Below, piece by piece: positions 1 to 37,812 of a DNA stretch of 37,812 nucleotides. The notes under the pieces were generated by a model. It had not been told where the DNA came from. It saw nothing but the letters and a program-made list of their open reading frames with translations, and searched no databases. Origin of the DNA: Vicinamibacteria bacterium (GTDB lineage: Bacteria; Acidobacteriota; Vicinamibacteria; Fen-336). How positions within the stretch are numbered: position 1 is the stretch's first letter; the number at the start of each line of letters is the position of its first letter. The stretch spans positions 1 to 37,812 of the forward strand of contig JAFGSN010000152.1 of NCBI GenBank assembly GCA_016934575.1. The letters run 5' to 3'. The translations under genes were made by a program, and so were the position numbers.

Positions 1-16
1 AAGCGGTTTTCGCGGT

Positions 17-283
17 TCATGAGAACGCCGTGATCTCCCGGCCCTCGTCGTCGACCGGCACGTAGCGGATATCCGGAGGCGGAGGTCTCTCGTCTTCGGG
101 TTCGCTCAGGCCGAGATGTTCGAGAATCCGCTGCTTCTCGACCAGGCGCGCGAGCAGCCGCTCGCGAAAGAGCCGCATCAGCTCTTGGCCGTCCCATTCG
201 GCGGCCGGATGGAAGGCGCCATCGCCGGAGAAAGCGCCGTCTGTTGAATCGGAGGAAACGTAATACCGAAAGCGTCCGGTAAG
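17..283 (-). pseudogene. IS91-family transposase remnant, internally deleted
   Basis: The minus strand is open for about 88 codons between an in-frame TAG (284-286) and TGA (17-19), with no convincing start codon. The translation contains TDGAFSGDGAFHP followed by RLFRERLLARLVEKQRI, like the middle of IS91-type transposases just after the HUH nuclease region. It then runs directly into ILEHLGLSEPEDE and a Pro-rich acidic tail ending DDEGREITAFS, which resembles the extreme C-terminus of the same proteins. About 200 residues normally separate these blocks, so an internal deletion joined them. The N-terminal catalytic part is missing or unrecognisable upstream. The fragment cannot transpose. 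Family assignment is from memory of the motifs. Confidence 0.6.
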
Positions 284-377
284 CTAACGATATCGCCGGG
301 CGGAAGAGGAACTCGCGATCGCTGACGACATGCGCCAGCGGCGGCGGCCATGGAGGCGATCGCCGCGCGTCCCGACA

Positions 378-2030
378 TCATTCTGTCGGAATCAGGTCGT
401 AGCGGATCTTGTACAAAGCGGTCCACTTGTTACGATAAACGACTTCGAGGCCCGGCACTCTGCCGGAGACGAGCGGATCTAGCAGCGGGCGCTGTTGGTT
501 TGGGATAAGGTACTCCGCGCCATAGCTCTTGAGAGCGGCGAACGTCCTGTGTATGCTGGCGTTCGGTATCTGCACGGCCGGCTGTCCGGAGTAAAAGTGC
601 AGTTCCCACGGATCACGCGTTGCGGTCACCGTGTCCGCCGGAAGGTTCTTACGCAGCCAACGCCCCATGTCGATATACTCGCGGCCGACGAAATCGCGGC
701 CGACTTCCTCGTACGGCGGCCCGCCGCGCGCGTACGCGCTTCGCACGGCCCCGACGGACGACCACACGACCACGGCGCCGAGCGCGGCGAGCGCTCCTCC
801 AGCCGCCAATCGCCGGATGCGCCCGCTGCGCGGAACAACGCGTTGAACGCAGGCGCCGAGCGCCGCCGAGAGGGTCGCCCAACCCATGGCCAACATCAAA
901 GGCACGTAGGGCGCCGCGAGACGTCTGATCACCACAAAAGCCAGAGCCAGGAAAAATAACTGTACGACCACGATCGGCCATAGAGCATGACGCTTACGGT
1001 TGCCGGACCAGAAGAGAAAACCAAGCAATGCCGGTATGTGCGTGATGTAAGTGTGCGCCGACACCTGCCGCCAGCTACCGAATCCGGAGCCGAGGTCGAG
1101 CGCGAACCACCACAAAGCGAGTTTGAGATTGTTGGCGAGCGCATCGATCGAGGCGCTCCAACCTTCGTTAAAGCGGTCGCGGAATCTTGGCGGCCGCTGG
1201 CCGTCTTCATGCAACAAGAAACCGTCGTCCTCGAGTCGGCCGCTCCAACGACTCATCTCGAACTTGTGAGTCGTGAAGAGCGGGTCGCCGAAGTGTAAAG
1301 TGTTGCGAATGAGCCATGGCGCAAGGACCAGAAAACCGCTCAGCAACCCAAGAAGAACCCGTCGATTCGCCAGCCGGCGCAGGAACGGCTGCTCGTGACT
1401 TGCGATCAACTGGAAAAATAGATAGCAGCCGAAAAGCAGCACTCCAGATCCCTTGGCATACGATGCCAGGCCCATGAGCAAGCCGGCGACGAGATGCCAG
1501 CGCTGGTTGTCGAGCGACTTGGCGAGCGCGAGCGCAAACGCACCCACGATGCAGGCCAGCAGGATTTCGGACAGAGCTTGGAGCGAGTATTCGAATAGAG
1601 CCGGGTAAACCAACACGCTCATCCCCGACACTAGCGCTGCGAGGCGATTGCCGCCGACCTCCTTCGTGAGCGCGAACACCAGCGGCGGCAGCGCGAAGGA
1701 GAATAGCAGTATCGACGGCAGTTTCGCGGCGAAGGCGCTCTTGCCGAGCATCAAGAAGAAGGGCGCAATCGCGAACGAGTACAGCGGGGGCCAGTGGTCT
1801 TCCGGCCGCGGTAGGCCCGGGTAGCGGATGAAGTAATAGCTGACGTAGTCAACGCTCAGGTTCCCCCGGGTAATGAGGCTTTCCGCCATCTCCGCATATA
1901 CGGCTGGATCGGCATGGCCGATAAATCGAATCGGACGCGCGGTGCGCACCTCGATGCCCGCGACCAGGAGCCCCGCCAAGAACAGCAGGATCAGTAAGGG
2001 ATCACAACGGCGCATTAATCCGATCACCAT
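378..2030 (-). CDS. Membrane glycosyltransferase, GT39/PMT-like
   Basis: This 550-residue protein has about ten to twelve hydrophobic segments. The first, near residues 12-28, leads into a periplasmic loop with HADPAVYAEMAESL, where family members keep an acidic residue needed for sugar transfer from a polyprenyl-phosphate donor. A soluble tail of about 100 residues follows the last membrane segment. The layout matches the PMT/ArnT superfamily, which glycosylates lipids or proteins at the outer face of the inner membrane. Acceptor and sugar cannot be told. The ATG at 2030 gives the full frame; an in-frame ATG at 2015 is an alternative. It stands alone on the minus strand downstream of tRNA-Leu and has its own promoter candidate. 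Confidence 0.75.
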   Translation of the reverse strand: MVIGLMRRCDPLLILLFLAGLLVAGIEVRTARPIRFIGHADPAVYAEMAESLITRGNLSVDYVSYYFIRYPGLPRPEDHWPPLYSFAIAPFFLMLGKSAFAAKLPSILLFSFALPPLVFALTKEVGGNRLAALVSGMSVLVYPALFEYSLQALSEILLACIVGAFALALAKSLDNQRWHLVAGLLMGLASYAKGSGVLLFGCYLFFQLIASHEQPFLRRLANRRVLLGLLSGFLVLAPWLIRNTLHFGDPLFTTHKFEMSRWSGRLEDDGFLLHEDGQRPPRFRDRFNEGWSASIDALANNLKLALWWFALDLGSGFGSWRQVSAHTYITHIPALLGFLFWSGNRKRHALWPIVVVQLFFLALAFVVIRRLAAPYVPLMLAMGWATLSAALGACVQRVVPRSGRIRRLAAGGALAALGAVVVWSSVGAVRSAYARGGPPYEEVGRDFVGREYIDMGRWLRKNLPADTVTATRDPWELHFYSGQPAVQIPNASIHRTFAALKSYGAEYLIPNQQRPLLDPLVSGRVPGLEVVYRNKWTALYKIRYDLIPTE

Positions 2031-2075
2031 GAACGATGGAATCCACTTCCGCGAATTCGGACGGAATAGCGAAAA

Positions 2076-2104
2076 GTTTTATCAGACCGGACTGTGAGGA
2101 TCAA
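2076..2104 (-). promoter_or_regulatory. Sigma-70-type promoter for the glycosyltransferase at 378-2030
   Basis: On the minus strand TTGATC (2099-2104) and TAAAAC (2076-2081) are separated by 17 bases. This places transcription start near 2069, about 40 bases before the gene start. The match is by eye. Confidence 0.45.
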
Positions 2105-2144
2105 GCGACGCTATATTCTAGTAGGGAATTGCCAGCGCGCCCTT

Positions 2145-2171
2145 GCCGAACCGAAATATATACGGATCGGC
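2145..2171 (-). terminator. Hairpin downstream of tRNA-Leu
   Basis: GCCGA and TCGGC arms, plus an inner CCG/CGG after one mismatch, enclose an AT-rich loop about 80 bases past the tRNA 3' end. No T-run follows, so termination is only possible, not shown. Confidence 0.22.
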
Positions 2172-2250
2172 GAGATCCTTTCTCTCGGGGAAGTCTCTTG
2201 AAAGCAATCTCTGCAACCTGCCGTGCGATCTTCGCGTCGGCCTGTTTTGT

Positions 2251-2336
<86 letters not shown>

Positions 2337-2351
2337 AACAGGAGTCCGTCG

Positions 2352-3146
2352 TCAAGCAACGCCCCCTTCGGGAACCGCTTGGCGCAACGCGTCAAGAAGC
2401 CGAGAATGCAAAGAACCGTTCGTCGCCGCGATTTCATCGACCGCCAAGCTCACGGAAGAGTCGTCAAATCGCGACACTCGGCCTCCCGCCTCTTCGACCA
2501 TGAGCCGGCCCGCGGCCATGTCCCATGACTGAAGCCGTTCTTCCCAGTATCCGTCCGCGCGGCCGGCGGCGACGTAGCACAGATCCAGCGCGGCCGATCC
2601 GCCGCGTCTGAGAGCGCGCGCCATGCCGATCAGGTGATTGAAGCGGCGCAAACGCGCGGCGGTTTTCTCGTGAAGGTCATACGGAAATCCGGTCAAGAGC
2701 AGCGCCTCGATTAACTCCGGCGCTGACGAGACGCGCATGCGACGCCCGTTGCAGTAAGATCCTGCGCCCTTTTCCGCAGTATATAGCTCCACGAGAAGCG
2801 GGTCGTAGACCGCTCCCGCGACCACCTCGCCATCGCGCGCGAGCGCCACGGACGAGCAGAAGCAGGGATATCCATGAGCGTAGTTCGTCGTGCCGTCAAG
2901 CGGATCGCAATACCAGACGAAACGCGAGCCGCGGCGTTCGAGCACACGCTCCTCGGTGACGACGTCATGATCGGGATAACACGCGCGAATGACGTCGAGG
3001 ATCGCCTGCTCGCAGGCATGGTCGACCTCGGTGACAAGGTTGATCGCGCCTTTCAGGTCGATTTCGATCTTCGCGCCGTAATGCGACTTCTGGATCGCGC
3101 CGGCCTTGAGAACGGCGTCAATCGCAACGGAGAGATACCGCCACAT
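2352..3146 (-). CDS. suhB: Inositol monophosphatase family protein
   Basis: This 264-residue protein has the typical length of the family. It carries the metal-binding signature DPLDGTTNYAHG with an upstream EE pair (TEERVLE), the N-terminal metal-site element TEVDHACEQ and the C-terminal WDMAAGRLMVEEAGG motif. Such enzymes hydrolyse inositol-1-phosphate or related sugar and nucleotide phosphates with Mg2+ in the cytoplasm. E. coli SuhB also acts in rRNA transcription, but whether this homologue does is unknown. The start is supported by AAGGAG four bases before ATG. It lies directly upstream of tRNA-Leu on the same strand and diverges from the ArnT-like gene. Confidence 0.9.
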   Translation of the reverse strand: MWRYLSVAIDAVLKAGAIQKSHYGAKIEIDLKGAINLVTEVDHACEQAILDVIRACYPDHDVVTEERVLERRGSRFVWYCDPLDGTTNYAHGYPCFCSSVALARDGEVVAGAVYDPLLVELYTAEKGAGSYCNGRRMRVSSAPELIEALLLTGFPYDLHEKTAARLRRFNHLIGMARALRRGGSAALDLCYVAAGRADGYWEERLQSWDMAAGRLMVEEAGGRVSRFDDSSVSLAVDEIAATNGSLHSRLLDALRQAVPEGGVA

Positions 3147-3291
3147 CAGCTCCTTGCCTCCACCTCGATGCCGATTGTAGGATGACCTCCATGCATCGCC
3201 AAACGAGACTCGTCGCGAAGCCGCTTCCCCGGCCTCTTCATGTTTGCGTTATCCTCGCGGGCGCGCCGGCCGCCGGCGTGCATTCACTCTG

Positions 3292-4926
3292 ATGCGATTG
3301 CGATCAAGTCTCACGTCGATCTCAAGCCGGATGATCGGATTCGGGCTGCTTCTCGCCCTGGCGTCCGCGCTGTTGCTCTTCCGCCTCGGCGACATCCCGC
3401 TCGTCGGTCCGGACGAGCCGCGCTACTCTCGCGTCGCGGTCGAAATGCATCGTTCGGGAGATTGGGTGACTCCAACGCTTCGAGGCGAACCCTGGCTCGA
3501 GAAGCCCGCCTTGTTCTACTGGATCGCTTCCGCCGCCATGAGCATTCTCGGCGAGACGGAGCTCGCGGTTCGTATCCCCTCCGGGCTCTCGCTCATCCTG
3601 CTCATCGGCGCCACGGCCTGGATCGGCCGACGGCTTTACGGCTGGTCCGCGGGCCTGCACTCGGGATTCGTTCTTGCAACGAGCCTTCTTACGCACGTCT
3701 ACGGACGAGCCGCCTCGATGGACATGCTCCTCGCGGCATGCTCGACTGCCTCGATCGGCCTCATGATTCTCCGGATTGACGGTTCCGCCGGCCGCCTGGG
3801 CCTTGCAGGCGCCTACGCCTTTGCCGGCGCCGCTTGCCTGGCCAAAGGTCCGCTGGGAGCGCTGCTGCCGATTCTCGTTCTCGGAGCGCATCTTCTGACA
3901 AGCGGCCCGAATGGACGACGCCAAGCGCTCTCGCGACTCTGGTCGCCGACAGGCGCCCTTCTTTTCGGCATCGTCACGATACCCTGGTACGCGTCGGTCC
4001 TTCTCGCTCAAGGACCGGCATTCTTGCGGATTTTTCTTCTCGATCACAACGTTCTTCGTTTTACATCGGAGATCCATCGCCATCCAGGGGCTTTCTACTA
4101 CTACATTCCGGCGCTGATCTTCGGACTTCATCCATGGGCTGGAATGCTGGCGCCGGCCTTTATTCTCGCCTGGCGAACACGCGACGGAACATCTGCCCTT
4201 GTGCATGCCTGGTTTCTGGTTCCGCTCGTGTTCTTTTCGATGGCCGGATCGAAGCTTCCCGGATACATCCTTCCGTGTCTTCCGCCGCTGGCCCTTATGA
4301 TCGGACGATTTCTTTCCGAAGCGATTCCATGCGACGGCCGCCGCCTGGGCTCAAAATGGACGACGACTGCGTATGTCGCGTCACAACTGACCCTGGCAGC
4401 GATCATCGCGGTCGCGCCGTTCAGGCTGCGACGGCTCGATGCACAGACACAGATTGACATCGCTCCATTCTTTCTGGCCGCCGCCGGAACCGCGATCTTC
4501 TCGGTTCTCGGTCTTCGAGCGGGCTTCGCGAAGACGGCGTGGATTCTCAGGGCAGGCGGAACCCTGACGCTGCTGGCGCTGTTGTTCGCCGCTCCGCGGG
4601 TTATGGATCGACGCGAATCAGGACGACGGATCTTCCAGGCGGCGAAAGGCGAGGAGGTGATCGTGTGGGGCGCCTCCCGGTCGATCTGGATGTCCGGCTA
4701 CTTTTACAATGACGGCCGCGTTCGTGAAATCAAGACCGAGCAGGAGCTGGTCGCCTCGATCTCTCCGAACGGCCCGCTCCTTTTGTGCGGCCGCGAGCAA
4801 TGCCGTCGCTTGCATCGCTTCGGAGCGGGCTTTGAGCTGATCTTGATCGCCGCGGGCCCTCGAGACAGCTCTTTGTACAGAATCGTGCGGCGGCAGGCGC
4901 TCTTCTCGGCGCAGGCAATCTCTTGA
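3292..4926 (+). CDS. ArnT-like glycosyltransferase (PMT/GT83 type)
   Basis: The protein is about 544 residues from the ATG at 3292, with an alternative start at 3331. After the first membrane helix comes GPDEPRYSRVAVEM, the conserved acidic motif of the first periplasmic loop in ArnT and related transferases, followed by GDWVTPTLRGEPWLEKPAL, a second family hallmark. Around ten further hydrophobic segments follow, then a periplasmic C-terminal domain. Members move lipid-linked sugars, such as aminoarabinose, onto lipid A or other envelope acceptors. No arnB-like neighbours are present, so the sugar is unknown. Its last ~200 bases overlap the reading frame of the convergent RsbW-like gene. Confidence 0.8.
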   Translation: MRLRSSLTSISSRMIGFGLLLALASALLLFRLGDIPLVGPDEPRYSRVAVEMHRSGDWVTPTLRGEPWLEKPALFYWIASAAMSILGETELAVRIPSGLSLILLIGATAWIGRRLYGWSAGLHSGFVLATSLLTHVYGRAASMDMLLAACSTASIGLMILRIDGSAGRLGLAGAYAFAGAACLAKGPLGALLPILVLGAHLLTSGPNGRRQALSRLWSPTGALLFGIVTIPWYASVLLAQGPAFLRIFLLDHNVLRFTSEIHRHPGAFYYYIPALIFGLHPWAGMLAPAFILAWRTRDGTSALVHAWFLVPLVFFSMAGSKLPGYILPCLPPLALMIGRFLSEAIPCDGRRLGSKWTTTAYVASQLTLAAIIAVAPFRLRRLDAQTQIDIAPFFLAAAGTAIFSVLGLRAGFAKTAWILRAGGTLTLLALLFAAPRVMDRRESGRRIFQAAKGEEVIVWGASRSIWMSGYFYNDGRVREIKTEQELVASISPNGPLLLCGREQCRRLHRFGAGFELILIAAGPRDSSLYRIVRRQALFSAQAIS

Positions 4927-5335
4927 TCATTCGAACCAGCGTGCCGCCCGTCCGAGGAAACGAGTACGCGACCTCGTCCATGAAGGACCGGATGAAAAAA
5001 ACGCCCCGACCGTCGGTCCGCAGCAGGTTTTCATCGGAGCATGGATCGGGAAGTGTCAGAGGATCGAAGCCGCGCCCCTCGTCCCGCACGCGTATCTCGA
5101 GGCGCCGCGGATGAAGCGCGAAGCTCACGCGCACTCGCTTGCATTCGTCCATCCTATTTCCATGCTTGATGGCGTTGATCAAGGACTCGCGCAACGCCAC
5201 GCTGACGTAGTGACTCGCGTCATCGTTCAGACTGGCGCGTTTCATCACATGCGCGAGAACGGTTTGCGCGGTATCCAGGAAATCAAGTCGACTGGCCATG
5301 TCCAGCCGGATCGTCTGCATGCGTGCGGATCGCAT
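4730..5335 (-). CDS. RsbW/SpoIIAB-like serine kinase ATPase
   Basis: The protein is about 201 residues from the ATG at 5335; 5320 is also possible. The first ~130 residues form a GHKL ATP-binding domain: ALRESLINAIKHGN is the N-box and VRDEGRGFDP the G1 box, followed by a DGRGVFFIRSFMDEV lid region. Proteins of this kind phosphorylate anti-anti-sigma (STAS) partners or bind sigma factors. No STAS or sigma partner is adjacent. After the domain comes a basic, Arg/Pro/Ala-rich tail of about 65 residues encoded entirely opposite the 3' end of the ArnT-like gene. It looks like read-through into antisense sequence, not a domain. The longer frame from 5461 would run upstream of the promoter at 5385-5413, so I reject that start. 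Confidence 0.72.
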   Translation of the reverse strand: MRSARMQTIRLDMASRLDFLDTAQTVLAHVMKRASLNDDASHYVSVALRESLINAIKHGNRMDECKRVRVSFALHPRRLEIRVRDEGRGFDPLTLPDPCSDENLLRTDGRGVFFIRSFMDEVAYSFPRTGGTLVRMIKRLPAPRRAPAAARFCTKSCLEGPRRSRSAQSPLRSDASDGIARGRTKGAGRSERSRRPAPARS

Positions 5336-5384
5336 TTCTTGCGTCTCGTGAATCGGAAGAGGGCCGATTACGCCGCGCCGATTC

Positions 5385-5413
5385 AAAATAACATTCCCGC
5401 GTTGCAGCGTCAA
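5385..5413 (-). promoter_or_regulatory. Promoter of the RsbW-like gene
   Basis: TTGACG (5408-5413) and TATTTT (5385-5390) lie 17 bases apart on the minus strand. The predicted transcription start near 5378 is about 43 bases before the ATG at 5335, which helps fix that gene's start. Confidence 0.55.
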
Positions 5414-5719
5414 CGTCAACGAGACGGACGCGATCCGCGCTTGAAAATCGACCGGCCTCATGTCTTGCGACCCGTCTTGAGATCCCGAGGGCCGTTTGGA
5501 TCCATGCTAACATCGCGCTTCCAGGATGAACGACCTCGGCCGCCCTCTCGTGGGTCGTGGCCGCGCCGAGTGGGAGGATAGCGCGAGCATGAAACCGGTG
5601 CCCGAGCGGCGTCCACGCCTTCTGACGCGCGCTCACCACGCCACTTTCTCGCTCGGCTCGGATCGTATCGCCTGCGCGGCCCATGCGAAGTCCATCGAAT
5701 TCATCGAGGAATCGGTACG
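5414..5719. other. Divergent intergenic stretch without a supported gene
   Basis: This region separates the RsbW-like and metallophosphoesterase genes. A 68-codon plus-strand frame (5526-5732) runs into the start of the latter but has no family likeness and only a weak ribosome binding site. GAGGA nine bases before 5720 is the likely ribosome binding site of the metallophosphoesterase. Confidence 0.4.
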
Positions 5720-6460
5720 ATGCGGTACCTGATACTCTCGGACGTCCACTCCAACATGGACGCGCTCCTGGCCGTTCTGCAGTTCATGCGTCGCAAGCGT
5801 TGGGACAAGGCCGTCTGCCTGGGCGATCTTGTCGGATACGGCGCCAATCCCAATCAGGTCATCGACACCCTCCGAAAAACACGCTCTTTTACGGCGATAC
5901 GGGGCAACCACGACAAGGTTTGCTCGGGCATCGAGGAAGGCGAGATGTTCAATCGCATCGCGCTCGAAGCCGCGATGTGGACCCGCAAGAAACTGACGCG
6001 CTTCAATTTACAATGGCTTCGGGCGCTGCCGCAAGGACCGGTCGACATCGATGGAGCGTTCTCCATCGCCCATGGCACGCCCGTCGACGAAGACGCGTAC
6101 ATTTTCGGCGAGATCGAGGCGCTCAACGTCTTTCGGCACACCTCAGACGGCCTCTGCTTCTTCGGTCACTCGCATTTTCCGGTGGTCTTCAGTCTCTCTC
6201 CGGATTCGATCACCACGATCCTGACGAGCGGATCGTCATTCCGCATCAGGCTTCAGGAGGGCGTTCGTTATCTGATCAATCCCGGATCGGTCGGCCAGCC
6301 TCGCGACGGCAATCCCCAGTCGTCATTCGCGCTCTTCGATTCGAAGGTGCGTGTCGTCACGATCTATCGCGTCGGATACTCGATCGCATCCGCGCAACGC
6401 CGGATCCAGCGCGCGGGACTCCCCCGTCCGCTCGCCGATCGCCTGAGCATTGGACGCTGA
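5720..6460 (+). CDS. Calcineurin-like metallophosphoesterase
   Basis: This 246-residue protein carries the full two-metal phosphoesterase motif set in order: SDVHSN (residues 7-12), GDLVGYG, GNHD, a single His in IAHGTP and GHSHFP. The motif GDLVGYG and the C-terminal NPGSVGQPRDGNP are typical of the YfcE/MJ0936-like subgroup, which hydrolyses phosphodiesters or phosphomonoesters with Mn2+ or related metals. The natural substrate is unknown. It appears to be a single-gene unit facing maf across 56 bases. GAGGA upstream of the ATG supports the start. Confidence 0.9.
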   Translation: MRYLILSDVHSNMDALLAVLQFMRRKRWDKAVCLGDLVGYGANPNQVIDTLRKTRSFTAIRGNHDKVCSGIEEGEMFNRIALEAAMWTRKKLTRFNLQWLRALPQGPVDIDGAFSIAHGTPVDEDAYIFGEIEALNVFRHTSDGLCFFGHSHFPVVFSLSPDSITTILTSGSSFRIRLQEGVRYLINPGSVGQPRDGNPQSSFALFDSKVRVVTIYRVGYSIASAQRRIQRAGLPRPLADRLSIGR

Positions 6461-6516
6461 GAGTCAACGAACGGTCATTTGATCCAGCCCGACGTCGCGA
6501 TCGTCCGAACTTCGAT

Positions 6517-7113
6517 CTAACCGGGACCGAGCGACACGCCCGCGCGACGCGAGAGCTCTAGCAGCCGCGATACTGGCAAACCGGCCACGTTCGACGGCGA
6601 GCCTTGAATCGATTGAATGAAGAACGCGCCCAGACCGTCGATATGATAAGCGCCCGCCTTGTCAAGCGGCTCGCCGCTCGCAACATACCATTCGATGGCC
6701 CGGTCGTCGAGAGGCGAGAACGACACGAGCGTCGTCTCGTCCGCATCGAATAGACCCTGTTGAGTTATTAGACACAGTCCGGTTAAAACCTCATGCGTAC
6801 GTTCTGACAACCGCCGCAACATCTCTCGCGCCTCGTCCGAGCTTCCGGGCTTCCCGACGGGCTGTCCGTCCAACAGGACGACGGTATCCGCGCCAAGAAC
6901 GGGGATGTCCTCGGTCACGACGACCGACGACGCCTTGATGCGCGCCAGCCGCCGGACCGCTTGCCGCGCGCCCTCTCCCGCCGGAATGGTTTCGTCCACG
7001 TCGGGGACGGCGATGCGGAAGGAGATCCCCAGCGATGCGAGAATCCGCGCTCGTCGGGGCGACGCCGACGCCAGGACAAGACGCGGTTCCGCGCGATGCG
7101 TTTCTTCAGTCAT
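6517..7113 (-). CDS. maf: Maf-family nucleotide pyrophosphatase
   Basis: The protein is about 198 residues from the ATG at 7113. It starts with the family signature LVLASASPRRARIL and continues with DVDET, LGADTVV (catalytic-base region) and VGKPGSSDEA. Maf proteins hydrolyse dTTP, UTP or modified nucleotides to monophosphates and have been linked to cell division arrest. An in-frame ATG at 7140 exists, but the MTEETHR start sits close to where homologues begin. A TATACT box (7155-7160, minus strand) would give a short leader to either start. The gene diverges from the DciA-like gene. Confidence 0.88.
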   Translation of the reverse strand: MTEETHRAEPRLVLASASPRRARILASLGISFRIAVPDVDETIPAGEGARQAVRRLARIKASSVVVTEDIPVLGADTVVLLDGQPVGKPGSSDEAREMLRRLSERTHEVLTGLCLITQQGLFDADETTLVSFSPLDDRAIEWYVASGEPLDKAGAYHIDGLGAFFIQSIQGSPSNVAGLPVSRLLELSRRAGVSLGPG

Positions 7114-7222
7114 CCCATGATGGCCGGCGATGGACGGCATCGAAGGTGAAAATCAGTATAGCGCGCATGGGTCCGCGTCGCTTGGATTCCATCGTGACGC
7201 GCGACGTTGTACAGTGATTATC

Positions 7223-7672
7223 ATGCGCTCGGCCACGGATCCCGGCACTGCGCAGCAATTCTTCCGCTTGTCCCGATCGGCGGGATACGTCCTCGTCCGT
7301 AATCTCTGGCCGAAGGTGGTCGGACCGGAGATCGCCCGCCGCACGGAGGTCGTGGCGCTCCAGGAACGAACGCTTCGCGTCCGTGTCGCCGATCAGCGAT
7401 GGATGCGCGTCCTCCATCGCATGCAACGCGTGATCCTCGGGCGACTCGCTCAAAAGCTGGGCGCCGTCGCGCCCAATCAGATCGGATTCGTCGAAGGACC
7501 GCTTTCGTCGCCGCCCGAGGACGTCAGCGTCAAATCGTCCGTGAGACTCCGCGATGCCGCGCCGCCGCCCGAGCGTGTGATCAAGGCGGCCGAATCCATC
7601 GAAGATGCCGAGCTACGCCGCCTCTTTATTGAAAGCGCAGCACGGTATCTTGGCCGCCGGCGATCCGTCTGA
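7223..7672 (+). CDS. DciA-like DUF721 protein
   Basis: The protein is about 149 residues from the ATG at 7223. The core NLWPKVVGPEIARRTEVVAL followed by LRVRVADQRWMRVLHRM is the DUF721 pattern seen in DciA, the loader of replicative helicase DnaB in bacteria that lack DnaC or DnaI. The C-terminal third is linker-like with short helices. A longer frame from 7130 overlaps the maf start and is not needed. TACAGT at 7210-7215, seven bases before the ATG with no Shine-Dalgarno sequence, would fit a leaderless mRNA. Assignment to the family is good; a DciA function is inferred. Confidence 0.75.
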   Translation: MRSATDPGTAQQFFRLSRSAGYVLVRNLWPKVVGPEIARRTEVVALQERTLRVRVADQRWMRVLHRMQRVILGRLAQKLGAVAPNQIGFVEGPLSSPPEDVSVKSSVRLRDAAPPPERVIKAAESIEDAELRRLFIESAARYLGRRRSV

Positions 7673-7690
7673 CTTGGCGCTTCAATCCGC

Positions 7691-7718
7691 AAAAAATGAC
7701 TCAAAGGCGCGGAGTCAT
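7691..7718 (-). terminator. Rho-independent terminator of the amrB-amrA operon
   Basis: On the minus strand ATGACTC and GAGTCAT form a 7-bp stem around a 9-base loop, followed directly by six T residues. It lies about 140 bases past the amrA stop in the convergent gap, which holds no supported gene. Confidence 0.6.
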
Positions 7719-7855
7719 GACGCGGCTCCATGCGTGGCCCCAATGACTATTTTCGTTTACGCCTCCGTATCCTCGCGTCTTTGCTATCTTTCCGGAGCCG
7801 AATACGGCGGCGTTCGTCAGTACGCCGGTATATTCACGAAATCGTTATGCCGCAT

Positions 7856-8413
7856 TCATGCGGAATCCTCGCTGAACACGACGGCCGAAAAAACCTGGAT
7901 CTCGGCGTCCGATCGTCGCCACGTCCCGGCGGGCAAGCCGGCCTTCAGGCACGCGTGATCCAGAAACGTCTCACGATCCCATCCGTACTCGACGGCGACT
8001 TGAGGCAGCAGAAGCCCCCGGTTCTGTTTGTGCCCGATGATCACGCCGTGACGACCGACCTCGACTTCCTCGGGTTGAACCCGACGAGGCCGATCCAGAA
8101 CGGAGATCTCGATTAAAAGCGCGGGCAGTTCGTCGAGAGTCACGGGCAGAAAGCGCGTATCCTCGGTGGCGGCGATGCATGCGGCGCGAGCCACTGTTTC
8201 CGCGAGCGGCAAGCGCGGTTCAATGTATCCGATGCACCCGCGAAGCTCGTGAGACGAACGCCGGCGTATCGTCACGAAGGCGCCCGCGGGCTCACGCAAT
8301 CTTGAGCTGGCTTCGCCCAGGGGATTCTCGTCGCCCCCGAGGCAAGCCTGGATCGCCTGCCGCGCCCGCTGTAACAGCTCGGCACGCTCGGATTCGGTGA
8401 GAGCGTCGCTCAT
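7856..8413 (-). CDS. amrA: AmrA (AMMECR1 family protein)
   Basis: The protein has 185 residues. The family hallmark LRGCIGYIEPRLPLAETV sits near residues 57-74, followed by AATEDTRFLPVTLDEL and a C-terminal GTWRR segment. AMMECR1 proteins are small and cytoplasmic, and their biochemical role is poorly known. In prokaryotes they commonly occur with a Memo protein and a radical SAM enzyme (AmmeMemoRadiSam system). Here the ATG overlaps the stop of the upstream Memo gene by four bases, which points to translational coupling. No radical SAM partner of this system lies next to it. Confidence 0.88.
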   Translation of the reverse strand: MSDALTESERAELLQRARQAIQACLGGDENPLGEASSRLREPAGAFVTIRRRSSHELRGCIGYIEPRLPLAETVARAACIAATEDTRFLPVTLDELPALLIEISVLDRPRRVQPEEVEVGRHGVIIGHKQNRGLLLPQVAVEYGWDRETFLDHACLKAGLPAGTWRRSDAEIQVFSAVVFSEDSA

Positions 8414-9288
8414 TGTTTCTCGCTGGTCCAGAGCGCGGCCGAGACGTAGCCAACGACGCGGCTCTTGTCTCCGTCAGCGACGTCGCCCGAGTCGGCGTAT
8501 CGCAGCACCGTTGCTCGATCGGCGCCCAGAGCGCGCGCCGTTTTCATGATCGTCGCGATCGCTCCCCCGCCGCAGGCATGTTCGGGATTCTTCTCAAGCC
8601 TGGAAATCAGCTCCTCATGATCGAATCGCTCGATCGCCGCGACGATGATCGCGTCGAGCCGGTTGGCCGCGGCCGCGGGATGGAAGTGGCTGAGATCGCT
8701 CGATGCGACGAGCAGGACATCGCTCCCCGAAAGCGCGCGCGCCAGAGCCGCCGACAGGCGATCCACGGCATCGGGCGTCTGGCTTCCCATCATGATCGGC
8801 ACGATTTCGAGGTCGGCCACGAGATGACGCAGGAACGGCAGTTGTATCTCGAGCGAGTGCTCGTCTCGATGCAACTCGGGCGCGTCGATCAAGGCCGGGT
8901 CGGCGTTCAGAATCGCCGCGGCCGTCCGTTCATCGATCGGCACTTCTCCGAAGGGCGTGTCCCACGCGCCATGGCCATGGACGGCGATGCCATCGAACGC
9001 AGCGCGATGAGACGGACCCACGAGAACCGCCCTGAGCCGGTTGCGACCCCGTAGCAGGGCGTAGCCGTACGCAGCGACCGGACCGGAAAACATCAAGCCC
9101 GCGTGAGGGCTGACGAGAGCGACAAGCCTGCCCGGGATCTGAACGTCACCGGCGGCGTCGAGGTACGTTTCGACGTCCCTGGCGAGCGCCGCGGCTTCCC
9201 CCGGATACCAACTGCCCGCGAACGCGGAACGGCGTGCCGCTGACGCCAATCCATCCCCCCGTCTATGATAGACGTCGCCTGAATGCAT
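8410..9288 (-). CDS. amrB: AmrB (Memo-like family protein)
   Basis: The protein is up to 292 residues. SWYPGE near the start, SPHAGLMFSG, GPSHRAAFDG, DEHSLEIQLPFL and ASSDLSHFHP are the conserved blocks of Memo, which has an extradiol-dioxygenase-like fold with a His-lined metal site. It forms a coupled pair with amrA. The start is uncertain. ATG at 9288 gives an extra 13 residues of weak quality. A TTG at 9249, preceded by GGGGGG and a TATCAT box, is an attractive alternative that begins close to the conserved SAFAGSWYPGE. The molecular function in bacteria is unknown. Confidence 0.85.
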   Translation of the reverse strand: MHSGDVYHRRGDGLASAARRSAFAGSWYPGEAAALARDVETYLDAAGDVQIPGRLVALVSPHAGLMFSGPVAAYGYALLRGRNRLRAVLVGPSHRAAFDGIAVHGHGAWDTPFGEVPIDERTAAAILNADPALIDAPELHRDEHSLEIQLPFLRHLVADLEIVPIMMGSQTPDAVDRLSAALARALSGSDVLLVASSDLSHFHPAAAANRLDAIIVAAIERFDHEELISRLEKNPEHACGGGAIATIMKTARALGADRATVLRYADSGDVADGDKSRVVGYVSAALWTSEKQ

Positions 9289-9377
9289 TTATACACCCAT
9301 CCGTCAAGCTCCGATAGATTGACCCTTTGAACAGCGCCTTCCGCCGGCTTGGAGCGACAGGCTTCAGATCCTCGGGG

Positions 9378-9391
9378 CCGGATCGATCCGG
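9378..9391. terminator. Palindrome after the sigma/anti-sigma operon
   Basis: CCGGATCGATCCGG is a perfect 14-bp palindrome 17 bases past the stop of the Spy-like gene at 9408. It could form a 5-bp stem with a TCGA loop, but no T-tract follows. It may be a Rho-assisted end or a protein site. Confidence 0.25.
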
Positions 9392-9407
9392 TCCAACGCG
9401 CTCGCGC

Positions 9408-9971
9408 TCATTGTGAGGGAATCGGAGTCGGCGAACGCTCGGCGGCGTCCCGCGATTCTCGCATGAGAGGTCGCCTCTTGGGCGGCTCGCGTGGATGGCG
9501 CGCGTGTCGTCGCAACTCGCCGATCCTTCGCTCGACCTCGAACTCGATCACACGATATTTAGCCTGCTGCATCGGGCTGAGAACGGCGTCAATGGCTTCC
9601 ATGTCACGCTGGATCGTGACCGGCGCCTCGGCGTCCAGAGTCCGAAGCTCACTTACGATCGCCGAGATCTTCAACTCTATCGCGCCACCCTTCTCGAGCA
9701 GACATCGCAGTTCCCGCAATGTCTCGAAGCGACGACGGGCATAGTGACGACGATCGCACTGCAGCTTCCTGACCAAGGGCATGACTCGGGCATATTGCTG
9801 CGTCGTGAGATCCAGTCGTCCTTCGATCTTCCGCGAGAGATACTCGTCGATGAGGCGGTTCATCTCCTCGCGAGAGACGCGCGGCCGCTCGCCGGGCTCC
9901 GCGCTCTTTTCCTGCGCCATGGCGCCCGCGCTCATCACCATGAGCATGACGATTGTCGTACGCGCGATCAC
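9408..9971 (-). CDS. Spy/CpxP-like periplasmic protein, downstream copy
   Basis: This 187-residue protein has a signal peptide with likely cleavage after AGAMA (about residue 19). The rest is helical and charged. It contains LTTQQ (about residue 54) and LSPMQQAKYRVIEFEVERR (about 132-150), the paired LTxxQ-type motifs of the Spy/CpxP/heavy-metal-resistor fold. Single Cys residues occur in KLQCDRRHY and LRCLLEK. Such proteins act as periplasmic chaperones, or, as CnrX, as metal sensors for ECF sigma systems. It overlaps the anti-sigma gene by four bases (ATGA), so it is the third gene of the operon. The C-terminal 40 residues are Arg/Pro-rich. Confidence 0.7.
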   Translation of the reverse strand: MIARTTIVMLMVMSAGAMAQEKSAEPGERPRVSREEMNRLIDEYLSRKIEGRLDLTTQQYARVMPLVRKLQCDRRHYARRRFETLRELRCLLEKGGAIELKISAIVSELRTLDAEAPVTIQRDMEAIDAVLSPMQQAKYRVIEFEVERRIGELRRHARHPREPPKRRPLMRESRDAAERSPTPIPSQ

Positions 9972-10507
9972 AGGCTCCTCCCCATCTCAACTCGCAGCGA
10001 TTCCGAAACGACTCGGACTTCTTCATCGGACAGGACCAGAACGCAAGATCCGAGACAACAGCCGATGGCATGTTCCGTTTCGACATCCAGCATTCTCTCG
10101 ATCATCGGCAACGACGGATCATCTTCCACTCTGGGCAAGGCCGACCAGGCGTCTACGGAGGTCTCCGCGCGCTGATCGCGTCCCAAACCGACGAAGACGG
10201 GCGCCAGGATCGCGATTGTCGCCAATATCGCCGCCGCTGTCGCCGCAAGAGTCAACCAGCGCCTCTGCCTTCTCCGGGCGTCCTCGGCGTCGAGCTCCCG
10301 TCCAAGACGACGTTTCGACGCCTCCCAATAGAGCGGCGACGGCTCGGGAATATCCGTATCGACCGCCAGACGCCAACCATCTCTTGCATGCCGTACTCGA
10401 TCGCGACAGACGTCGCACTCCTCGAGATGGGCGTGATTCTCATCAAGGCCGGCCTCGCTCATCGCGAGGTCGAGCGCCTGTTCATCCGACAAGTGCCGGG
10501 ATTTCAT
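9968..10507 (-). CDS. Zinc-finger anti-sigma factor with one membrane helix
   Basis: The protein has 179 residues. An N-terminal cytoplasmic domain carries H27-x3-C31-x2-C34, the zinc-binding pattern of ZAS anti-sigma factors. One transmembrane helix follows at about residues 84-108, then a ~70-residue extracytoplasmic part. That part contains an unusual Cys cluster, C150-C151-x3-C155, which could bind a metal or form disulfides. It should hold the ECF sigma factor encoded directly upstream (4-bp overlap) until a periplasmic signal arrives. Translational coupling on both sides supports stoichiometric production of the three proteins. Confidence 0.8.
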   Translation of the reverse strand: MKSRHLSDEQALDLAMSEAGLDENHAHLEECDVCRDRVRHARDGWRLAVDTDIPEPSPLYWEASKRRLGRELDAEDARRRQRRWLTLAATAAAILATIAILAPVFVGLGRDQRAETSVDAWSALPRVEDDPSLPMIERMLDVETEHAIGCCLGSCVLVLSDEEVRVVSESLRVEMGRSL

Positions 10508-11124
10508 GGCGCGCCTCCCTGCCCTTTTTCAAGCAACCTCTTCAGGTTCGTCAAAGCATGGAACAGATTCGCCTTCGCCGTTCCGATCGTGGTCCCCATG
10601 ACATGGGCCACATCCGCGTGTTTAAGGTCATGGTAGACCTTGAGTATCAGCGTGATCCGTTGTCGTTCGGGGAGCCGACTCACGGCTTCACGCAACTGTC
10701 GCGAGCGCTCATCCTTCTCGATTCGTTCGATGACATCATTCGCGTTCGCGCCTTTGTCGTCATGGAACTCCTCCATCGCCGGCCGACGCAAGGAACGGTA
10801 ACTGAGACAGGTATTCACGGCGATTCGATAGAGCCAAGTCGAAAACGAGCTATCTCCCCGGAAACGCAAGATTCCACGATAGGCCTTGATGAAGACCTCC
10901 TGGACTAGATCGCTGGCGTCCTCGTGATTGTTAACAAAGCGATAACAGAGTCGATACACGTTGCGCTGATGGCGTTCGAAGAGCGTGTCGAAGGCCTCGC
11001 GTTCCCCGCGCTGATACGCTTTGACGAGCGCGGCGTCCTCTCCGACGGAAGCCGTTGCTTTTTCCGAATGGCTCATGAAAAGGCGACCTGCCGTAAAAAC
11101 CTCAACGCCGCTCGAAGCGCTCAT
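10504..11124 (-). CDS. ECF RNA polymerase sigma factor (RpoE-like)
   Basis: The protein is up to 206 residues. Region 2 is clear (AFDTLFERHQRNVYRLCYR, then EDASDLVQEVFIKAYR and FSTWLYRIAVNTCLSYRR-like sequence). Region 4 follows with LPERQRITLILKVYHDLKHADVA and the HTH GTTIGTAKANLFHA. ATG at 11124 is preceded by GAAAGGG at good spacing; the in-frame ATG at 11076 is the alternative and lacks a clear ribosome site. It heads a three-gene operon with its anti-sigma factor and a Spy-like protein. A hairpin at 11153-11194 separates it from the second Spy-like gene, which is transcribed in the same direction. Confidence 0.9.
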   Translation of the reverse strand: MSASSGVEVFTAGRLFMSHSEKATASVGEDAALVKAYQRGEREAFDTLFERHQRNVYRLCYRFVNNHEDASDLVQEVFIKAYRGILRFRGDSSFSTWLYRIAVNTCLSYRSLRRPAMEEFHDDKGANANDVIERIEKDERSRQLREAVSRLPERQRITLILKVYHDLKHADVAHVMGTTIGTAKANLFHALTNLKRLLEKGQGGAP

Positions 11125-11152
11125 TTTACCGCCCTTTCACCAGACGCCTCAT

Positions 11153-11194
11153 CGAGGCTCGCGGCGAGCACAACGCGACTCGCGGCGAGCCTCG
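11153..11194. repeat. Inverted and direct repeats upstream of the sigma factor gene
   Basis: CGAGGCTCGC (11153-11162) is exactly inverted as GCGAGCCTCG (11185-11194). Inside, CTCGCGGCGAG occurs twice as a direct repeat and is itself nearly palindromic. The element sits in the 81-base gap between the Spy-like gene at 11206 and the sigma factor. It could be a partial terminator that tunes read-through, or a binding site. Confidence 0.5.
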
Positions 11195-11205
11195 TCGTTT
11201 CGCCG

Positions 11206-11703
11206 TTACTCCCTCTTGTCGGATTGAGGCTTCTCCGTCTCGATCGGTCCGGCGTCAATCGGCCCCGGTCGCCCATGACGCCGCTGCGCCTTCATGAATC
11301 GACAACCCATGGGCGGCTCATGATCACGGAACCCCCGACGTCCTTTCTGCGCCCTTTGCTCTGGAGTCAGGACTTTGCTGACGGCCAGCCGATTCTCCAT
11401 CCGAGCCTCGAATGCGGCCGTCTGAAGGTCGGCCACCTGACGAATCCTGGTACGAACGGCCTTCTCGTCGATTTCGGCGGCGGCCAATAGCTCCTGAAGC
11501 TCGATACGAGCGACACGGAGATCGGCTTGGCGACGTATCTCGGCCTTCCGGTGATCGATCCTCATCGTATCGATCCGCGCCCTCTGATCGGCGGTCAGCT
11601 TCAGCGCTTCGTCACCGTATCGTTGGCGTGGTCGTTCCCGTTCAGCCGCGATCGCCGTTCCAGCCATGGTGATCGCTCCAATGAGCATGAGAATGTTTCG
11701 CAT
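11206..11703 (-). CDS. Spy/CpxP-like periplasmic protein, upstream copy
   Basis: The protein is about 165 residues from the ATG at 11703, with GAAAGGGGG as ribosome site. The signal peptide MRNILMLIGAITMAGTAIA is cleaved before AERE. LTADQRARI (about residue 36) and LTPEQRAQK (about 116) are the two LTxxQ motifs, separated by a long charged helical stretch, as in Spy/CpxP. The C-terminus is basic and Pro-rich. It precedes the sigma/anti-sigma genes on the same strand, so one Spy-like protein lies on each side of the regulatory pair. It is probably part of the stress regulon, as chaperone or sensor. Confidence 0.68.
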   Translation of the reverse strand: MRNILMLIGAITMAGTAIAAERERPRQRYGDEALKLTADQRARIDTMRIDHRKAEIRRQADLRVARIELQELLAAAEIDEKAVRTRIRQVADLQTAAFEARMENRLAVSKVLTPEQRAQKGRRGFRDHEPPMGCRFMKAQRRHGRPGPIDAGPIETEKPQSDKRE

Positions 11704-11933
11704 GATCTCATTCCCCCTTTCAAACAAATTAGATCAGGACATGCCGTCAATGGTTGAGGACGACCCATGACAGGCCGCTCGCCGGCCCGATCGTCGCGAA
11801 GGCCAGGACGTATGATAATTCATTGATTCATAGTGGGTTGCATCACGACAACGCTTGTTCTTGACGCGCCGATCATGGCGCGGCTCTTGCAGCTTGATCC
11901 GTAGGGTCGTCATAATCGCGGAGGGGGAATGCC

Positions 11934-12821
11934 ATGCGTGGAGTGGTCTTCGCCAGTGTCGTCATCACGAGTTGTTTTATCGCCGGCGCGCGCGCCGATG
12001 AAATCTGCCTGAAAGACGGCGGATGCCTTCAGGGCGTGATCCTGGAACAGACAGCGTCCACGATAACAATCGAGATCGGTCCCGGCCGAGTCACGCTGCC
12101 GATGGGCCGGATCGACCGTGTGTCGAAGGGCCGCTCCGCTCTGATGTCGTACCATGAGCGGAAACGACTTCTACAAAGAACGGATGTGAATGGCTGGCTG
12201 GATCTTGCTCGATGGGCGCAAGACCATGGCCTCACGACACAGGCTCGTTCCGCTCTTGAGCACGTGATCGAGCTTGATCCCGCCAATCCAGAAGCCAACC
12301 AGGCTCTTGGAAAAACCCTCGTCGGCGAACGATGGCTCGATCAGGAGGACGCCTATCGCGCCAAGGGATATACCCTCTTCGAAGGCGCCTGGATTCCTCG
12401 GGAAGAGCGTGATGCCATGCTCGAAAAGCGCCGTATCGAAGCCGACGCGGCGCTCGTCGAAGCCACTCGGGCCGAAGCGGCCGCTCGCCGCGCCGAAGCC
12501 GAGGCTCGCGCCGACGATGCCGAACAACGAGCGCGGGAAGCCGACACGGCGACGCCGGGCATTAATGGCGTTTGGGGATGGGGTCTCGGCGGTCCATGCC
12601 TCACCGGCCAGCCCTGCCCGCCTGTTCGCGTTGAATGCGGACCGCACATGAGCGGACCGGCGTGTGACGTAAAAACCGACAAGCATGATCATGATCGTCG
12701 TCACAAAACTCCACGTGTCCGGCCCGACCCATCCCGATCCGCGACCCCCACGCCAAACCCCGCGCATTCTTCATCGGCGAGGAAACGCCACCCGAAAGCA
12801 CGCCTACCCGACAAGAATTGA
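11934..12821 (+). CDS. Secreted TPR-type protein, function unknown
   Basis: The protein has 295 residues. A signal peptide (about 1-21, ending GARA) is followed by a short beta-rich segment (ICLKDGGCLQGVIL to RIDRVSKG) resembling modules that precede TPRs in planctomycete and acidobacterial proteins. TPR-like helices follow around residues 80-130 (LDLARWAQDHGLTTQARSAL, then LDPANPEANQALGK). An Ala/Glu/Arg coiled coil covers about 155-205. The tail holds GxGGPCLTGQPCPP, several Cys and a His/Asp cluster (HDHDRRH), then a basic disordered end. GAGGGGG precedes the ATG. I do not recognise a function. Its TGA lies inside the lexA -35 box. Confidence 0.65.
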   Translation: MRGVVFASVVITSCFIAGARADEICLKDGGCLQGVILEQTASTITIEIGPGRVTLPMGRIDRVSKGRSALMSYHERKRLLQRTDVNGWLDLARWAQDHGLTTQARSALEHVIELDPANPEANQALGKTLVGERWLDQEDAYRAKGYTLFEGAWIPREERDAMLEKRRIEADAALVEATRAEAAARRAEAEARADDAEQRAREADTATPGINGVWGWGLGGPCLTGQPCPPVRVECGPHMSGPACDVKTDKHDHDRRHKTPRVRPDPSRSATPTPNPAHSSSARKRHPKARLPDKN

Positions 12822-12846
12822 CCTTCGTCGTTTTTTCGCCTATCCT
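12818..12846 (+). promoter_or_regulatory. lexA promoter
   Basis: TTGACC (12818-12823) and TATCCT (12841-12846) are spaced by 17 bases. Predicted start near 12853 gives a ~20-base leader containing GGGGAG before the lexA ATG at 12872. The -35 box overlaps the stop codon of the preceding gene. No obvious palindromic LexA operator is visible. Confidence 0.55.
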
Positions 12847-12871
12847 TATTTGGGGTTTGGGGAGCAGGTCA

Positions 12872-13477
12872 ATGTACTTGACACGCAGACAGAAGGAGAT
12901 CTTCGACTTCATTCGCCGACACATCGATCGAAAAGGTTATGCGCCGACGATCGAGGAAATCGGAGATCATTTTCAGCTTCGTTCGCTGGCGACCGTTCAC
13001 AAACATCTGACCAACCTTCAGGTCAAGGGCCTTCTCCGCCGTCATGCGAATCGTAGTCGCGCTCTTGAGCTTGTTCCGGCCGGCGTGACGCCCCACGGAG
13101 TCGAGCTCCCGTTACTCGGAACGGTCGCGGCAGGCGCGCCCATCGAGGCCGTTGCGACTCCCGAGACGATCATCGTGCCCGATACGATGACGGGAGCAAA
13201 GGAAACGTATGTCCTCAAGGTCAAGGGCGATTCCATGATCGACGAGCAGATTCGAGACGGCGACTATGTCGTCGTCGAAAACCGGCAGACGGCGAAAGAC
13301 GGAGAAACGGTCGTCGCTCTTCTTGAAGAGAACAACGTGACTCTCAAGAAGCTGTTTCGAGAGTCCGGAGACCGCATTCGCTTGCAGCCGGCGAATTCGC
13401 TCATGACGCCGCTCGTCGTCGATGCGCAACGCGTCCGCGTTCAAGGCGTCGTGATCGGCCTGATGCGGAAGTATTAG
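12872..13477 (+). CDS. lexA: LexA repressor
   Basis: The protein has 201 residues, the standard LexA length. The N-terminal winged HTH starts LTRRQKEIFDFIRRHI. The self-cleavage site is Ala87-Gly88 in VAAGAP. The catalytic serine is S121 in KGDSMIDEQI and the general-base lysine K159 in NVTLKKL. It should repress DNA damage genes and be inactivated by RecA-stimulated autoproteolysis. The ATG at 12872 is favoured over an upstream TTG frame because it matches the family start and follows the promoter. dinB and nth downstream make this a DNA-repair neighbourhood. Confidence 0.95.
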   Translation: MYLTRRQKEIFDFIRRHIDRKGYAPTIEEIGDHFQLRSLATVHKHLTNLQVKGLLRRHANRSRALELVPAGVTPHGVELPLLGTVAAGAPIEAVATPETIIVPDTMTGAKETYVLKVKGDSMIDEQIRDGDYVVVENRQTAKDGETVVALLEENNVTLKKLFRESGDRIRLQPANSLMTPLVVDAQRVRVQGVVIGLMRKY

Positions 13478-13498
13478 AATCAATCGGAGGCGTCAAAC

Positions 13499-13804
13499 AT
13501 GGACGAAAAGAGATCCGTGAATTTCACCATCGTGCCCGAAGAGGAATTGTCTCTGCCGCGGACATACAGCAATTTCTGCGCCATACAGAACTCGCCTTTC
13601 GACTTCACGCTGACGTTTTGTGAGATGCAGCCATTGGGCGAGCAGGCCATCCGTGAGGCGCAAAACTCGCGTGTCGTCAGAGCCCCCGTGCGAGCACGGA
13701 TCGTGGTGCCGGTCCAGATGATTCCGGGATTGGTCTCGGCGCTGCAGGAAAACTACCAGCTCTATCAGGAAAGCTACGGCCCCCCCAAAGGCCCGCTCCA
13801 CTGA
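13499..13804 (+). CDS. DUF3467 domain protein
   Basis: This 101-residue protein matches the DUF3467 outline. SNFCAIQNSPFDFTLTFCEM is followed by RARIVVPVQMIPGLVSALQENYQLYQ, a small soluble fold of unknown role. GGAGG eight bases before the ATG supports the start. It is 21 bases past lexA and probably shares its transcript. The lexA linkage is the only contextual hint; I would not assign a function. Confidence 0.72.
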   Translation: MDEKRSVNFTIVPEEELSLPRTYSNFCAIQNSPFDFTLTFCEMQPLGEQAIREAQNSRVVRAPVRARIVVPVQMIPGLVSALQENYQLYQESYGPPKGPLH

Positions 13805-13873
13805 TCTCCCGACCCATCAATTCATCGAGACAAATTCTTCCATACGCGGACCTGATTCGGCACGCCCTTCAGT

Positions 13874-13879
13874 TATCCT
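13874..13879 (+). promoter_or_regulatory. -10 box of dinB, leaderless geometry
   Basis: TATCCT ends six bases before the dinB ATG, so transcription would start at or next to the start codon. There is no Shine-Dalgarno sequence. The -35 region (CTGATT or CCTGAT) is poor. Confidence 0.4.
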
Positions 13880-13885
13880 CGATTC

Positions 13886-14986
13886 ATGAAGAGCGGCCGC
13901 GCAACTCGGCGGATACTCCATATCGACCTCGACCCTTTCTTCGTATCGGTTGAAAGAAGCCTCGATCCAGGCCTGCGCGACCGGCCGGTCGTCGTGGGCG
14001 GCGACGGTCGTTCGGGCATCGTCGCCGCCGCCAGCTCAGAGGCGCAGGCCGCCGGCGTACGTCCTGGTCAATCGATCGGCAACGCGCGACGCCTTTGCCC
14101 CCAGGCCTCCTTTCTTGCTGGAGATTTCGAGACTTATGCTCGTGTCAGTGTCGACGTGACGCAGATACTCTTGAGCGCCAGCCGCCGCGTCGAACGGCCG
14201 TCGGCGGACGAGGCTTTCGTCGAGCTGCCCGTCCAGAAATCCGCTCCACGACATCCCTTCAGAGTCGTCGACCACATCCAGGATCAGATCCATCGAAGAC
14301 TGGGACTTGATGCTTCTTTCGGCCTCGCCTCGACGCGGCTGGGCTCTCGCATCGCATCCCGATTCGCAAAGCCGCGCGGCCTGCTCGTGCTCCTGCCGGA
14401 GCACGAGCAGGCTTTCGTCGCGCGCCAGTCCATCGAGGCGCTCGGCGAGACCATCACGACGGCGAACCTCGGCCTTCTGAAAAGCGCCGGCCTGATTGCC
14501 ATCCACGATCTTCAGGCAGTCGAGCCGGAACGTCTGGTACGACTGATCGGGCCCGTCAAGGCGACGCAGATCAAAGCCGCCGTCGCCTTGAGCCAAGATC
14601 CTCCCATTCCGGTGACCGCCCCCCCCACGAGCGTACACGAGGAAGCGACGATCCGCGACGTTCACACGAGCCGTGCCGACCTGGAATCCATTCTCGACAA
14701 TCTCGCCCGCCGCGCCCTGAGAAGAATCCGTCCCTTCGATCTTCATGTCTCGGGCCTGAGCGTCGAAGTGATTCGCGGAGAATCGCAGAATCACCGCGCG
14801 GCGCGTCTTCGCGACGGCGTTGCGGACGAACGCGCCATCATCGGGATCCTCCGGGCTCTATCCGGCGCCCTCTTCGTGACTCCTCGTTCCATACGACATG
14901 TCTCGATACGACTCGGTCCGCTGTCACCCATGCCTCCGCAGTATTCGATACTTGGCGGTCACGATGCCGTCGCCCAGAACCGCTGA
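13886..14986 (+). CDS. dinB: DNA polymerase IV (Y family)
   Basis: The protein has 366 residues. HIDLDPFFVSVE carries catalytic D14 and the steric-gate Phe at 19. SADEAFVE carries D108 and E109, the other metal ligands. The thumb and little-finger regions follow (LASTRLGSRIASRFAKPRG, then LERIL-type little-finger sequence near the end). Some family positions vary: the usual Ile/Val before DEA is Ala, and APNK is replaced by ASTR. It performs error-prone translesion synthesis. No beta-clamp motif is obvious at the C-terminus. A perfect 15-bp inverted repeat lies in its coding sequence at 14379-14412. lexA two genes upstream suggests SOS control. Confidence 0.88.
   Translation: MKSGRATRRILHIDLDPFFVSVERSLDPGLRDRPVVVGGDGRSGIVAAASSEAQAAGVRPGQSIGNARRLCPQASFLAGDFETYARVSVDVTQILLSASRRVERPSADEAFVELPVQKSAPRHPFRVVDHIQDQIHRRLGLDASFGLASTRLGSRIASRFAKPRGLLVLLPEHEQAFVARQSIEALGETITTANLGLLKSAGLIAIHDLQAVEPERLVRLIGPVKATQIKAAVALSQDPPIPVTAPPTSVHEEATIRDVHTSRADLESILDNLARRALRRIRPFDLHVSGLSVEVIRGESQNHRAARLRDGVADERAIIGILRALSGALFVTPRSIRHVSIRLGPLSPMPPQYSILGGHDAVAQNR
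14379..14412. repeat. Perfect 15-bp inverted repeat inside dinB
   Basis: GCCTGCTCGTGCTCC (14379-14393) and its exact reverse complement (14398-14412) are separated by TGCC. It encodes part of GLLVLLPEHEQAFVA in the polymerase. As RNA it would form a very stable hairpin in mid-message. Confidence 0.85.
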
Positions 14987-14989
14987 CGC

Positions 14990-14995
14990 TATAAT
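14990..14995 (+). promoter_or_regulatory. Consensus -10 box before nth
   Basis: TATAAT lies 12 bases before the nth ATG, giving an expected leader of about 6 bases. No -35 match was seen at 16-18 bases, and no ribosome binding site is visible. Confidence 0.35.
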
Positions 14996-15007
14996 CGGCT
15001 TGAATCG

Positions 15008-15751
15008 ATGACGAGCGCCCCTCGCGTATCTCTATCCTCCGGAAGCGATCAGCGGTCCCGCGTACAGCGAACCCGCGTCCGGCATCTTGTCGAGCGCCTG
15101 GAACATGCCCATCCCGAAGCATCGTGCGCTCTTGTCTGGAATAATCCTTACGAGCTATTGATGGCGACAATCCTGTCCGCACAGTGCACGGATGCGCGCG
15201 TGAACTCCGTCACTCCTGCCCTGTTCCGGCGCTACCCCGACGCTCCGGCGCTGGCTTCCGCCCGCATCGTCGAGATCGAATCCCTCATTCATCCCACGGG
15301 CTTCTATCGCGCCAAAGCCCGAAACCTCTGGGCCTGCGCCCAAGCGCTCGTCAAGGATCATGCCGGGCGGGTGCCTTCACGAATGGAGGACCTCATCCGC
15401 CTGCCGGGTGTCGGGCGAAAAACAGCCAATATCGTTCTAGGCCATGCATTCAAGCGCGCCGAGGGCATCGCCGTGGACACTCATGTACTGCGAGTAGCGC
15501 GACGTCTGAATCTGACCTTGGCCGAGGATCCGGAAGGCGTCGAATCCGATCTCATGGCGGTCATCCCGCGCGAACGCTGGACTCGTATCAGCGACCTGCT
15601 GATTTTCCACGGACGCAAGCTCTGTACGGCCCGCAAACCGGCCTGTGATCGATGCCCGCTTGTCGACATCTGTGAATGGCCCGACAAACCTCACGTCCGG
15701 ATCGACACGCGCCGGAAACCGAACGGCATGCGTCTCCGTCCGGCGCGCTGA
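15008..15751 (+). CDS. nth: Endonuclease III
   Basis: The protein has 247 residues. It carries the HhH motif LPGVGRKTANIVLG with catalytic lysine K138, the catalytic aspartate D157 in VDTHVLRVARRL, and a [4Fe-4S] site of spacing C-x6-C-x2-C-x5-C (C206, C213, C216, C222). It is a bifunctional glycosylase/AP lyase that removes oxidised pyrimidines. The N-terminal ~22 residues are extra, Ser/Arg-rich and probably disordered. It begins 21 bases after dinB but has its own TATAAT box. Confidence 0.95.
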   Translation: MTSAPRVSLSSGSDQRSRVQRTRVRHLVERLEHAHPEASCALVWNNPYELLMATILSAQCTDARVNSVTPALFRRYPDAPALASARIVEIESLIHPTGFYRAKARNLWACAQALVKDHAGRVPSRMEDLIRLPGVGRKTANIVLGHAFKRAEGIAVDTHVLRVARRLNLTLAEDPEGVESDLMAVIPRERWTRISDLLIFHGRKLCTARKPACDRCPLVDICEWPDKPHVRIDTRRKPNGMRLRPAR

Positions 15752-15816
15752 GTCATGCCAGGCGCGCGCCTCATGCTTTTTCCGAGCTTCCAATGATTCT
15801 CTGGCGGCTCCCTTCT

Positions 15817-15845
15817 TTGACATTCGAGGAAACTTCCTTTATTTT
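15817..15845 (+). promoter_or_regulatory. Strong promoter of the rplM operon
   Basis: A consensus TTGACA (15817-15822) and TATTTT (15840-15845) are spaced by exactly 17 bases. The leader to the rplM start is about 55 bases and might hold an autoregulatory site, though none is clear. Confidence 0.75.
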
Positions 15846-15905
15846 ATGGCGTTACGGCTTCGGATGACGCTTCTTTTATTGCGTCGTGAATGCCAAGGGG
15901 AAGTG

Positions 15906-16352
15906 ATGCGAACGTTTCTACCGAAAATTGAAGACAAGGACCGCGGCTGGTTTCTGATCGACGCGCAGGGGCAGGTTCTCGGCAAGATCGCGACCGCCGC
16001 GGCGACGATTCTCACAGGCAAGCGCAAACCAATCTACACTCCGTTTCTCGACACCGGCGATCACGTTGTCGTGATCAACGCAGCTAAAGTGGCGCTCACC
16101 GGCCGCAAGGAAACGGGAAAGCTTTACCGACGCCATTCCGGCTACCTCAGCGGCCTCAAAACCGCGACGGCCGAGCAGGTTCGCCTGAAGCATCCGACTC
16201 GAATCGTCGAGGAGGCGATCCGCGGCATGCTCCCGAAGACACGACTGGGACGCTCCATGTTCCGCAAGCTCCGGGTCTACGCGGGCGATTCCCATCCTCA
16301 CGCGGCGCAGAGTCCTCAAGCCGTCGCCATGCAGATCAGGAGAAAACGTTGA
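15906..16352 (+). CDS. rplM: Ribosomal protein L13
   Basis: This 148-residue L13 has the expected blocks [44 protein letters not shown] and the C-terminal RLRVYAG-type segment ([15 protein letters not shown]). It binds 23S rRNA early in 50S assembly. The ATG at 15906 is preceded by AAGGGGAAG. It is first in the rplM-rpsI-rpsB-tsf-pyrH-frr cluster. rpsI starts inside its stop codon (TTGA overlap), which ensures coupled synthesis. Confidence 0.96.
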
Positions 16353-16750
16353 ACACATCATCAGTCGAGTACTACGGCACCGGCAAGAGGAAGAGCTCGG
16401 TGGCGCGCGTCCATCTCCGCGCCGGCTGCGGCGAGGTCCGATTGAACGGACGAACGATCGACGAGTATTTCGGGGGTCTCGCGGCGCTCAAGATGGTCGT
16501 TCGCCAGCCTCTCGCCGTCACCGAGACCAACGATAAGTTCGACGTCGTCGCCTCCATCAGCGGCGGCGGCATATCCTCTCAAGCCGGAGCGTTGCGACAC
16601 GGCATCTCGCGGGCTCTATGCGAGTTCAACTCCGAGCTCCGCAAGCGTCTCAAGAGCGAGGGTTTCCTGACCCGAGACGCCCGCGCCAAGGAACGCAAGA
16701 AGTACGGGCAAAAGGGAGCACGCCGCCGCTTCCAGTTCAGTAAACGTTAA
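16349..16750 (+). CDS. rpsI: Ribosomal protein S9
   Basis: The protein has 133 residues. [16 protein letters not shown] near the start and the C-terminal [24 protein letters not shown] block, which ends in the Lys-Arg tail contacting P-site tRNA, are diagnostic. The start codon is TTG, overlapping the rplM stop by four bases, with AGGAG upstream. It is followed by two hairpins before rpsB. Confidence 0.96.
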
Positions 16751-16756
16751 ATTCGA

Positions 16757-16798
16757 GCCCATTGTTGGGCCGGAAAGCCCCGGCCTTGTCCCGGGGCT
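16757..16798 (+). promoter_or_regulatory. Tandem hairpins in the rpsI-rpsB gap
   Basis: Hairpin 1 is GCCCA-TTGT-TGGGC (16757-16770). Hairpin 2 is AGCCCCGG and CCGGGGCT around a 7-base loop (16776-16798). No T-run follows, so a leader or regulatory element for rpsB, or an mRNA processing site, is more likely than an intrinsic terminator. Confidence 0.5.
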
Positions 16799-16820
16799 GA
16801 ATTGAAGCAAGGAGAACGAT

Positions 16821-17606
16821 TTGTCCACAACGATCACGGTCACTTTGAAGGAGTTGCTCGAGGCCGGCGTTCACTTCGGACATCAGACACGACGCTGGAA
16901 CCCTAAAATGAAGGGTTACATCTTCGGGGAGCGAAGCGGCATCTACATTCTCGACCTGCAGAAAACCCTCAACAACTTCCTGGAAGCTTTGCAGTTCGTC
17001 CAGAACATGTCGGTTCAGGGCGGCTCCGTGCTCTTCGTCGGCACGAAGCGGCAGGCACAGGAAGCGATAGCCGAGGAAGCGGAGCGTTGCGGCATGCCGT
17101 ATGTCAACGAGCGCTGGCTCGGCGGCACGTTGACCAACTTCGTGACGGTCCGCAAGAGCCTCGACCGCCTGAAAGAGCTCGAGATCATGACAACGGAGGG
17201 ATCCACGGAGCGTTTGACCAAGAAGGAAATGGCGCGCCTCGAAAAAGAGCGCTTGAAGCTGGATCGCAACCTCAAGGGCATCAAGTCGATGAAACGCCTG
17301 CCCGAAGCGGTGTTCGTGGTCGATACGCGGCGTGAGGCCATTGCCGTCCGCGAAGCGCGCAAGCTCAAGGTTCCCGTCATCGGAATCGTCGACACGAACT
17401 CCGACCCTGACGAGGTGGACTTCGTCATTCCGGGCAATGACGACGCGCTGCGCGCCGTGCGACTCTTCGCCGGCAAAATCGCCGACGCGCTCATCGCCGG
17501 CCGCAGCCTAGGCGAGGCCAAAGCGGTCGATCAGGTTCCGGATTCCGCGGAAACGGCGACTGCGCCGTCGGCTTCAATCAACAGCGCGCAACCGGCTATG
17601 GCCTAA
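16821..17606 (+). CDS. rpsB: Ribosomal protein S2
   Basis: The protein has 261 residues. [19 protein letters not shown] at the start, [12 protein letters not shown], the [11 protein letters not shown] loop, and [14 protein letters not shown] followed by [24 protein letters not shown] are all standard S2 blocks. The start codon is TTG with AAGGAG seven bases upstream. The C-terminus has a short Ser/Ala/Thr-rich extension. It is followed by tsf, as in most bacteria. Confidence 0.96.
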
Positions 17607-17636
17607 ACGCCGATCCGCCGTTCATAGACACATGAT

Positions 17637-17664
17637 CACGGCCCGACGTCGGCGTCCGGCCGTG
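17637..17664. repeat. Hairpin in the rpsB-tsf gap
   Basis: CACGGCC (17637-17643) and GGCCGTG (17658-17664) form a 7-bp stem, 23 bases upstream of tsf. It may attenuate or process the rpsB-tsf message, as is seen at this junction in other bacteria. Confidence 0.4.
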
Positions 17665-17686
17665 GTGAGATCCGAGAGGGCACACA

Positions 17687-18307
17687 ATGAACGTAACAGC
17701 AGAGATGGTCCGCCAGCTTCGGGAGAATACTGGAGCCGGCATGATGGACTGCAAGACGGCGCTTGTGGAGGCCAAGGGCGATTCCGAGAACGCGCGCGAG
17801 ATCCTGCGCAAGAAAGGGCTGGCCGCCGCCGCCAGGAAGGCTGGACGCTCCGCGACTGAAGGGCTCGTCGGAACGTACATTCATCCGGGCAACAAGATCG
17901 GCGTCCTCGTGGAGATCAACTGCGAGACCGATTTCGTGGCGCGCACGCCGGAGTTTCAGTCTCTCGTGAAAAATGTCGCCATGCACATCGCGGCATCCTC
18001 GCCGCAGTACGTCTCCAAGGATCAGGTGCCGCAACCCGTGCTCGACAAGGAACGTGAGATCTATCGCGCCCAGGCGGCCGGACAGGGCAAGGCTCAAGCC
18101 GTGGCCGAGAGAATCGCGGAAGGCAAGCTCAAGGATTTCTTTTCCACGTATTGCCTGCTGGAGCAACCCTACATCAGAGACGGCAAGCTCACGGTGGGGC
18201 AACTGGTTCAAGAGACAATCGCCTTGCTCAAGGAGAACATCGTGGTGCGCCGATTCTCGCGCTTCAAGGTTGGCGAGGACTTCACGTCCGACGCGATACA
18301 GGAGTAG
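17687..18307 (+). CDS. tsf: Elongation factor Ts, short form
   Basis: This 206-residue EF-Ts starts with [19 protein letters not shown] and carries the EF-Tu contact motif [12 protein letters not shown]. It is the short form found in Thermus and some deep-branching groups, where E. coli has about 283 residues; one core subdomain is reduced. It exchanges GDP for GTP on EF-Tu. It lies downstream of rpsB after an 80-base gap with a hairpin. Confidence 0.95.
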
Positions 18308-18357
18308 AATCAACGGGCCGTCGCCGATTCGTGAAGCACGAGGAGACCTGCTGCGTG

Positions 18358-19095
18358 ATGACCACCCGGGGTCAAAAAGCCAGGAAGCCCGCGTACAAGC
18401 GTATTCTTCTCAAGCTCTCCGGCGAGGCATTGCTCGGAACGGAATCCTTCGGAATCGATCGCTCGGTCACCGATTACGTCGCGGAGGAGATCCGCACCAT
18501 ACGCGATCTGGGCGTCGAGATCGCAGCCGTCGTCGGCGGCGGGAACATCTTTCGCGGGGTGGCGGTCGCCGCGCAGGGGATGGACCGCGTCACCGCCGAT
18601 CACATGGGCATGCTGGCTACCGTGATCAACGCCCTCGCTCTGCAGGACGCGCTCGAACATCTGGGAGTCTTCACTCGCGTGCTCTCCGCGATCGACATGC
18701 GGGCGGTGGCGGAGCCTTTCATCCGCCGGCGCGCAATCCGCCACATGGAGAAGGGACGCGTCGTCATTTTCGCCGCCGGAACTGGCAATCCCTATTTTTC
18801 CACGGATACGGCCGCGGCGTTGCGCGCGATGGAAACACGCTCTCAGATCATACTCAAGGCGACGCGTGTCGACGGGATTTATGACGACGATCCGCTGGTC
18901 AATCCGCGCGCTCGTAAGTTCGAGAAACTGCGCTACATCGAGGTTCTGCAGCTCGGCCTCAAGGTCATGGACACGACGGCCATCTCCTTGTGCATGGAGA
19001 ACCGCCTCCCCATCATCGTCTACGAGTTGCGACGCAAGGGAAATCTGCGACGCATCCTGCTCGGCGAGAAGGTCGGCACCCTGGTGAAGGAGTAA
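18358..19095 (+). CDS. pyrH: Uridylate kinase
   Basis: The protein has 245 residues. [46 protein letters not shown] and [13 protein letters not shown] are the motifs of the bacterial amino-acid-kinase-fold UMP kinase, which makes UDP and is regulated by GTP and UTP. GTG at 18355, immediately before the ATG, has better spacing to AGGAG (18341-18345) and could be the true start. It lies between tsf and frr, the common order. Confidence 0.95.
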
Positions 19096-19097
19096 TC

Positions 19098-19658
19098 ATG
19101 CCAATCAAGCCCGTTATTGCGGAAGCCAGGCAAAGAATGGACGCAACCGTCGAGGCCCTGCGCCGAGAGCTGGCTTCGATGCGCACGGGACGCGCGTCGC
19201 TCGCCATGCTCGACGGCGTGCGCGTGGACTACTACGGATCTCCCACGCCGCTCAGTCAAGTGAGCAACCTGTCAACGCCCGATCCCACTCTGGTGACGAT
19301 TCAACCCTGGGATCCCCAGCTACTGCCGGTGATCGAGAAAGCCATCCGCTCGTCGGATCTCGATCTCAATCCCCAGAACGACGGCAAAATCATCCGTATC
19401 CCCGTGCCGCCTCTCACCGAGGAGCGCCGCAAGTCTCTCGTCAAGCATGCGCACAAGCATGCCGAGGAAGCGCGCGTCTCGATTCGCAATATTCGTCGCG
19501 ACGCCAATGATCAGCTCAAGAAAACCCTGAAGGACCACGAAATCGGCGAGGATGAGGAAAAGCACGCCATCGCTGACGTGCAAAAGCTGACCGATCAGCA
19601 TGTTGAGAAGATCAATGAAATCCTGAAGAACAAGGAGGCGGAGATACTCGCCGTCTGA
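19098..19658 (+). CDS. frr: Ribosome recycling factor
   Basis: The 186-residue length is standard. MRTGRASLAMLDGVRVDYYG, TIQPWDPQLLPVIEKAI and DLNPQNDGKIIRIPVPPLTEERRK are diagnostic for RRF, which splits post-termination ribosomes with EF-G. The ATG follows the pyrH stop by two bases, with GAAGGAG overlapping the end of pyrH. It is the last gene of the translation cluster. Confidence 0.96.
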   Translation: MPIKPVIAEARQRMDATVEALRRELASMRTGRASLAMLDGVRVDYYGSPTPLSQVSNLSTPDPTLVTIQPWDPQLLPVIEKAIRSSDLDLNPQNDGKIIRIPVPPLTEERRKSLVKHAHKHAEEARVSIRNIRRDANDQLKKTLKDHEIGEDEEKHAIADVQKLTDQHVEKINEILKNKEAEILAV

Positions 19659-19698
19659 GCAAGCCTCCGATATTTCATTGCTCCGTGCCGATCAATCT

Positions 19699-19729
19699 GC
19701 GCACGCAAGTGCGCCGGCGGGGCCGCCGG
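19699..19729 (+). terminator. Double hairpin after frr
   Basis: GCGCAC-GCAA-GTGCGC (19699-19714, a GNRA-type loop) abuts CCGGCGG-GG-CCGCCGG (19714-19729), followed by TTCT. It is the likely end of the rplM-frr transcript; the weak T-tract leaves doubt. Confidence 0.45.
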
Positions 19730-19733
19730 TTCT

Positions 19734-19782
19734 AGCGCGGCCTTCAAACGGCTTTCAGCGATCATTGGCCGGAGGCCGCGCT
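19734..19782. repeat. 10-bp inverted repeat upstream of the outer-membrane protein gene
   Basis: AGCGCGGCCT (19734-19743) is exactly inverted at 19773-19782, just before the ATG at 19788. As RNA it would hide the start region, since no ribosome site is visible there. Confidence 0.45.
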
Positions 19783-19787
19783 CGGGC

Positions 19788-20582
19788 ATGATTCGACCTC
19801 AGAGCTGCTTGTCCGCGATTCTGGTGTCGGGCGTGCTCGCCGCGACGACGTCTTACGGCAATGGCGAAGCTGAATCACCGGCGCCTTCCGAACCAACGCG
19901 CTACGCTGTCATCCTCCGCCCCGTCTTGGGCGGTTCGACCGTGTTTCAAGAAGAGCGTCGTTTGTCGACCCCGTTCGATACGTCCGCTCCGTTAGACGAG
20001 CACGGGCGCTTCGGAGCGCGATACGACTTCGGCGCGTTCATCGGCGTCGACGCCGGATTTCGTGTCCGCCTTTACCGCCATGTCGCCATGTGGATCGATT
20101 ATACGATCATGAATCGCGAAGGACTGACCGTGGTAGATCTGCATCTACCGCACCCGTTTTCCCCGAACATGATGCGCGAGGCGCCGGGCTCCGACGATAC
20201 GTTCGTTTTCCGCGAGTCGACGCTCCACGCCGACATTGCGCTGCTTTTCGGGATGGGCCGCATGCAGGGCACGCTGCTCGCGGGCGTAAGCTGCTTCAGA
20301 GTCAAGGCCGACCTTGTGGAAGACGTCAGGTATCAGTATGTCTATCCTTACGACGCCGGGGATCTGACCGTCGTTTCGTTGCGCCGCAATCCGCAAAGCG
20401 CCGCGCCGTTTGGATTCAACTGCGGCCTGAACGTCGATCTTCCCATCGGACGGATCGTCGGATTCGGCGTTTTGTTGCGTTACAGCCGCGCGCGCGTGCG
20501 CTTCGTGCCCGAGCCGGACGACGAGATTGTCGCCAATGTCGGCGGTCTTCAGGCTTCCGCAGGATTGAGTTTCTACTTCTGA
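19788..20582 (+). CDS. Predicted outer-membrane beta-barrel protein
   Basis: The protein has 264 residues. A signal peptide (about 1-23, MIRPQSCLSAILVSGVLAAT) is followed by alternating hydrophobic strands typical of small barrels, for example GARYDFGAFIGVDAGFRVRL, LFGMGRMQGTLLAGVSCFRV and RIVGFGVLLRYSRARVRFV. It ends SAGLSFYF, with the terminal aromatic residue needed for BAM insertion. No family can be named; OmpW- or opacity-like folds are possible. Its last ten bases overlap the end of the convergent WYL gene. Confidence 0.65.
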   Translation: MIRPQSCLSAILVSGVLAATTSYGNGEAESPAPSEPTRYAVILRPVLGGSTVFQEERRLSTPFDTSAPLDEHGRFGARYDFGAFIGVDAGFRVRLYRHVAMWIDYTIMNREGLTVVDLHLPHPFSPNMMREAPGSDDTFVFRESTLHADIALLFGMGRMQGTLLAGVSCFRVKADLVEDVRYQYVYPYDAGDLTVVSLRRNPQSAAPFGFNCGLNVDLPIGRIVGFGVLLRYSRARVRFVPEPDDEIVANVGGLQASAGLSFYF

Positions 20583-21565
20583 GAGGACGCCGGCCTGCAA
20601 AAGAGCTCGCGAGCGCGATCTATCTCCAGCGCGATCTTGTTTCGCAAGGATTCGGGGGCGAGCACTTCGACGTTCGGCAAGTACCCCTTCACCCATGCCC
20701 GCAATTCGCGATTGACGGCCACGCGCATGCGCAGGATGACGGAACCGTCTTCTTGCTCATCGATCGTCTGACTCTCATGCCAGATACGCTCGCGAACATA
20801 GCCGGCTATTTCCGCGGAGAAACACAGCGATACTGACTCGGGCCGGCCGGCCGCGATCCCGAATGCGCCGCGCGAGTACTCCGTGAGGTCAAAATCACCC
20901 GGCGTCTCGAATTCCTCTTCAAGCACCTCTATGCGGTGAATCCTTTCGACGGCGAACGTGCGGACTTCTTCATACTCCTGGACTCGGGCATAGAGGTAGA
21001 GCCCGCCGTGGTAGTACACGACGCGATAGGGATCGGCGGCGTATTGCTTGCGGCGTCGGCTGCGGAAGGAGAAGTAGTCAAGAACAATCTTCCGCTGGTG
21101 CAGCGTGGCGTCGATCAACTGCGCGATGAGCTCCCTCTTCCGGGAGTAGTCTTTTCTTGGTTCGGGGCGCGCCACGAACAAGCTCTGGATCCGCGACAGG
21201 AAAGGCAGACTGCGCGCGGGAAGCGCGCCGCGGATCTTCTCGAAAGCCGAGTCGATGTCGCGCGCGAACGGCGCTCCGGCCAGAATCGACATGAGATTCT
21301 TGCCGAAGTAAAGCGCCGCCATCTCGGCCAGAGTGAAGCTCTGGGAAAGACGCTGGTGATGGCCTTCGACGAGCCGCCACACCCTGCGACCCTCGCAACG
21401 CTCGTCGTACAGGGGAAACCCGGCTTCCTGTAAAGCCTCCAGGTCCCGGCGAACCGTTCGATCGGTGACCTGATGCTCTTCAGCAAGGTCGCGGACCGTC
21501 GTCAGACGGCCGGCCTCGATCCGACGCAATATCTTCCATTGACGAATGACCTCGGCGTTCCGCAT
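20573..21565 (-). CDS. WYL-domain transcriptional regulator
   Basis: The protein has 330 residues. An N-terminal winged HTH (about 1-60: RIEAGRLTTVRDLAEEHQVTD followed by RTVRRDLEALQEAGFPLY) belongs to the HTH_11/DeoR-like type. The WYL domain (about 135-235) shows DPYRVVYYHGGLYLYA and TFAVERIHRIEVLEE, followed by a C-terminal extension. WYL domains bind nucleic acids or small ligands and often control DNA-damage, phage-defence or metabolic genes. AGGAG six bases before the ATG supports the start. The target is unknown; the divergent zinc-ribbon/phosphorylase genes are candidates. Confidence 0.85.
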   Translation of the reverse strand: MRNAEVIRQWKILRRIEAGRLTTVRDLAEEHQVTDRTVRRDLEALQEAGFPLYDERCEGRRVWRLVEGHHQRLSQSFTLAEMAALYFGKNLMSILAGAPFARDIDSAFEKIRGALPARSLPFLSRIQSLFVARPEPRKDYSRKRELIAQLIDATLHQRKIVLDYFSFRSRRRKQYAADPYRVVYYHGGLYLYARVQEYEEVRTFAVERIHRIEVLEEEFETPGDFDLTEYSRGAFGIAAGRPESVSLCFSAEIAGYVRERIWHESQTIDEQEDGSVILRMRVAVNRELRAWVKGYLPNVEVLAPESLRNKIALEIDRARELFCRPASSQK

Positions 21566-21611
21566 GATCGACTCCTATTTTTCGTTACAGCGCGGCGTTC
21601 TTCCGTGACAG

Positions 21612-21641
21612 ATTCTAGGAGAGCATCACGGTCGAGATCAA
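21612..21641 (-). promoter_or_regulatory. Promoter of the WYL regulator
   Basis: TTGATC (21636-21641) and TAGAAT (21612-21617) are spaced by 18 bases on the minus strand. This gives a leader of about 40 bases. Confidence 0.45.
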
Positions 21642-21652
21642 CGCACGCCATG

Positions 21653-21696
21653 GCGCATCGGCGCATCGGTGCATAGCATGGCATAGCATGGCATGC
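21653..21696. repeat. Short tandem repeats in the WYL/zinc-ribbon intergenic region
   Basis: GCGCATCG occurs twice in tandem (21653-21668), then GCATAGCATG twice (21671-21690) with a trailing GCATGC. The region lies between divergent genes, so the units could be regulator sites. They could also be simple slippage products. Confidence 0.5.
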
Positions 21697-21711
21697 AGGC
21701 TCATGGTGAGC

Positions 21712-21717
21712 TATACT
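21712..21717 (+). promoter_or_regulatory. Possible -10 box for the zinc-ribbon gene
   Basis: TATACT lies about 55 bases before the ATG at 21773 and just after the tandem repeats. No convincing -35 box is present. Confidence 0.28.
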
Positions 21718-21772
21718 TTCGCGAGCGTCTTCCCGCAGGCTGGTCGGCGCTGGCGCATGAGATCTATTGAAT

Positions 21773-22099
21773 ATGCTGGGTCAGCCACGTCTCGGCGACG
21801 TCATTGACGATTACTGCCCTCGTTGCCGCTTGTTGCTCAATCACGACATCGCCTCACTATTCGCGGATCAGGTGGCTAAGGTCACCTGCCGCACATGCCA
21901 CAACACTCATGATTATCGACACGCTCAGGTGCCGGCGAAACGTCGGAGCAGGAAGAACGACAAGCAAAGCCTTGTCGAGCAAGTCCTGTCCGGAATGCCC
22001 ACGCCGGCAGTGACTCATAACGGCGTGGCTGCGACGCCGCGAAAGAAACGCGATCTGTGGGCGGAAGTCAAACGCGTTCAAGAACAACGCGGAAAATAG
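21773..22099 (+). CDS. Small zinc-ribbon protein, function unknown
   Basis: The protein is about 108 residues. YCPRCRLLLNHDIASL and VTCRTCHNTHDY supply two CxxC pairs, spaced as a zinc ribbon. The second half is Lys/Arg-rich and probably disordered, ending in a basic helix (LWAEVKRVQEQRGK). The start LGDVIDDYCPRCRLLL seems characteristic of a conserved hypothetical family, but I cannot name it. It lies 49 bases upstream of the pyrimidine phosphorylase on the same strand, so they may be cotranscribed. Confidence 0.65.
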   Translation: MLGQPRLGDVIDDYCPRCRLLLNHDIASLFADQVAKVTCRTCHNTHDYRHAQVPAKRRSRKNDKQSLVEQVLSGMPTPAVTHNGVAATPRKKRDLWAEVKRVQEQRGK

Positions 22100-22148
22100 A
22101 CAAGCTTCACGGAGAGTTCCGCGACATCGGAGAAACATTCAAGCCCCC

Positions 22149-23468
22149 ATGTTTCGGGCAATCGACGTTATTCAAAAAAAGCGTGACGGACAAGAACTGA
22201 CCGCCGAAGAGATCGACTTCTTCGTGTCCGGTTTCGGGCGGGGAGCCATTCCCGACTACCAGGCGTCGGCCTTGGCGATGGCCGTCTATTTCCGGGGCAT
22301 GTCCGCTGCCGAGACGCTGAGACTCACTCGCTCCATGATGCTTAACGGCGCCGTCCTCGACCTGTCGGAACTGGCCGGTCCGAAAGTCGACAAACACTCG
22401 ACTGGAGGCGTCGGCGACAAGACCAGCCTGGTGGCCGCTCCGCTCGCGGCGGCCTGCGGCGTTTTCGTTCCCATGATTTCCGGGCGGAGCCTGGGACATA
22501 CGGGCGGAACGCTCGACAAACTCGAGTCGATTCCCAGATTCCGCGTTTCGCTGTCGCTGGGCGAGTTCCGATCCGTACTGCACCAGTGCGGGCTTTCGTA
22601 TATCGGTCAAACGCCCGACATCGCTCCCGTCGACCGCATGCTCTATGCCCTGCGCGACGTCACCGCCACCGTGGAGAGCTTGCCGCTCATCGCCGCTTCC
22701 ATCATGAGCAAAAAGCTGGCCGAGGGCATCGACGGCCTGGTCCTCGACGTTAAGTGCGGAGACGGCGCGTTTCTTCCCCGCCTGGAGGACGCTCGCGCGC
22801 TCGCTCACAGCATGCTGGCGATCGGACACGGGGAGGGCAAGCGCATCGCGGCGCTGGTCACGAACATGGACCAGCCGCTTGGTCGGGCCGTCGGCAATGC
22901 TCTCGAGGTGGCCGAGTGCATCGAAACGCTCAAGGGCCGCGGCCCGAGAGATCTCGCATCGCTCTCGATCGAGCTGGCCGCGTGGATGATTTACCTGGGC
23001 GCGCTGGCGCCGAGCATCGACGCCGCCCGGGCTCGCGCGCGCGAAGCGCTCAAAAGCGGCGCCGGGATCGAGAAACTGCGTCAGGTCATTGACTGGCAAG
23101 AAGGAGATCCCCGCGTTTGCGACGACCTGTCCTTGCTGCCCAAGGCCGCCGAGACGATCGCCGTCCGTGCTCCGCGCGACGGACGCGTCAAGCGCATCGC
23201 ATGCCGCATTATCGGCCAGGCGTCGATGTTGTTAGGAGCCGGCCGTTCGACCGTCACAAGCCGCATCGACCCGGCCGTGGGCATCGTTTTGCACAAGAAG
23301 ATCGGCGATCTCGTCATCGATCAGGAGCCGCTTCTGACGCTGCACGTCAACGACCGCCAGCCCTTGCAACGCTGTCTCGATCTGCTCGATCATGCCTTCG
23401 ATATCGAGCGCGAAGCGCCTCCCGTCGCTCCGCTTGTGCGCGAGGTGATTCTTCCCGACGAAAAGTGA
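22149..23468 (+). CDS. Pyrimidine-nucleoside (thymidine) phosphorylase
   Basis: The protein has 439 residues, the family's normal length. KHSTGGVGDKTSL (phosphate-binding loop) and SGRSLGHTGGTLDKLESIP (family signature) are intact, followed by the C-terminal RAPRDGRVKRI domain found in DeoA/Pdp. It splits thymidine or uridine with phosphate to base and (deoxy)ribose-1-phosphate in nucleoside salvage. Whether it is DeoA or the broader Pdp cannot be decided by eye, so I leave the symbol blank. Confidence 0.93.
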   Translation: MFRAIDVIQKKRDGQELTAEEIDFFVSGFGRGAIPDYQASALAMAVYFRGMSAAETLRLTRSMMLNGAVLDLSELAGPKVDKHSTGGVGDKTSLVAAPLAAACGVFVPMISGRSLGHTGGTLDKLESIPRFRVSLSLGEFRSVLHQCGLSYIGQTPDIAPVDRMLYALRDVTATVESLPLIAASIMSKKLAEGIDGLVLDVKCGDGAFLPRLEDARALAHSMLAIGHGEGKRIAALVTNMDQPLGRAVGNALEVAECIETLKGRGPRDLASLSIELAAWMIYLGALAPSIDAARARAREALKSGAGIEKLRQVIDWQEGDPRVCDDLSLLPKAAETIAVRAPRDGRVKRIACRIIGQASMLLGAGRSTVTSRIDPAVGIVLHKKIGDLVIDQEPLLTLHVNDRQPLQRCLDLLDHAFDIEREAPPVAPLVREVILPDEK

Positions 23469-23676
23469 TCTCCTCCTTTCAGCGTTGCGCATTTATTATG
23501 CGTATCCCGCGAGTTCCGCGGCTGCTGATCATGATCCAGCCGTCCTCGGTCGTGAATCCCGGATGCGTTCATTGACGGCAATACGCCTGCCCGCCTCGCG
23601 ACTTGTTCGGGGTTCCGGCTCCGCCGGCGATTCGCCCGCGCCGTGCGCGGCGCCTTGTCCGCCGCTATGCATGTCG

Positions 23677-23692
23677 ATGCAACAGATTGCAT
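23677..23692. promoter_or_regulatory. Palindromic operator candidate upstream of the TolC-like gene
   Basis: ATGCAACAGATTGCAT has perfect 6-bp arms around CAGA. It is followed ten bases later by an AT-rich TATATAT (about 23702-23708) that could be a -10 region. It lies 66 bases before the ATG at 23759. A TetR- or MarR-type repressor site for an efflux gene is plausible but unproven. The rest of the 23469-23758 gap holds no supported gene. Confidence 0.4.
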
Positions 23693-23758
23693 GGATCATT
23701 CGTATATATCATCATGAGTCTGCGCGCTCGCCAAGCGCATCACAAGGAGACCGATCGC

Positions 23759-25333
23759 ATGAGACATATACGCCTATTCCCGCCATTGATCATTCTGACG
23801 CTTTTCGTTTCGCCCGGTCTCAAGGCCGAAGACGCCGATCCGGATCCGCAGACGACTCTGGAGCTGTCCCTGGATGGCGCTGTCGAACGCGCGCTTGAGA
23901 GCAACGTCGACATCGCCGTTGCCAGATATACTCCCGAGTCGAGCGCCGCCGCCGTGCGCGGCGCAGGCGGCGCCTATGATCCGACTTTCTCTTCGACCCT
24001 GAGCAAAACGTCGCAGACCGACCGGGCCCAAAACGTCTTTGCCGGAGCGGAAACAGTGGACACTGATCTTCGTAGCTTCAACTTCGGCCTGACGCAACTC
24101 ATCCCGACCGGCGCCCAGTTGAGCCTGGCTTTCAACAACAGGCGCACGGACACCAATAGCGAGTACTCGACGTTCAACCCTTCCTTTTACTCGAGCTTCG
24201 AAGCCCGTTTCACGCAGCCTTTGCTGAGGAATCTCCGCATGGACGCTTCACGCTATCAACTGCGCGTGGCGAAAAAGAACAGGGAGATCTCCGACATTCA
24301 GTTCCGGCAAACGGTGGTCAACACCGTCGCCAACGTCAAGAAGCTCTATTACAGCTTGATCTATGCTATCGACAACCTCGAAGCCCAACGCAAGAGTCTG
24401 GCCCTGGCGCGCAAATTCCTGGAGGAAAACCAGATCAAGGTGCGCGTCGGCACTCTCGCGCCGCTTGAAGTCGTTTCGGCCGAGGCCGAGGTGGCCGGTC
24501 GAGAAGAAACCGTCATCCTGGCGGAATCGAACCTGGCCAACGCGGAGGACGCGCTCAAGCGCGCGCTTTTCTCGGAAAACGACGAACAAACGTGGGGGAT
24601 CAAGATCATTCCCACGGATCGACCGTCGGCCGAGGCGCGCGAGATCGATCTGGATGCCGCGATTAAAACCGCCCTGGAGAAGAGAACGGATGTCACGGCC
24701 GCGCGAAAGTCGCTGGAACGTTCCGAAACACAACTCAAGTACAACATGAGCCGTTTTCTGCCGGCGTTGGACTTCATCGCGACATACACGACGACGGGCA
24801 TCGGCGGCACTCAGCTCATCCGTGACGAGGGACCGCTGGCGCCGATCACGCGAACGATCGAGGGCGGTTATGGCGACGCGGTCGGCGACGTTTTCGGCCG
24901 CAAGTATCCGACCTGGGTCGTCGGATTGAATTTCACCTACCCGCTCTTGAATCGACAGGCGTCCGCCAACAAAGCTCAAGCGCGAATCAACAGAGATCAG
25001 GCTCTCGCGAGTCTTCGCCGCCTCGAGATGGACGTCGTCAATGAGGTTCGCAGCGCGGCCCGCGCAGTGGAGGCGAACTTCAAGCGCGTCGCGGCGACGC
25101 GCGCCGCGCGCGTCTTGAGTGAAAAGCGGCTCGACGCCGAACAGAAGAAATTCGCGGCGGGAATGTCGACCAACTTCCTCGTCACTCAAGCGCAGCGTGA
25201 TCTGTCACTTGCCGAAGTCAATGAGTTGCAGGCGATCGCGGACTACCGCAAGAGCGTGATCGACTTCGACAGGGTTCAGGAAGCCGGAGGTGGTAACATC
25301 AGCATCGTCACGAGCGCCGGCAACAACTCATAG
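23759..25333 (+). CDS. TolC-family outer membrane channel protein
   Basis: The protein is about 524 residues from the ATG at 23759, with AAGGAG nine bases upstream. A signal peptide (ending GLKA, about residue 22) precedes LELSLDGAVERALESNVDIAVAR, the typical opening of the outer-membrane efflux domain. Two such repeats follow. Long helices (LARKFLEENQIKVRVGTLAPL near the middle; LSEKRLDAEQKKFAAGMST near the end) and barrel strands such as FTYPLLNRQASANKAQARIN complete the fold. It should form the trimeric exit duct of an efflux or type I secretion pump. No inner-membrane pump or adaptor is adjacent, so its partner must be elsewhere. Confidence 0.85.
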   Translation: MRHIRLFPPLIILTLFVSPGLKAEDADPDPQTTLELSLDGAVERALESNVDIAVARYTPESSAAAVRGAGGAYDPTFSSTLSKTSQTDRAQNVFAGAETVDTDLRSFNFGLTQLIPTGAQLSLAFNNRRTDTNSEYSTFNPSFYSSFEARFTQPLLRNLRMDASRYQLRVAKKNREISDIQFRQTVVNTVANVKKLYYSLIYAIDNLEAQRKSLALARKFLEENQIKVRVGTLAPLEVVSAEAEVAGREETVILAESNLANAEDALKRALFSENDEQTWGIKIIPTDRPSAEAREIDLDAAIKTALEKRTDVTAARKSLERSETQLKYNMSRFLPALDFIATYTTTGIGGTQLIRDEGPLAPITRTIEGGYGDAVGDVFGRKYPTWVVGLNFTYPLLNRQASANKAQARINRDQALASLRRLEMDVVNEVRSAARAVEANFKRVAATRAARVLSEKRLDAEQKKFAAGMSTNFLVTQAQRDLSLAEVNELQAIADYRKSVIDFDRVQEAGGGNISIVTSAGNNS

Positions 25334-25394
25334 GAGCGCATTGCCGCGACCGGCGAGTTGGATCTAGGTTCCGGATTCCGAGAGGAGAAAGATC

Positions 25395-26069
25395 ATGCGG
25401 CAGAAGCTGATTTCCCTGGGCAAGGACACCGTGCTGTGGGAGGCCGGCGATGTCGCGAGGGACATCGCCGTCGTCACTCGTGGAAAACTCGGCATCCGCA
25501 CGGAGAAAGGCATCGTTGGGATCGCCCTGCCTTTGATGGTCCTCGGCGAGAACGCCGTCTTCGATGTAGACGGTTGCGCCCAAAGCCGCAGCGCGAGCGT
25601 CGTCGCTCTCGAGGACGACACGCAAGTCACGGCCTATCCGGCGGCCGAGATTCGCGAAACGCTGGAGGCCGGCGATGGCGCCCTGGCACGGCAAGTGCTC
25701 GACACTCTTGTCGGTCAAATTTGCCGCAACTTGTTGATGGTGATCAGCGCGCGCCAGGGCGACCCTCTCGTCGAGGCGCCCCTGCTCGGTCTCGTGCGCG
25801 GCATCGTCGGGGATCTCGGCCGCTCTCCTCGCCTCGATACCTGGAACAACTTTATTGCCGTCTTCTCGTTTCTTCATGAGCTTCGAGATCTCTCCGACCA
25901 TGCTCTCCAGCTTCTCGGTCCTGAAGTGCGCCAGCAAATCGATCTCGTCGAAAACGCCTCCCAGATACTCACGCAGTTCGTCGAGGGCCGTGACGTCTCC
26001 GCGTTGATCGAGATCTTTCTGACCGCGGAGCGCGAGAAAGCAATGTGGTGGGCGCGAGGAGCTTCCTGA
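25395..26069 (+). CDS. Cyclic-nucleotide-binding domain protein
   Basis: The protein has 224 residues. Residues about 5-95 look like a cNMP-binding beta-roll: LISLGKDTVLWEAGDVARDIAVV, then LGENAVFD with E52 and SRSASVVALE with R65, the two positions that contact the cyclic nucleotide phosphate and ribose. The rest is helical with no DNA-binding HTH, so it is not a Crp/Fnr activator. It follows the TolC-like gene by 61 bases with its own GAGAGGAG ribosome site, probably in one operon. A second cNMP-binding domain is fused to the PilT-like motor at 27405-29471. Function unknown; ligand binding is inferred. Confidence 0.65.
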   Translation: MRQKLISLGKDTVLWEAGDVARDIAVVTRGKLGIRTEKGIVGIALPLMVLGENAVFDVDGCAQSRSASVVALEDDTQVTAYPAAEIRETLEAGDGALARQVLDTLVGQICRNLLMVISARQGDPLVEAPLLGLVRGIVGDLGRSPRLDTWNNFIAVFSFLHELRDLSDHALQLLGPEVRQQIDLVENASQILTQFVEGRDVSALIEIFLTAEREKAMWWARGAS

Positions 26070-26431
26070 TCTCTCGCGCCGTCGCCGTGATGAGCACGCA
26101 TGATTTTCCACAGATCGTTTTCGACAATCCGCGGCGATCCGCCGTGGAAAAGATGTTGAAAGCACGTTGGTGATTGAATGGATCCATCCAGGCATGCTCG
26201 TCCGCCGTCTCTCCCTATCGCCTTGATTCACCACGTGTTACGAGGACCATGCCCCGATCGTGATCTTGGCGCTATCGTGAATGCATCTCTTCAACAGGAC
26301 GCCGTGGAAAAACCGAGCAATTGATGTGCATCCGCGTCCGAATGCCCGGGTGAATTTGACTCAAATCCATTCATCTGCGCGAGAAAAGCGCAGAGCTCAC
26401 GGAGCCCTATAATAAGCGTGGAGGTTTTCCG
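26070..26431. other. 362-base intergenic region with repeats
   Basis: No gene is supported here. It holds three TTTTCCAC-type motifs (26104-26111 forward; 26144-26151 and 26304-26311 inverted, the latter two sharing TTTTCCACGGCG), a hairpin at 26374-26394 and a consensus TATAAT at 26408-26413 that serves the VWFA gene. Confidence 0.5.
26374..26394. promoter_or_regulatory. Inverted repeat in the VWFA gene promoter region
   Basis: TCTGCGC and GCGCAGA flank GAGAAAA. The element lies just upstream of TATAAT (26408-26413), where the -35 box would be, and no -35 match exists. It may therefore be an activator or repressor site. Confidence 0.4.
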
Positions 26432-27358
26432 ATGCCCCGCATTCGCGTGCTGACGTCGCTCGCATCTATCGTTCTTCTACCGACGGTCTTGCAGGCTCAG
26501 CATCGACCTCCGATTTTCAAGTCCGAGATCGAAGTCGTCAAGGTGACGGCGGTCGTGACCGACAAGGCCGAACGCCGCATCAAGCATCTCTCACGCGATG
26601 ACTTCGTGGTGCGTGAGGACGGCCGCGCCCAAGATATCCGAGTCTTCGCGCGGGCGTCCGATCCTAGCGAGGAAGAAGCGCTGACCATCGATCTCGCCTT
26701 GCTCTTCGACACCAGCCAGAGCATGTCGAGCGTGCTGAAGGACGCCCAGCTCGGCGCGGCGCGCTTTCTCCATGCCGTGCCGCGCGCGAGAAGCCTGTGG
26801 GTCGTTTTTTTTGAGGGTGTGATCAGTCTCTCTCGATATGAAAGTCAGATGCAGCAGTCGCTGTTCGATCGCATCTACTCGTCGACAAGCGGAGGCAACA
26901 CCCATTTGTACGAAGCGGTGGCCGCCGCCCTGTCGCGCATCCAGGACGGCACGGGCCGGCAAGTGGTCGTGCTCTTCACGGACGGAGAGGACGTGGGCAG
27001 CAATATCTCTCGTCAGGAAGTCATCGCTCTCGTCCGGTCAAGCCCGGTGACCGTCTATCCGATCTCTTTCTCCGGCGCGACTCGTTCCGCGTCAACGGCG
27101 CTTTCGTTCCTTCGCGATCTCGCCAGGACCACGGGCGGTCGCGTCTTTCAGCCGAGTCGCAGCCAACAATTCTCGAAGATCTACGAAGACATACTCGAAG
27201 ATCTTGCCAGTCAATACGTTCTTGGATACGTCTCCGACCGATCACAGACAGACGGGCGTTTCCGTAAGATTAAAGTGGAGATCATGCGCAAGGATCTCAA
27301 GGTTCGTCATCGCATCGGCTATCAGGCGCCGGGGAGAAACGCTCGGCGTCGCCGTTGA
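26432..27358 (+). CDS. VWFA-domain secreted protein, acidobacterial type
   Basis: The protein has 308 residues. A signal peptide (ending LQAQ, about residue 23) precedes a short beta domain with VTAVVTDKAERRIKHLSRDDF and VREDG, then a von Willebrand A domain. Its metal-ion site is D93-T-S95-Q-S97, with later GGNTHLYEA and FTDGEDVGS. This layout matches the VWFA-related family described from Acidobacteria (TIGR03436-like). Such proteins likely mediate adhesion or protein-protein contacts outside the cytoplasm. GGAGG lies ten bases upstream of the ATG, and TATAAT lies 18 bases upstream. It ends 46 bases before the stop of the convergent motor gene. Confidence 0.82.
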   Translation: MPRIRVLTSLASIVLLPTVLQAQHRPPIFKSEIEVVKVTAVVTDKAERRIKHLSRDDFVVREDGRAQDIRVFARASDPSEEEALTIDLALLFDTSQSMSSVLKDAQLGAARFLHAVPRARSLWVVFFEGVISLSRYESQMQQSLFDRIYSSTSGGNTHLYEAVAAALSRIQDGTGRQVVVLFTDGEDVGSNISRQEVIALVRSSPVTVYPISFSGATRSASTALSFLRDLARTTGGRVFQPSRSQQFSKIYEDILEDLASQYVLGYVSDRSQTDGRFRKIKVEIMRKDLKVRHRIGYQAPGRNARRRR

Positions 27359-27404
27359 GCCTGCTCCGGACAGGGCGATAACGGCCGTTCTTCAAGGCCG
27401 AAAG

Positions 27405-29471
27405 TCAGATGCGGCGGATTTCCATGACCACTCGAAGACGTTTTCCGCCGCGCTCGATCGTGAGCTGATGGCGTCCGTCGCCGCGGAATATGACACGCGC
27501 CTCATCGAGAGTGTGCTCCTGGGCCGGCCGGCCGTTGATTTCCGCCAGAACGTCGCCGCGCTGCAGACCCGCATCCGCGGCTGGAGACGCCGGTTTGACG
27601 GCCAGGACGCGCAACGGCTGACCGGAAGGATCCGCCATGAGCGTCAGGCCGCTGCGATATCGTCGCAACAGATCTTCCTTTTCGACGGCTCTGCCGAGCG
27701 CCTCATCCATCTCGATCTTGCGGGCGTCGACGAGTCGCGCCAGATCGTCGTTGAGAAGCGTCATGCCGGCCGCGCGACCGGCCTGCATGACTCCCGGTAT
27801 CTGAATCGTCTTGGACTCACGGATGAGATTGGAGACGGCATAATTGACCACCAGTATCTCCAGGGCGGCGATTCGCCCGCCGCCGATTCGCTTGCACAGC
27901 GTCTGGGCGACGACGCCGCGCAGGACGTCGGCCAGCGTATTGCGTATCTGCGGCTGGCGCTCGGCCGGAAACATGTCGACGATGCGATCGATGGTGCTCA
28001 CGGCGCTGTTCGTGTGCAGCGTTGCGAGCACGAGATGGCCCGTGTTCGCCATCTCGAGAGACAGAGAGATCGTCTCGAGGTCGCGCATCTCGCCGACCAG
28101 CACGACATCGGGATCTTCTCGCAGGGCCGCGCGCAAAGCGCGAGCGAATCCCGTCGTGTGCCCGCCCACCTCGCGCTGATTGATGAGCGATTTGCCGCTC
28201 TCGTGCACGAACTCGATGGGATCCTCGATCGTCACGATGTGGATTCTCTTCGACGCCTTGATGTGGTCGATCATCGCCGCCAGCGTCGTCGACTTGCCGC
28301 ATCCCGTCGGTCCGGTGACCAGGATCAAGCCCTTGGGTATCTCGCACAACGTCTTGAGCACCGGCGGCATCCCGAGCTGATCGAGGTTCAAGATCTTGGA
28401 GGGAATCAGCCGCATGGCGGCGCCAACGCCCATGCGATCGCGGAAAAGATTCACGCGGAAGCGCACTCCGCCGCGAACGGCGTAAGCAAAGTCCGTATCG
28501 TTGTCGGCGGTGAACTGCTCCCGGTGGCGAGCATCCATGATCGGCTCGATCAGCTCCAGCACTTCATCGGCGCCGAGCGTCGCGAGGTCCGAGATGACGC
28601 GGATATCGCCATCGATACGCCAGTGCGGCGGATAGCCCGCCGAAAGATGGAGATCCGAGGCGCCTTCGGCCACGACTCGATCGAGCAGCGCATCCAGGCG
28701 GGGCGACGCCGGAGGGGCCAGCGCCTCGACGGTTTGAGCCTGTTTCGGTCCGGACAAAGCCGGGACTCCGGCTCTTGATCCCATGACCTCGTTGAAAAAG
28801 CCGATGTCGATGCGAACCGTGCGCAACTCCATGCCGGGAAGATGCTCACGCGCGGCGCTCATCGCTTGCGAAGTCGGATCATCCAGCAGGCCCAGGGTCA
28901 GGACGTTGCCCGTCGCCTCGATCGGAAGAATCCGATGTCTCTGCATCAACTCCATCGGCAGAAGCTTCAGAACATCCGCTCCGGGAAAGCCTTTGCGGAC
29001 ATCGTAATCGGGCGGCGGCATCTTGCCCGAAACTTGCGCGAGACGGGAGGCCAGCCCGGCCGATACTCCCAGTCCAAAGTCCGGTATCTTCTGGAACATC
29101 GCGGCAAATGCCTTCTCGCTGTACTTTACGGCCAGCACCGTTTCGACGGCCGCGACCGAGGCCGTTCTCGGACTCTGCAACAGCAGACCCACCTCGCCGA
29201 CGCTGCTGGGCGCGGGCCTTCTTCCAATCTCGACGCTTTCTCCGGCGCCGCTTTTCAAACGCACGACGGTTTCACCCGCGATGATCAGGAAGAAGGAGTC
29301 GGAGGGTTCGCCTTGCTCGACGATCACTTCCCCCGGATCGAACTGAACGGCTTCGCCGACCTTGATGACCTGCGGGAAGTGCTCCGGTTTAAGCGCCCGG
29401 AAGAGGGGGCAGAATCCGAACGCCGCGCCGATCTTGTCATGCAAGGCATCGTCCAGAGCCAAGACTCTCAT
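27405..29471 (-). CDS. PilT-type motor ATPase fused to cNMP-binding and PDZ domains
   Basis: The protein has 688 residues, about twice the usual PilT. Residues ~21-130 form a cyclic-nucleotide-binding domain (VGEVGLLLQSPRTASVAA with E93 and R102, the key ligand contacts). Residues ~165-230 resemble the GspE/MshE N-terminal domain (LLPMELMQRHRILPI, LTLGLLDDPT). Residues ~255-605 are PilT-like: Walker A GPTGCGKST (387-395), Asp box IEDPIEF (E416), Walker B DVVLVGEMRD (455-464), His box HTNSAVSTIDRI. Residues ~610-688 form a PDZ domain (VKPASPAADAGLQRGDVLAEI). All motor motifs are intact. PilT depolymerises type IV pili; here a nucleotide signal and a PDZ contact probably modulate it. GGAGGAGGGAG supports the start. 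Confidence 0.85.
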   Translation of the reverse strand: MRVLALDDALHDKIGAAFGFCPLFRALKPEHFPQVIKVGEAVQFDPGEVIVEQGEPSDSFFLIIAGETVVRLKSGAGESVEIGRRPAPSSVGEVGLLLQSPRTASVAAVETVLAVKYSEKAFAAMFQKIPDFGLGVSAGLASRLAQVSGKMPPPDYDVRKGFPGADVLKLLPMELMQRHRILPIEATGNVLTLGLLDDPTSQAMSAAREHLPGMELRTVRIDIGFFNEVMGSRAGVPALSGPKQAQTVEALAPPASPRLDALLDRVVAEGASDLHLSAGYPPHWRIDGDIRVISDLATLGADEVLELIEPIMDARHREQFTADNDTDFAYAVRGGVRFRVNLFRDRMGVGAAMRLIPSKILNLDQLGMPPVLKTLCEIPKGLILVTGPTGCGKSTTLAAMIDHIKASKRIHIVTIEDPIEFVHESGKSLINQREVGGHTTGFARALRAALREDPDVVLVGEMRDLETISLSLEMANTGHLVLATLHTNSAVSTIDRIVDMFPAERQPQIRNTLADVLRGVVAQTLCKRIGGGRIAALEILVVNYAVSNLIRESKTIQIPGVMQAGRAAGMTLLNDDLARLVDARKIEMDEALGRAVEKEDLLRRYRSGLTLMADPSGQPLRVLAVKPASPAADAGLQRGDVLAEINGRPAQEHTLDEARVIFRGDGRHQLTIERGGKRLRVVMEIRRI

Positions 29472-29544
29472 CGTCTCCCTCCTCCTCCGCTTGATCCCTT
29501 TCTTCTCCCGGAATGACCTTCGTGAGCTTGCGTGATATCCGCAA

Positions 29545-29574
29545 GTTTAACAGATCAAGAGGACGTTGACACAA
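29545..29574 (-). promoter_or_regulatory. Promoter candidate for the PilT-like motor gene
   Basis: TTGTGT (29569-29574) and TTAAAC (29545-29550) are spaced by 18 bases on the minus strand. The leader would be about 65 bases. It begins right at the end of the lpxD terminator candidate. Confidence 0.35.
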
Positions 29575-29596
29575 TAAAAACGGCGTCGCGCTCGCC
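29575..29596 (-). terminator. Terminator candidate after lpxD
   Basis: On the minus strand GGCG-AGCGCGA-CGCC is followed by G and five T residues, three bases past the lpxD stop. The stem is short, so strength is doubtful. Confidence 0.4.
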
Positions 29597-29599
29597 TTC

Positions 29600-30616
29600 C
29601 TAGCCCTGGCGACCCGCCGCGATTCTTTTTTCCAGCTCTCGCAGACGTCTGAAAATCTCCGGCAGCCTCGGGAATACGGCGATGGCTTTAAGCCAGGTCC
29701 GGTTGTCGATCGCGGGATAGCCTGAAACGCATGCGCCGGCTGCGACAACATGGGCCACGCCCGTCTGAGCGGTGGCAATGACATCGTCTCCGATCGTGGC
29801 ATGATCGACGACGCCGACCTGCCCGGCGAGAGTGACGCGGCTGCCGATTCTCGAGCTGCCCGCGATGCCGACCTGCGAACAGAGGATCGTGTTCTCTCCG
29901 ATTCTGACCGAATGCGCGACCTGGACGAGATTGTCGATCTTGGTGCCGCGACCGATGCGAGTTTCACCCAAAGCCGCGCGATCGACGGCCGCCAGAGCGC
30001 CGATCTCGACGTCGTCTTCAATGACGACGACGCCGACTTGAGGGATCTTGTGATGTCGTCCCGATCCGTCGCGCGCGAATCCGAATCCGTCCCCGCCGAT
30101 CGTCGCTCCGTTCTGCACGACGACGCGATCGCCCAGCCGGCAGAGCTCGCGAACCTGCGCGCCTGAATGCAGGATGCAGTCTTCGCCCACGACGACGTCT
30201 TCATAAAGCGTCACGTGAGGATGAACGATCGTGCGCGCTCCAATCCGGACGCGGGGGCCGACGACCGCCAATGCGCCGACGTGAACGTCTCGTCCAAGGA
30301 CGGCGCTCGCATCCACCTGCGCCGACGGGTGCACGCCGACCGCCGGACGTGGCTGAGGATGCAGCAACGCGACGGCTTTCGCGAAAGCCAGGTATGGATT
30401 GTCCGAAATCAAGCTCGGCAGGGCCGTGACTGTGCTCGGCGCAACGATCACCGCCGATGCATGCGTCGTCTTGAGATGCGCCGCGAACCTCGCGCTGGCC
30501 ACGAAAGTCAGATCGCCGGCTCCGGCCTCCTCGATGGACCGCACCCGGCGAACCTCGACGCATCCGTCTCCCCGGACGAGGCATCCCAGCTTTTCCGCCA
30601 GCTCGTCGAGCTTCAC
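29600..30616 (-). CDS. lpxD: UDP-3-O-acylglucosamine N-acyltransferase
   Basis: The 338-residue length is standard for LpxD. An N-terminal uridine-binding domain ([37 protein letters not shown]) leads into a left-handed beta-helix of hexapeptide repeats, with [13 protein letters not shown] and the catalytic histidine H235 in [12 protein letters not shown]. It adds the second 3-hydroxyacyl chain from acyl-ACP in lipid A synthesis, in the cytoplasm. Other lpx genes are absent nearby. Its ATG overlaps the bactofilin stop by four bases, an unusual partner. Confidence 0.95.
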
Positions 30617-30969
30617 CCCGCGGGCGCTCCGGCCGCCGGTTTGGCTTGGTTGGATGAGCCGGCGTTGATCGTTCCGTTGATCTGCGCCCCCTCGCGAACG
30701 GCCAACGACTGCGCTTCGACTCCGCCCTGCACGCGCGCCTTTTCCATGAGCACCAGGCTTCGCACGGAGATGTCGCCCTTGTACTCGCCGGAGATTTCCG
30801 CGGCATCAGCGGCGATCTTGGCCTCGACCCGCGAGCCCTCGCCCAATATGATCCGGCCGGTCAGTTCGATGTCTCCGCGAAACCGCCCGAAAATCCTGGC
30901 GTCCTTCCCCTTGAGTTTTCCCTCGATCTCCGTCTGGGCGTCGATCACCGTGAGCTTCTCGACTTCCAT
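30613..30969 (-). CDS. Bactofilin
   Basis: This 118-residue polymer-forming protein has the bactofilin core as short right-handed beta-helical repeats: [57 protein letters not shown] and [18 protein letters not shown]. The tail is Ala/Pro-rich. Bactofilins assemble nucleotide-free filaments at the membrane that organise cell shape, stalk or chemotaxis/pilus proteins. The ATG has GGAGG upstream. It is translationally coupled to lpxD, which suggests a link to envelope growth. Confidence 0.88.
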
Positions 30970-31133
30970 CTTCCCTCCTGAGTGACGCGGTCGCTGGAAC
31001 AGGCGCCTTGCCGCATCAGCGTTACCAAGGCGGTTGTCATTCTATGAGAAAGCGCACCCCGACGCCAGAAGGCGTCATCGCCGTTGTTCGCGCCTCCGGA
31101 TCGACTTCCAGCCCGTCCGTTCCGCCCGGTTTC

Positions 31134-31163
31134 TTGGTTTTCACGGCTCTTCCCCGCTATCAT
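31134..31163 (+). promoter_or_regulatory. uvrB promoter with leaderless geometry
   Basis: TTGGTT (31134-31139) and TATCAT (31158-31163) are spaced by 18 bases. The -10 box ends six bases before the uvrB ATG at 31170, so transcription should begin at or next to the start codon. No Shine-Dalgarno sequence precedes it. Confidence 0.5.
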
Positions 31164-31169
31164 CCTGCG

Positions 31170-33275
31170 ATGCCAAGGAAACCCGCTCGCCAAAAGCCGC
31201 AATCCGCGCCACAGAGGCATTCACGCTCGCCGCGCGACTCTGGAGGGCATGCGGACCGCGAGCGTCTTGCGCGGGCGCGAGCCGACGCGCGCCTCGTCCT
31301 GAAAAGCGATTTCGCGCCTCGTGGCGACCAACCCGCGGCGATATCCGAGCTGGCGCTCGGCCTGGAACACGGCGAAAAGCATCAGGTGCTGCTCGGAGTC
31401 ACCGGCAGCGGCAAGACGTTCACGATCGCATCCGTTCTCGCGCGCGTCAACCGCCCGGCGTTGATTCTGGCCCATAACAAGACGCTCGCGGCCCAGCTCT
31501 ATCAGGAGTTCAAGTCGTTTTTTCCCGACGCCGCCGTCGAGTACTTTGTTTCGTACTACGACTACTATCAGCCCGAAGCTTACGTTCCTCAATCGGACAC
31601 GTACATCGAGAAGGAGGCCACGATCAATGCCGAGATCGACCGCATGCGCCTCTCCGCCACGCGCAGCCTGTTCGAGCGACGCGACGTCGTCATCATCGCG
31701 TCCGTTTCCTGCATTTATGGCCTGGGTGCGCCCGAAGCGTACTACGGCATGCTTCTGTATCTGCGTCAGGGCGATCGCATCGATCGCGAGCAGATCTTGC
31801 GACGGCTCGTCGAGGCGCGTTACGACAGGAACGAGTACGACCTGCGTCGCGGAACTTTCCGCGTGCGCGGCGACGTCGTGGAAATCATCCCGGCCTATGA
31901 GGATCTCGGCATACGCGTCGAGTTGTACGGTGACGAGGTCGAGTCGCTGACGTCCTTCGACCCCCTGACAGGACGCGGTCTCGATCGTCTGGCGCAGGTC
32001 GCCGTCTACCCGTCGAGCCACTATGTGACGCCGAAGCCGAGGCTCGATGACGCCATACGCGCCATTGAAACCGAGCTCGAGGAGCGCAAGGCCCGCTTGG
32101 AGGGCGAGAACCGCCTGGTCGAAGCCCAGCGTCTGACGCAGCGCACGCTCTTCGACCTGGAGATGCTCAAATCAGTGGGATATTGTTATGGAATCGAGAA
32201 CTACTCGCGCCACCTTTCCGGCCGCCGGCCGGGAGAACCTCCGCCGACCCTGCTCGACTATCTTGCCCGTGACGTCGTCATCGTCCTCGATGAGAGTCAT
32301 CAGACGATTCCTCAAGTGCGCGCCATGTTCCATGGCGATCGACAGCGTAAACAAACGCTCGTCGAATTCGGATTCCGGCTTCCATCGGCTCTGGACAATC
32401 GTCCGCTCAATTTCGAGGAGTTCGAAGGCCGCGTCGGGCAGGCGCTCTTCGTCTCCGCCACTCCAGGCTCCTACGAGCTTCAAAAGACCCACGGCGCGGT
32501 CGTCGAGCAGGTTATCCGGCCCACCGGCTTGATGGATCCCGCGGTCGAGGTGCGTCCCGTCAAGGGACAGGTTGACGATCTGCTCGCCGAGATCCGATCA
32601 AGAACCGCCGCCGGCGATCGCGTGCTCATCACGACGCTGACCAAACGCATGGCCGAGGATCTTACCGAATACTACGGTGAGCTGGGCGTTCGCGTGCGCT
32701 ATCTGCATTCCGACGTCGAAACTCTCGAACGCGTGCGTATCCTCCGCGATCTGCGCAAGGGCGAATTCGACGTGCTGGTGGGCATCAATCTCCTGCGCGA
32801 GGGCCTGGATCTGCCCGAAGTTTCCCTGGTCGCGATCCTCGACGCCGACAAGGAAGGCTTCCTACGTTCCGCGGGCGCTCTCATCCAGACCATCGGCCGC
32901 GCGGCGCGTAACGTCGCCGGCACGGCCATCCTCTATGCCGATCGCATCACTGATTCCATTCGCGCCGCCGTCGCCGAAACCAACCGTCGCCGCCAACTCC
33001 AGTTGGAGTACAACGAAAAGCACGGAATCACGCCCACCAGCATCCGTAAAAGCATCGGCGAGCTTCTCTCCTCCGTCTACGAGGCGGATTATCCGGAGAT
33101 CCCCGCGGTCGCCGAGGAGCTCGATCAACGCCATCGCAGCCTCGACGACCTGGATGCGGAGATCGCCCGCCTTGAAGCGCAGATGCGCGCGTTCGCCAAG
33201 GCGCTAGATTTCGAAAAGGCGGCCGCTCTTCGCGATCGGATCCGTTCCTTGCGCCGCGCCGAATTCGGATTGTGA
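31170..33275 (+). CDS. uvrB: UvrABC excinuclease subunit B
   Basis: The protein is about 701 residues from the ATG at 31170. The N-terminal ~44 residues are a basic, Ser/Arg-rich extension absent from most UvrB. Then come [11 protein letters not shown], Walker A GVTGSGKT (76-83), the damage-verifying beta-hairpin region [13 protein letters not shown] followed by [24 protein letters not shown] (motif II), and helicase motifs through [12 protein letters not shown]. The C-terminal UVR domain ([17 protein letters not shown]) binds UvrC. It verifies lesions in nucleotide excision repair. Upstream frames reaching 31008 lack coding character. Confidence 0.96.
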
Positions 33276-33294
33276 CGACCGCCTTTGTCATGGC

Positions 33295-33326
33295 GGCGCG
33301 CATGAAGAGATCCTCTTCGACGCGCC
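33295..33326 (+). terminator. Two-tier hairpin after uvrB
   Basis: GGCGCG and CGCGCC form an outer stem, and GAAGAG-ATC-CTCTTC an inner one, starting 20 bases past the uvrB stop. No T-run follows. It is a possible transcript end or 3' stabiliser. Confidence 0.4.
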
Positions 33327-33360
33327 AGAACGACATCACCGCCTCTTCCGGCGGGCTCGG

Positions 33361-33378
33361 CGCATCGACGTTGATGCG
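33361..33378. promoter_or_regulatory. Inverted repeat upstream of the kamA operon
   Basis: CGCATCGACGTTGATGCG has 6-bp arms and sits about 25-43 bases before the -10 box of kamA, a typical place for an activator or repressor site. Confidence 0.42.
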
Positions 33379-33403
33379 TCGGTCGTCGCGAGCGTGAGTC
33401 TGG

Positions 33404-33409
33404 TAATAT
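33404..33409 (+). promoter_or_regulatory. -10 box of the kamA operon
   Basis: TAATAT ends five bases before the ATG at 33415. As for dinB and uvrB, no ribosome binding site is present and a leaderless transcript is likely. No clear -35 box was seen. Confidence 0.4.
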
Positions 33410-33414
33410 GAAGA

Positions 33415-34746
33415 ATGTCATTTAGCAACGTGAATCAGAATCGAATCGCCGCGGAGATCGTCGACAGGACGTCCGGCCCGCAGAGATGGACCGATTACCG
33501 CTGGCAACTCAAGCACTCCATCAGGGACATCGACACTTTCTCGCGATTGACCGGCATCATCTTTCCATCCGATAGACGCGAAAGACTTGAGCAAACACTC
33601 AAAAAGTTTCCGCTGAGCATAACGCCCTACTACCTCTCGCTCATTGACCGCGATGATTACAAGAATGATCCGGTTTTCAAGCAATCGTTTCCGGACATCC
33701 GTGAGCTGCAAATCAGTCGTTACGACATGCACGATCCTCTCTTCGAGGATCGCGACAGCCCGGTCAAGGGAATCACTCATCGATATCCCGACCGGGTTCT
33801 GATGCTCTTAAACTCAACCTGCTCGATGTATTGCCGTCATTGCACGCGCAAACGACAGGTCGGCGATCCGGAGGCCGTCCTCACGCATGAGGAAATCGAA
33901 GCGGCCCTCGACTATATACGTGATGTGCAGCAGATACGGGACGTCCTGCTCTCCGGCGGCGATCCACTGATGCTGGACGACTCGTTCCTGGATTGGATTC
34001 TCGGACGCTTGCGTCAAATCCCGCATGTCGAGGTCATCCGGATTGGATCGCGGATGCCCGCCGTGCTGCCTTATCGTGTCACGGACCAGCTTGTTCAAAC
34101 TCTCCGCAAGCATCACCCGCTCTGGCTCAACACTCACTTCAATCATCCATGTGAGCTGAATCCCCCGGCATCCGCCGCTCTTGCAAGGCTCGCTGACGCG
34201 GGCATTCCGCTCGGAAATCAAACTGTGCTGCTCGCCGGAGTGAATGATTGTCCCCGCATCATGCGCCGGCTGTTCCACAAGCTCGTGCAAAATCGAGTCC
34301 GACCCTACTACCTGTATCAATGCGACATGTCCGAGGGTTTGTCGCATTTCCGGACACCCGTCGGCAAGGGAATCGAGATCATCGAAAGCCTAATCGGGCA
34401 TACCAGCGGATTCGCCGTTCCCACCTACGTCATCGACGCTCCCGGAGGCGGAGGCAAGATCCCCGTCATGCCCAACTATCTCATATCATGGTCCACCAAC
34501 AAGGTCGTATTACGTAATTACGAAGGCGTGATCACGACCTACAAGGAGCCAGATTCCTATGAGCCGATCTTCTGCGATCGCAACTGCAACGAATGCCGTC
34601 TTCAACTCGATCTCGACGATGCCGAGGAGTACAACGTCACCGGAATCGAGAAGCTGCTGTCGGACTTCGACGACGCCGTGTCTTTCACGCCAGCGCACAC
34701 CGATCGCCTTGAGCGTCAGGAACAACGAGAACGGGAGCACGAGTGA
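33415..34746 (+). CDS. kamA: Lysine 2,3-aminomutase
   Basis: The protein has 443 residues, a full-length KamA, not the shorter EpmB. The radical SAM cluster motif is C136-x3-C140-x2-C143 in [15 protein letters not shown]. The PLP lysine is K348 in [16 protein letters not shown]278 (LLAGVNDCP) and D341, seven residues before that lysine, match the two aspartates that hold the lysine side-chain amine in characterised KamA. This favours lysine over glutamate. A zinc-type triad C387, C391, C394 sits near the C-terminus. It converts L-lysine to L-beta-lysine. The next gene starts inside its stop codon, so the product probably feeds the downstream enzymes. Confidence 0.92.
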
Positions 34747-36176
34747 CTGTCGACAGCATGCCGGATAGCAACAGCGTCCTAGTCGTCGGCAGTTGGGCCA
34801 AGGAGCACATCACGATCGAGCACCTCAAACGCATCGGTCGACATCGTGTGTACGCCTATATGGACGCGCGCAACCCGGGAATCGAGATGATCGCCGACGA
34901 CTGCCGCGTGGGAAGGCTCGACGATCTTCCGGCCATGGCGGCATACGCCCGCGAGTGTCGACCGGGACGCGTCTTGATCACGACGGCCAAGCCGCTCTCG
35001 CTGGGCCTCGTTGACATGCTGGAGATGGACGGCTTTTCGGTCTTTGGTCCTAGCAAGTCCGCCGCGCGACTGGAATCCGACAAAGCCTTCGCACGCAATC
35101 TGATGCTCAAGCACCGCGTGGGAGCCCTTCCGCGATTCGGCGTGTTCGATCGTCCGATAGAGGCGGAGGAATATGCACGCGAGCTGAAATGGGACGTGGC
35201 GATCAAGCCAATCGGGCTGACCGACGGCTTGGGCGTGCGCGTCGCCGGCGTTCAACTGATGGACGACCGGGAAATCGTCGATTACATTCGAAAGGTGTTT
35301 GAGCGAAAGATCGGCGGAGAATCCCGCGTGCTCGTCGAAGAGCGCATCGCTGGCGAGGAGTTCACTCTCCAGTGCTTGGTAAGCGACGATATTGTGTTGC
35401 CTACCCTGCCGGTCCAGGACTTCAAGAAACTGCGGGACGGCGACACCGGCCCCAACACCGCGAGCATGGGTTCCTATTCCATGGCCGACCATCTTCTTCC
35501 TTTTCTCGAAAAACGTCATTTCGAGGAGGCGCTGGAAGTGATCCGCCGCACACTGGCGGCCCTCCGTGAGGAAACCGGACAAACGTGCCGAGGCTTTCTA
35601 TATGGACAGTTCATGCTGACGAGCGACGGCATACGCCTGGTTGAGTATAACTTCCGGCCGGGTGATCCCGAGTGGATCAATGTCATGCGTCTCCAGCAAA
35701 CGGACCTCATCGATGTCATAACGTCCCTGCAAGAAGGCGACTCGTCGATCTCCGCCGATCTCAGGCATGCGGCGACGGTCTGCAAATACGTCGTGCCTCA
35801 TGGCTATCCAGAGCGCTTGAATGAGCCACTCGACCTACGAATCGACGCCTCGGCGATGAGCCAATTTGGCGTCGGACTGTACTATAGCTGCGGCCGAGAG
35901 GATGATGGACGCTTGCGGGTCGGAACGGAGCGAGGCATCGCTTTCGTCGCCGAGGCGCCGACCGTTCCGGAGGCGTCGATCAAAGTGGAAGCCGCCATCG
36001 CCTCCGTACAAGGCGATTTTTTTCATCGACGTGACATCGGATCGGTCGAGATGATGGCATACAAGGAAGCCCTCATTGGAGGTAAAATTGCTGAATGTTC
36101 GTCCGGCATCGGAAAGCGAGTTCCTGCGAATCCATGCGTTCATAGCAAAATGCGACGTACTCGAGACCTATCCTGA
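34743..36176 (+). CDS. PurD-like ATP-grasp ligase
   Basis: The protein has 477 residues. [19 protein letters not shown] opens a GARS-type N-domain. [75 protein letters not shown] and [11 protein letters not shown] are the PurD-fold ATP-grasp landmarks. The substrate loop deviates ([11 protein letters not shown] where PurD has RFGDPE and Gln), and the context is not purine synthesis, so it likely joins a different amine and carboxylate. GTG overlaps the kamA stop (GTGA), with GGGAG upstream. The last ~30 residues overlap the next gene by 89 bases and lie beyond the expected domain end. Confidence 0.75.
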
Positions 36177-36621
36177 GCACGTCTACAGGATTCTCTTGCG
36201 TCATTTCGGCGATTCCTGTCTCGTGGCCGAATCGAACGGCGATGTCGCGGGATTTCTGCTCGGCTTTCGATCGCAACGCAAAGAAGACTTGTTTTTCGTC
36301 TGGCAGATCGGCGTCTCCCTCTCGGCACGACGTCAGGGCGTTGCCGCTGCGATTCTTCGCGATCTGGAGCAACGACTCCAGTCCTCCGGAATCAAACGCA
36401 TCGAGTGCACGATCGATCCGGAGAACGCGCCGTCCATTCGCCTGTTCGAGTCCTTGGGATACGTCAATGTCGCGAATCGTGAATCAGAGACGATTGAGGT
36501 GAAGGGCCATGTCGCCGCAAAGGACTTCTACAAGCCGGGCCGTCACTTCACGATCTACGAGAAACAGCTCGATTCACGATGGCGGCGCGTCCTGACAGAC
36601 GAAGAAGAGAGAGGCACATGA
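36088..36621 (+). CDS. EctA-like GNAT acetyltransferase
   Basis: The protein is 177 residues from TTG at 36088, which has GGAGG five bases upstream; a longer frame from TTG 36076 is less likely. HFGDSCLVAESNGDVAGFLLG, then LFFVWQIGVSLSARRQGVAAAIL (with the RRQGVA acetyl-CoA loop) and IECTIDPENAPSIRLFESLGY strongly resemble L-2,4-diaminobutyrate acetyltransferase (EctA) of ectoine synthesis. No ectB or ectC is nearby. With KamA two genes upstream, a diamine acid such as beta-lysine or its ligated form is the expected substrate. The known beta-lysine acetyltransferase AblB is a larger protein. It overlaps the following gene by ATGA. Confidence 0.75.
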   Translation: MLNVRPASESEFLRIHAFIAKCDVLETYPEHVYRILLRHFGDSCLVAESNGDVAGFLLGFRSQRKEDLFFVWQIGVSLSARRQGVAAAILRDLEQRLQSSGIKRIECTIDPENAPSIRLFESLGYVNVANRESETIEVKGHVAAKDFYKPGRHFTIYEKQLDSRWRRVLTDEEERGT

Positions 36622-37766
36622 CGGCGTCCCCGTTTCGTCTTCGGCGTTTCTTTGGAGAACCGCTCTTCAACATCGCTCTAGCGACGAGCGCCACGCTTGC
36701 GGTCCTGTTCGCGCTCGAGATCGGGTTTCGTGCCCGCGCCTATCTCGCCGACCTCAGGATCTTGAACGAGTCCGTCGCGAAACGCCCGCGTCTGTCCCCC
36801 GGCGACGAGGCGGATCTCGTCGACATCATCCGCCTGAGCCCGAACGATCGCATCATCTACGAGCTCATTCCCGGCATCGAGACGACTTTCATGAGCGCGC
36901 CGCTCACGATCAATCGTCATGGATTTCGCGGACGCGACGTTCCAGAGAACGCTCCTCCAGGCGTCTTGCGCATTGTGGGTCTGGGAGACTCGATCATGTT
37001 CGGCTGGGGCGTGAGAGACGAAGACGGCTATCTCTCCGTCCTGTCCCGCCGGCTCGCCGAACGCAATCCCGGCGTACGAAGCGAGATCGTCAATACCGCC
37101 GTTCCCGGCTACAACACCGTCATGGAGATCGAGACGTTGAAAACGAAGGGCTTGCGCTTCAATCCCGATCTCGTGGTCCTCGGCTTCTGCGGAAACGACG
37201 TCAATCTTCCGTACTTCATCCGAGACCGTGAAGAGTACCTCTCGTTCCGGAAGTCGTTCCTGGGGCTGTTTGTTCGCGAGCGTCTGGCGCGCGGATCGTC
37301 CGATTATGCGACCCTCGAAGAATCGACCGGCCTGGCTCGCTGGACCGCCCCCAACCGCGAGGCCTGGGACGGATTCGCATCCTCGGACGCGCATCGCGTT
37401 CCGGCGCGCTACCGCGACATGGTCGGTCTCGCCGCCTTCGAGCGCGCGATGGAAGACCTGCGCGAGCTCGGCAACGAACGCCGTTTTCACGTAGCGGTCG
37501 TTTTCTTTCCCACGGCGCGCCGGCAGGCGGCCGAAATCGCCGCGCGATTGGATTTCCTCGTCGTCAACGCGCGCTTTGCGGTCGAGGGCTATATGAGCCG
37601 ACACGGCATCGAGAGATTCGCCGGGTCCGTGCTCACGATCGGACCGGCCGATCCGCATCCTTCAGCTCTTGGACACGAGTTGATCGCGGACCTCTTGCTC
37701 GAATCCGTCGAAAGCGCGGGATGGCTCGATCGTTTCACGCCGGAGAGCGCCCCGGGCTCTCGATGA
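36618..37766 (+). CDS. SGNH/GDSL-type hydrolase, membrane anchored
   Basis: The protein is about 382 residues. An N-terminal hydrophobic helix (about 17-36) anchors a predicted extracytoplasmic domain. GLGDSIMFGWG carries the nucleophile S125, an NTAVPGYNT segment gives the Gly block, FCGND the oxyanion Asn (N193), and DPHPSALGH the D345/H347 dyad. Relatives remove or transfer O-acyl groups on polysaccharides or lipids. It is coupled by ATGA to the acetyltransferase gene and to the next gene, so it belongs to the kamA operon. Its link to beta-lysine chemistry is unclear. Confidence 0.8.
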   Translation: MTASPFRLRRFFGEPLFNIALATSATLAVLFALEIGFRARAYLADLRILNESVAKRPRLSPGDEADLVDIIRLSPNDRIIYELIPGIETTFMSAPLTINRHGFRGRDVPENAPPGVLRIVGLGDSIMFGWGVRDEDGYLSVLSRRLAERNPGVRSEIVNTAVPGYNTVMEIETLKTKGLRFNPDLVVLGFCGNDVNLPYFIRDREEYLSFRKSFLGLFVRERLARGSSDYATLEESTGLARWTAPNREAWDGFASSDAHRVPARYRDMVGLAAFERAMEDLRELGNERRFHVAVVFFPTARRQAAEIAARLDFLVVNARFAVEGYMSRHGIERFAGSVLTIGPADPHPSALGHELIADLLLESVESAGWLDRFTPESAPGSR

Positions 37767-37812
37767 CGCTGAAACCGGAGACGCCCCGTCGCGCTCTCCA
37801 CGTTCTCTTGGC
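37763..37812 (+). CDS. Start of a fifth operon gene, cut by the window edge
   Basis: ATG overlaps the TGA of the hydrolase gene (ATGA), the same junction type used throughout this operon, and stays open to the window end. Sixteen residues are visible (MTLKPETPRRALHVLL). The RALHVLL segment is reminiscent of the first strand of GT-B glycosyltransferases, but that is too little to assign. Confidence 0.5.
   Translation, partial: MTLKPETPRRALHVLL

Follow-up and report, generated by a model that had tools for sequence, protein, structure and literature searches.

Cyclic di-GMP (c-di-GMP) directly controls the type IV pilus extension motor MshE (PMC7096442), and in MshE-type motors the N-terminal part of the MshEN domain carries two 24-residue c-di-GMP motifs of the form RLGxx...LxxQ (PMC5013675). 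The effect of cAMP on type IV pili is transcriptional, by way of Vfr (PMC11656802). A pilus motor gated by a second messenger is thus a known idea from c-di-GMP and MshE, and what is new at the locus described here is a cyclic nucleotide-binding (CNB) sensor on a PilT motor. We found no description in the open-licence papers searched of a CNB domain on a PilT-, PilB- or GspE-type motor, or of a PDZ domain on PilT; subscription papers or domain databases may hold one.

The window, by which we mean the whole stretch of 37,812 nucleotides from a Vicinamibacteria bacterium, encodes on its minus strand a 688-residue protein, P0001, in which the initial annotation had seen a fusion of four parts: a CNB domain, a GspE-N-like segment, a PilT ATPase and a PDZ domain. 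Profile matches in Pfam and NCBIfam, together with end-to-end conservation elsewhere, confirm the fusion, with Pfam placing cNMP_binding at residues 42-128, MshEN at 164-216, T2SSE at 256-528 and PDZ_6 at 622-672. The gene and its parts are as follows.

27405..29471, minus strand: gene for the CNB-MshEN(C)-PilT-PDZ protein P0001, 688 aa (translation, Pfam, NCBIfam, orthologues)
29477..29488, minus strand: Shine-Dalgarno-like GGAGGAGGAGGG, a strong run ahead of the P0001 ATG (sequence reading)
29088..29348, minus strand: CNB domain, residues 42-128 (Pfam PF00027 7.7e-14, and 1.0e-14 in a second scan; Z 18.2-18.6 against cNMP-bound CNB structures)
29160..29198, minus strand: phosphate-binding cassette GEVGLLLQSPRTA, residues 92-104, with E93 and R102 (alignment with PKA RI-alpha; conservation in relatives)
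28824..28982, minus strand: C-terminal half of MshEN (GspE-N-like), residues 164-216 (Pfam PF05157 1.1e-5, above the cut-off, profile positions 14-66 of 90; recurs in relatives)
27675..28706, minus strand: PilT motor, residues 256-599, with Walker A GPTGCGKST, Walker B GEMRD and AVSNLIRE (TIGR01420 447 bits; structure match to Geobacter PilT4)
27429..27662, minus strand: PDZ domain, residues ~604-681 (PDZ_6 4.6e-11, PDZ 1.4e-7; DegP PDZ 7e-8 in the PDB sequence set)

Translation starts at an ATG at 29471 on the minus strand; no sigma-70-type promoter was found upstream on that strand, a result of little weight in this phylum. Three other species of the class keep all four parts of the protein end to end (57-66% identity) and a fourth relative runs off its own contig within the PDZ domain, which excludes an assembly artefact as the source of the fusion. 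Chance joining of adjacent genes is likewise ruled out by the full-length orthologues, the single open frame and a clear codon-phase signal.

The CNB domain scores 51.9 bits against PF00027, above the cut-off of 27.5. Structure prediction, a check suggested in the initial annotation, was performed with AlphaFold2 from an alignment of 27 rows (mean pLDDT 82), and the model is confident both for the PilT motor and for the beta-roll and B/C helices of the CNB domain. The CNB model matches PycTIR with cUMP (Z 18.6), a mycobacterial CRP with cAMP (18.4) and CNB-B of PKA RI-alpha with cAMP (18.2), all tied. Residues 119-147 form the helices that pass on ligand binding in CNB domains. The two residues singled out as ligand contacts before this analysis, E93 and R102, are exactly the Glu and Arg of the GE...R pattern in the phosphate-binding cassette, and in alignment they match GE...PRAA in CNB-B of PKA RI-alpha.

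Conservation of this cassette was assessed across 19 proteins that share the CNB-MshEN-PilT order (CNB-PilTs). E93 is present in 18 of them, with Asp in the remaining one, R102 in 17 and both residues in 16. The arginine is gone in two members (L052 and L203), and the Asp belongs to G443, which is also the one with a cyclase-like neighbour. In proteins that carry the CNB-MshEN module on PilB/GspE-type ATPases, the equivalents of E93 and R102 are both kept in all 21 aligned sequences. Furthermore, an 11-row N-terminal alignment with 29-55% identity to P0001 contains only 16 invariant columns, G92, E93, R102 and A104 among them. Because the ligand cassette is conserved across the clade, real nucleotide binding by the CNB domain is favoured, and with both ligand residues so well kept we would not expect a CNB domain that serves only as a scaffold.

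The segment described at the outset as GspE-N-like was correctly recognised, but it comprises the C-terminal half of MshEN alone (profile positions 14-66), the c-di-GMP-binding half being absent. The CNB domain occupies the place of that missing half; directly behind it comes the C-terminal MshEN half, and after that the PilT motor. A relaxed form of the RLGxx...LxxQ motif was found in no CNB-PilT and no CNB-PilB/GspE protein, by a script run without a positive control and with two other motors of the genome also lacking the motif. Control by c-di-GMP through MshEN was rejected, since the motif was not found and the region in question is a CNB domain, not MshEN_N. Since PilT ordinarily has no MshEN at all, PilT probably acquired the CNB and MshEN half together, in one piece, from a protein of the CNB-PilB/GspE type. 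At one locus (L051, 7938-10529) the gene after a CNB-MshEN-PilT gene encodes CNB-MshEN only (238 aa), an arrangement that fits a mobile module; 18 bp ahead of the CNB-MshEN-PilT gene there lies a gene for a 930-aa protein that looks membrane-embedded at its start.

The motor is a complete PilT ATPase, as first proposed. It matches TIGR01420, the PilT/PilU family, over residues 259-599 with 447.3 bits against a cut-off of 319.1 (NCBIfam), and T2SSE over residues 256-528 (Pfam, 6.3e-50). The residues of Walker A, the Asp box, Walker B and the His box are all present in columns that are nearly invariant in the motor alignment, and K393, S394, E461, H479 and H486 are kept in 19 of 19 CNB-PilTs. 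Superposed on Geobacter PilT4, the motor model gives Z 43.8 and an rmsd of 1.5 over 350 residues at 48% identity; over the motor, PilTs such as Geobacter PilT4 and Pseudomonas PilT give 48-53% identity and Z 43-44. By membership in the PilT/PilU subfamily, the motor is assigned as a retraction-type ATPase. Identity with PilU was rejected, as the motor model reaches only Z 39.7 and 36% identity to PilU versus Z 43.8 and 48% to PilT4. Identity with canonical PilT was also rejected, given 688 aa with three added domains and a separate clade (100/99).

The C-terminal PDZ domain called in the initial annotation is present by sequence profiles, with PDZ_6 at 42.7 against a cut-off of 27 and PDZ at 32.3 against 23.2 (Pfam), by the match to DegP PDZ, and by recurrence of the profile match in the relative L045; the tails of L044 and L046, when aligned, conserve it too. 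The region has a pLDDT below 50 in the full model and of 59 when modelled alone from a single sequence, a low confidence that reflects the lack of any PDZ-bearing relative in the alignment. The sequence evidence for the domain is firm, and we infer that it may dock another protein. No PDZ domain was seen in 14 of the 19 CNB-PilTs and, judged by this comparison, the domain is not part of the core CNB-PilT design. Most bacterial PDZ domains are periplasmic, so to find a cytoplasmic one attached to a pilus motor would be unusual as well.

The 19 CNB-MshEN-PilT sequences found come from Acidobacteriota, Myxococcota and Riflebacteria, and P0001 is not a one-off; it belongs to a conserved, apparently undescribed family. 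In a tree of 61 PilT motors, all 19 CNB-PilTs lie on one side of a single branch (ultrafast bootstrap 100, SH-aLRT 99), and within them five members of the PDZ lineage lie on one side of another (100/96) as a subclade of the window's class. As the CNB-PilTs form one clade, the simplest reading of the tree is that the CNB sensor was joined to PilT once and kept, and that the PDZ domain was gained once, later.

Distribution of the family is patchy. In the window's class, 6 of 193 genomes have a PilT-type CNB motor, one of the six decayed. Forms without PDZ occur in 8 of 195 Myxococcota genomes, in one Acidobacteriota MAG, in one Riflebacteria MAG and in G443, which represents another class within the window's own phylum; no further relatives were found among 142 genomes of that class. 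The copy in genome G040 (L186, 2772-4075) has lost its middle, from the MshEN half to the Walker region. What remains is one fragment with the CNB and another with the second half of the motor and the PDZ, and this internal deletion represents either decay or misassembly. The L052 protein, whose CNB lacks the arginine, comes from a record titled Klebsiella pneumoniae; since it groups with copies from Myxococcota, that title is probably mistaken. CNB-MshEN on PilB/GspE-type (assembly/secretion) ATPases was observed in Acidobacteriota and Myxococcota (L146-L152, L134-L138, L194-L202, L204-L208). PilTs of the neighbouring clade (L019-L026, L057, L058) carry other, unrelated-looking N-terminal extensions of ~60-370 residues. 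Two loci that share a genome (L178, 5398-9408; L179, 8532-12678) show an unusual pairing, in which a large HEAT-repeat-like protein with a terminal PilT motor (~860-1000 aa) is followed by a second PilT gene.

Upstream of P0001, two genes belong to the same-strand run.

29600..30616, minus strand: lpxD-like gene, upstream, 128 bp before P0001 (Pfam LpxD 4.6e-21 and Hexapep)
30613..30969, minus strand: bactofilin gene, first of the same-strand run, with a 4-bp overlap with lpxD (Pfam Bactofilin 2.6e-22)

In Myxococcus, a bactofilin is linked to the localisation of PilB and PilT, so a link between the bactofilin and P0001 is conceivable, although the neighbourhood is not conserved: the bactofilin-lpxD pair was found in the window only and not beside the P0001 orthologues. 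A second cNMP-binding protein (224 aa, Pfam 2.2e-9) is encoded at 25395-26069 on the plus strand, 1.3 kb off the end of the PilT gene, between genes for an outer-membrane efflux protein and a VWA-domain protein.

Elsewhere in the same genome, the search for other pil genes and a canonical PilT located PilC, PilS and PilR on one contig, which opens with the coding sequence for the C-terminus of a canonical PilT. UvrB of the genome, compared with that of ten named genomes, is closest to an Acidobacteriota one (62%), by a narrow lead, and a gammaproteobacterial or myxobacterial origin was dropped. The genome also encodes five PilB/GspE-type ATPases, a T2SS-like cluster, several further PilT paralogues and four class III cyclases, and one gene has a pilin-type N-methylation motif. 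Given this canonical pilT-pilC-pilS-pilR cluster and the PilT paralogues, P0001 is an extra motor. An all-against-all comparison of flanking ORFs gave no conserved operon or partner gene. The loci examined contained no pil gene or common neighbour apart from the one tandem CNB-MshEN gene, leaving the CNB-PilT gene an orphan, and the flanks of the Myxococcota copies held neither a cyclase nor a pil cluster. Among the loci examined, G443 alone has a cyclase-like gene immediately beside the CNB-PilT gene. It is of class III type, begins 36 bp downstream and, across 93 aa, is 46% identical to one of the cyclases that the window's genome encodes (HMM 9e-22). It received no Pfam call because it is partly masked by N.

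With moderate confidence, we propose that P0001 is an accessory, hexameric retraction-type ATPase of the PilT family gated by a 3',5'-cyclic nucleotide, most likely cAMP or cGMP. It is plausible that cAMP or cGMP directly controls pilus retraction in this family, and this reading is better supported for the selection on E93 and R102, the cyclase-like neighbour in one relative, the four cyclases and the canonical type IV pilus cluster. Binding of a 3',5'-cNMP at E93 and R102 would shift the B/C helices (119-147) relative to the MshEN half. Either the ATPase rate of the ring or the strength with which it docks on PilC or its socket, the pilus platform, would change in turn. The PDZ domain, added in the window's lineage, probably tethers the ring to some protein whose C-terminal tail is free. 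The housekeeping motor would be the canonical PilT encoded in the pilT-pilC-pilS-pilR cluster, and P0001 a signal-dependent extra.

The machine served is one point at which this proposal could differ from the truth. P0001 might, while still gated by a cyclic nucleotide, drive another type IV filament-like machine (T2SS-like or other) or aid the priming of extension instead of retraction. The five PilB/GspE-type ATPases, the T2SS-like cluster and the several PilT paralogues in the genome would leave room for such a role, as would the position of the CNB-PilT gene outside any pil operon at the loci examined and the sharing of the CNB-MshEN module with PilB/GspE-type motors; PilT can also assist extension of the MSHA pilus (PMC9815625). 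The motor, however, clearly belongs to the PilT/PilU subfamily, whose link is with T4aP retraction, and its AVSNLIRE resembles the AIRNLIRE of PilT, and we consider this alternative unlikely.

Two further alternatives concern the sensor. The CNB domain could have lost nucleotide binding in vivo and serve as a structural or protein-docking module, with the PilT motor regulated otherwise, mainly by PDZ localisation. Loss of the arginine in two members, Asp for Glu in a third and the position of the window gene behind that of a bactofilin, a cytoskeletal scaffold, would be in keeping with this, but retention of both residues in 16 of 19 proteins over long divergence, and in 21 of 21 of the sister architecture, makes it improbable. 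That the domain gates the motor by sensing something other than cAMP or cGMP, such as cCMP, cUMP or a dinucleotide, seems to us very improbable: although its best fold match, tied with others, is the cUMP-bound PycTIR domain (Z 18.6), and RTA or RSA at 102-104 fits several ligands, PKA RI-alpha is among the best sequence matches, the cassette is of the ordinary cAMP/cGMP type and the genome has ordinary class III cyclases. Other 3',5'-cNMPs are possible ligands, in that a cUMP-binding fold is among the closest matches of the modelled CNB.

Returning to gating by cAMP or cGMP, the family suggests that some bacteria may switch a pilus motor directly by cyclic nucleotides. More broadly and more tentatively, type IV filament motors of several phyla, of both PilT and PilB/GspE types, may be switched directly and allosterically by cAMP or cGMP, the CNB domain taking the position that the c-di-GMP sensor has in MshEN-type motors, with the retraction version of Vicinamibacteria also tethered through a cytoplasmic PDZ domain. 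If true, a cAMP-type sensor on the motor itself would provide a direct and fast path from cyclic nucleotide to pilus dynamics, the retraction side included.

Compared with described systems, P0001 shares its entire motor and all catalytic motifs with PilT of Geobacter (PilT4) and Pseudomonas. PilT, however, is a protein of ~350-380 aa with an N2/PAS-like domain and the motor only, lacking the CNB domain, MshEN half and PDZ domain, and the CNB-PilTs form their own clade. Like P0001, PilU is an extra PilT-family motor beside PilT (PMC6821130), but it is a PilT-dependent accessory retraction ATPase without a sensor domain, and the P0001 motor is nearer PilT. CRP, the PKA regulatory subunit and the Pat acetyltransferase of Mycobacterium likewise fuse a CNB fold with a GE...R(T/S)A cassette to an effector, which in P0001 is instead a pilus-type motor. 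The same CNB-MshEN module sits on a type IV filament ATPase in the apparently undescribed CNB-MshEN-PilB/GspE proteins of Acidobacteriota and Myxococcota, whose motor is of the assembly/secretion type and in which no PDZ domain was seen. The c-di-GMP-gated extension ATPases of the MshE/MshEN type resemble P0001 in placing an N-terminal second-messenger sensor on a type IV filament motor via the MshEN C-terminal half; in contrast, the sensor of P0001 is a CNB domain and not the RLG...Q pair of c-di-GMP motifs, and its motor is of the PilT type (PMC5013675).
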